DNA of 64,000 nt, taken from Terebella lapidaria. Its lineage: Eukaryota > Annelida > Polychaeta > Terebellida > Terebellidae. Below the pieces are notes generated by a model. That model was not told the DNA's origin. It was given only the letters and a program-made list of their open reading frames with translations, and did not search any database. The stretch is taken from NCBI GenBank assembly GCA_949152475.1, contig OX424561.1, positions 29,444,481 through 29,508,480 of the forward strand. Reading direction: 5' to 3'. Both the position numbers and the translations under genes were made by a program. Positions 1 through 64,000 of this stretch are shown here, in pieces (the stretch's first letter is position 1; each line of letters begins with the position of its first letter).

Positions 1-104
1 GAGTTGTCTGGACAATCAGCAATTTGAGCAATGTCAAGGCCAAGTTAGGGGAAAAACAATGTGCGATAATACCGAATTTCCAATAGTGCAATGGGTGTAT
101 AACA

Positions 105-164
105 AACGTAAATTACAACATTTTGCAATAAAAACAAAGCCTGATCAAATACCTAGGAACCTAC
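105..164 (+). repeat. Fragment of interspersed repeat R1
   Basis: This stretch (ACAACATTTTGCAATA followed by a CAAAGCCTGATCAAATA-like block) matches the right half of a repeat seen again at 54533-54627 and 54848-54991 (variant CAAAGCCCGACCAAATA). The left half of the same family is at 51319-51374 and about 35910-35960. I call the family R1. No coding potential is seen and its class is unknown. Confidence 0.6.
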
Positions 165-234
165 AGAAACAGATCACCGAACACCAAGACCGACGTAACC
201 TGTAGGAACCACAAACAGTATAACAATCACTGCC

Positions 235-354
235 TTATTCCTCCACCAGGAGACAGACTGGTTCTGCTGGGGTGTCGAAGTCGATGCAATTATCACCAGG
301 GAGGAAGTCACCCTCAACCAAAACAATGGCCGGCACACCCTCCAGGCCATCTAA
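235..354 (-). CDS. Possible orphan last exon (39 aa C-terminus), unrecognised
   Basis: On the minus strand a plausible 3' splice site (ATCTCCAG) is followed by 39 codons and TAA. The peptide starts LDGLEGVPAIVLVEGDF and ends EPVCLLVEE. It has the feel of a real acidic C-terminus, with ordinary codon use and a balanced composition, but I do not recognise the family. An in-frame stop lies a few codons upstream of the acceptor, so it can only be coding as a spliced exon. I found no further exons between here and NUBPL (about 1.8 kb). It may be an orphan or relic exon, or the acceptor may be wrong. This is inference from a single short exon. Confidence 0.3.
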   Translation of the reverse strand, partial: LDGLEGVPAIVLVEGDFLPGDNCIDFDTPAEPVCLLVEE

Positions 355-2236
355 CTGGAGATCGTCAGTTCAGGGGAGCAAAATCAACATCTTGATCACG
401 TCTCTTTTCAACACTAAAAGCCCCACATGGCTGTCAAAATGGTTCAACTTTGACTCATCATATAAATTTATACAGAAAACATGCAAATTACCTCCAGTCC
501 CACAAGGCTTATCGGTCACTACAGGTGTTCAAAATACTGTACACATGCAAAACTTACGTGAAAGAATGAAAAAAAAACCCTTGGAATATAACCTTGAAAT
601 TAGAAGATGCATTCCAAAACATATCATTTGAGACTTCGTGCATATCTGAGCCAACATGCAAAGGCTTGTTTTTTGCCTATTATATAATAATAGAAAACTT
701 CCCCCACTACATCGAGGTGTACAAACATTCCAAGACCGTAAACTTTCAAGTCTCCGAGATGAAAGCTGTGAATTCTGTCAGGCATGATACATTAAACCTT
801 TGGCTGGAATAGCTACCCTCCTCGGGGGACTGGGCTACTGATCAACTGTCCTACTTTATGTATTTAAGATAATGCACGAAGACGAGGGTTTCTCGCCAAT
901 AGTGACTGAGTGCCAGAAGGGCACGAGGCCACTCTTCGTGAGAGACCTGAGACCATTATCTGACTTGTTATCTGAGTGCAGGGATTCATATTCGCAGAAA
1001 TAGTAACCTGTTCGTATTTCTGTTCAATAATAACCACCCAACAACAAAGGAAACGGCACCAACCATGCACTGTTAGAACAACCCATGAAAGCAAGTGTTT
1101 GCCCTATAACATTAAAATTTTTAATATTGTATCCTTGCGCTACCAGTTTATGCAGTTTAGTCCGCCATATATAGACCATGATGTTATCAACTACTAATGC
1201 AAATACAATACGAGAGAGGTAAACTAGAAGAAGGAAAACTGGAGAAAAAAGCCAAGATGACGAGAAAACCATATCGATTTTGCCGGTTCCTTGCACTGCG
1301 TGACCCTGTGAACCGTTTGTCACAACTCGGCAACACACGTGAGATGTTTGTTTACACCGAAAGTAGCGCCCTATATTTCCCAGAGTCCTATGCGTGTTGT
1401 AGCAGAGATGGGATTCGGCATGAATCTCGAGCGATGCAGTGTGAGCAAGTGCTTAGAGTGCACACTAAACGGGAGACTATCTTGAGAGTTGTTACCATTT
1501 CAATGACATGTGTCACTGGAAAGTTGAGAAAACTTTTTGTTGTCGATCCATATGTTCGTGAATCAACGTGGACTTTGTATATGTTTTGAGCTTCCAGTCA
1601 CATCAATTTAACGTAAGATGTATTATAATTATGTTCAATACTTTATTTTGCAAGGCACAACACAGGTGTAGCCTACACCACGGTGACCGCACCACTCTAA
1701 ACACAGGTGCAGTGGGCTTGGATATGTGGATCGCATGGTTCCCCGGGGTCTGGTCACAATGTTGGTACCTTGGTCTATCAGCTCCCCTATAAAGGATATG
1801 CTGTACTTGTATACATGCTCGTATATGTGATACCTTCAATTACGAGTGATTATCACAAGGCAAATTGTTATCTACGGCTCCAGACACCACAGTGCTAAAG
1901 TTCCCTAAACTCAACACTACACCGTACACGGCCCTGTGCTGAAGGAAATGTTTGCAGCGCAAAAGGAAAAAAATACATGCTGTTGTAATTTTCATTCAAG
2001 ATCGACCAAATGTGCATGTTTTGGTACTGTATACCTTGTCTACGATTTGTGAATGTTATGATTTACTGTCTGTTGAAAATGCTGGAATGGTTTTCTCTGT
2101 CACAAGTGAAAAGTTCCATACTTATGTACTTATGTACATACTTAAGAACTCGGCCCCTCTCTTTATGTAAGTGACTTCAGAACACCTCCTGCTTTCAGGA
2201 AGAAACTTCGCACAGTCACCGGATAACAGTTACAGG
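355..2236. other. Spacer upstream of NUBPL with repeat fragment
   Basis: No supported gene. Short ORFs of 60-130 codons occur on both strands without recognisable domains or splice context. About 470-640 resembles 46420-46610 (shared ACAAGGCTTATC, then GTCACTACAG), so it is a dispersed repeat. The last few hundred bases should contain the NUBPL promoter and 5' UTR. No clear TATA box is seen. Positions 2166-2208 contain a GTAAGT and CAG pair that could be splice sites in the 5' UTR. Confidence 0.5.
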
Positions 2237-3202
2237 ATGCTCATCAAGATGATCGTCTCCAGACTACTCACTAGAGGGCAGCTCCTGCCAAAACAGTCAC
2301 TCACCAGATGTCTCTGCACTTCCCCGAGCCTCTCCCAGCACGTTCAGATGAAAGAAAAGAAACCCGCTGCTGGTGCACCGAAAGAGCCAAAGACGAAGAA
2401 GTTCCCGATCGCCGGCGTCAAACAGGTCATCGTCGTTGCTTCAGGCAAAGGCGGGGTTGGGAAATCAACAACGGCAGTCAACTTGGCCCTCGGGATCCAC
2501 TCAAATGATCGAAGTTGCCACGTGGGGCTTCTAGATGCGGACGTCTACGGTCCATCAGTTCCAAAGTTGATGAACCTTAGTGGCCCGGTGGCTCTCAATG
2601 AGAAAAAACTAATGGTTCCACTGCACAACTTCGGCCTCAAGTGCATGTCAATGGGTTTCCTCGCCGGCGAGAAAGACCCGATTGTCTGGCGCGGTCTCAT
2701 GGTGATGTCCGCGATCCAGCAGATGCTCCGCTCGGTCGCATGGGGCCCGCTGGATTACCTTGTCGTGGACATGCCTCCGGGAACAGGAGACACGCAGTTA
2801 ACGCTCTCGCAGAACATCCCGATCGACGGTGCGGTTATAGTCTCGACACCGCAGGATATTGCGTTGATGGATGCTCGTCGCGGGGCGGAAATGTTCAAGA
2901 AAGTTGACGTCCCCACTTTGGGATTCGTCCAGAACATGAGCGTTTTCCAATGTCCGAATTGTGGCCACGAGGAACATATTTTCGGAGACGATGGGGCTCG
3001 GAAACTTGCGGAGGAAATGAACTTGGAGCTTTTGGGAGATGTGCCATTAAATCGGTTTATCCGGGAAACCTCGGACTTCGGTCGTCCTGTTGTCATCTCA
3101 GATCCAGATGGACCACACGCGAAGATATACAAAGACATCGCGAGGAAAGTCATTGACAAATTGCCTGAATACAAGGACCCGGTCAAGTCTAAAGCTTCTT
3201 GA
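2237..3202 (+). CDS. NUBPL: NUBPL, mitochondrial iron-sulfur P-loop protein (complex I assembly)
   Basis: This Mrp/NBP35-family P-loop ATPase delivers Fe-S clusters to respiratory complex I in the mitochondrial matrix (known for NUBPL/Ind1). I start at the ATG at 2237, giving 321 aa, close to the 319 aa of human NUBPL. The open frame extends upstream to 2171 but without an ATG. Residues 1-35 ([16 protein letters not shown]...) are basic and hydrophobic, as in a mitochondrial presequence. The deviant Walker A is [10 protein letters not shown] at about 69-78, followed by [10 protein letters not shown] and [13 protein letters not shown]. The Fe-S-binding CPNC is at 239-242. The frame is complete in one exon, although vertebrate NUBPL is split into many exons. 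It is more GC-rich than its surroundings. The AATAAA lies 0.26 kb downstream. Family assignment is firm. Whether this is the parent gene or a retrocopy is open. Confidence 0.95.
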
Positions 3203-3465
3203 ACCGAATGAATTGAACTAAGTCTTTAATTTTATTGGAATGCATAAGCTTTTGGGGGGTACATTCATTTCACTGTTTACACACACAAACTAACTTGATT
3301 GAGGGACTTGGTCATCAAATCACATATAGTGTAGTGAGTCACAATCATGTGCTATAATATCGTGTTACTGGAAAGAACTTTGTGATCATGTTGATCAGAT
3401 GATATGTATAGTGTAAATATGTACATTGATGTAGAGTTTGTATAATTATTTGTCAACGATCATGT

Positions 3466-3487
3466 AATAAATTTGCTGTAAAAAAAA
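3466..3487 (+). terminator. NUBPL polyadenylation signal and A-tract
   Basis: AATAAA at 3466-3471 is followed, 8 bases on, by a run of eight A (3480-3487). This fits the 3' end of the NUBPL mRNA. The encoded A-run may be the remnant of a poly(A) tail if the gene is a retrocopy, or it may be chance. Confidence 0.55.
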
Positions 3488-3960
3488 TGTGATAGGAAAA
3501 ACTGAACTCTTGAAGAGTGTTATTCAAAATGTGACTTGTCCATATTCAGGTGATAAGTGGACACATATAGATGTTTAGGACCCAGTGAAGATCCAGAATT
3601 TCATTTAGTAATTAATATAAAAAAAAAATACTATGATTAATGTCCAGTTCTTTTAGACATGTTAGATGCGTTGTCTCAAAAACACGTTCTACCATGTACA
3701 CTAAAGCCCTTTGCAATTTTGTATATTACTAGTATTTGTAATTGCACAATACGAAGATTCTTTTCTTTTGGCATGGGTACCATAAATTCTATGTAACTTC
3801 CCCTCCCATCTTCTATCATAGATGCCAACTGATGAACTGAAAATATTTTTTAGCGGTCAGTCCTTTCTGAAAGTTGGTGTATGTTTTTACTTTGCAGAAA
3901 TAGCCACCAAATACAAGCTGCTCAACTCAGTCTTACATAGAATCCATTGTAGCGACAGCC

Positions 3961-5899
3961 ATGGATTTGTTCGCTTCCTTAATAACCATGCTGGTTGCCA
4001 TGGTAACAGTTGTACAGTGCCAGGTCGCCAACATGAACCAGGGTCATCAGGGGACACCGAAACTCCACGACAAAAAACACGTACAGGATCCATCGTGAGT
4101 GAAGTTGTATGTGTATGGTGAAAAATAACATCTCATATACATGCAATATTCAATTTTTTTTAAACAAAATGTATAAATATATAGTGACATGTACTAGTAT
4201 TTTACATATATTGAGTATATCTGTCACATTTGTTACTAGTATTTTTGACAAATTATGAATGTTATGTGCTGAAAATCTTTGCTCTTGATGTACATATTGA
4301 AAATATATGTGCTGAAAATCTTTGCTCTTGATGTACATATTGAAAATATATGTGCTGAAAATTTTTGCTCTTTAATGTCACCTACATGTACATATACATT
4401 CGAACTTTAAATTGTTTGATAATCAAATGTTCTCTGTTTACATCAGAGAACCTAGAAGCCATTGTTTATATATTTCTTGCTGGTGCATTATGATTTACCT
4501 GACTCTTTTCCCCCAGCCACATCAAGGAACATTATGATGGGGTGTTGGATGCCGACGATAACCTGTCTGACGACGAACTGAATTTCCACTACTTCAAGGT
4601 CCACGACTACGATAACAACAACATGTTAGACGGGATAGAACTCATCTCCGCACTTACGCATTACCATGGCAACAAAGGTAAACAACAACAACAACAACAG
4701 CAGCACAATAACAACTTTGACTGGAAATTATATTGAGTTATAGACGTTTCAACATGCACGTTATTGCTTGTGAATGCCATTTCACCATGTTATGCATTTG
4801 CATTCTTGGATACAATGAATGATTGTGAAACTGACTTGATTGCCTGCAAATTTGTTTGGCCTCAAAACTTTCATTTGATCATTGCCAGACAAAAAAACCC
4901 ATTAAGATATCAATTATATATGATATCAAAATATCAAAACACCAACAAAAGTCAGAAAGAAAATTTATAGGAAATATTTTCTCTTCGTAAGCAATAATAC
5001 AGTAGCACTGGCCACCAAATTTCTTTGTAGTCTGAACTGGTGATTCAAGCCATTTATCGCTGTTGGTGGCCCATGTTTTTTTCCCCGAGCACCGCGAACA
5101 AGATGAATCATTGCCAACTGAGTCTGATTTTGTCTGGCATGTTTCCTTCGTTAGTCCCTAGGTGGAAGCACCCGAGCACCTTGGCCAGCTGTGTATTTCA
5201 TTCTTGCTCGACTCCCACAGCTCATTGCCTCAGTGGAATCATGGCCAATTGAATTTGATCAAGCACATCTTTCTTTATCAATCCAATTCATTACAGTATA
5301 AATCATTCTGTAGCCTCAAACTTACGATTTCTCGCAAGATGAAATTTGTGCGTAAGGTCGGAAATAAAACGTTTCGCGGACCGGTGGAAGGAAGAAAATT
5401 GCAAGGCAATGGTGATAAGCACTGAATAAAATGTCGACAGTTTTCAGTTGATAAATTCAATCATGTCCACTTTGGTTTTGTGAGAAGTGGTTAATGTACC
5501 TTGGTCCTTTCACTGGCAAAATTGAAGTATTGCGTCATAAATACACTTTATGCTCATGAATACGTGCATGGGTTATGAGTAATTGTGACTTAATAGTTAC
5601 CAGAAAGATGTAATATTTTTCTTTCTATTCTCTTTACATTTACCAATATTGTTTATATCCAGGAAAGCTCAAATTAGATAAGGATATATCTTGACAATCA
5701 TTAATACATCTAAGTGAGCTTGAAAAAATATTGATGAAAAAAAAATTAAAATTTTTGTCTCTTTTCAGATGGCCCCGATGAGCCGAGGATGCCCGACGTG
5801 GAGCTCACGAATATGATCGACCTGATTATGGAAGAGGACGATGCAAATCGTGACGGCTACATTGATTACCCAGAATTCATCATGTCTCAGCGACGATAG
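3961..5899 (+). CDS. MCFD2: MCFD2-like EF-hand secretory cargo-receptor subunit (3 exons)
   Basis: Coding exons are 3961-4094, 4517-4677 and 5769-5899, with junctions ATC|GTGAGT, CCCAG|CC, AAG|GTAAAC and TTCAG|AT. Phases match and give 141 aa (human MCFD2 has 146). Residues 1-20 form a signal peptide (MDLFASLITMLVAMVTVVQC). Two EF-hands follow: HDYDNNNMLDGIE, with loop ligands D, D, N, D, E, and DDANRDGYIDYPEF. The spacing and the LHYFK/FHYFK and DGYIDY blocks are those of MCFD2, the soluble calcium-binding partner of LMAN1/ERGIC-53 that exports glycoproteins such as factors V and VIII from the ER. A possible 3' splice site (TTTGCAG) at about 3897 suggests a 5' UTR exon further upstream. It lies 0.5 kb downstream of the NUBPL poly(A) signal in the same orientation. 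The C-terminus ends MSQRR. Confidence 0.9.
4264..4375 (+). repeat. 43-bp tandem repeat, 2.6 copies, in MCFD2 intron 1
   Basis: Units start at 4264, 4307 and 4350, each opening ATGTGCTGAAAAT. The first two are identical over 43 bases and the third is partial and diverged. This is a recent small duplication with no apparent function. Confidence 0.85.
4682..4703 (+). repeat. CAA/CAG microsatellite
   Basis: A run of AAC/CAA triplets ends in CAGCAG, just inside MCFD2 intron 2 after the exon 2 donor at 4678. Confidence 0.8.
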
Positions 5900-6262
5900 A
5901 TCAATCATATATGCACGAGTGTTTGCTTTGAGTGTCTTGGAAACCTGTTGCTACTATTTTGAGATTGTTTGGTACTGTTGTATTTAAAAATTAGAATTAT
6001 CAGATTCAAAATTGGTATTTTAAAACAGACAAAGGTAAATACCCAATATTTTGATATGTCACAAACTTCATATATCTACATAATGTTGTTTTAGATTTGT
6101 TTTGGCTCGATTTGGGTATCATGAAAATTTGGTAGATGATGAATCGTGAAAAATTTTGTTATATCACAATGAGTCATAAATGAAAAATGAGTGATAATTA
6201 AAATCTTGAGAATTATGTTGAATCAATTTTAAAACCCAATGTTTAATCTTCGGATGAATGTA

Positions 6263-6268
6263 AATAAA
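6263..6268 (+). terminator. Candidate MCFD2 poly(A) signal
   Basis: AATAAA lies 364 bases after the MCFD2 stop in AT-rich 3' sequence. It is the first canonical hexamer I see downstream of the gene. Confidence 0.5.
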
Positions 6269-6299
6269 ATATATTGCTATTTATACCTGGTATGCATGA

Positions 6300-7519
6300 G
6301 GGCCTATAGATGTACATGTACTAGGAAACTTATATATATCACCATATAATCAGGTATATCAGTATGTTATCTTGTATTCGGTGGTATATTAATGAAACTC
6401 ATTTGCAGGGAGTTTTTTGAGCTCGGGTATCAAATTACTAAATGTTCTTTTAATATGTTTAGAAGCGGTGAAAATATTTTGTTTGAGAGTAGAAACCTGA
6501 AAGTGTTTCCTCTTTAGTTGGGATTTTCCACTGACTGGTTGTTTTTGTATAATTAAGAATTCATGGATGAAAATATATATCTGTGTATAGATGTAGCTGG
6601 GATTGCTCAGTGAATGTGGTATTTCCATGGTGCTGTTTAGGGAACAAAAACTATAATATAATCTATTAATAACTTGGTAAACTTTGGTTACTTTTACATT
6701 TTCTTTACTATTGTACAATGTATGTATACTTGTATACTGTATGATCATGGTTAATCTCAATAGTTATTGGAAAATGCATATATATTACCTGAAACTTTTC
6801 ACATATCTGGAAAAATAAATGTAATTTCTTATGATAAAATTATGCAGTTTGAATTATTGAAAAAACATGTATATTTTTATTTTGAACAAGAATTGTAAAA
6901 GCTGCGTCAAGAATCTCTTAACCAAACAAGTTTCATATGTTTGTATGAGTAATATTGTAATAATATATGAACAATCTATTTGTGCCATATGAGCGGAATC
7001 AAATATGATTACTGTTACAATTTCAAAAGTATTTTGTGAATTCATATTCTTTTTCTATACGTATCTGTACAATGATTGCAACCAAAATTTACAGGAAACC
7101 GTGATAAATAATTTATAGCTCTGTGAAAGTGGTGAAGGCATTGTCACAGGAATCAATATTGCTTCAGAGATGTTTGATGATCAATATCGAATATGCATGA
7201 TAATGATGTCACAGTGACAAAAGTTTGTACATTTGTACTGCCACCAATACACTCGCTTCTGGTATGTAAATTAAGTGAGAGAGACATGCCAATAAATGGG
7301 TATCAAGTTTATTACTGTCTTGAGTTTTGACACACAATCTCTTTAATTAATACTGATTTCCCTGGGAAATACTGGTTTCCATGAAATATCAAAAATGTGC
7401 ACTCGCTGGAAAAAATAAAAAGACCGAAAAAAATTCATCAAGAAATTATATGAGTGCAATATTCTGATGACAAAATTTGAAGTTCAAGGTCAACAACAGA
7501 TGCCCCTACTGACTTCATT
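6300..7519. other. AT-rich spacer, nothing recognised
   Basis: Very AT-rich DNA between the MCFD2 3' end and the repeat element. Only short ORFs without domains occur here. No RNA gene or promoter is recognised. Confidence 0.6.
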
Positions 7520-9660
7520 CAAACCTTGCTTTTCAAGCGTTATGTTTTAACAGCTTACCGGCCCTTTGGGACGATATGCTATTATCATGGTTTTTCGTCT
7601 GTCGTCCGTCCGTCGTTCGTCCGGGTCTGTAACTTTTTTTTTAGTATGATGAATTACCCCATAAATTTGTCAGAACATACCTTAGACCAATATCTAAAGA
7701 CGTTTTAAATTTTTTTTTTGATTGAATCGTTTTTGCAGATCTGGCGGCCATTTTTGACGAAAAATTGTCAATTTTTGACTTTGGTGGCCATTTTCTCAAA
7801 AACTTTCTGATCAGTTTTAAAATGTTTGTTTTAAAACGTTCCTCTCATGTACTTCTATGACGTGTATAAGTTTCGTTGCCATTGAATCGTTGGTCTGCGT
7901 GTGGCGGCCATTTTGACTTTTCAATGGGTCGGCGAAAAACATTTTTTTTGTCCCAAATCAAGTCACTATTCGTTTTGAGCCATTTTCAGCAAAAAAAAAA
8001 AATTGGCCATTGAAATTTTTTTTAAAAATTTCACCCAATTTTTCCCTCATAATGGGAGCTGTGCGGAGTAAACTCATAGAACACTTCAAGATAGAGCCTA
8101 GGTATTGGGCCTAAGTAAGAGGCTAAGTAATGACCTTGGAAGGTGAAAAACAAAATTTTTCGTCGAAAAAAACGATGAATTTTTTAGCCATTTCCTCAAA
8201 ATATATTCAGACAGTTTTCCTCAAAATCATGTACAAGATTCTCCTTATGTGCCTCCATGATGTGTATGAGTTTCGTTGCCGATGAATCGCCGGTCTGCGA
8301 TCTATTCATCTATTCAGACAATTCTCAAAATGCGTAAGATTCTCTCTATGTACCTTCGTGATGTGATTTGTTACCTTTGAATCGACAGTCTGTGAATATA
8401 TGTCATTGAGGAAAAAAATCTTTCGATCAGTGTAACAATATAATATATCTTGGAAAATCAATACTCTGTGCAATTCTCATGATTGCCGGTAAGCTACAGC
8501 ACCCTTGGTGCTATGTTTCCAAATATCTCACTCAATATTGAGATTAGAGATTAGGAATCAATTGTGGACATATAGGAAATGATATATTCTGATTATTCTC
8601 ATAATCTTGAATTTGACATTTGACCTCATTTTCAAGGTCACAGGACAAAATGGCTAATATCTCGCTTATTATCGACTTTACAGCTTAGGAATCAATTGTA
8701 AACATATAAGAAATGATATATTCTGAATATTGTCGTGACCTTGAATTTGACCTTTGGCCTAATTTTCAAGATCACAGGACAAAATGGCTAATATATCGCT
8801 TATCATCGATTTTACAGCTTAGGAATCAATTATGAACATGTAGGAAATCATATATACAGTTTATTCTCGTGACCTTGAATTTGACCTTTGACCTAAATTT
8901 CAAGGCCACAGGACAAAATGACTAATATCTCGCTTATTATTGACTTTAAAACTTAGGAATCAATTGTGAACATATAGAAAATGATATATGCTAAATATTG
9001 CCTTATCCTTGAATTCGACCTTTGATCTCATTTTCAAGGTCAAAGGACAAATGGCAAATATCTTGCTTCCCTATTGACTTCATAGCTTGAGAACCAAATG
9101 TGGACATATAGAAAATGATATACACTGAATATTTTATGACCTTGAATTTGACCTTGGCCTTATTTTCAAGGTCAGAGCACAAAATAGCTAATTTCTCGCT
9201 TATTGTCGACTTTACAGCTTAGGAATCAACTGTGAACATATAGAAAATATATGCTGAATATTTTGGTGACCTTGAATTTGACCTTTGACCTCATTTTTCA
9301 AGGTCGGATGATAAAATGTCTAATATCTCACGTATTATTGACTTCCCAGCTTAGGAATCAATTGCGAACATAGAGGAAATGATATATGCTGAACATTCTC
9401 ATGACCTTGAATTTGACTTCTGACCTCATTCTCAGGGTCACATCACAAAATGGCTAATATCTCAATCATTTTCGACTTTACAGTTTAGGAATCAATTGTG
9501 GACATACTAGAAATGATATTGATATATGCTGAATATTCTCGTGTCTTTTAATTGACCAATGGCCCTATTTTCAAGGTCGCGGGACAAAAGGCTAATATCT
9601 AAAATATATATTGTCCGATAACCTTTCTTGGCCCTTGGGCTAATTTTTATATTTTTTTTT
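7520..9660 (-). repeat. Unclassified repeat element with ~134-bp monomer array (copy 1)
   Basis: The left part (7520-8400) starts near TTACCGGCCCTTTGGGA, has a CGTCCGTCCGTCG-like stretch and blocks such as TGGCGGCCATTTTGAC. The right part (about 8520-9620) is an array of a ~134-bp monomer: the shared GAATCAATT block occurs at 8555 and 8689. Each monomer contains GACCTTGAATTTGACC and CGCTTATTATCGACTTTACAG-type blocks. It ends near TTGGCCCTTGGGCTAATTTT. The same architecture in the opposite orientation occupies 54992-58830, so this is a dispersed element. No coding capacity, no clear terminal repeats or target duplication. Class unknown. Confidence 0.8.
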
Positions 9661-10600
9661 CAAAACGTGAAATCTCAATTGAGATATTTGATGTTTCATT
9701 AATTGGACGATGGAGCGCCTTAAATTTCTCATAAGGCACGATACATAGGCTAGAAAGGCCCCAAATGCCATGATGTGCAAAAATTGGCCTCTGGGGCTAA
9801 AACACTTGCATTTACATGTAGACCTCAAGTTTGGAATATAATCATAGATAATGTCTCATATGGGGCATCTTTTGGTGACCTTGAAATTGATCTAAGATGA
9901 TTTATAGTGATAATTATCGAGATAACATTCGAGGTGAATGATGTACGTAAATTGGCCGATGTAGACAGAATATTTGTGGATGACGTATAAGTTTGTATAA
10001 GCATATAATGTAGTCACACCAGGTGGCTCTTTGGTGAATTTGAATTTGACTTTTAGTCAAATTGATATGTCAAAGCAGCCAATTAACTGGGAAAAAAATC
10101 TATGTCTAACACTGTACATTTCACTGGTAACTTTTCTTAGCCATTGGGCTAATTTTACACTAACTTTCTTCATCTTGCGTGCGGAAATGGAAAAAATTCA
10201 GTCGCTCAAAAGGCCTGGAATATCATGGTCCAAAATTCACTCAGAATACACTCAGTACATTTTTTCTACCTTTATAAATGGATGACACTTATCCATTTTC
10301 GGTGAGAGTATCGCTCAAAAGGCCTGAAGGATCTTTTGGTGACCTTGAACTTGACTTCCGTTGACAGTGAGTGGCAGATCCCAAGATCAATATGTAATAC
10401 CATACCTTATGCCTATCAGTGCAGTTGTCTTGTAACCTCATGTTGGCCCAAGTATCATATCCTGCGCCTTCCTCTATATTCAATGTGGATTTAAAAGGTG
10501 CGAGATGGATTAAAAGGTATGTTTTCAGTGGACGAGTAGTATTAGGGAGCAGTGTACGGTACTTGGGCCCCAATGGGCTCCACATTTTGTGCATGGCATC
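9661..10600. repeat. Degraded fragments of the same repeat family
   Basis: Blocks related to the 7.5-9.7 kb element recur here, for example TTAGCCATTGGGCTAATTTT near 10137 and GGTGACCTTGAACTTGAC near 10338, with diverged filler. Short ORFs are not supported as genes. Confidence 0.5.
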
Positions 10601-11071
10601 ATTTGGTACACGTTATACATGCATTTTTCTCTCGTCCAGTGCGGTATCTGATATGAATTTGATAAATACACCTAGAGTATATTTCCGAGAGTGTGAGAGC
10701 AATCAGTGATGATGAATGTGACAACGGTAACAATGATTGCGGATCATCAGGACTAATCCGCAAGATGATTATCACAAAGAACATTTAGCCTCATTGTTAA
10801 GAGCTTCTTGACACCGTGGCCGTAACATTTTATAGCTCGAAAAATATCTAACCTATACCATTAGTACATGCTCAGCTGAACGATTGTAGCCGTAAAAATA
10901 TATAACGATATGTGATTTTTATAAGGGTATGACTTCATATGAAAAAAAGTAATGTAAGAGATACACTTTTTACTTGTACCTAGGGACTCGACAATAAAAA
11001 TAAATTAAGTAATGCCTTTTGTTCATTAATGAATTTCTTTATGAGTATAGGCCTATGCTTGTGGGGCATTA

Positions 11072-14000
11072 TTATAGCTTAGCAGATCGAAGCAGTTCAT
11101 TGTCAGCGACATTAGTTTTAGCATCCAGCGAGGTATTCTGCAACATTGTACCATCATCCCCACTTCGCTTCTTCAGGCGTTCAGGACTGTCCACGAAATC
11201 AAACACCACATAGTACAGCAGCGTAGCTAGAGCGCTGCCACTGAGGGGCCCGACCCAATAGATCCAATGGTGATCCCAAAGGCTCCTCGCTACGGCCGGA
11301 CCCAGCGTCCTAGCTGGGTTCATGCTTCCGCCCGTCGAGTTAAACCCACAGGAGACCCCGATGAACACCGCCATCCCGATGATCAACGTAGGCATGTATA
11401 TGTTCCCCTTTCTCGCTAAATTAGTCGCGCCGTGTACGGTCAAAACAAGGATGAACGTCAGCCAGACCTCGATGAGGACTCCCTGATGGACCTCGACGTC
11501 TGGGTGCAGGACCGTCGCGGCGAGAGTGCCCGACAGGTTCCGAGGCGTGACGTAGTCCACGAAAGCGGCACCGGCTACGCCCGCGGCACACTGTATGCCC
11601 GTGTACACGACGGCACGCAGTACCGTGATGTTCCCCAGGAGCATCATCGAGAAACTGACCGCTGGGTTCATGTGAGCGCCGCCGAAGTCACCTAGAGTCC
11701 AAGCCGTGGCTCCCACCACAGACATCATGCCCAGGGCTACCTGGAGGGAATAAAGTGAATTTGTAATGTATAAAAATAGCAACAACAAAAACAAAACGAC
11801 GAGAAAATTTTTCAAAATCAGAATGTACACCCATAATAATTTTCTAACTTGTGTACGTGAGGTAATTACTCAAATAACGGTTTATTAAAATTATTATAGT
11901 ATTAAAATTATTTTTACAAAAATAGTTTCCTAACAATAGAGCACAGTGCAAGGAAGATTTTCGGCCAATTAGACGCCACGGCCGCAGAGTGCGGGCAGGA
12001 CGATCTGTACGGACCTCAGTATAGTTGCCCGGCATTTTTACATGTATGTACAACCCCACCAATATCGTCACTGCCCCAGGTTGCGGGCAGGACGCTCTGT
12101 ACGGATATCAGTTATAGTTGCTATGGTTAGTCCACGAAATGTACGACCCCATCCATGTCCTCTCGACCTCTGGGTGCTGGCAGGGCGTCCTGTACCTACA
12201 TCAGTATAGTTGCTATGGTTACCTGTACAACCATACAGGTTACCAGTATGACCCCACCCATGTCGTCACGACCTCAGGGTGCTGGCAGGGCGCTCTGTAC
12301 CTACATCAGTATAGTTGCTATGGTTACCTGTACGACCCCATCCATGTCCTCTCGACCTCAGGGTGCGGGCAGGGCGCCCTGTACCTACATCAGTATAGTT
12401 GCTATGGTTACCTGTACAACCCCATCCATGTCCTCTCGACCCCAGGGTGCTGGCAGGGCGCCCTGTACCTACATCAGTATAGTTGCTATGGTTACCTGTA
12501 CGACCCCATCCATGTCCTCTCGACCTCGGGGTGCTGGCAGGGCGCTCTGTACCTACATCAGTATAGTTGCTATGGTTACCTGTACAACCTCATCCATGTC
12601 CTCTCGACCCCAGGGTGCGGGCAGGACGCTCTGTACGGATATCAGTATAGCTGCTATGGTTACCTGTACAACCCCATCCATGTCCTCTCGACCCCAGGGT
12701 GCTGGCGGGGCGTCCTGTACCTACATCAGTATAGTTGCTATGGTTACCTGTACGACCCCACCCGTTTCATCATTACCCCAGGGTGCTGGCAGGGCGTCCT
12801 GTACTTACACCAGTATAGTTGCTATGGTTACCTGTACGACCCCACCCGTTTCATCATGACCCCAGGGTGCGGGCAGGGTGCTCTATACAAACATCAGTAT
12901 AGTTGCTATGGTTACCTGTACGACCCCACCCATGTCGTCACGGCCCCAGTGTGCGGGCAGGGCGCTCTGTACGGACATCAGTATAGTTGCTATGGTTACC
13001 TGTATGATCCCACCCATGTCGTCACGGCCCCAGTGTGCGGGCAGGGCGCTCTGTACCTACATCAGTATAGTTGCTATGGTTACCTGTACGACCCCACCCG
13101 TTTCATCACGACCCCAGGGTGCGGGCAGGGTGCTCTGTACGGACATCAGTATAGTTGCTATTGTTACCTGTACGACCCCACCCGTTTCATCAAGACCCCA
13201 GGGTGCGGGCAGGGTGCTCTGTACGGACATCAGTATAGTTGCTATGGTTACCTGTACGACCCCACCCGTTTCATCACTACCCCAGGGTGCGGGCAGGGTG
13301 CTCTGTACGGACATCAGTATAGTTGCTATTGTTACCTGTACGACCCCACCCGTTTCATCATGACCTCAGTGTGCTGGCAGGGCGCTCTGTACGGACATCA
13401 GTATAGTTGCTATGGTTACCTGTACGACCCCACCCATGTCGTCACGGCCCCAGTGTGCGGGCAGGGCGCTCTGTACCTACATCAGTATAGTTGCTATGGT
13501 TACCTGTACGGCCCCACCCGTTTCATCATGACCTCAGTGTGCTGGCAGGGCGCTCTGTACGGACATCAGTATAGTTGCTATGGTTACCTGTATGACCCCA
13601 CCCATGTCGTCACGGCCCCAGTGTGCGGGCAGTGCGCTCTGTACCCACCTCAGTATAGTTGCTATGGTTACCTGTACGACCCCACCCGTTTCATCACGAC
13701 CCCAGGGTGCGGGCAGGGTGCTCTATACAAACATCATTATAGTTGCTATTGTTACCTGTACGACCCCACCCATGTCGTCAAGGCCCCAGTGTGCGGGCAG
13801 GGCGCTCTGTACCTACATCAGTATAGTTGCTATGGTTACCTGTACGACCCCACCCGTTTCATCACGACCACAGGGTGCGGGCAGGGTGCTCTATACAAAC
13901 ATCAGTATAGTTGCTATTGTTACCTGTACGACCCCACCCATGTCGTCACGGCCCCAGGGTGCGGGCAAGGCGCCCTGTACCTATATCAGTATAGTTGCTA

Positions 14001-14343
14001 TGGTTACCTGTACGACCCCACCCATGTCGTCACGGCCCCAGGGTGTGGGCAGGGCGCCCTGTACCTACATCAGTATAGTTGCTATGGTTACCTGTACGAC
14101 CCCACCCATGTCGTCACGGCCCCAGGGTGCGGGCAGGGCGCTCTGTACCTACATCAGTATAGTTGCTATGGTTACCTGTACGACACCACCCATGTCGTCA
14201 CGGCCCCAGGGTGCGGGCAGGGCACTCTGCACGGACATGAGGATGAACATAGCCGTGAACTCTGCCAGACAGTCCCTGTAGAACGCTGCGGTACGCCACT
14301 CTGTACGCAACGTATCCTTGTACTGTTTCCATGACATCGGCAT
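11072..14343 (-). CDS. Classical aquaporin, two exons
   Basis: Exon 1 is 14343-14176 (56 codons, junction GTACAG|GTAACC) and exon 2 is 11740-11072 (acceptor CCCTCCAG). Both are phase 0 and give 278 aa. This is an MIP-family channel of six membrane helices. TM1 begins in exon 1 (FYRDCLAEFTAMFILM). The first half-helix is GGAHMNPAVS, the second GGSMNPARTLGPAV, followed by the typical HHWIYWVGPL of TM6. The joint VVQ|VALGMM restores the usual TM2 start. It resembles AQP4/AQP1-type channels. By alignment with AQP1 the selectivity-filter positions read Met, Val, Gly, Arg instead of Phe, His, Cys, Arg, so it is probably not a strict water channel; substrate unknown. The tail ends LRSAKL. The intron (11741-14175) is mostly tandem copies of the exon 1 end. 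No AATAAA was seen close downstream. Confidence 0.88.
11990..14230 (-). repeat. 84-bp exon-intron-junction minisatellite inside the aquaporin gene
   Basis: About 26 head-to-tail units of 84 bp fill the aquaporin intron. Twenty-four are well preserved and the two most distal (about 11990-12125) are decayed. Read on the minus strand, a unit equals exon 1 codons 36-56 (MSVQSALPAPWG...GGVVQ) plus the first 21 intron bases (GTAACCATAGCAACTATACTG). The exon copy itself is 14176-14238. Nearly every unit retains CAG|GTAAC, a usable-looking 5' splice site. Several unit types alternate (plus-strand CATGTCGTC versus CGTTTCATC variants), giving two-unit higher-order blocks. The three units next to the exon are the most exon-like. 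The period is a multiple of three, so long open frames appear on both strands; these are by-products. Confidence 0.95.
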
Positions 14344-15006
14344 ATTTATTTTTTAGTTTTTTTTTATAATACAAAATTTCCTATGTATAGCTTAGTAGTG
14401 TACTCCTGGTATAAGTCTAGATAGTTTTATCGATTCATATGGACGTTTTATTCAACACGTGTATTCTTTTGTCGTATTTTGTTATTTTTTTCATCGAACA
14501 TCAAAACAATCCGTATTGTAACTTGATATGACTTTCCAGGTTATATGAGTTACATTGCTTAGTGCAAAACGGAGTTATCTTCGCAACAAATTGGAAGAAC
14601 GCTGTATGCCATTGAGCGATAACTTGTGAGATAATCCGGTATAAATATGCTATAATGCAATACGATACAGGCCTAGAAGACAAAAATAGCTATGGGGGTA
14701 ACTATGCCTTGTTATCGCCTGTAAATGCATTAATAACAGATGGTATCATCTCAAATGATTATTATCGTCTTGTTGCCATGTCCTTGGCATTGCTCGTTCA
14801 CGAAAATCCGTGATAAAATGTCCAAAGTATCGTTCTCAAAATATTCATATGTATCCATGTTTATATATACATTATGTTATATTTATGGACATAGTTATTA
14901 CCATTACAACGAGTGATAGAGGTATCATCATCAAATCAATATAATATCTCATTATTCAATATTTTACCTCCAATAATATAATATTTTATAACTTACGTGT
15001 CTTTAC
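14344..15006. other. Aquaporin 5' flank
   Basis: AT-rich sequence upstream of the aquaporin start. It should contain the promoter, but I see no clear TATA or CCAAT box in the right place and no other gene. Confidence 0.4.
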
Positions 15007-15008
15007 TA

Positions 15009-15161
15009 CGGAGCCCCTGAGGTGACATACCGAAAATATTCATTAATTCGTGCGCACGGTTTACCAATTCGTGGCCACGGTTTACTAATTCGTGCGCACG
15101 GTTTACTAATTCGTGCGCACGGATTAATAAATATATCTGGTATGTAACCTCAGGGGCTCCG
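15009..15161. mobile_element. 153-bp MITE with TA target duplication and internal palindromic 21-mers
   Basis: Terminal inverted repeats of 23 bp begin CGGAGCCCCTGAGGT and end with the complement, with one mismatch. They are flanked by TA on both sides (15007-15008 and 15162-15163), as in Tc1/mariner-type MITEs. The interior is four tandem units of about 21 bp, each with a perfect 10-bp palindrome (CGTGCGCACG three times, CGTGGCCACG once). No coding capacity. Confidence 0.85.
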
Positions 15162-15163
15162 TA

Positions 15164-18056
15164 CTTATCCATTTGTCAAATACAAAAAAATTAAATGAAA
15201 ACGTATATTTCTACATTTTACTAACACCATATCCAAATATATATATTATTGGTAAATTGCAATAAATTTTTATTCTCACTTTTACGAATTACTTTTTAGA
15301 TGCAGGAAAAATCGCTCTTTCCATCATAGACCAAACTTGCAATCTTTTGTGTCGAATTGCATGTCATCTCAATATTTCCACACAATACTTCATTCAAGTC
15401 GAGCACCTTTCACGATAATTTTCACTGGATACTCTTTTTGTAAGCGCAATGATATGTGAGTGCGACGGTTCGTTGTGTCGTCTGCCGAGAAGCATGTCGT
15501 CTGCGTTTCGTGTCACTATGGTTACGTCACGGCAAACGATGGGGGAGTGTCATCCTCAATCAGTTATGATGTCCGGGGTCGGGTTGAACGGGTGGGCGGC
15601 AATTCGGGGGAAGAGGGCACTATCCCTTGTGCGCATCGAAGTGGCATACGGTTAAACGGTAGGTGGTAATATTGACACTTGCTTTGAGTTATAAAAAGTG
15701 AAAGGGACGTAAGATGAAGCAGATAACTGAAATTATAAGGCTATTTAATACATGAATCGCCACGAGCGTATAACCAACATCATGTCGCGTGCTGTATATC
15801 TGACACCTCGTTCTATCGGGGAACTGATTTTATATATCGTTAGAACTTCTACCAGGAACAATAACGCATTTTTTATAGAAATCAAATTCATCATCAAGAT
15901 ACAACATAATTTCACGTCACTTTTAGGATCTATGTAAATATGATTAATATATATATCCCGGTATTCAAAAGTGAGAGAAACGTTTTTGAAAAATATTTCT
16001 TTCAACATTACAAAAATTATAACAGAATTTGAGAATGTATGACATCTATGATAATTCTGAAAGTGTTAATAGTGTTGATATAAAAACGTGTTTGAAATGT
16101 ATTTCTTCCAACATTACAAAAAATGTAACAGAATTTGAAAATATTTGTGACATTCGTGATGATTTTGGAAGTATCAATATCACAATATTCTGTATAAGAT
16201 TACCCAGAAGAAATTTGTTGGGCACTTTATCTGTTTATAAAACATATTAATCTCCGTGACAAGTTACCCAAACTTTTCCAACGAAGTGCGACTAAACTTT
16301 GGACACTTCGCTGGGGGACGTCTGGGGACGTTATTCACGTTAAACGAATTAACCCCTTTACTTGTTATACAGTGTAGGTATTTTTGTTATGCAGACGACA
16401 TATATCGCGAGGTGTTTGTGCCATGGAGTGTCCCCAAGCTGTTTTTCCAATTAAAAGTTGAGGATGATAAAAGGCAAGAATATAAAGGATGTTGAGGGCA
16501 AAAAAAAGGCAAACACAACAAACCGTCATAAATTCGACCCATGTTTCCCTTTTTGGCCGCTCCTTACAACCATTTTTTTTTCTCTAAAATTATACCCCCC
16601 CCCCCCCCCCCTGCACCCCATACTATAATAGCTAGTGCTACACTGAAATGAGACATAGTTCGTCTGCCGTTGTTGTCTTTTCTCAGTCGCTCCCAAACGT
16701 GTGCTGCTGTCCCCCGTTGCGTATATACCCGCAGCCGTTTTGCCCACAAGTCGCCATTAACATTTGCATATCACCACGGTGCTACAAAGTAACGTGGTGA
16801 CGTTTTTCTTTGATAATTCCCCCTTCCATTGCGGCGATGCATAATTGAATTACCGCGGTTCTTTTTGGGCGGGAAAGGCAGACGACGATGTTGATGGCGC
16901 GCAGTACTCTTCGAAATAGCAGGGGGAGGGGGGGGGGGGGGACTTTGCCGACGGAGTGGGGAGTGAGGGAAGGTTGGTTGTTTCCCGGGGCTTTCTGGAT
17001 CAGTGGTTCAGTCGGGAGGGACTTGAAAGCTTCTGGACTCTTTATACGCTAATCTCATTAGTGACCGCGCAAGCCTCATGTGGACAACGGTTCGCTCTTC
17101 TTCTCCGCCGAAAAGATGACAGGCTACTGGGAGAATGTCACTTCAACTGGCAGGGACACGAATTCATATGGCCATATAATTAGTCAACTCCATCGTTGCC
17201 TCTGATGGCCCCTGAAGACCGTCTGACTCGGTGAAGTTCATCGTACGAGGCTGATTCTTGTGGGAGCATTTAAAAGAAAATAACTATAATAAGTATTTTT
17301 TGGCATAAAATAAATTTTCATTTAAAAAAATCATCAAGTCAAAACAATCTTGCTCGTTAACTTTCAAACTTTATGTTGTATTTTTTCCCCTGTTCTCGAG
17401 CTATATCTGCATGAATAACAACTTTTCACTATGTATTTTTCTCCTGTCCGACATATAGAATGTTAGCTTTTACACTACATCATAATGATAGTCCAGGCTC
17501 AGAACTTTACATCAAGGACAAACATTTTCGGATAAGGTCTGGAAGATATATGCCAAGAAAAACAAATGTCACATGTCAAAACAATACAAATATTATAGAT
17601 TTGCACAATATCTCATAATGGTATTGAAAAAGCTTCATGAAAAGAAAAGAACCCCGAATATATCTGAATATCGAATCATTGGCTTTTTATGTGATTTTTT
17701 TTAGTATCTACATGTACCAGGTAGTAAATTCAATAAAATACACAAATTTTGATATTTGACCAAAATGTGATTATGTATATACCGTACTATTCCAATTTTG
17801 CGCAAATTTTCTGATAAAATCGTTTCCATATTCTGAAATATGTTAGTCGGGTTTATGACAATTCAGCCCATTGTTTTGTACACCTTGGGCCATTCCTTTT
17901 GGTACGTCACTGCAAATCAACGGGACGTATTTATGATGTCGTATCGGTACTTTATCATGAGGCATATGCCAGCCAATTGATTCTGTGAGCATCACTCAAA
18001 ATATGACATTTACAATGCTGGAATAAACACAAAATACGACGTTTCGAAAGTTATTT
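15164..18056. other. Spacer between homeobox gene 3' end and MITE
   Basis: Mostly AT-rich. A moderately GC-rich block at 15440-15660 is open in several frames on both strands, and another lies at 16800-17180. Neither shows splice sites or a recognisable protein. Homopolymer C (about 16597-16611) and G (about 16921-16940) runs are present. A perfect paired-class homeodomain dimer site lies at 16842. A gene is not supported. Confidence 0.45.
16842..16852. promoter_or_regulatory. P3 homeodomain dimer site TAATTGAATTA
   Basis: This is a perfect TAAT-N3-ATTA palindrome. It is the preferred dimer site of Q50 paired-class homeodomains, including Prop1-type proteins (established knowledge). It lies 2.3 kb beyond the stop of the Prop1-like gene and 2.5 kb upstream of the aquaporin start. 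A role in either gene is inference. Confidence 0.4.
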
Positions 18057-19116
18057 TCATTTTATTTCTTTGACTGAAGACGGACATTCCACTTTATAAT
18101 AAATACAGATACACAACGAACGAAACAGCACCTTTATACATCAACAACAAAATAAAGTGTATAAAGAGCTACCTTCAACAATAATTCATGTATTATTTTG
18201 ATTTGCAATTTTTCATCAAGACATTCAGTAATTTGCCATTCTAATAATAATACTTTAAGCCATTTATCATATTAAGTATGTTACATTTTGAACGTTATAA
18301 ATTATGGAGATTTTTTCACCACAGAATGGAATGTGAGTTTCGTTCTGACTAGAATTCACATATACATGTAATTAAAAATACATTTGTTTTCAATAAATGA
18401 TCGACATATAGAAGTGATCGACATATATCACTTCATACCCTGTTGGACTAGTTTATTTTCCCCCACTTTGCAGCAGTTTAAATTAAATAAATACGGTAAA
18501 AATTGGAAAATAAATTATAACGGACAATATACTGGGACAACACTCAGTAATCATCTCTACATACACCGACAGTCACCCGACTTTCTACAAATGCATCATT
18601 CTCAATCTTTCTCCACAATATATTTGTAGTTGCGTACAAACGCACCACTATTTGTACACATCATAAAAGTTGAACGACGTTCCATGTATATATACAAAAT
18701 ATACAACGGTAAGTACATATAGTCTATTTTTTTAACCCAAGAATTCAGAACTCAGAAAATCAGAATTTCCCATCTCTGAAATTCTACCTTTGTTCCCCCC
18801 TCTTCTGTTTTTTCCAAGCGTACACAAAGTTCATACGAATGTCGCACGGGAATTTGCGGGGAATAAATACACCAGAAGCCTACTCCCGTTGCTTTCTTCA
18901 TTGTTCGCTGTTTAATGTCTATTTTTGAGGTACGAGGCAACACCACTATAAACCAGTGATCGTTTTTTCCTTCAAGAAATACACTCGGTCTGCCCAACAT
19001 GCACCGCAGTATTCCCGGTACATGTACTGAAGTTTGTGCTCAGTGCACGCGCACCTAAATGTCCAGTGCACGCGTACTCGCGTTTAGTGCACATGTACTC
19101 GGCGTCGAGCACGTGT
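18057..19116 (-). other. Likely 3' UTR of the Prop1-like gene
   Basis: AT-rich sequence follows the stop at 19117-19119. AATAAA hexamers on the minus strand occur near 18452 and 18058 and are candidate ends. Just after the stop (about 19025-19110) are short CpG-rich imperfect repeats built on AGTGCACGCG. The ORF at 18752-19000 (-) has no recognisable domain and is probably not coding. Confidence 0.4.
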
Positions 19117-22100
19117 TTATGCTTGGTACTGTAGCACGGAGTTTGACAGTCCGGGATGTGTGTTGTTCATACGTAAGGCTGTTAAACTTTTGTTGTACCA
19201 GTCGTCTTCGTGTGTGTCCTAGAAAAGAAGAAAACGAAAAAAAAATATTTATTTTGAAATTTATGTACGTATATTTCTTGAACGACACAATAACATAAGT
19301 GAAACAATAACAAAGTATCGTGAGCTTAAACTTTTTTCCGCACTCTTATCGAAATTTATATGACCTAAATCAGTTCCAAATGCTTTTATGAATGGAAAAA
19401 CATAGTTTTCATAATAATACCCGGAAAATTACCTCGCGAGTAAAATTTAAAATTCCTATGACACAAGACGATTATTCAAAAGCTAATACGTACCAGGTTG
19501 ACGTTGTAGTCTGACGTCATAGGCAGTCTCTGCATCTGGTTCGTCATGCCGCCCATGTTCGGGATATTAGAACTGGACATCGAACTCATCGATCCCGGCA
19601 TTCCCGAGAACTGCGCCATCGAGGGGTATCCGGAGTTCATCTGCGGATAGCGCGACATGGAGTTGACGGTGTTGTGGCTCGGGTAGGCGTACGCGCGGGT
19701 CGAGGACGGGTAGATGTTGCGCATCATGCCGTTACAGGCGGACGGGAGCACGGCTGGTGAGAGCGACTTGGCCAGTTGTTTCTCCTGCTTGCGGTACTTG
19801 GCGCGACGGTTTTGGAACCAGACCTGTGGGGTAAAAAAGTAATACATGATTAACAAGGCCTATTATAAACACGTGATGATAGAATTTTAGAAATTTATTT
19901 TAGCTTTTGGAAACATTATGAAGCGAGATTGTATCTCCATGGAAGTTTAATGTACAACATGTGTTTGGATTTATTTTGTGTGTGGGTATTTTCTCTTGTG
20001 TTTTGATTTTCAAAATTATATTTATCATTGAATTTCGTGAACTTAGTTGGTTTCCGGTGCAAATATATGTTAGGAAAAAAAACTAAAAACAAGAGAAATA
20101 TCTGTCGGAGACGTCGAAAAGAAATGGAAAGACATTGTCAAGAAAGCCCATCACGAACTACACACCCCGGAGCAACCCATCCGAAATAAGTGGCCAGATG
20201 ATCGGTAGAATCAGGCGCCATACGAGTGCTGTCAACAACCTTGTCCAAGGGCCCATCATTACAATAACCCCGCTGGCACCTTTTCAGATGGCCCCCTGCT
20301 GGGCGCGCGCTCGCAAAGTGACCCCTCTAGGCGTACAGTGGAAACGTGAGTGGCCGCCGGGGCGCGTGTTGCCATAGTGACGTATCACTGGGGTGAATTT
20401 GCGGCACGTGTGGCTCTTCACATCGAGCGCCGTTGTTTTTTGATGGATAGTGAAGATATGGCCACTTCAAGAAAAATTAGCTATTTTCCGATTTTTTTTC
20501 ATGGGTGGGGTGAAGTAGGTCTAGTGTTTGAAGATGTGATTCCGTTATTCAACAATTTTTGCAAGACATTTATTTTATCAACTAGAGAGTTTTGTTTATT
20601 TTTTTTGTTAGCATAAATAACAATACCTTCACTTATCATAAATAAGTGAGAGAAAATTGTTCTTGAAAAAAAAGTGAATCACAAGAATCGAAAATTTCCA
20701 CTTTGATTTCTCAATTTACATTGAGCATTGCACAATATTTTATCGCAATTTTTTTTGCCGCAAAAAAAAGCAAAGAAAGCACTGGCTGGTCCGCCAAAGA
20801 CACAAAGTAAAGTTACAATGGAAACGATCAGAATGAGACGTCTCAGGCTTTCATGAGGGAAAGTTCACCAGACATTATCCAATTTCCCCGCGTCCACTCT
20901 TCCATCTATGGGAGAACGGAACCGATTCGATGATAAACCTAAGACGCTTTTGTCTCTACTGGGCACTATACTTTTGACCAGTGGGGGAGGAAAAAGGCAC
21001 AGATGTCGTCCCCCTAACAGGCCTACTGTAGCTTTATCGTCTAGCTTGTTCCCAGCATTGTTCTAATGTTGTCCGCCTAATCAGGGATGAAATTATCTGG
21101 TTGAAATCCAATTTATGATGTGGTTATGATGACGTTACTTATTTCGCTGGGGTGGATTTTGCCTGTCTCCCGCAAGGGATAAGTCTCAGTGTCAAGGCCT
21201 ATGTGGACGGCTGGCATAAGGCGAATCGGTTACTGCCTTGCAATGGACAGTAAGCGATATTATACAGCAGTTATGGCATTGTCCGTGTCAGTTTCAAGTG
21301 AAAGTTATTCACGTTTGAATGCATTTCCCAAAAATAATCACCTGGTAAAAGGCATAAATAGTAATCAACTGTTGAGGAATTTACGAAATGTCACATTTCG
21401 AATACTGATAATATTTCCTGGTCCGAGACACGCGTGTACGCAGAAAAAATCCTGGTCAGTCATGTGAATGATCCATATTTTACTCTCCCGCAAAAAGGAC
21501 CACCTTCAGACCGAAATATGTTGCTGATCAGCGTGTTGGGCGTTCACCGTGGTCGAATTTATTGTGTACTTTGATTGGTCTATATGATGGCCTCCCTGCA
21601 TTGCTCTCGCTACCATTGCGTTTGCCCTAGCAACCTTCCCCAATGGACCCTAATTAGGTTTACCCTGGGACGACACAGGGACACGCTCTTTAAAATTCTG
21701 CGACATTCAATGGGCTGGCCTTTTTCCGCCACGCGAACGGGGAAAAAAGAAGGACGAGGAAAAATCGGGTCGGTATGGTTGGAATGGGACTCTAGTTGGT
21801 CTATTGACTGCAGTCTGCGGAGTCACCGGGAGTCTGTCATGAGATACTCGTGACTGTTGCTTAATTGATGAGCGAGGTGGCATGCCACAGACCTCGCCAC
21901 CGCGCGCAATTCGACATCAGATTTTGACCTTCTCAACGTAGGACAAGAGACAGGAATCAAACGACGAAAATCCAGCACAAAAAGAAACAATTCTCCAAAA
22001 TAGGGATTGTACCTAGCAGCTAGGATCGCCCCCGTCCCTGTACAACCAACACAACGCAGTAATATTTGGTGGGAGAATCCTGGGCCCAGCGAAGTCCTGA

Positions 22101-25100
22101 GGTCCGCGGGTCGCAAGGGGCAGGACCTTGCGAAGTAGCTAGTCAACCCGCTCACGACACTGGGGAACGGGAGGGAGACACCGGACAAGAGACAGACACG
22201 CCACTCCTCTTGCCCCGTCCTGAATCCTGTAATTAGTCGTGAAATTGTAAACAGACAATTGGGAAATAAAAGCGGGGGTTTTGCCCCCACTCTAAAACTG
22301 GGAGCGGGTCCTGTACTGAAAGTTATTCGCCCCAGGGCAACGCGTTGGCATAGGGTCGATCAGGCCAAGTCAAGGATCGTGGGTATTTTTTTTTTCACGA
22401 AATGCCAACTTGTTGTTTGTGGGATCGAGAGAACAAGCTCGAATGTAAAATTTGAAGATTTCTACATATCTAAGTAAGTTCCGTTGACTTGACATGAAGT
22501 TTCCGGTAATCAACAGCTAAACACGATTTTATCAAGTTGAAAAGAAGTCAAGCATATAGAATCAGCATCTAGTTCACGGAGGAGAATGAAAAGAAAAGTA
22601 TGAGTAAATGCATTGTTCGGTCAACACCGTCTACAAAACACTCCGCGACACGCAACGAATTCGCAACCGACCCTTTTGGTCTTTTGCCTCGTGCAGCAGT
22701 TGAGCTCGCGCCGATGACGGAAGTGACGCATTAATTCTATTTGGCTGGCCTTTCTCTGGCCGCCCTGGTCATTACGGTGTCTATTCAACACGCCAATTAG
22801 CGGCCTCTTGTGGCTGTTCGCTTCAGCACCGTGCTAACAAGGGTCAGGACACCTGCTCTGGTGTTTCGTCCACGTTTACTTAGTGGAATTTCAACGGGAG
22901 TGCATGTAGTGGCAGAAAAAAATGAAATGGAAACAGAAGGGTGATTTCGAGGGACAAACAAGTGATATGTGTTAGGTTGAATATATGGGGCCGCCAACGC
23001 AAACTTCGTTTTGTCAAACTTTGTTTCCGGACTTGATTCTGAAGACCAATGCTCTAGACAAGGAAGACGTCTAGGAAGAAGAAATGCGCATCGTTGTAAT
23101 CGCTCGAGATTTGAGAAATATTATTAACTATATCATGTCGTTTACCATGTCAAATTGTAACTGAATTGCGTAACACTTGGAGCTAAATATTTTGGTACAA
23201 CGAAACACGCGTTCAAAGATGTCGCCCTATTATCGCACCACTCAGAACCTAACTCATTTCCCCCAATCCTGATGATACCACCACATCAACTAAGAACCCC
23301 ATTCGTTGTCAAAATACCCCCTTTGCAGCCTCTTTACGTGCCAGTTCCAATTTGCACCACTTTCTTCTTTTACACCGCCACCCGTCGTGAATTCTCTACC
23401 CCTCTCGCAACGTTGTTTCCCATAAGAGCGTTTAATGCAGGGGACCGATGTTGAGGCTCCCCGCGGCTCGATGAATAGAGATTCTTCAACCGAAATGGGA
23501 TTGGACAGGTTGCCCGTAAGGTGGGAGCTGAACTAGGGAAGGGTTTTGGATTCCGTCCGGCGCCGTTAAGGCGTCAGACATGGGGCCAAGGTTGTATCGT
23601 AAGTACTGCACCTTGGTTGCATATATGCATGCAAGTTTCGATTTGGTATCTTAATAGTTAGTACCGGTAGGCGTTGTTTTAGGTCATTCCCTTTGTGGTT
23701 TGCAGTCGGCTGGCTGAGGAATAACGTGGGTCCAACGCAAAACCATGATCAACGCCTCCTGATCGTCGTCTTCGTTGGTACATGACAACACCAACTTCCC
23801 GCAAAGACGAAATTTGATTTCGTCGCTTCTGTTCGCTCCTCGTTCCCAAAGCACTTAGAAAACGTGTAAATGCGTTCACACTTACAGTGCAACGGGAAAC
23901 TCGTTACGAAACTGAGCAATCCCAAGTCCCCCCACACCTCCAGGAGAACACCCTCAAAGCTCGCTTTCTCCCATGGATGGATGGATAGATGCAGCCAGCC
24001 CTTTTACATATGTGGTGGGTCGCGGAAGAGGCATCATGGGGTCTATCCTCTCCTCCTCTTTGACTGCTTACAGCCGCGTTATAACATTAATGTTACTGTC
24101 GTGTGGGTGCCGAGAATCAGGACACGGGGGGCAAATTGTTTTAGTCTCTCATGACACGCTTGAAATCAAGCGGAATTAGATTGCTATCGTCTTCGTCGTC
24201 GGCGGCGGCTGCCTGGTATAGTAGTAGTGCCTTGGTCGCGGCGCCTTGCCACGCTTACATATGAGGGGTGTCGCACTTCTAGCCAGCGGATCACAAGCGA
24301 AACCCCCGACAAATGTTATTTTCGCTGATTTGGCTGCTTATCAAAGGGAGAGAATCAATCATCAAAGTCTAAGAGGGGGTTTGTTGTTCAGGCAATCGCT
24401 TTGAGTCGGACTGGATTATCGGGCCACGATAACAAAGGATCCTGATTTGGGATTCGCTAACGAGGCGACGATACACATTGGATGCCCATTACAGAGGAAC
24501 CTAGATTGATTCGATAGTTCAAACAGCTACAGCACAAATAGAAAGGTGTTTGTTGCAGAATTCGATCACGGGTAGTTATCCTCCCCATTTAGTTAGCACA
24601 TAAGACCAACTGATTTTTTTAAAAGTCGCCATGTCTAAAAACGAATGTCACGATACCTAGAAATAGATAGATAAACCTATGTTGTTTGCGATATCGGGAT
24701 GTTTTAATTGTTGACAAAAATATCAACTCAGACGTCTACCAGGCAGATGTGGAAATTTTGACAACTGTAGCTTTTCACAAGTCAGGTTTGTAATGAAATG
24801 TACCAAATGAACTGCATTTCGTTTGGAACTCGCCAAAACTCATGTTACGTCATTAGCATCTAAAATGCTCCCAACAGACGAAATTACCATCCCATTATAT
24901 ATGTTATATAAAGATACTACAATTATCGCCTCATCAAACAATTTACGTATCTTCCCAATATAGATGTTGCATTTTGTTGCGCCGCAAAGGGGTATATGAT
25001 TTCTGGAAATATGACAAATACTTGACAATTCCTCGTCGGGCGACAACCAATAATCGAGCAATTATGCTTTGTGCGTTAACACGCGTCGGAATTAAATTAT

Positions 25101-28100
25101 CTTCTGCAGAGAGAGAGAGAATAGAGAGAGAGAGAGAGAGAGAGGCAGTTCAGAGCGCATAGGCACGTCAAAAATAACAAAAAGAAAAAATCACTTTTGG
25201 TTTGCGTGTGGAGTCGAGTATAGTCTTCGAGATTGTGTGCATAGATCGTGATGGAGAAAAGTCGCATTCTCAGTCGAGGCAACTTTTCCATTACGCACGG
25301 ACGCAAGCGACGGGAGCAACCGGACAACGCCGATATAATCTAACCGGTAATTGGTAATTATGATATAGCAGATTGATTTACATGACATGCAAATAAAATA
25401 CGATCCGCCACGACAAATGCTCATAATTAGATTGCATTTTGAATGAGTTGGGCGCACGGCGGCTTTCCTATAGGCGCCTTTTCCCCTGCGGGGGAGGGGA
25501 CGGTCCTTGGGCAGCCGAGAGGATACAAGTATATGGTGATAACTTGGGGGCCCAAACATCTGTGTAGCCATGCAGAAGCCTTCACGACGTGTACGGGAAC
25601 GCCGTGGGCCCGAGAGAGGTACGGTCAAAGCCCCGAAGTCCCCCAGACCCCGGGAATCGATCTGCCCCTGGACTGGATGGGAATCAATTTGGCGACGTCG
25701 CTCCCGCGTTGTCGGTTTTGCACTTTTCCTCGATCCTCCAGAGCACGCATGTTGAAATAGGTCAGGACTTCAAGACTTCAGGAGGCAGGTCCCCTTTCAT
25801 TTCGGCAAATGGCGATGGCAATACGGTCCCTCAAAGCCGTCGCCTCCCTGTCGGGCTCACCGTCGAAATATTGACGTTTGTGGCCCGCGGAGAGAGTGAC
25901 TCAGGTTGCCAGTCCATTGGAGTTCCATCGCCAACTCCCAAATCCTCCTTCGTTTTCTTTCTTTTAAGGAGAACGTTGTAAAGATGTCGTCGTCGCTCCT
26001 TAGAAGAAGACTTCCGCTGTTTTCCCGAGACCCCCTTTGAGGCCAGAGATGGGAGTGAAAGAGGCATCGCTAGCTGGCACGCCGATGGACGGGCTTTGAA
26101 CCGAGGTGAACCAAACTGCCAGGGAAGCTCTCTGTATATTCCAAGCGGCGAGACCCCGCCACCAGGTCCCAGATTCGACTGAAAGACCGTCCGTCCCGGA
26201 GGGGCCTCGATGTCTGCATCCAAGGGGCGAGTCGCTCAGCGAACGACCGACAGAGAGAGGGAGAGACATCAGCTCGCCCGCCAGCTTCCATGTAGCAAAA
26301 CAATCGCCCCGGCTTAATATGGACAGAAATTAAAGGAGACATTCAATCTAGAGGCAGCCGCGGAGGGCCGCAGATGTACTGCTGCAACCCGAGCGCCCTT
26401 TCCTCGTCCCTTTGGAGACGGGGGGACCTCGCTACACCGCCTCCCCCCATCTCCATCCATGGCAACCATGCAGTCTACGTACTCCAAAGGCACGGATTGG
26501 GGTCCCCAGTATTTCAGGGAATGGGGTCAGGACTTGTCAGCGAAGCGACCACGTCTCAAATCTCCCTCGTGAGCTCCAGTTGCCGTCCGTGCCGAGGTCC
26601 TCCTCGCCAAAGTCACTTGATGTCAGAGTTTCTTCTCTCCGCTTGTCAGCGAAACTCGCTCCACGATGAACGTTTTTTTTTTCATTTTTATTCCAGGTGA
26701 AAGTTTTAGGTGCACGTTTTCTTTCAAATTGAAAAATACATTTCTTCTCATCCCTTTCGGGAAGTCAACGCTCTCATTTCTTTCTCGTTATATTTCTAAT
26801 TTTAAGTTTTATAATGACATCAAGAAGTGCACAACAGGTTTCTATAGATTATCTTGCAGCTTCAAAGCCATGGAAACCCCCTAGAAAATGACTTCCAGAA
26901 ATATTAAATATTGACTTTGCTTGAAATTATAGGCCTAAATCCCATCATGTAGACCATGCAGTTCACCCAGTTCCCAGAAATCTTATATCACGGCCTATTC
27001 CTTGAGTAATAATGGCCGGCGATATCGTTCCATCACCAACCAATCGTCAGGAATCTGTCGGTCGCCACTTTACCGCTTTACGTATATTAGATTTGCTGCC
27101 ATTGCCTGCGAATTAAGTACTTTATTAGTAAATGAAAACTACGCCCAATGGGACAAATTGAGCTAAAGTCGTTGGAAGAATGGCGGCCGCTGTGCCCGAG
27201 CAAATTCACGGGATAAATAAGATTTAGTCGGCTGTTATTTGTTGATGATATTAGTAATGGATGACAACGAAGTTAACATTTGCAGCGGTCTTCGGCGGCT
27301 CGGCGAGTGGCTGCGCTGGTTCTCTCGGTACGGGCGCTGATTGTCTAAAGGCATGGGGAGAATACGTAAGCGGGGCAACAACGAACATCGTCTAGAGGCG
27401 AACGTCTTCTTGCTTTTACGCACGATGCATGGGAACTACTATCCCACTTCCATGCGCATGGGTCTTTGTCGGCGTGGGTTTGAACAATAAAACGTCGCCC
27501 CGATTTGAAAGTCTTCGGACGCTTCAACTGCCTTCCATGGCAGCCATCGCGACAGTCTCTTGCGAAGCTTTTCCATTATAGCGAATGCTGTTCACAGCTC
27601 AGGAATGCAGCTGGTACCCAGCCAGTTCACCCGGCCTGATCACAGTAGTGTTGTAACAGACTACAGACATTTCTCTGACAGAATCTGACATTGCAAAGTC
27701 TATGCGGAATCTCATAGAAGAGGCACTATTTTTTTTTTCCATCGGCGTATCTAGACGAACGAAGATTGCTACGCGTCCTGGACTGCTTTGCCGCGTTGGT
27801 TGATGGGATATGTGTTGATCACGTGACGTGGTCGGTACCGGATTCCGCAACAAATGATTCACTTCGCCGTTTTCAGTATTGAAAGCTTCTCGAATAACCC
27901 GTGGGCGGTTTTACAATGAATTATTCTTGAGTTACAAAAGAAACAAGTGAAGAAAAAAAAACGTGAAAGCGACATTCGGACGCCTATATCGAATTTTAAT
28001 GGAAAGCAACTTTGGTTTTATAATGTTCATGAAGATACTTAACGCGTTGTAAAACAATGTCCATTCGAGCCGACTAGACTCGTTTTCGTATCGATATATG

Positions 28101-28746
28101 AACTGATAGCTTAGATTTATAGGAAAATGCCGTTATCAAAGTATCGAAATTATCGAAGTTTGATAAGTATTTGATATAATATCGAAGTTTGAAAATTGTT
28201 TGAAAATGTTTGCGATAATATATCTTTGAAAATACAGTAGGCCTATTTGCTGACCCCAATTGATGCAAGACATCGTGCACATAGCAACATAAGCACTGCA
28301 TCAGGTAAACGCCATGATGTATATGTCATATGTAACCGGAAACTGCCAACACCGGAAGCTTGCGCTCCGACTAATTTAATGAGCCTGCGAGGTGCGAACG
28401 AGTAACGAATATTGTTCGTCCCGTCGCGAATATGCCTCCCATTTTTATACCCCTTAACGTAGATCGAATTATTCTAAAAAAGCACAGCTTTTTCTTATAA
28501 AGCTTTTTTCTCCGCTCTTTTGCGGTAACGTGTTGCCCACCAAGACCGCCGTTCTATAAGCTGAGAGGTGACCAGGCCAGACGGCTGGCGTCTAATGAGG
28601 ATTTCATAATGTCATCACCGAGGGTGTTTTGTTATACTATATATAGTGAGCCGACAAAATGCTCGCTAAATCGCCTTTGTTCTTTGCGAGGTACGTGTAT
28701 ATATCATGTAGGCAGCAAAGACGGGGGGGGGGGAAGGGGGAGAGAG

Positions 28747-28785
<39 letters not shown>

Positions 28786-31700
28786 GTCCATGACCCAGTC
28801 ACGATACGGTGAAAAAATAAGGGGAAAAAATGAAAAGAAAAAGTGACGAAAGTCATTGCAAACCTCCCCAAACTCGATCGAAAAAAAAATGGCCACCCGC
28901 CTTGCACTTGTATCAAATCGCGGTGAAAATTAAAAGCCCCACGACCCGTAACGGGATTTTGTTCGGCTCTCGCTTGATTAAACGTAACGCGAGATTCCTT
29001 ATTGCCCGTGCCACGCTCGGCGACCGAGCGAGTACGGCTGGATGGGTAATGATGACGGGGCGACATGTACACGGTTGTGCGACCCGCGAGAGACGATGAC
29101 AGGTCTAGGCTTGGGTGAGGTGACCCCCGAGGGTAGGGGGGGGAGGGTGTCCGGGGGAGCGAGGGTGATTGTTGGATGGGCGCGCCGCGGGTGGTAATGG
29201 GTAGGGCATCTGTCCACAATTTTTCCAAGACGGGATGACATGTTTAAGATGGAGTGGTGCGTTGCCTTTGCGACCACCAGTTGCGCCGTGTCGTAGCCAA
29301 CACGTACAAGTATAGCGACATCGGCGCACGACAGCGATTTCACCGGTCAACCGGAAACCACGGGGGCCCAAGCACTTCCGGGTCGGCGTCACCGGAAACG
29401 CCTCGACACACGGCGCCTAATTCGCCACTTCTGTCGAGACGCGTGCCCATTTTTATCGCCCGTCGATTTTTTGTTCTGTTTTGTACTTGCTAAAAGTGCT
29501 TCCTCATTTCCCGTATGATCGGGAAATTATAATTGCCTTGATTTGGCTGTCCGAGTGACGCACGGGAAAAGCGTTCCGGAAGATCGTTTGCGCTATAAAA
29601 AGCCCGACAATATCCGACACATAATTAGTGATTTCTTGTCGCATAAGCAAAAATATTGTCACATGGCATATATAGGGTATCGATCAATATATAAGTCTAC
29701 TGCATGCAAATGATTCCTGTTGTTTCTGTTGTTTGTGTTGTTGTTGTTTTTGCCTTCGTTCTTGTTGTTGAGTAAATATATTCCAAAAACAGTTGAATAC
29801 ATAGGTACATCCTCAAAACAAATAACCTAATCCGAGAAATAATCCCACACAAATATTACATTATAACATTCATATAATGGACACGGACCTGTATCCTAGC
29901 CTCGTTGAGCTTCGTGATGCGGGCCAGCTCTTCCCTCACGTATATATCCGGGTAGTGGCTCTTCGCGAAGGCCGCCTCGAGCTCCTGGAGCTGTTCCTGT
30001 GTGAAGGTCGTGCGGTGCCGCCGTCTGGCGGGGGTCGGGCAAGACGCGGGGTGACTCTGGGCGGATCCCGTAGCTCCGGTGCCCATCGAACCGTGGGCGC
30101 CAGGGGCGTGGGCGTTAGTCGAAGGACCGGAAGTCCCCACTTCGGATTTGATGAGTTTCTTGAAAGCGCCCTCGGTACCTGAGTTGGAAATGGAAATTGA
30201 CATGTTCAGAATTTAAGTCGTGAGTGACGATTTTGAAAAAAAAGTAATTTCAAAATTTATTGAATAAAGTATATATGTAGCTTAATATCCGTGTACTAGT
30301 AGGCCTATGCCATGATGTACCATCAAATTATTATTAAAATATCCCCAAACAGTTTTACGCCGAACGCTATATTCCGAACAAATACATTTGCATGCGTGCA
30401 ATTGGTCCAAACCGCGCTGATTTCTGTCAACGCGTTCTTTGTAAATAATAATAATTCTGGTCGAAAAGCAAATATCATGCAGGAAACCATGGGATGTTGA
30501 CACCGCTGTGCTTTTTGGCCTTTGATTTCGCCTCCGAGGGGCGGAATAGGTGTCACCAAGGCACCGTGTTTTGCTGGGAAATCCCACTTTCATCTCTGCT
30601 GGAATCCTCACACGTTTAAACCCGCCTCCCACATCGAAACAAGAGATTTAACGCTTTTATTTACCACACTTCACAAATTCACCTAATTGATTGACCCCTT
30701 TGCTCTCTTGATTCGCGAAGTGACTTTATCCCAACATTGATCTTCATGGGCAATTGATTGATCAAAAAGACATGGTTTAGACGCCCTCTGAAATTTTGCT
30801 TTTCATTTCATCTCCCCTTTTTGTTGGTTTTGAAGTTCCGATTCCCTGTCGTGTTTTCCAACGCATAGTTTGTCATTAGGCCGTGCTAAATAGCGGATTT
30901 GTCAAAAGAAGGAGCGAAAATTGACAAATCCCAACATGTGTTTAATTTACTGCGGGCCGTTCGTCCCCGCGAGAATTCGTGCGCGTGGACAAAAAAGAAA
31001 TAGTTCGGTAGCCACATATCAAGACGAGGTCATTAATAATCCGCTCTGGTAGATCGGACCCCAGGGCTACAGGCTTATTCACAGTTTGTGAATCACTGGC
31101 CATACTTCTGCTGGACCCCTGCATATTAATTCGCGGGGGAATTGGGGTCATGGGGCTGCACAAGCCTGATGAAATATTCAAGCGGCGTTCGAATGTAACC
31201 GGTTTCCGCTGCCACCCGTGCTTAATACGTTGTCTGTTGCTTTTGCAGCGCGACCGAGATATGTGCCTTTGGTGTGCTCTTGTAAATAATGTAAACAACG
31301 ACATATCTGACAAAGAATCTGATATTATTCTCTTCAGATTTAGTTCAATCGAATGCAGTCATTTTGCATATTATAGCCCGCATAGTTGAGGAGGAAGTAA
31401 ATATTGTTTTGTGATTTGATTTTTTTTTTTACTACAAACACATTCAAACTCACGAAAATATACATTCATTGAAACTGCGCTCTGCGTGTTGTGTGTGGGA
31501 TAATTTATATTAGTTGTTCACGATGCAAACAAATTATTTTGTTTGCATCGTTTAAAGGAACACAATTTTTGTATCATAAAAAAGCTTAGGCACCTACCCC
31601 TAAAATATTTTAAAAAAAAAAATACATTTCGTATTGCATTGTGTTGTTGGAATTTGATGGAAATAAATATATAAATGTCGTCTAAATGTTATAATTTGAG

Positions 31701-32431
31701 TATATAATCGTGAGAAAATCACGACTAATTTTGCGGTATTTTTATTGCGTGCATTACATGTGTAATCACAATTTACTACAGGTAATCATCGGGTTTTATT
31801 GTAGTGTTATTACACACTTCACCAATTATAACACGGCACGCGAGCGCGCAGCGGGAGTTATTGTCAACGTGCGGGTATTGTTGAGCGATATAAAGACACC
31901 CATTGCTCCCTATTTTTGAAAGTTAACGAGGCGTAACTCATGCGCTTCTCGTGAAATTCAGACTTTATTATTTCCTACTATTATAGACTTTTTGAAAGAA
32001 TTACACCGCATGAAAATGTGGCATTTACTGTGATATTTATATTGTAGCAATGACACAGTATGCGAATGCAGGAAATAAAATAAAAATACAATACAATTAA
32101 AATAAACTCGAGTCAACTATACAATATTTCACTGAATAACAATTCGGAATGACGATTTAACGCCGATATAAATTTGGATATTTAAAAAAAAAATTCTCAC
32201 ACAGAATCACCAAAAAATGGCATATTTCTCATGGTTTCTTTTTCAAAATATACTTTCTCACTAACCTGTATGGTCGCTGAGGGCCCTGTGCTGGTTGGTG
32301 GCGGTCTCCATGGCGGTGTACAGCGGCATAAGCTCGTCGAATTTTTTCCTGGTTATATCGTCAGCTCCGGGAACCCTTTGCTCGTCTGCCATAACATGCA
32401 CAGGTTTTCCGTCGAAACGATTCGCGTCCAT
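19117..32431 (-). CDS. Prop1: Prop1/unc-42-like paired-class homeobox transcription factor (4 exons)
   Basis: Exons on the minus strand are 32431-32266, 30178-29889, 19823-19494 and 19218-19117, with phases 1, 0 and 0 matching, giving 295 aa. The homeodomain is at about 107-166, from [12 protein letters not shown] through [12 protein letters not shown] and [20 protein letters not shown], with Gln at position 50. It is split by an intron between homeodomain positions 46 and 47, a common place in paired-class genes. Downstream are [12 protein letters not shown] and a Met/Ser/Pro-rich region. The last exon encodes [14 protein letters not shown] and ends LQYQA; as I recall, this block is shared with invertebrate unc-42/CG32532-type Prop1 relatives. 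Known relatives specify neuron or pituitary cell identity. The start ([10 protein letters not shown]) is the most likely one; MADEQ downstream and an in-frame Met upstream are alternatives. The exon 2 donor is GTCCGT, which is weak. Confidence 0.9.
25108..25144. repeat. GA microsatellite
   Basis: A (GA)n tract interrupted once by AATA, in intron 2 of the Prop1-like gene. Confidence 0.9.
28747..28785. repeat. ATA/TAA microsatellite
   Basis: About 13 uninterrupted TAA triplets directly preceded by a G-run and GA repeats, in intron 2 of the Prop1-like gene. Confidence 0.95.
31520..31551. promoter_or_regulatory. Inverted pair of octamer-like (POU) sites
   Basis: A perfect inverted repeat with 13-bp arms, ACGATGCAAACAA ... 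TTGTTTGCATCGT, with a short AT spacer, in intron 1 of the Prop1-like gene. Each arm contains ATGCAAA, the core of POU/Oct sites. It could be a POU-dimer site or simply a hairpin. Function is inference. Confidence 0.35.
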
Positions 32432-32799
32432 GCACGTTTTTTTTTCGGTATTCAAAAAATAAATAAAATAAATATCCGGATTTTTCGGCGGAGAAGGGTG
32501 TTTTGGTTTTTCCTTTGACCGTATACGGCAAACGGTCTAGAATTTGTAGAATATATGAATAGGTATTATTTTGAAAATCGCCAGCAACCAGTTTCTCCTC
32601 AGTGTTGAATATCGTTTTCCAAAAGACTCGTCTCGAGTTTAATCGTGTCTCTTTAAACGGACTGATTCCCGCGAATCTTATGTGCCGGACTCAGGTACTT
32701 TTTAGTGCGAATTTGTGGAACAAATTGGTAAGACTAATACAATTTCGAACGAGATGCAGATTTTTATAAATGTCGACATGGCACCGGTTTGGAGCGTGC

Positions 32800-32905
32800 A
32801 GCCAATTACAGCAGCGACTGACAACAAACCACCCCTTATTTGGGACACCGACCGCGAAACTCGCCCGCTGATTGGCTACTCGCTCCTCGAGGCTCCGCCT
32901 ATTAC
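32800..32905 (-). promoter_or_regulatory. Candidate core promoter of the Prop1-like gene
   Basis: About 370-470 bp upstream of the start codon are two CCAAT boxes in opposite orientation (AGCCAATCAGC on the minus strand at 32871-32875, GCCAATTAC on the plus strand at 32802-32806) and a GC-box-like AGGCGGAGCC near 32891-32900. The composition is locally GC-rich. This is consistent with a TATA-less promoter. A 101-codon plus-strand ORF overlapping it has no recognisable content. Confidence 0.35.
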
Positions 32906-35900
32906 ATGTTTGTTTTGTCTACGGGCGGATGACGGTCACGCGGCACCTGGACAACGGAACGTGGCGACGCGTGCTGTCTTGGCAACAGTTTCCCGACCGC
33001 TGGACCGCTTGTTAACATGATTTATCAGTGTAGATCCAACAGGGGGCATTTGCTACCACACTTTTAGCACCCCTAAATTAAACACTACAATTAGGGAAGG
33101 GATATCTGATCAACGCAAATATTTAGCCCAACAATTTACGTCCAATTTAGAACCTTGCATCCAGCCGAAGAAAACTGTCACCTAGCGAGGGGAGAAAATT
33201 AGTTTTATTTTCCAGCCCGAGCAAATGATTTCGATGGCCTTAATCTGGAGTTGGTTGTGATGGAAGTGGTTTCGTTTATTGGCTAGGTAGCTTTCTTCCA
33301 TACGTCTTTAACCTGTTCGTCTGGATTAGATTTATTGGGTTCATTCACTCTGCAAGGAACATACGACTTTTGCTCTGTCGGCCATTCCTGTAATCCAGTT
33401 TTCGTTAGGGACGGCTGGCCATTAACCAATCATTGACGCATTTCACGGACATACCCTGAATATATAACACACCAAATATTTGAACGATTTATGGGTATTG
33501 TAATGTGTATTGTGCAAAAATATTTCTTTATCTCTAGCCATGTAGGTGCAGGACTGTATGCCTAATTCATAATAAATGTCTTTAGGCCTATATAATTGAT
33601 TTGTTTTATTTGGGTAAAAATTATACAAGTATAATCACATGTATAAAAAGTCACCAAGGATATCACATGAAATTCTTAGTGAAAAAACACATATAAAATA
33701 ATTTGCTTCAAAAAGAAATTTGTTGTGCAGAATTTACTCAATATACTGAATCATATTAAGTTATTTATCCGACGTATGTGATCATTTTTCAATTTTAACC
33801 ATTTACATTGACGAGAAATGAATATAGAAACAACAGAAAACAGAAGTCTGTTCCAAGCCTCACGGGCATATTGCATGCATGATTGTCCACCACATATCAC
33901 CGAGCTAATAGAAATGAGTTGTGCATGTTTTCACGTAATAACACCTATTTATACCTATCGAACTATATCAAATATGTTTTATAGGCCTGTGATTGTCCTT
34001 GTGAACGACGTAGCATGGTATTTGCAGGAAACAAAATTTATTTAGATCTTTGAAAAATGGCGATTGTTCAACAAATTCGCAATAAATATACACGATGAAC
34101 AGCCCAAGTGAAGTCAACCCAAGTGAACAAAAAACAGCGGTTAAATGCTAAAAAAAATATTGTAGTTTGTTCATAAAACTGTGAGTTATTTTTACATGTC
34201 TCACGTGATGTAATGTTTATGTTCTATGAAAATTGGACAATTCCAGGATGAACACGATACTGGATGACATCTTGCGCTGACCCATTAGCGATTTGTGACT
34301 TCCCAATCATCGGTTTTGATAATCGGACCGGAGTATTAAAAACGCGACATTTGGCGTTACTTCTAGCGATTGTTCCCGGAATCCTTTCATCTCTAGCCAC
34401 CAGAACGTCCACTCCTATGAAGTGTGGGACTCGGTCCATTCGCTGGCGGCGAGGGCCAGCCACTAACGAATCCCCCGATGCAAGGCCTAAGCGCTGAAGG
34501 CAAACGCCAGCGAAATATCAAACATCGCTCTTACCGCATGCAACAATATCAAACGCGCCTGGAAAAACGGCTCGCAGCGCTTGCTTGGCAGTTTTTCCTC
34601 GCGTGCACAGCAAGAGAGATGATCATTAGTCCTGTGTCTTTTGCTTTTATTTATCAACTCGCGGACTCTCAGAGAAACAGGTATTGTTCCAGGGTGTGAT
34701 ATTGTTCGTGAGATCGGACAACATTTTGGAAGGCACAGGTGTCGCGAGCGCTTTATAAATCAGTTGACTCCATTGAGCGCTCGCGCGAGCGGGCGAAGAG
34801 ACTTCAGAAAAGAAACACGGTAAATGGGCACCTGCCGTGATTGATTGACGCAATGGGCCAAGCACTTTCATCTTTTACAAGCTCAAGGATTAGGTGATTG
34901 CTCGTGATTGGGTGCCGATTACGTTTCACCGCCCCCTCTCTCTTTCAATGGACTGTTTACACCTGTATTCATTGGCAATATCCTCTTTGCTGGTGACCGC
35001 AGCTCGCCCAAATGAAGACGCGTGTCGTGTCCGTAGCAATTCTTTGATTACATGGAATAAAACAACGTCGTTATGCGCATGCAATGGGCGTTGGAGGTGC
35101 CTATGTTTATATATATTCTGCCACAACAGTGAAATCGAAACTAAAAACCCTAGATCTATGGAATTCCCAAGATCTAGTAGCTATAATATTGTCATATTAT
35201 TGTCCTATTTTTTTCAGGGGTGATTCAGTATCCTGGGTGCTATATTGATTGTTTTTCTTACCTCCAATTTATTCCAATTCGTTCCATCGAACGAAAAAAT
35301 ACAAGTGGTTTGTTGTTTATTGTACACTCAAATCAGTTTACGCTTCCAACGGCGTTCTCCATTTTTAAAGTGAATATGTGAGGTTTATCAATCATATTTT
35401 CTGAAATTATTCTACTTTATGGCACTGATATCAAGCAAAACTTTCTCAGTTCTAAAGCCTTTTGCTCATGATAATGTTGTGGATTATCGCCTTTATCGAG
35501 TTTTTCGTGTGCTTTCTTGACTCACTATTGAGTACTTTGCAGGATATCACATCGAACGTTCAGAAACCGATGCCACTTATCTGTATTGTAAGTTATGAGA
35601 ACTGTACTTCCAACAGTCGCTTCCAGTTTTAGTTTCGAAAGTAACTCAACCATACAATATGGTTTACAATATTTAGTAATATTATTTTATGTATTTTATT
35701 AGATTCCATTATAAATAATAATATGCAAACTTATTTAGATATAAAATGTATCGATAAAGATGATTATGCTTATGTCATATACGAAAACGAGAAGAACATT
35801 AAATGGAAAATTGGAAATTATATATTTCAATTAAAAATATTTATTTGCATAAATTAAAACGAGAAAATATATCATTTCGATTCATAGATGCTGGTTAATT

Positions 35901-38289
35901 TGTGTGTGTAAGTATCAATCTATTACCACCGATACAGCCAAATTTTGATGATATTTTATGTAATATCAGATGAGGACTAAAATTTTCAACACTCTGATTT
36001 TGTTCACATAACCGCACCTATAATCCCACAAATTTTACCACACTGGAAATTCCATTTTCCTTTTATTACAAATTCATTTTGCTAGCTTTGGCTTTGTTTT
36101 TTTCCTGGAGTGACTTGATAAATCTGGTTGTCATGCTACCATTTCATCAAGAAACTAACAGTTCATAATTGTGACTTATCGCATGGTGCCTCGCGGGCAA
36201 CATCAACTCGTAAGACCAAAATTAATCCTTAATTAACACTTCCGAGCCTTTGAACCTTGACTCCTTTGGCTCTCTTTTTTGCTCGAAGTGCGACCGCATT
36301 CGAGCTGCGAGCTACGGAACGAACGGTCCCCGATCGCATTGAAATTACGTCAAGACATCGCGAACACCACGCGAGTGAGAGCAGACGAATTCGCACCCAC
36401 CGCAGACGACATCTGTCCAGTTCGGGCGGCAATCTGGCAGCCGACATCGAATTTCACGGTGCTAAGCTCTAAGCATTTCCCAAGACATTTCCCCCAACTT
36501 TGCCCTTGGAAAGTCCACCTTTGCCGAGCACAACGTGTCTCAATTAAAAATCTCAACGGTGAAATTTGTCCTTATCGTCTTTAAGGACGCGTTACATTGC
36601 GAATCATTGTATCATAATATGACACCCAGAATATCCCACGCTCTCTTGCACATACTATAGTAATATACAGGCAGGCGACAGGTCATCAGATACCTATTGC
36701 CCGAGTACAGAGTTGTACCTCTAGGGTCCTTAATTAATTCCCTAAGTGCTAGCATTCAATGATCTGTAAAGTTTTGAATATATATTACGAGGAGATGACA
36801 CCTTGTCAAAGATTTAAAAATCTTTGAAGTGTCTATTCCGGTGTCTATTCTTTTCGAATATTTTACAATCCTGATCTACCTGTACTTATAACCATTTATA
36901 TATAAAAACGATAGCATTTGGTTGAACTATAATAGAATCTAATAATAATATACTGATGATAATAATAACAATATGTTTATTCAGATCATGCCTGATTATA
37001 AAATACCGGTATGTAGTATAGGTTGTTGAAAATGCAACGGAAAGGAATAATGAAAATCTATAATTTCAAGAAAGTCTAGAATTTATGACATTTTGGTAGC
37101 CTATGTTCAGTGTAATATGTTCGTGTGTAAAAAATTTTTCAAAAGTAACAGTTCAATTCCATTCATTTCCACATTCAACCTTAAATTAAATAAATTAATC
37201 TTTCAGTTTTCCTCGTTTTTTTTTTTTTGTCCATTTTTATGGAATGAATCGCAGACGAATTCACCAAATTCATGCCTAAATCAGGACAAATTATCAACGC
37301 CAAACAAACCATAAGCCACTTCATAACACGACAACTAATTCGAGTTGAGTACCGAGGAATTTATCTAACGAACCGTGTTCGATACAAGACCTACCCCCCG
37401 CCCCCCGTCCAAAACCAAAATATCTGGCCAGGTGGGTCCTAGAAGACGCCCCGCAGGGTCCCCACACGGAGAAAGGCAACGGACCTCGGGGTAAGGTCCG
37501 TAACTAGACAACGGTTGCCATGTTGAGTTGGGAGTGGGGGAAGGCAGGGGCGAGAGGTTGCGAGTGACAAAGGTCATGTCATCTTTATAGAAAACAGGCA
37601 TTTCTGGGATAAAAGGAGGATGGAGTGAAAAGGAGAAGAGAAGGGAGGGGGTGGGAGGTTGGCATAAAGGGGAAATATCTCGGTGGTATTCGGAAATGTC
37701 AACCGGGGAGAAGTCGGAAGCACTTTGAGTTCGGTCAAGCGACGGAAATGATCGTGAATTTTTTTTACGGTGACGGTTCGACGAAATTTCAAGTGCACGT
37801 ATGAAATTGCAAAGACAATTGCGTAGGCAATTTTTGTTTGTTTCCAAATTGCTAATTTTCTAGGCGCGCCATGCTGATGTATTTATTCAAAGGCGTTTGA
37901 ATTATGACAATAATTAATAATGATATACCATAAGCGAGAGGTGGTCGCTTTGTTTGGCTGACAATTCGAGTCGCACATCTGCTTGTGGCAAATATTCTGG
38001 CATATTGCACGTGCTCATTGAAATTATTATTGTTTACAATATAAAAGGAGACACTGGCACGGCATACGCGCCTGGATGTCACATGTATTGAATTCCATCA
38101 TCATGAATAACAGAATACAAATATATATGACGCGTAAAAATAGTTGGTGACTATTGATGAATATTTTTACAGTAAGTTGGACTGGATGCGTACCCATGCA
38201 AACTTTGTGCTAACATTATTTCTCAGAATTATAGCTCCGGTTAAAATCGATGATGCATTATTTCAGGATAGGGTCACTGGCGTCAATGA
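32906..38289. other. Upstream flank of the Prop1-like gene, no gene seen
   Basis: AT-rich with two GC-richer islands (about 36230-36600 and 37370-37780). An R1 left-half fragment lies at about 35910-35960 (AAGTATCAATCTATTACC). ORFs are short, overlap on both strands and lack domains. Confidence 0.5.
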
Positions 38290-40769
38290 AAGAGCTATAT
38301 TCGGCGGAGATGAACACGAACATGAAAATTTCTACTAAAATGGCCGCCTTGACCTTGCAAGATCGTCGAAGGTCAACTTCAAGGACACCACAGAACTCGC
38401 CATATATTACTTCTTATTGGAATGCGCCAATTATATTCAGGAAGCATTGAAGGAATGATGGTGCAAAAAGTACTTATGGTGCAAACCATGAGGAGGGAGG
38501 GATCGACTATGGAACTATTAAAGTCTAAAAGATTTGAAAAGTTTTGACCACTTTAAATGATAAAAATTAACCAACATCGGAAATTTTCCGGCCGTACTTC
38601 CCTTAAACACTGCAAAACAAATATATTTATGCTTTGACATAACGACTACAGTGGAATTTAAAACGTAATAACAACTGATTCGCACAAAACACAGGTATCC
38701 GCTTCTGTCAGAACTGTTATGACCCGATAAATCGTGTTTCTTGGTGAAGAAAGAACCTTTCTTGGCAACTGAAATGTCTCCTCTGCGCATGCGCTGACCT
38801 TCCACCCACAACCCGTATGTATAAACAAGAGCACATGTATAGTCAAATTAATGTTTAATCGTTAAATTTCTCCAGAAAACTTTTGGAATTTTCACCTAAG
38901 CATACTTAACTTTGGAGAGCACCCAATAAGCGAACAGTAGGCCTATGCCAAGTTTGGGTACAATAGCAATAGCACTTTCGGCGGAGAAGATTCTGAAAGA
39001 TTTGGGTCAGGAAAACATGGGACAGACACGACAGACACCGTGTCAATCCATCCCAATAGCTCCACGGCTTTCAGCCGGTGAGCTAAAAATATGGATAATA
39101 ACGATATGCCAATATCTTATGAACTTGTAACATATAGCTCCGGAAACTGAAAAAGCCAGGTGAAATAGGTCAAGTTCTATTATAATAACATAACCTTTGC
39201 TGTGCTGCGGGCAAAAACGTACTTATGCCCATGATAAACATGCACCTAATCAGATATTTGTTTGTATGGTATGGCACGTCTCATATTTTGACAACATATT
39301 TTGATATAACTAGATGATCTGGTCTGAGGAAACCACCCTGGTAGCGGATTTAGAGGGGGGGGGGGGGGGAGGGAAGAAGGTTACTGGGGTCAGGACCCCT
39401 CCCCTCCCCGATCTTTTCGGAAAAAATATATATATGAGCTTCCATAGGCAGATTCAAGCCTCCTTCCCGAAAAAATGATGTCGAAGTATGTTTGAGAATA
39501 AGTTGATCATAGTAAGTCTGTTGGAATGTATACTCATGAGAGACCAGGAAGCTACCACAAAACATACAAAACGTTCTGGCTTCTGGGACTTTCAGCAGGC
39601 CCCAGACACCCATGTCAAATGTGCAGCTTCCCTTTCACATTTAAAAAAAATAATTCAGAATATAGTCATCAATGAATTTTAAACTGCAATTTATACCCAG
39701 GAAGGGCAACTGAATTAATTCAGAACATAGAAAAAAAACTCCGACATCTTGGGCCCTTCAGCGGGCCCCAGAACCCCTTGAAAATAAGTTCATTGGTCAA
39801 TTCAAGGTCACAAGAACATTCAGCCCATATTATTTGTAGCATGTCCACAATTGATTCCTAAGCTGTAAAGTCGAAATTAAGTGAGATATTAGCCATTTTG
39901 TGATCTAATCTTGAAAATGACGTTTTGTTCCCTGACCTTGAAAATGAAGTCAAGGTCAAATTCAAGGTCACAAAAATATTCAGCATATATCATTCCCTAT
40001 ATGTCCACTATGGGTTCTTAAACTGTAAAGTCGATAATGAGAGAGACAATATACATTTTGTTCTCTGACCTTGAAAATGAGGTCAACGGTCAAATTCATG
40101 ATCACCAGAACATTCAACATATATCATTTCCTATATGTTCACAATTGATTGTTAAGCAGTTAAGTCAAATAAACATAAAAGCCTATAGGCTTTGTGTCAT
40201 CCCCCAGTTTGTTTTTATCATTTCAAATGGTCATACTGGATTGAGAAAAAAGGATACGTAAAAAATAATTATGGTCAATGTGTATGGGTAAGAGTGAGAG
40301 CTCATCTATCATCTTGGCATCTTGGCCCACCAGACATTTGCCGCCAAAGAAGAATGGACAATTACCCAGCCAAAATTATTCAGAGTACTAGTAGTCTAGT
40401 ATATTTAATTAGGATGTTCCGTGATATTTTTCAGGTGCTCTTGTCAAATGAAAAAAAAATTTAACCCAAAGTCTAAAGTAGGATACCGGACAAGTTTGGT
40501 TTAGATAATCATGATAATGGCCGGTAACAGACCTTGAGATCTACCAATCAAGGTTATCAATGTGAACATATGACCTTGAGATTTACTAATCAAGGTTATC
40601 CATGTGAACTTCAATGTCACCATTACATGTACGTATGCGGCATTTGATTTTCTATATGTTCATAATACAAAGATATATCTGGGTGCAAGCGTTTAGGCCG
40701 CTCAGGCCATTTTAAACATTCCGAGTCAAACATTTGGCACTCAAGGTCATCTGAGGTCAAGGTCGAGGT
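38290..40769. repeat. Degraded copies of the ~134-bp-monomer element and other repeat fragments
   Basis: Monomer blocks (GAGATATTAGCCATTTTG, AGGTCAAATTCAAGGTCA and CCTATATGTCCAC-like) occur at about 39800-40160. Body-like blocks (AAATGGCCGCCTTGACCTTG) occur near 38340. A separate fragment starts at the G-run at 39354 after GGTAGCGGATTTAGA and contains a GGCCCCAGACACCC-type block. A related GGGCCCCAGACCCC block is at about 62835. Nothing codes. Confidence 0.6.
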
Positions 40770-41253
40770 CAGGGATGGGGTCAAATACAGATTGTCAAAT
40801 ACAAATACAAATACTCAAAGCCAAATTCAAATACAAATACAAATACACACTCCCAGAGCCGACCAAATACGAATACAAATACAAATACATTTCTTCAAAT
40901 ACAAATACAAATGCAAATATTTATTTCTTAGTCATCCGTCGTTTTTGAGTCGTATTTTTGACGCATTCAGTGGGCTTTTTTTGTCGCTGTCATAGATTTC
41001 CCCTTCAGATCATTATCATTGTTTATCTAATTTACATCTACACAAGAAAATATAAGTTACGCCACAAAAAAAATCACTTTTGAGTATTTGACTGTATTTG
41101 ATTCCAAATACATCAAATACAGTCCTCAAATACAAATTCAAATACAAATACGCCAGTACTGAAATTGCCAAATACAAATACAAATACAAATACGAGATTT
41201 AGTGTATTTCAAATACAAATACAAATGCAAATACGTATTTGACCCCATCCCTG
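40770..41253. mobile_element. Non-autonomous hAT element (484 bp) with 8-bp target duplication
   Basis: Perfect 19-bp terminal inverted repeats (CAGGGATGGGGTCAAATAC) are flanked by an identical 8-bp direct duplication GTCGAGGT at 40762-40769 and 41254-41261. CAGGG ends with 8-bp duplications are typical of hAT transposons. Both subterminal regions are packed with the hexamer AAATAC/CAAATA in tandem, in mirrored orientation. No transposase. It sits inside a copy of the nuclear-receptor-like repeat family, so it is younger than that copy. Confidence 0.93.
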
Positions 41254-43645
41254 GTCGAGGTCATCATTAGTTGTGCCATATATGTTTTCATATATGTTCG
41301 TAATGCAAACATAAGCTCCATCTGCAAGCATTTCACCTATAGAGGCAGATATGGGATTTTTTTTACTCAAAAATGGTTTTTACCTTTCAAGGTCATCGAA
41401 GATCAAATTCAAGGTCACCACACAAGTCGCCATATATGACTTCCCATTTGAAAGTGCCAATTTCTAAGCTCTATCTTCAAGCGTTTTAGGAGTACAGTTC
41501 TGATAGCTCCCATCATGAAGGAAAAAGTGGCGAAATTGTTCCAAGTCCAATTTTTTTTTCAAAGGGTGAAGTAGTTTGATCGTGTAAACCAGGCCTTAGA
41601 TCGAATCGATATTTAGAAACATACCGCTGCTTTCGACCACTGTGGGTGTTCTACATGGTCCCTGTGTTTATAACACAAAGCTAGTCATTATATTTGAGCG
41701 TTCAGTCGCAAGATTAAAAGAGTCATACCAATCAGAAATTTACAAATCTTGAATAGTTGACATAAAATGATGTTTCGCTGCCTTTTCGCTCTATACCAGT
41801 GTAATATCAGACACTTTTTCCTTATAAAATGAAAAAAAGGTTTCGAGGTCAAGTCGGTTGCATCACGATACATTAAGTGATAATCCGAGGCTTAAAAATA
41901 TTTCATTCAATTGAATTTAGTATGTGGGACCCATAGTTGAATCGATTGCAGAGTATAACAAAAAGTGGGGAAAAACTCGTGTCTCAATTTTGCATGAAGG
42001 TAAAAACAACTACCTCATAAACAAATGAATCTTAAGAGATACTGAAATTCAATGATATTGGTGAATTCATGAACTACTAAAATATTGTGAGCTAAATGTT
42101 TTATTCGTTTTTGAGGAAGTAATGTATACTTGGTGTAATCGAAGAACTGTAATGAACTTGATCAACGAAAATCTCGGATGGTCATTTCCACGTTTTGTAC
42201 CATTGAATAAACTGAAGAACTGCCTTTCCATATTTGGACTGATTAGATAGCCGAAGAAATAGGGAAGTAAATTTTGAATGAAATCAGTGAGAACTAAGCT
42301 CGGCAACTTATTAAAGCAAACATACGAGATCATTACACTGATCTTTTTTTCATCTACTAGTATTCCAAGTGTATTTTAGCTAGTTACACGTCATAAAATT
42401 ACAATTTTGTAGTAAGAACTCCCGCAAGTTCGTCTTTCGAGAACATAATTTCCCGTCCACACTTAAGTACTTCTTTTATAATAAACACCATGGCCTCATA
42501 ATGATATAAATTACAGATAATACGAGACAGAAACGGGACCTGCAATGTTGGGTTTGGAAATGTATCAGCAAAGGTAGTCGTCATTGAGAGTACATGAAGA
42601 TTCAATGAGCAGTGTATATTCAGGAAATTTTGCAGATCTATCAAATTATTGGATTATCAATAATTATTAGATTTAGGTACATGGACGTTTCAGATGTAAT
42701 CACATATAGGCTCACGTTATCAACATTGCCACATACCCATAATTGATTACGAGACACATTGCTGGTTTGAAATCCGATAAATATATTATGTGTGAAAACT
42801 TTAACCGGACACAAAACAAGTAAGCAGAATTTCATTACAAAGAAAACAACACTAATACGTAAAAATTCGATCATCGCTTAGCTCAATGACACAAAAATAT
42901 ATCATCGAGAAATCCACAACAAAGGATTCTTAATGAACAATCTCACTCAATCTCAAGAATTATGTAGTTACTCATATAGCTAGATATAGGTAGACATTTC
43001 TGATGTAAGTACTTGTTTTTGATAAATTGAACGGAAATACGATTATAGATTTCCCAAAGTGTGTTAACACTATTTCCCTACTCAAGTGTTTAAACGTAGT
43101 AAACATAATTTCGATAACGTCGCATAATGAAATAAATTACAGGTAATACGAAGCAAAAATTGTACCTGTAATGTTGACCAGCAAATGTATTGGTAAATGC
43201 AACTGTTATTGGATGTATTGATGTAAGGTGCACTGTATACTTGGGGAATTATGCAGGTATATTAAATTACTGGATTATCAATTAGATTGAGGTACATGGA
43301 CAATGGTCATGGACAATTATTGATTGCATGGGAAGAAAACTTTGTACAGTACAGTGATCACCACTGCTCTAATAAATAAATAACAATAAATAATTTTTAT
43401 TCTGTCAACTGATTGTTATTTTAATTGTCCAATTCTTCAAGTTATACGATGTATTATTTATTTGAAAAAACTTTAGGAAATCATTTTTACTGTTTTTACC
43501 CACATAACGAAATAATGGCTGGAAATTCAATAGAATACGTATTGTGTGTCAAGGACTCAAGGGTTTCAACCTTATACAGACTGTAAAGTTCGGCGGGCGC
43601 TACAATCAGAAAAATCGGTTAAAAAACCACGTATAATATGATTTT
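41254..43645. other. Spacer with repeat remnants
   Basis: 41254-41580 continues the ~134-bp family (GGTCATCGAAGATCAAATTCAAGG). The rest is AT-rich. 42640-42700 and 43255-43310 share blocks such as AAATTATTGGATTATCAAT, an old local duplication. No gene. Confidence 0.45.
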
Positions 43646-43892
43646 CTCTGATTCGTTTACACTGTTTTTTGCTGATATTTTTGCGATGCTAAATGGTATC
43701 GTATCGTAATTTGGTATGCTTCACCTGGGAGTCAAACGGCAATTTTCTAACCGATTTTAAGACTTCTATCGCGAAAATTGAAAAAGTTGAAATTTGGTAG
43801 AAAATTGCCGTTTGACTCCCATGTGAAGTATGCCAAGTTATAGAACGATAAAATTTAGCATCGCAAAAATAAACAAGTTATAAAAATCAGAG
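43646..43892. mobile_element. Fold-back element, short-loop copy
   Basis: Inverted arms of roughly 110 bp start CTCTGATTCGTTTACACTG and contain GAGTCAAACGGCAATTTTCTA. Their complement ends at ATCAGAG. The loop is about 40-50 bp. It is the same family as 49818-50392 but with a much smaller centre. No coding capacity; class unknown. Confidence 0.8.
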
Positions 43893-46800
43893 TATATGAA
43901 ATCGTCCGAAGTTGTTCATCACTTAGCTCGATGACACAGAATCTGTCATCACAGAAATTCTACAACAATGGCGAATAGTTGTCAATGAGCAATACCACTC
44001 AATCACATGATGTGGTTAGTCATATTAGCAACGCGTGTCAGCCAATTACTATAGCAACCTCCCATCTCCTTACATTATATGGTATTTTACCAGCTATTCT
44101 CTGGCGGTATTCGTCATATACCAGATGGCCTGTAGTTGGGGGCCAAACAAGCCTCCCTTGTTATATATATTGATCATCTCTAATCATCGATGAAAAAGAC
44201 GATGGGGGAGGCGGGAGGCTTGTCGGATACACACAAGAGTGAGAGTCAATCAGTCTATAACGAAACAAACCCTCTCAGTCGCTTCTCACCGACGGAATCT
44301 ATGCCCCCGCAGGGAGGAAAGTATCCACCCCTCAAAAGACGAAAACAAACGGGGGCCCAGGTCGCGATAAATTGACCGTAAGTAACGCGAATTTGTCGTC
44401 GCCGACGAAAACACGCTGTCGCTGTTTGTTTGAGTCACTGATTTCGCTGATTAGGCCGCCCTCTAGCGTCACGCTTTGAGAACGAACTCAAAATGAGGGG
44501 AAAGTAGACGAGAAACCGGGGGTCGCTGCGAAGACAACAACTCAATTTTCGCCGACTGTTGCCCCTTCCATTCGGGGTTCCCGAGCTCAGTCAAAGGCGC
44601 CTCATTACGCGGTCATTCTCCGGGTGTATTCGCGTGTGAAATCGCACCTGGAAGGGGCCAATCCACGCGGTCGCGGGGGTCATAGAAGAATCCCCCCCCC
44701 CCCCACCTCTGCTCTTTGGAATCTTCTTTCCTGCATTTGTCAACGCCGAGGAGGAAAATGAAATTGTTTTACATGAGTCGCCTCGCAAACACAAAGGGAC
44801 CTCAAAGAGTCGGGATTCGCCCAAGTGGCGTGGCGTGTCGTCCCGTGTCCCAGGGTTCTCAGACCACAAGCAATGGACTCACGGAAGTGCCGACACTCTC
44901 CAAGATATTAGATGATGTATCTTGATTAGTGTCGTATTTTTCAGTCTGATTTGTCACTTATTAGCGTCCTATTTGTGGACAAAATTTGGCATTGTTGCCC
45001 GCGCTTGTCCCAAATAATATCGTCATTGCTGTTCACAATCGCTGTCGGGACAACTTGTACTACCTCAACAACATTAAACCCAAGTGAATCTGCAAAATAA
45101 TTTCTTATTTATGTGGCACTAAACTAGGACATAACATTGTTTAAACACGAGTAAATGCATTTCCGAAATAAGAGTCGGGCCGTGTGACATTGATTGCACA
45201 TTCGTAGCATGAGTTTTCCTTTAAATTCACATTTTTAATGATCATATCAAATCCTTCATGATAATGAAACATAACGATATGAATCTAAACATTTCATAAA
45301 ATTAAGGAAAATTCAATATTTGGCTACATCGTATAGATAACTTATTATTACACGATAAGAATAATTTATTATGTTAATATTTACGTGATTAACTAAGTAA
45401 GTGTCATTTAGTGAATACATGTAATTCTCGGATTCTCCACCAAATTGACACAGCGTGGTAAATAAAAGCACTACATACAATACTTCCATACGATTAGGTA
45501 TGTGTCTTAGACGATACCAAAATCATAACACTTACATTTACTGTGTATAGTCAGTTGCAAAGCATCGTGCAACGAGACTTATTTTTTTTATTATTTGTAA
45601 CGGTTAGTCAATCACTTTGATCATGACCTGAATCGGTTGATGCGTGCGGGAAATATATTCAAAATTGCTGCGTAGAAAATTCGACTACTCGGTTGTGTGA
45701 TGCAGTATCTCCTAATTCGTACGCGTTTATCTAAAATCTTAAAACTTGTTATCTATATTCTATTACGACGTGATTCTGGCTGGATTCTGGTGGCAAACAA
45801 ACATACACCTTTTGTATTACCTGAGTAATTGAGTTTTGAATGGAGTTCTACTCATCTACTCATATATCACGTGACTTACAACACTATATATGTCGTTCAG
45901 ACATCGACTGTTGATCGATTGTGAAACAAATTGGGAATATTCGACTCTGCCAACACAATTTCTGATATATATAAGTTTTCAAACGTTTTATTTAAAGAGC
46001 TTCGCTGAAATGATATTTATGTTGTCAATTTTCAAATTATCGTTAATTTATTACTGGTGTCTTTTCCACATTGAATCTCGCTATGAAAGACAAAAAGATT
46101 GGGGGATCATTCTAATTGTGTTTCAAACTTAGTTTCATTGACACGAAGAGTGGCCACTATGCACTGTGTAGTTGCTGTGTTGCAGTAAGTTCTGCGCACA
46201 TTATTTTGGAATGTTGTTCACTGCGTATTGGCTGTGAATTTCATGAATTGAAGGACGCAATTGATTTTATACTGCCCAATGAAAGACGGTCAAATTCCAT
46301 TTCTCTGATTCAAGCGAATTTGTAAAGTTCACGACGCCTATCATAATGCCGATGATGATTTTGATTTGATTTTGTATCGTTTATTATAATGACAAAGATA
46401 TTAAACAAAGCAGGCAAATACATAGGCCTACATATGGTACAAATTACCACCAGCCTCACAAGGCTTATCAGTCACTACAGACATTCAAACTATACATACA
46501 AAATTCACGTGAAAGGGTGGAAATTGCACTTAAAATTACATGTAAATGTGAATACATTAAAAAAAAAATACATTTCAAGGAATGCACCAATTGTGAAATT
46601 TTGAAGGGGACACATACAAACGTATGAAATATCCTTTTTTCAAAGCAATGTGGAATTAAAAGTCGGATAACTTAACTTAACTGTCTTGATTTTTTTATTT
46701 TCGAAGATGGACATTTGAAATTTGATAAAAAAAGGATTTTATGACGAATGGAAAAACTATAAAATTCCAACTTGGTCATAAGATCCCAAACAGAATTTTG

Positions 46801-49800
46801 AGCAAAAGTCGATTTCAGATTTTGTGTCAAACTTTTCTTTTGTTCTGACTTTCAGTGCAAGGTTAAAGTGTAATTTATGTTATGTAATTTCATACTATTT
46901 ATTTCATATTTAGCTAATCGTGAGAAGAATCAGATGGACGCAACAAAAAGACTGAAGTTTTAACTTTATGTTCAGGTTTAAAAGTCATAGTTGACCGTAA
47001 TCACATTTGTGCGGGTATACCATCTGCTAAATGAAGACGAAGTGTAATATACAACGTATACCATACAGAGTTTCATCAATAAAAAATATCCGTGACACGT
47101 GCCAAGCGCATGTACATATATCTGCCATCGGTTTCTGATAAATAAATATAGACCACAAAATATAAGATAAAAATTTATTTCATCAATGAGAAATTCCTGA
47201 TACTTATGTTGAACACATTGATGTGTATATCGATTGACTGTCAATGTCGACAAAAATCGCTCCGTTTCTCTCATATGGTACAAGTGTATATTTAATCCTG
47301 GCAAATCCGTTGAGGCTCGAAAAGATTCGATATATTTACGCGGCGAAAACAAGTTTGATCGGGAGAAAAGCGCTAACGAAAATGTCATAAACTCACGCAG
47401 AACTCCGTGGCCGCTCAGGTCGCTGCAGTGACTGAGTGGGAAATACGCGAAATTGATGTAATATTCCGATAAAATTGAGATAGATAAATCAGATGGACGC
47501 TTGTTTTGAAGGGGCTTCACATCGCGGCGAAATAGAATCTCGCGTTTATGGGCATCGCTCCGGGCGACGGGGCACACGGGAAAATGAACAGTTTGCGTGG
47601 AGATGAAAGGCAGATATCCAGAGCAAACATCATCATGATCAGAGGAGGAACGGTCGGTGGCATCCAAGTTCTGAACAGACGAAACGAACGAGACTTTTTC
47701 CCGCGCGCGCTCTTTTTTCCCCGCGAATTCGGGCGCCCAAACGATTTCCTGAACGAAGCAGACGTAGAATTCCTATCGAAAAATCGCTGGGAGAGAGACA
47801 CACACGAGAAAAGTTGGACATCTTGGTAACTGGATTTCCTCGCTTGCTGTCCCTCTCGTTAGGGAAGTTATTTAATGGAAATCATAGTTTAAATTACGCC
47901 AGAAAATAGACTCGCCAAGGAAACTTCGCCGCTCGGTAATAGAAAAACCCCCAGGCCAAAATCAAAGTTTTGGTCGTACAGTTACTCCCCCCGCCTGACT
48001 TGCAATGAGGCAGAGACAAGACGGCAAGCTCCTCGTCTTGCGTGAATTAAGGAATAAAACGCCCAATTTACCTACCCCGTTAGTTCCCTCACAGACAGCA
48101 AGTTATTACATTTTGGTGGAGGAATCCGCGAAGCCCGCTCGTTTCGTACCCAAGCACAATCGGCCCACGGATCCCGCGGACTTTCTCGAACAATTACGAG
48201 TGCGAAACTTCGTTACGTGGCGACAGAAAGAGTCGATAATGAAGACGAACCGCGGCGTATTATTGCGGGCATTATTACAATATATTTCACGCTACATTAG
48301 GGAAGCATTAACCCGGCTTGAGAAAAGAAATTTGCATAGAAATTGCGGGAGGTCGCGATTCTGCCGCGTGTCTTTTTTCCCGACGCAGATTGGCCAACAA
48401 AAGGCGGAGTGGGGGTTCGGGAACGGCCCCTCATCCCGACATGGGAAAGAAAGCCCGTACCCTCACAGACTTGGGCATTGAAATGACGACAGGGGAAAGA
48501 AAGGCTTCAGAAAATAAGAAACGCCCGCACAATGGAAACTTGGTCCCACTTCTGCGTCGCTTCGTCAAGGCGCCCCGACCGAAATATCATAGAATTGACA
48601 GATTTTGTCATTTTCTCATAATGACTTGAAATTGTATGACAATAAGCGGCAATTTTCTCGCATAACAGCCCACGAAAATCGATGCATTTTGCCAGCGTGT
48701 AAATAATGGAAGAGTCTGGCTGACAATTGGCCAATCCTATTGACTCACCCATGATCACGTGATGGCTTAATCGAAAAACGTACTTTACGAACCGGCGGAA
48801 TATGCATTAACAATTTGCAACCATAATATGTTATCACGGAGTATACACTGAAAGAGATGTAACAATGAACGCAATATTTCGAGTCAAATTGTTTCCATAA
48901 GTTACGACGTAGTTATAAATTAAAGCGGAGGGCTTTAAAAAGTCTTACAAAATAGTGTTTATGGAGAGGCAATATTTGAATAATTGTCATTTTCATATCT
49001 AGGTCACAATGAAGGATAGCTCTACAGTTCATAAATACCTGATGCAAATGATTTAAAGTTGGAATCAATTTTTAAATCAGCCAAATTTAGCATTTTTGTT
49101 TGTCACGCAAAATTTAAAGTACATCTCAAAATACTCGGAAATATATAGGAAATATGCACAGTTCGACAACAGATACTCAGAAAATTGCTGTTAATCATGC
49201 ATGAAAACAGTGGATAGAGAATGATCGGCCTGCCTACATTGCCGGTTGCCACAGTATCTAGACAAATACCAATGACGTCATGAGACTGTGTGTAGAACTC
49301 ACCCGCAAGGCGAGCCGCTTTGAGGAAAAAATGATGCGAAATAGACTGGCCCGAATTTGAATCTTGATTTGGCAACTCAATTTAGGCACGTAATACACAT
49401 TTTCAGACCCAAATTTGTACGATTTCTCATTCTATAGACAATATAAAGCTACCGCAGAATGAAAAAAAATTGTAAATTCTAAAAGTGATTATAGCTTTAA
49501 AACTTGATATATTTTATATGAATACATATATTAGGAGAATGCATCACCGTGAAACACTTGTTTCCAAAGTGGGCCTAGAAAAACATCGACGGTGGAAAAT
49601 TAGGATCATGTTACTCGGTAAACTTCACTTTAATAGGACTCAAACGGCAATTTTATACCCAATTACCAAACATCTATAACAAGTTTACCCCCAAGAGTGA
49701 AGAAAATTGGCGAAGATATTTATCGTATGAACCATGAAACCATGAAATTTGTTTTCTTCACTAATATTGCCGTTTTGACCTCTCAAGGTCATTGAAGGGC

Positions 49801-49817
49801 AAACTCAAGGTCATCAC
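43893..49817. other. Intergenic stretch with GC-rich islands
   Basis: Two GC-richer blocks, 44180-44930 and 47300-48760, are open in several frames on both strands but show no domains or splice context. 46420-46610 is a dispersed repeat related to 470-640. 48700-48770 has a GGCCAATC and an ATCACGTGAT palindrome. A C-run lies near 44695. No gene is supported. Confidence 0.45.
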
Positions 49818-50392
49818 TATACTCTGATTTTTCTAACTCGTTTACACTGTTTTTTGCTGATATTTTTGCGATGCCGGATGCTATCTTTCTATAACTTGGC
49901 ATACTTCACCTGAGAGTCAAACGGCAATTATTTATCGAATTTCAGACTTCCATCACCTAAATTGAAAAAGTTGGCAATCTACACCAATGTTAAATTCAGC
50001 CCCGTCATCTAATTTCTGGGTCCGCACACATATTTGTGCATTTGCTCGGTTTTGTAGTGGTGCAATGTTTTGAAATCTAGATGTTTGTGTAGAATACACC
50101 CCAATGTGTGTTCTGGTCTAAAATTATAACAATATATCGATTCCTGATGGATGTAAACAGGATAAAATCCTCGAATATTCTCAGATTCTCGAGATCCCGT
50201 TTTTGGCTGAAATTTAACATTGGGGTAGATTGCCAACTTCTTCCTCAGTTATTGCGATAGAAGTATGAAATTCGGTAGAAAATTGCCGTTTGACTCCCAG
50301 GTGAGGTATGCTAAGTTATAGAACGATACGATTTAGCACGGCAAAGATATCGTCAAAAACCAGTGTAAACAAGTTAGAAAAATCAGAGTATA
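49818..50392. mobile_element. Fold-back element, long copy (575 bp)
   Basis: Arms start TATACTCTGATTTTTCTAAC and close with ATCAGAGTATA. The inverted similarity runs inward about 180 bp, through GAGTCAAACGGCAATT and GTTGGCAATCTACACC, around a central ~210-bp loop. ATCAC occurs immediately on both sides and may be a 5-bp target duplication. It is related to 43646-43892. A further fragment (GAGCCAAACGGGAGC) is near 52466, and a short one (GGACTCAAACGGCAATTTTATA) near 49635. Confidence 0.8.
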
Positions 50393-51318
50393 ATCACTAA
50401 AATAAACAGAGCCTGAAACTCCATTCTAATATGCTGATATTTAGGGGTATTAGAATATTTTAGGGGTGTACTCCACCCAGACCATCAAAAACAACAAAAA
50501 TTATACATGTCAGTGAGGGTATCCAGGAGGAACCCAATGCAATATTGTAAGAATTTGCCACTGACCATTTTTTAAAGAAATGATCACCAAAGTTTTTCGC
50601 CAAAAATGCCATTTTGACCTTTCAATGTAAGTTTTGTTGCCCTTGAATCGCCAGTCTTAGCGTGGCGGCCACTTTGATTTTTCGACAGGACGGCAAACAT
50701 GTTTTTTCCCAAATCAGGTCGCTGGCTGTCTTGAACCATTTCCAGCCAACAAAACAATGTTTATCTTTTTCGCCATTGAAAATTATTTGAGGCTTGAAAA
50801 TTTTCATCCAAGTTATGCTTCATGGTGGGAGCAAACTTCTAGAATACTTCAAGATAGAGCTTAAATATTGACACATTCCAATAGAATTCCCAAACCATTC
50901 CAAAATAAAAAAAAATGCAGTTTCTGTGGTGACCTTGGATTTGACATTTGACGACCTTGAAAGGTCAAAACGGCATTTTTTTTTGTCAAAAATCACCCAA
51001 TTTTTTATTTTTATTAACAATTTTCTAAAATTAACCCAAGGGCTAAGAAAGGTTACCGGGCAATATACATTTTAGATATTAGCCTTTTGTCCAGTGACCT
51101 TGAAAATAAAGTCACTGATAAATTCAAGGCCATGAAATTTTCAACAAATACATCACTTCTAGTATGTCCACAATAAATTCCTAAGCTGTAAAGTCGATAA
51201 TAAGGGAGACATTAGCCATTCTGTGATGTGACCTTGAAAATGAGGTCAAAGTTCAAGTTCATGAAAATATTCAGTATATAATCATTCCTCTATATTCGCA
51301 ATTGATTCCTATGCTGTA
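50393..51318. repeat. Fragments of the ~134-bp-monomer element
   Basis: It contains body blocks (GTGGCGGCCACTTTGA near 50663), the TTAACCCAAGGGCTAAGAAAGG end-like block near 51032 and two diverged monomers ending ATTGATTCCTATGCTGTAAA, directly before the R1 repeat. Confidence 0.6.
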
Positions 51319-51374
51319 AATGTAAGTATCAATCTATTACCACCGATACAATCAGATTTTGATGATGCCAATAA
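51319..51374 (+). repeat. R1 repeat, left half (interrupted by the transposon)
   Basis: It matches the left part of the uninterrupted R1 copy at 54848-54991 up to GATGCCAATAA, where the transposon begins. The right half resumes at 54533. Confidence 0.85.
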
Positions 51375-54300
51375 CACAGTGCCGAAACCGACTATGGTAA
51401 CGCGCATTACCATAGTCAAAAATGGCGACAGGCAATTGTGGTTCGAATTTGCTCGTGAATTAATTTGCATATAACGTGTATGAATCGAGGGGATCTTCGG
51501 AATATTGCGAAATCGATACATGTAGGTTAATCCCGATTATGTACAATGAGTCACTTGGTGATATATTAGTGGAAACGGAGTGTGGACAATTGTGTCCTGA
51601 CTAGGGTAACGCGAATGTCAGACTATGGTAATGTGATTTGTAGGAAATTTAATGACTATGGTAATGCGATAGGGCTTTCGTACACAAACACAATTCTTTG
51701 TCAACATAACAACGATTTGAGGGGTAGAATATATGTGTTGAAAAACTCTCGAATCATCTGTTATTTTATCACAAATCCATGTAAAAAAAAGAGAACATTT
51801 GCGATTTTATTACTGTACACAGGTCAGCAACTCCATCAATGTTATTATTTCAGACCTATACTACACAAGTTGTCAATTAAACGCAGGGTCTGGCATAAAG
51901 TCACATTTGAATTTATACAAATCTGTGCATATCCCCATCAAATCGTCAGAAATGTTGATGAATTTCAAAAACGGGAGACAATGCAGGTTTGACTTAAGCT
52001 TGCCCTCAGACTATGCGAGTCAGTTGCAGCGACTCGGTTGCACGCCAATCGCATGCGATCTGGTCGCGGCGACCGTCACTGGTCACACTAGCGATCTTAC
52101 GTCAATACGGTTACGGATGCGTGATTTCACGACTGAATATATAATCAACCAATGGGACAGCGTAAAAATGACGGTCACGGTCTAATGGCGTTCGTCGTGA
52201 CCGTTCTGTCTCTATTTTCAATGGTGAGACTCTACTAATGCGACGAATATATGCATGAGGCAATTTCAGATGAGCGCAACTCGTGCATAGCCCCGAGAGC
52301 GATCACCCGATATAAACAACTGCACTGTTGAAGAACACTAATGTTCGTTCTGGCCATGCATACCGTAGTACAAAGAGAAAAATTCCCTGAATAAACTCCT
52401 TTTTGGCCGCGATTCAGATACGGATAAAAAGATCATCGTGCACATTGGCATACTGCACCAGAGAGCCAAACGGGAGCTTTCTATACATTTTTAAATATCC
52501 ATTGAAAATGTGGGCAATCTAAAAGCGTGGAAAGCGACGCGTACATGTGCATGGGTGTATGCACTGGGGATAGGTTTTGGGGCTGGGTCCTAACGGAAAG
52601 TATGTTACATTTATAAACCTAATATTTGTATATTGATAAAAACATGTCATTTTCGACCATGATCACAGAAAAGTGGTACTTCTACAAGTCCAATATTTGC
52701 GCCACTCCAAAATCACCGTCAGAAATGTTATACTTTACATGCGTCCATTTCCACGATTAAAATTACGGATATGTTTTCGTCATTGACACATACATGCACA
52801 TTTAAAGTTTGAGGGAACCCATGTGGCCATAATCAGTTAGTACTGTAATGACGTGCTGACATCCCTCACCTCCCTGACTTAATTCTGTTATCGAGCAAAT
52901 CACAATAAATCAGCAATGCTTCGTATAACATCTTGTCTATAATTATAGACATTATATATGTTTCAGTGATTTGACAGAAAAGTATGTTTTCCTTCACAAA
53001 CATTCAACTTTAGTTGAATGATATGTGGGAACTATGTCTTATAAACATGTCCGTATCCGTCTACTCACTACTCTTGTGTTGTTTTCATATGTAAGTTCAG
53101 TCAAATATTAAACAGTTTTTCATGTGTGATAAGAAAGTCTTGCGGCATTTACATATTCAGTCCTCATCAGTCATTGAAAATAGAGACATGACGGTCACGA
53201 CGAACGCCATCAGACCGTGACCGTCCTTTTCTCGATAGCCCATTGCTTGATTATATATTCAGTTGTGAATTCACGCATCCGTAACCGTATTAACGTAAGA
53301 TCGCTACTGTGCGTTCAAGTCGCATGTAAATTGACGATATATTTTGAGTGCGATTTGTAGAGAATCTGTAGGCACTAGGCAGACGGGTGTTTTTGTCGTG
53401 TGAACATGGATCATCATCAATGTAGGCTATGTCTGTACATTTTCACGACAACAATCATGCCTAAAATACGAAAGAGAAGGCAAAATAAAGGTTACAAAAG
53501 GAGTGTGTTGGGCCTGTGGGTCATACCTGTGGCACCGTTCATCTTGTTTTCTATGTAAGCCTTTCTCCTATTGAGAACAAACCATGTTTGTCTGGGTAAA
53601 TATTAATACTGGTATGTCGGCACTGACTTTGGAACCACGCTGTTTGAGAATTTGCACCCCAATTATACTACTATTATGTTACTCCATGATCCACTAAATG
53701 TGGATGTCATTCTATTCGTCTGCCACCTTTATCTCTGATAAATATACTGATCGAGTAGTAAGAGGAGTAAGGAACTTAGTTCGAGGCTACTGTCTTACAA
53801 CTGATGTTTGAGGGGTAAGAAGTGTCCCATTTTATTCAAATATTTCAATATTTACTGGTCCGACGCACCCTTGTTCTTGTTCCTGTATTCGGAACAGTGA
53901 CGTCGGAAAGTGATGGACTGTGATTGGAACATCGTCCGCAAACTGTGTTCAGTCCATCGATCCTGTTGTCATAAAATTACCAAGTGTCAGCATGTACCCG
54001 GTACATTTGTACCGGGACTAATCACATGCGACTCAGTGGTTCTACATCGACTCAGTGGTTCTACATCTCATGATGTCAGCATGGGTTTCAGCATTGTACT
54101 ACACCCAGTATATGCAGTTTTAAAGAAAATAATGTACTGTAACCAGAAATAGACCTACTCTGTAGTAAATATACGAATATCGTATAAATTACATTTCAAT
54201 TCTCGTGTTATATATGTTATTTGCAGTGAAGTAGTGAATGCATTACCATAGTCGACACTATGCGTTACCATAGTCAATGTATCCTTGGACTCGGGCGTTA

Positions 54301-54532
54301 CCATAGTCAGCCACGATTTTCACTCGCCGATATCTCGTAGAAAAAGCCTATTTTTCTGTAACTCGCCTTACTAATTATGTGCAGCACAATCAACTTTATA
54401 TCATAGACTTCTGATTGCTTCAAAATAGCCTCTCATTCAAGTTGTTAAGCTCGATCAAATTCGAACCACAAACACCTGCCGCCATTTTTGATTATGGTAA
54501 TGCGCATTACCATAGTCGGTTTCGGCACTGTG
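51375..54532. mobile_element. 3.16-kb Transib/RAG-like non-autonomous transposon (CACAGTG termini)
   Basis: The ends are inverted repeats starting CACAGTGCCGAAACCGAC and closing GTCGGTTTCGGCACTGTG. They are flanked by AATAA on both sides (51370-51374, 54533-54537). The interrupted R1 repeat has an uninterrupted copy at 54848-54991 with a single AATAA, which fixes both boundaries and the 5-bp duplication. CAC-starting ends with 5-bp duplications are typical of Transib and RAG-like transposons, and CACAGTG equals the V(D)J heptamer. Each TIR includes a 28-bp palindrome (GACTATGGTAA...TTACCATAGTC). Mirrored copies of GCATTACCATAGTC recur in the subterminal 300 bp on both sides. The longest ORF (136 codons) is not transposase-like, so it would need a transposase in trans. 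A nested element lies at 52084-53311. Confidence 0.85.
52084..53311. mobile_element. Nested element with 140-bp inverted arms
   Basis: The arms 52084-52223 and 53172-53311 are inverted copies of about 90% identity. They begin CACACTAGCGATCTTACG on one side and CACAGTAGCGATCTTACG on the other, and end at TCTCTATTTTCAATG. Both arms contain a GACGGTCACGGTCT ... GTGACCGT palindromic motif. The centre (about 950 bp) has no recognisable ORF. I cannot define a target duplication. It could be an independent insertion or an internal part of the host transposon. Confidence 0.65.
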
Positions 54533-54627
54533 AATAAGAAACGTAAAATACTACATTTTGCAATAGAAACAAACAAAGCCCGACCAAATAGTTTATCCAA
54601 AGACACACTGGCGTCTTCAGGGGCAGA
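54533..54627 (+). repeat. R1 repeat, right half
   Basis: It continues the R1 repeat from 51374 after the transposon: AATAAGAAACGTAAAATAC through GGGGCAGA, parallel to 54891-54991. Confidence 0.85.
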
Positions 54628-54847
54628 CAATGTGTTAAATGTAGTTGTTTCTACTGTACACCAAATGGAATTAGTATACAACTGCCCAACAACCTATGAA
54701 AATAATTTAGAAATCCGAATCTAACCCCATGGAATAGATACATGACAAGTACAAAAGTACCCAATCACAAGCCCGAAGGCTACTGAGTTGATGGTATCCT
54801 CGGGGACAGATTTAACGTCCGCCAGCAGTGACACCGACTCAGTGGTA

Positions 54848-54991
54848 TAAATGTAAGTATCAATATATTACCACCAATACAATCAAATTTTGAAGATGCC
54901 AATAAGAAACGTAAAATACAACATTTTGCAATAGAAACAAAGCCCGACCAAATAGTTTATCCAAAGACACACTGGCGTCATCAGGGGCAGA
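54848..54991 (+). repeat. R1 repeat, uninterrupted copy (empty site)
   Basis: The intact R1 unit of about 144 bp reads GATGCCAATAAGAAACG across the position where the other copy carries the 3.16-kb transposon. Confidence 0.85.
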
Positions 54992-57900
54992 TGTAAAGAT
55001 GATAATAAGCGACATATTAGCCATTTTGTTCTCTGACCTTGAAAATGAGATCAAAGGTCAAATTCTAGATCACCAAATCTAGAATTCATTTCCTATATGT
55101 TCACTATGGACCCCTAAGCTGTAAATTTGATAATAAGCGAGATATAAGCCATTTTGAATTCTGACCTTGAAAATAAAATGACTAACCTTGAAATTTAGGT
55201 CAAGGGTCAAATTCAAGGTCAATAGAATATTCAGCATATATCATTTCCTATATGTTCACAATTGATTCCTAAGCTGCAAAGTCGCTAATAAGCAAGATAT
55301 TGGCCATTTTGTCCTGTGACCTTGAAAATGAGGTCAAAGGTCAAATTCAAGGTCACGAGAATATTCAGCACATATCATTTCCTATACATCCACAACTGAT
55401 TTTCTAACCTGTGAAGTCGATAATAAGCGAGATATTAGCCATTTTGTGCTCTTGACTTTGAAAATTAGGTCAGAGGTCAAATTCAAGGTCACGGGAATAT
55501 TCGGCATATATCATTTCCTATATGTCCACAATTGATCCCTAAGCTGTAAAATCGATAATAAGTGAGATATTAGCCATTTTGTCCTGTGACCTTGAAAATA
55601 AGGTCAAAGGTCAAATTCAAGGTCATGACAATAACCTGTATATATCATTTCCTATATGTTCATAATTGATTCCTAAGCTGTAAAGTCGATAAAAAGCGAG
55701 ATATTAACCATTTTGTCCTGTGACCTTGAAAATGAGGTCAAAGGTCAAATTCAAGGTCATGAGAATATTCGGCATATATTATTTCCTATATGTCCACAAT
55801 TGATTTCTAATCTGTAAAGTCGATAATAAGCGAGATATTAGCTATTTTGTGGTCTGACCTTGAAACTGAGGTCAGAGGTCAAATTCAAGGTCACGAGAAT
55901 AATCAGCATATATCATTTCCTATATGTCCACAATTGATTTCTAGTGTCTAATCTCAATATTGAGTGAGATATTAGACATAATGTGTCCCATTATAAAGCA
56001 TAGGAGAGTTTAACATGGAAAAGTCTCATTTGGGCCGAGTTTGGACCAAAAAGCGCAACGAAACTTATACACATCACAGGAGTACATATGAGGAGTGTTA
56101 TGTATTAAAAAGAAACTTGAAAATGAGGCCAAAAGTCAAATTCAAAGTCACAAAAATATTATGGATATATCATTTCCTATATGTCCACAATTGATTCCTA
56201 AGCTGTAAAATCGATAATAGCGAGATATTAGCCATTTTGTGTTATGACCTTGAAAATAAGGTCAAAGGTCAAATTTAAGGTCATCAAAATATTCAGTGTA
56301 TATCCTTTCCTATATGTCCACATTTGATTCCTAAGCTGTAAAGTCGATAATAAGCGAGATATTAGCCATTTTGTCCCGTGACCTTGAAAATGAGGTCAAA
56401 GGTCAAATTCAAGGTCACGTGCATATTCAGCATATATCATTTCCTACATGTCCACAATTGATCCCTAAGCTGTAAAATCGATAATAAGTGAGATATTAGC
56501 CATTTTGTCCGGTGACCTTGAAAATGAGGTCAAAGGTCAAATTCAAGGTCATGACAATAATCTGCATATATCATTTCCTATATGGTCATAATTGATTCCT
56601 AAGGTGTAAAGGCGATAAAAAGTGAGATATTAGCCATTTTGTCCTGTGACCTTGAAAATGAGGTCAAAGGTCAAATTCAAGGTCATCAGAATATTCGGTA
56701 TATATCATTTCCTATATGTCCACAATTGATTTCTAAGCTGTAAAGTCGATAATAAGCGAGATATTAGCCATTTTGTTCTTTGACCTTGAAACTGAGATCA
56801 GAGGTCAAATTCAAGGTCCCGAGAATATTCAGCATATATCATTTCCTATAAGTCCACAATTGATTCCTAGTCTCTAATCTCAATATTAAGTGAGAAATAA
56901 GGCATAATGTGTCCCATTATAAAGCATAGGAAAATTTAACATGGGAAAGTCCCATTTGGGCCAATGTAAAGTCAATAATAAGCGAGATATTAGCCATTTA
57001 AGCTTTGACCTTGTAAATGGAATCGAAGGTCAAGTTCAAGGCATGGGAATATTCAGAATATATCATATCCTATATGTACACAATTGATTCCTAATCTCTA
57101 ATCTCAATATTAAGTGAGATATTAGGCTTAATGTGTCCCATTATAAAGCATAGGAGAATTTAACACGAGAAAGTCCTATTTGAGCTGTAAAATCGATAAC
57201 GAGCGAGATATTGGCCATTTTGTCCTGTGATCTTGAAAATGAGGTTGAAGGTCAAATACAAGTCGATAATAAGTGAGATATTAGCCATCTTGTGCTCTGC
57301 CCTTGAAAACAAGGTCAAAGTTCAAGTTCAAGGTCATGAGAATTTTCAGAATATATCATTTCCTATATGTGAACAATTGATTCTTAAGCTGTAATATCGA
57401 TAATAAGCGAGATATTAGCCATTTTGTCCCGTGACATTCAAAATAAGGTCAAAGGTCAAATTCACGGCCATAGCAATATCCAGCATTATATTATTTCCTA
57501 TGAGCTCACAATTGATTCCTAAAATGTAATGTCGATAATAAGCGAGATATTAGCAATACCATGCTCTGACCTTGAAAAGAGCATGATAATATTCATCATA
57601 TATCATTTCCTATATGTCCACAATTGATTCCCGATCTGTAAAGTCGATAATAAGTGAGATATTACCCATTTTGTGCTCTTACCTTGAAAATGATTTTAAA
57701 TGTCAAACCCAAGGTCATCAGAATATTTTGACTATGTCATATATGCACAATTGATTCCTAGGCTGTAAAGTCGATAATAAGCGAGATATTAGGCATTTTG
57801 TGCTCTGACCTTGAAAATGAGGTCAAAGGTCATATTCGAGGTTATGACAATATTCAGCATATAACATTTCATATGTGTCCACAATTGATTCTTAGTCTCT

Positions 57901-58830
57901 GTTTTCAATATTTAGTCAGATATTAGGCATGTCCCATTATATTAGACATAATGTCCCATCATAAAGCATAGGCCTACGAAAATTTAACATGGGAAAGTCT
58001 CATTTGGGACTTGTCGACAAAATGAAAATGGCCGCCACACGCAGACGGGTGAATCTAGGGCAACGAAACGTATGCACATCACAGAGGTATATGCGGAGAA
58101 TCTATTAAAATAAAAATCTCAAAATTATCTGAACAGTTTTTGAGAAAATGGCCGCCAAAGTAAAACATTGACCGTTTTACGTCGAAAATGGTTGCCATTT
58201 TGAGGAAAAAGCGAAAAAAAGCGAAAAGAAAAACCCCATCCCCTTCTTGAAATATTTTTAAATACTTTTGTGCGAAATTTCAGAAAGATCCGACCGTAAC
58301 TTTAAAGATGAGAATGTGGACGGACGCCGACGACGCAGAAGACTCCGATGACAACGGGTGATAGACGCAACGCCATGCCAATAGCTGGGTTATCCGGACC
58401 ATAGGTTCGGTAACCTAAAACTTATTCAGACTGATTTCTTCAAAGTCATGGATAAAATTTCCCTTTTGATGTGTAAGTTTTGTTGCCCTTGAAACGCCGA
58501 TCTGTGCGTGGCGGTCATTTTGATATTTCTACGGGTAATTTCCAGTAAAAAACTTTCTTTTCGCCATTAAAAAATTTGTTGGACTTCGAAAATTACTTCC
58601 ACTTTTCTTTTCATGATGTGAGCTGTATGGAGTAAATTTCCATAACACATCAATAAACATCATATCATATAAGACTTCTATGGTGACCTTGAATTTGACC
58701 TTCAGTAATTTTGGAAGGTCAAAATACCAATTTTGGTGAAAACAAAAAAAGAAACAGCTATTAAGCTCAACAATACATTTCTCTGCAACCTTTCTTAGCC
58801 CTTGGGTTAATTTTTTGTCATTTTTCTCGA
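54992..58830 (+). repeat. Unclassified repeat element with ~134-bp monomer array (copy 2)
   Basis: About twenty monomers of 134-136 bp. The ATTGAT block occurs at 55261, 55531, 55665 and 55799. Each reads roughly ATTGATTCCTAAGCTG, AGTCGATAATAAGCGAGATA, then TTGACC/GGTCA motifs. Monomers toward 57-58 kb are shorter and rearranged. After 57980 comes the body (TGGCCGCCACACGCAGAC, GGACGGACGCCGACGACG), then the GGTTATCCGGACCATAGG end at about 58387, and remnants to 58830 (TTAGCCCTTGGGTTAA). It is the mirror image of 7520-9660. No protein-coding region. Confidence 0.85.
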
Positions 58831-59200
58831 GAAATTAAATTGGCTGTCACGCTCAGACCGGCGATAAACTACTCCTATACATGCACATTAACTCTTATTC
58901 ATGTACACTAACATATAAGACGGTTACCCATACAGCCTACCTAAAATATGCGTCCCACATAGCGAAACCCCCTATGCGAAAGATTAAGGAATGACCTCAC
59001 TTTTAAGGAGCACCTGATCTCACGCTCAGCTGGATGGGTGTCTGTAATGTTCACATGGCTTTGACTTTGATACTTTAGTATGACTTCAATTTGACCTCGT
59101 ACAATAATTTGGCAAAATTCATCCATGGATTAGGTCTTGGAATTATGAATTTGTCTGTTTGTCGGTATACATTCTAATCCCCCGACAAAGTCATGAAATG
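58831..59200. other. Spacer, nothing recognised
   Basis: AT-rich sequence between the monomer element and the next repeat-like block. No gene or element is recognised. Confidence 0.4.
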
Positions 59201-60900
59201 GCAGAATAGTGTCCAATTCTCCCATTCTCCTACTCATCGGAACAGCACTACTTATAACCAACTCTTATAATACGTGTCTTTCTCGTTGCTTTTTACCAAC
59301 TGGGATTGTTGGAATCACCAGGATTATCCCTCTTGGGGCCTGGCCTCCGATAGGAACTCGAGCATCAAGTCGGAATGGGTTTCATGCCGGTCGGCTTGCC
59401 CTGTCTGGGTCCGGACCCGGAGTCGGGTCCTGATAGGAACCTGGTTTCAATTAGGACAATCAATGCTGATGCTGTCAGCAGTGATTCTCCATATCTTTTA
59501 CTGCATTCTTGGACCTCTTGGACCCCTCTTTTCCAGACGATGCTCAGTCTCGAACCCTGTTTTCAGGCTCTCCTTGGCTTTGGGGACGCTTAGTGGGACT
59601 CCCGACTAAGGCCCTTTCCGTGGGATTTCCGTCTGGTACAACAATAACTTCAGGAGCTACCCCAAAGGTCTCAGGCAGTTGGAGCTGAGCCTCAGCGCTC
59701 GTCTAACGTTTCAGCCCCAGACGATGTTCAATTCTATGAGTCAGTAGCTAAAAACTCAGATGACCCATCGTTTCTTGCATGCCAGCCTGCACAAGAGCTG
59801 TCTCCACCCGGTATATTCCTGTTTTCCGCAGGTTCAACACGGGAAGCCATGTGCAGGTGGTTGTCATCCCTGCTTCGACGCTGCCAGGCTCCCCAGCCCG
59901 GGCTCATTCCCAAGGGAACAATTTCTCGTGGTTACTCTGGTACAGAGTATTTTTACATCCCAATTGCCTTTTCTGTGCTTGGTTACACCAGGCCAGCCTC
60001 AGCGACCAATAAAACTATCCTGGCTCCACCCTATCCGCTTTCCTCGTTGGTATTGCACCCACTGAAATGCCGTCACCAGAAGACTCCATGGGGGTGGATG
60101 AGTTCCAACATCGCTCGTTCCCAGGAAGTGGATGGGAGTACTTACTCTCCAAGGAGGAGCTCCTTCTCGTGCATTCACGCCTGGGTCACAGTTTCCACCT
60201 GAACCCCAATTAAGTCGTCCATTTCGGTGGACCAGGTGGCCTGCGGCCTTCCCATACCTCCAGCTGAAGCTCATCAGGAGTTGCTTCTGAGCTGGAGTGT
60301 TTGCCAAGCTTTCAAACGCCGTTGGCAGGGAGCTCTTAAGAACAAGGGAGAAAATACCAAGCGATCGAAGCTCTCCAAGTTCTTTGAACCTTCCCAGAAG
60401 GACTTTCTTGCCAAGCCGTTTTGGCCCTCCCAAGGAGGCGTTGCGCCCCTTATCCACCCCTAACTCGGTGTCTGTGCCCATGTCTCAGCCAGGGGAGGTC
60501 CAATGACCCCTACAGTCTGTAGCCTTGATAGACACTACCCTGGATTGGCTGGCAGCTGTTACAATATATATGCTCGACCAGCTTGTCTCATGTAAGGTCT
60601 TGGAGGAATGTGGGCTTAACAAATCAGGGAATGCTTCCACCAGGCTTCATGATCAGGGAATGCTTCCACCAAGCCTCTTTTGGAACCTTTTTGTATTGCA
60701 CAGTTGCGACAAGTCGCTCCATTTCAAGGCCCTCGATGTCCTCTGGACAAAGTTGCGACTGCCTCATGCTGGCGTCCTGTGCTCAGGAAACATGGAACCA
60801 ATACCCAAATATCATTCACATAACCTGCTACTACTTAACGTCTTGTCATGTTACCTTTTACAACAAAACGTGTTGTTTTGAAAATATCACGTCATGGTGT
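59201..60900 (+). mobile_element. Possible degraded mobile element, class unknown
   Basis: The composition changes abruptly to about 50% GC, Pro/Ser/Leu-rich in translation. Partly open plus-strand frames of 70-118 codons shift between each other. It looks like an old, broken coding region of a mobile element rather than a host gene. I recognise no catalytic domain and no terminal repeats. It is clearly decayed. A pair of direct copies of CAGGGAATGCTTCCACCA lies near 60626 and 60656. Confidence 0.3.
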
Positions 60901-61269
60901 CAATCATAGTAAATCAATTTGAGCAGTTCCTTTGAAACAGCAGCACGATCCGAGCCAACATTTAGGAACTTTCAAGCTCGTAGTTCCCCTCTGAAACTAT
61001 TAGGCTCAAAATATATGCCATGCCAAAACTAAACTTACAGGAACATGCAGGTTGTTGAAGGGATCTCAGCAGAACCACTTGTTTAGGCCCTATGGTTTCA
61101 TTGTGGGTGGGAGTTGTGGATGTGGATGAGCTCAGATCCGTTGTGGCAGAGTTCCTGTCATGCAATATTCTCCTATAGAAGTATATGTAAGCATGCTGCA
61201 TCAAGATTTTTGACATGCTTTGTCGCGCATAAATTAGCATCAAACTCTCTGGCCACAATAACTGGATAA

Positions 61270-61575
61270 ACTAGTCTTCCCAACTGTGAATATGACAAGG
61301 GATTATCAAAGCTCTTTGCTGTGCTGAGCAAGCACCATTCACACAGTTGTGGTGTGGTTGAACGAAGCCTCTTTGTGAATCGAGAATCATTGCATCGTGA
61401 GGAGTCATTATTCATCAAAATGGTGGACTTATTCCAAGCTACTATCAAACAGATGATTGTTCGAGAGGTAGAACTACTCTATACAAAGCTGAACTGCCTG
61501 TCTCCAGCATATGGCTCTGCTAACATGCAGTCCATCCACTTTCCTGCAAATTCAATAGGCAAGTCTGTACTGTGA
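61270..61575 (+). pseudogene. Possible hAT-like transposase C-terminal fragment
   Basis: In one frame the translation contains DKGLSKLFAVLSK, then CGVVERSLFVNRESL. It is reminiscent of the hAT dimerisation region (usually a leucine-rich strand followed by VERSFS-N). It lacks the upstream catalytic region and sits alone. Recognition rests on one short motif, so this is tentative. Confidence 0.25.
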
Positions 61576-63540
61576 TTGTCATTATGTCTTATCAATAAAT
61601 TGTAAGGAGTCCATGTATGTGTTGGTCCATGTATGTGCTTGATTAGTTGCATATGGGTCCAATGGTGCTGGTATCCCTTTCCCTGTGTATAAACATCAAT
61701 ATAGGCACCAACTTCTTGCTTCTGTCTGTAACAGAAGCTGATATGTAGTCAAAAATTGTCACAGATTTTAAGACACGGCGGTATCACCACTGTATTTCTT
61801 GGGTCAGATACTATAGGGGTAGACACCAATATTTTGCCTTCATCTGACATAGAAGCTGAAACCTAGCTAGAAACGTGTTTTTTCGAATTTTCCAGGTTCT
61901 TCATGGCAGCCATTTCAGATTTTGAAACAACCAACAGTCACAGAAATACCACCATCTGATTCCTTGTGTCAGAAAATATGGGGGTAGACACTTGAATCAC
62001 CAACGTAGGTGCAGTTGATAACTCGCTAGTTCAATTTTAAGCTATTTCGCATATAAATGGCGGCCATCTTGGATTTTTGAGAAAACCCCCCATGGGATTG
62101 ATGGGGACTTTTTGTGGGTTATCGATATGGTCTCTAGAGTCACTGTGCAAAAATTCAGCTTTGACACCCAAATTTCTACCCCAAACCCTGACAGTAGACT
62201 AAATTCTGACATGGCGAAATGGTGCGGAAAATTACTCAAATGGGGGGTCCAAAGAATTGTGATTTTGTCCAACTTCCCATATTTTGAGAACTTTAGACTT
62301 TTGATATGTTGTTCAACATATATTCCTGTAATCAAATCACGAATGATATGTAGTGTTGCATAGTGTTCCGTCAATAATTAACATATTTTGATGAAATTTT
62401 GGCAGGGTTGTTATTTTATGTTCGCCTACCAGAGTAAAAATGGTTTGTGAACAAAGAAGTTAGCCCATTTGGTCTATATATAACGGAGCAGGAAAACGTT
62501 ATCTATAGGAATGATACGGCGATTCGGGGCGGTCCATGTCCGATTTCTCCAGATTTTTACTATGGACAAGATAGGCCAACATTTTTGCATTGTATCCCAT
62601 CTTTTTGGAAATGCATTCCGAGTTAGGCGGTTATGAGATAAAATACTACCTGTCAAAATTCTATCGGATCATCCCAAATAATGACAGAGTAATTGCCAAA
62701 AAACACTGCTCACAGACCAATGACGCCGACTATAAATGAATGGAATTGATGTCTAGATCAACAATATCGTTAAAGATCCAGGACCACAATCAACTGTTGG
62801 TGACATGTTATTGTGGTATTCAGCTTCTGGGCCCTTGAGCGGGCCCCAGACCCCGTGCCGTTATGGCTGTGTCCCACATCGGTATGGGTTGCGCCCCCCC
62901 CCCCCTTTCACAAATCCTGGATCTGCCCCTGAATCAATCCTAAAAAAACGTACCCAGAAAGTGATCACTGAATCCATAGAAATTACCATACCGTTAAAGT
63001 TCAAAGTTGGCCCGCTTTTCGTCAAAAATGGCAGCCATTTTGAAAAAGAAACAAGCAAAATTATAGAACCAAAAAAAAAACACTTTAAAATTATGTTTAT
63101 AATTAGGCATAAGTTATCGGACCATAGGCCCGGTAAAAATGGGCTGCTTGCCTCGCTCTCATGTTGTGTTACCAGCCGGTTTTTATTTGGTCAAATGGAA
63201 ATTCAAAAGGTGTATTTCTGATCTGTTTTGCATGGGAAACCTCTTTCTTTGGCCCGATTGGCTTCATGTCGCATACTCTTATGATCCTCTCATTACATGT
63301 TTTCGAGGAATATTTGTTGGTTTACATGACAACTGTGTGAACAAAATCAGAAACCACATACCGTATAACATATCGTCATGATCCGGAAACCAAACGGCGG
63401 AAGAAAAAAAAACAGAAAAAGCAGACAAAAACATAAGGCCTCCGGATTTTCAATCGAGAAGCCTAATGAAAAAAGACTTGCATTCTAATAAATACAAATC
63501 GGGAGATAAAAATTATAAATTGGCTGTCATTGTTATCCAT
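61576..63540. other. Spacer with repeat fragments
   Basis: AT-rich with dispersed fragments: GGGCCCTTGAGCGGGCCCCAG near 62828, a C-run at about 62888 followed by TTTCACAAATCCTGGATC, and GTTATCGGACCATAGGCCCGG near 63114, which resembles the end of the ~134-bp-monomer element. No gene is supported. Confidence 0.45.
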
Positions 63541-63543
63541 AAC

Positions 63544-63680
63544 GTTTTCAAACTACCCCTTTGTTTTCAAATTCCTCCCCCTGTGTCACCTTCATAGCGG
63601 GTGTTTTCAAGCTACCCCTTCTGTTTTCAAAGTACCCCTCCCGACTATATAAGAACAGAAGGGTATATGACTTCCGTTAC
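63544..63680 (+). promoter_or_regulatory. TATA promoter with upstream 20-bp repeats
   Basis: GTTTTCAAACTACCCC-type units start at 63544, 63563, 63603 and 63623, with a decayed one at about 63583. This is a 20-bp period ending 7 bp before TATATAAG (63646-63653). A start about 30 bp downstream (about 63675-63680) would be expected. The transcript would leave the window to the right. No open frame with a clear start is visible in the remaining 320 bases. Confidence rests on the TATA box and the regular spacing. Confidence 0.45.
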
Positions 63681-64000
63681 ATAAGAAATCAGATACATAA
63701 GTGATACATGTAGTAGTTAATTCATCTATTCACCGATACAATAATATATTTACCGCCAGAAAAAAAACATCTGGGTCAGAGATTGTGGCGGTGGTGTTGA
63801 GATGTATGCATCATCGTATCTTTAGTTCATTATTTCCTGATACCTGGTAATTTTTTCGATATAATATTAGTACATCAACAAGAATATCACATTTTGATAT
63901 GACGTACGTGCCTTGCACAAGTCCCCATTTGCGAAAGATTTTCTCTTCTTGTTACCTTCATTGTATTTCAGTTCACATATATACACAAAGCATTAGAGTC

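Follow-up and report, generated by a model that had tools for sequence, protein, structure and literature searches.

Closest described systems

Transposons of the Transib superfamily carry CAC ends (available part of PMC7204232), and in the Drosophila families hopper and transib2, taken together, 539 of 540 target site duplications are five base pairs long and the target reads CCANTGG, each of the Drosophila terminal inverted repeat (TIR) families described in the available part of the same source showing one duplication length in 98-100% of cases (PMC3276498). Within the hAT superfamily, hAT5 generates duplications of 5 bp and hAT6 of 6 bp (Repbase Reports 2007, cited in the available part of PMC12730594), while Hermes is described, in the accessible sections of PMC10368747, with the target nTnnnnAn and a palindromic first subterminal pair. 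The excerpts at hand further assign CAC..GTG termini with 3-bp duplications to EnSpm (PMC12730594), and duplications of 4-6 bp to integrase-like families, among which IS3EU has TA..TA ends (PMC10045372).

The stretch of DNA analysed here, called the window, comprises 64,000 nucleotides of the Terebella lapidaria genome. A sequence-only reading had recognised in it an inserted element tipped by the V(D)J heptamer, and had placed this element with Transib and RAG-like transposons. The features of the locus are as follows (window coordinates; strand given where one was assigned).

51370..51374, no strand: left copy of the target site duplication AATAA (read from the sequence; empty site within the same window)
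51375..54532, plus strand: whole inserted element, 3158 bp, made up of a ~1.94-kb non-autonomous subfamily B copy and a nested element (identity to copy L058)
51375..51455, plus strand: left TIR, starting CACAGTGCCGAAACC (81-nt arms, 91% complementary)
51390..51417, no strand: near-palindrome made of ACTATGGTAA and its complement, directly inward of the left tip (position shared by all nine copies examined)
51600..51664, plus strand: three more subterminal motifs, 226, 248 and 281 from the left tip (motif count)
52090..53305, no strand: nested TIR element, 1216 bp, with ends AGCGATCTTACGT (L058 lacks it at this position)
54243..54307, minus strand: three more subterminal motifs, 226, 259 and 281 from the right tip (motif count)
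54452..54532, minus strand: right TIR (81-nt arms, 91% complementary)
54490..54517, no strand: near-palindrome formed by two motifs directly inward of the right tip (motif count)
54533..54537, no strand: right copy of AATAA (read from the sequence)
54848..54991, plus strand: paralogue of the target site, unfilled (alignment to the joined flanks)

Structure of the element in the window

The tips of the element, CACAGTG at 51375-51381 and CACTGTG at 54526-54532, match the heptamer exactly, and the common TIR as well as both copies of AATAA are present, all as the sequence-only reading had described; CACAGTGCCGAAACCGACTATGGTAA opens the element at both ends. When the flanks were joined without the element, keeping one AATAA, they aligned through the junction with the unfilled paralogue, which demonstrates an insertion accompanied by one 5-bp duplication. 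The window copy is 97.5% and 99.3% identical to copy L058 on either side of the nested insert. The latter, which the sequence-only reading had missed, is an element of another kind, outside the window family, with inverted arms of ~140 nt that match at 90% (the first bases around the nested element included) and its own 3-bp duplication, ACT, at 52087-52089 and 53306-53308.

The likeness to a V(D)J recombination signal sequence (RSS) is limited to the heptamer, again as had been stated: the nonamer was not found at 12 or 23 bp, the agreement reaching at most 4 of 9 letters at spacings 11-13 and 22-24. The ends hold an array of ACTATGGTAA motifs, five per end in all nine copies examined (one mismatch allowed), at places that agree within 1 base, namely ~17 and 33 from the tip (the palindromic pair), ~226, 248 or 259, and 281. 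Shuffled elements contained on average fewer than 0.4 such motifs per whole element, with a maximum of 3.

A young family dispersed through the genome

A genome search for other copies bearing the same TIR, as the sequence-only reading had proposed, was carried out over 762 Mb with the first 26 nt, allowing up to 3 mismatches, and recovered 363 ends (187 forward, 176 reverse) versus none for the reversed pattern used as control, so the match at the tips goes beyond chance. Exact ends numbered 263, and ~100 further ends carried 1-3 mismatches; assuming that every copy has kept two ends, the copy number is roughly 180. Among the 81 pairs of exact ends that face each other within 30 kb, 49 span 1650-2200 bp, giving a typical core of ~1.9 kb. 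Comparison of eight copies revealed two close groups of three with 96-98% identity within each, two more copies that are 92-94% identical to the second close group, and subfamilies that are 86-89% identical to each other. The family is thus young, with a core of ~1.9 kb and at least two subfamilies, and the recent activity proposed for the element is supported.

Sister families were sought through the first 15 nt with any base but G next to them, a combination that occurred 3 times (ends with G eight bases outside lay beyond the coverage of this search); one of these three variants pairs with a known end and shows a 5-bp duplication. The string CACAGTGCCGAAAC was not found in the literature searched.

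Duplications of five and six base pairs at a palindromic target

Tabulation of the duplication length in the 81 facing exact-end pairs gave 57 five-bp, 13 six-bp and 1 eight-bp duplications, and 10 pairs with none, which may represent wrong pairings or rearrangements. The flanks in this table came from 228 of the 263 exact ends, 35 exact ends being absent from it, and the ~100 ends with 1-3 mismatches were left out of all duplication counts. Shuffling of the right flanks yielded 1.3 five-bp and 0.23 six-bp matches per set, versus the 57 and 13 observed. The 5-bp duplication claimed from the single copy therefore holds as the commonest length and not as a uniform one; a consistent length other than five was not obtained.

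The 5-bp duplications (n = 57) lie in the target motif C|ATNAT|G and the 6-bp ones in C|AWNNAT|G, where place 2 of the duplication is A or T (n = 14, including a pair lying 45 kb apart, which joined the target table afterwards, as a further 6-bp case, because its flanks matched). Since the registers of the two differ, the 6-bp duplication does not arise from a 5-bp one lengthened by chance. In a sample of 23 classified copies, which includes L075, L076 and the window copy, subfamily A had 8 five-bp duplications, no six-bp one and 2 copies without duplication, whereas subfamily B had 7 five-bp and 6 six-bp duplications (five against six, Fisher P = 0.046), and the mixture is perhaps confined to this one subfamily. 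Such a mixture within one family is unusual for any superfamily, and poses a modest puzzle as to how transposases set the spacing of their two cuts.

Coding capacity and search for an autonomous source

The sequence-only reading had seen no transposase in the window copy, and indeed none of 10 of the 39 listed window open reading frames (ORFs) had a Pfam match above cut-off. Likewise, 10 ORFs from longer copies gave no Pfam match at E 0.01, and the eight cores compared contained no ORF longer than 140 aa. Nineteen exact-end pairs lie more than 3 kb and less than 30 kb apart; 12 of these, the window copy among them, were fully read, 1 was partly read and 6 were left unread, and in the 12 fully read pairs no transposase was recognised. 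Wherever it could be identified, the extra length of long pairs consisted of nested DNA: the pair at C12:40735901 contains a reverse-transcriptase/RNase H element, and that at C17:25214647 an 8.2-kb insert with a reverse-transcriptase-like piece judged by eye, without a Pfam match. Reading covered 2 kb of the 4.5-kb pair on C15 and samples from either side of an 11-kb pair on C5. Of the prediction of an active or recently active source elsewhere in the genome, the recent activity is supported; among the pairs read no autonomous relative was found, whether with the transposase of another superfamily or otherwise; the enzyme may be encoded in unread parts, or in copies with mutated or unlisted ends.

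On C2, the pair at 55922003-55967210 has 45.2 kb between window-family TIRs and the 6-bp duplication ATGTAA, and its contents, of which ~6 kb were sampled, are other DNA. They include a LINE-like piece with a weak match to an endonuclease model, below cut-off, and one ORF of capsid-like appearance, for which Pfam gave no support.

Which transposase moves the family

That the window element is a non-autonomous cut-and-paste element is well supported. A DDE transposase acting in trans would bind the ACTATGGTAA motifs inside both ends, cut at CAC/GTG, and join the ends across a 5- or 6-bp staggered cut at palindromic C|ATN(N)AT|G targets. Tentatively, and as the leading candidate among several, we propose that this enzyme belongs to the hAT5/hAT6 group. 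This assignment, made by analogy, may fit somewhat better than Transib, because the hAT superfamily is known to include one group that makes 5-bp and another that makes 6-bp duplications, and because the T at the second and the A at the second-last place of the target, the subterminal repeats and their palindromic first pair are like those of Hermes, as far as the available parts of the sources describe these systems (PMC12730594; PMC10368747). The window family differs from hAT5 and hAT6, as presented there, in showing both lengths in one family.

Several observations argue against hAT. No hAT gene was tied to the TIR: of 149 PF05699 matches (from 150 scored of 273 candidates), none lay inside a pair, judged against the 236 ends with known places, and the nearest was 6.2 kb outside a window-family pair. 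At place 3, where the hAT tip consensus calls for a purine, the window-family tip CACAG has C. The C and G that flank the target recall the CCANTGG of Transib, as given in the available part of PMC3276498. A match to AATAACACAGTG near two hAT matches on C3 was rejected, as its tip differs.

A Transib-type or other RAG-superfamily transposase, distinct from the resident RAGL, is an unlikely but serious contender and ranks next. It would account for the CAC..GTG ends with their exact heptamer, for five as the commonest length (57 of 81) and, within what the available part of PMC3276498 reports, for a palindromic target with C and G on its flanks. The exact heptamer is weak evidence alone, because the family is one among very many transposon families. 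In contrast to the Drosophila families of that source, the centre of the target is ATNAT and not CANTG, and 13 of the 70 five- or six-bp duplications (19%) are six-bp, versus 1 of 540 that is not five-bp (Fisher P = 3e-12; the two data sets differ in kind, and the comparison is indicative only). No Transib gene linked to the window-family TIR was found with the RAG1L C-terminus as query, in place of a Transib sequence, and with 12 of the 19 long pairs fully read; to our knowledge, Pfam holds no Transib model. That search returned 14 matches, one of them at a place beyond the RAG1 set, C9:27591018-27591173, where 52 aa are 44% identical to the RAG1L C-terminal catalytic region (E 8e-6). This stretch, a weak point in favour of the Transib reading, is possibly a Transib or a distant RAGL, and lies 3 Mb from any window-family end with a known place. 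Similarly, 17 of the 18 RAG1 matches in the genome lie more than 1 Mb from all 236 ends (of 363) with known places; the remaining one, at C14:20000232, whose own ends were left unread, sits 37 kb from one window-family end. TIR sequences of Transib and of hAT5/hAT6 were not found in the literature text searched.

About equally unlikely, though possible, is a transposase of another or an undescribed DDE superfamily, such as a CMC relative (EnSpm or Chapaev) or an IS3EU/IS481-like enzyme. None of the superfamilies considered fits all features, and CACTA elements carry subterminal repeats. EnSpm shares the CAC..GTG termini, against which stand its 3-bp duplications (available part of PMC12730594), and the integrase-like families produce duplications of 4-6 bp, whereas the ends of IS3EU are TA..TA (available part of PMC10045372).

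A more specific proposal, which we regard as improbable, is a RAG/Transib-superfamily transposase with relaxed spacing, cutting at 5 or 6 bp in a manner perhaps tied to subfamily B, and acting on ends that combine the exact vertebrate RSS heptamer with a hAT-like subterminal array, within a genome where RAG1L-RAG2L transposons with open frames occur as well. In the ranking of superfamilies, then, a hAT5/hAT6-like enzyme remains somewhat favoured.

The resident RAG1L-RAG2L transposons

Genes of the RAG kind do exist in this genome, as the sequence-only reading had led one to look for, but both copies whose ends were reached carry TIRs unlike those of the window family. The element at C7:27373894-27383469 (L071, L059, L072) is 9576 bp long, is flanked by the duplication AAAAG and has open frames for a RAG1L of 1046 aa and a convergent RAG2L of 494 aa; the second, on C9 (L073, L060, L074), is 12963 bp long, with the duplication CACGG, a RAG1L frame of 1058 aa and a RAG2L frame of 494 aa. 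Both start with CACATAGAAACGT, have the TIRs CACATAGAAACGTCCC / CACATAGAAACGTTGT, and are 98-99% identical over their shared parts. The nearest solved structure to RAG1L is 6b40, labelled RAG1L (E 9e-177), presumably amphioxus ProtoRAG, and RAG1L keeps the aligned motifs DGMGDV, ID..H.DI and SEGNE, which we take to stand where vertebrate RAG1 holds its catalytic residues. The RAG2L frame matches Kelch models above their cut-offs, and PHD and RAG2 models only below theirs. The C7 and C9 copies represent a candidate active RAG transposon.

The window family and the RAGL transposons, as known from this genome and from the available part of PMC7204232, are alike in the CACA tip and in mostly 5-bp duplications. 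They differ in the rest of the TIR and in number, hundreds of ends versus a handful, and no RAG genes were recognised inside the window-family copies read. That the resident RAG1L-RAG2L transposon moves the window family in trans is very improbable: two copies with open frames in the same genome, the shared CACA and the proximity of the C14 RAG1L locus to a window-family end speak for it, against which its TIRs share little past CACA with CACAGTGCCGAAACC and have AAA at places 8-10 instead of 11-13, its two readable duplications are unlike ATNAT, and its 3'-end pattern (which misses the 5' ends) occurs at 4 places versus 263 exact ends.

The kinship with Transib and RAG put forward from the single copy is not supported, in view of the different TIRs of the two RAGL elements, the distance of most RAG1 matches from the window-family ends with known places, the 13 six-bp duplications among 70 and the missing nonamer. 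Seven matching letters and the commonest 5-bp duplication speak for kinship with RAG, and the direct tests available are against it or silent. A single copy that combines CAC ends with an exact RSS heptamer and a 5-bp duplication is not enough to establish kinship with RAG or Transib. Nor is it supported that the window family bears on how antibody genes arose, since the tips of the RAGL resident in this genome are different. The window family is ordinary in kind, and it is the RAGL transposon that merits more attention. Further near-identical RAG1L loci are present on C3 and C14. RAG1L also forms two or more additional diverged groups (L064, L065-L070) with ~70% DNA identity to the main group, some of their members carrying in-frame stops or internally repeated pieces.
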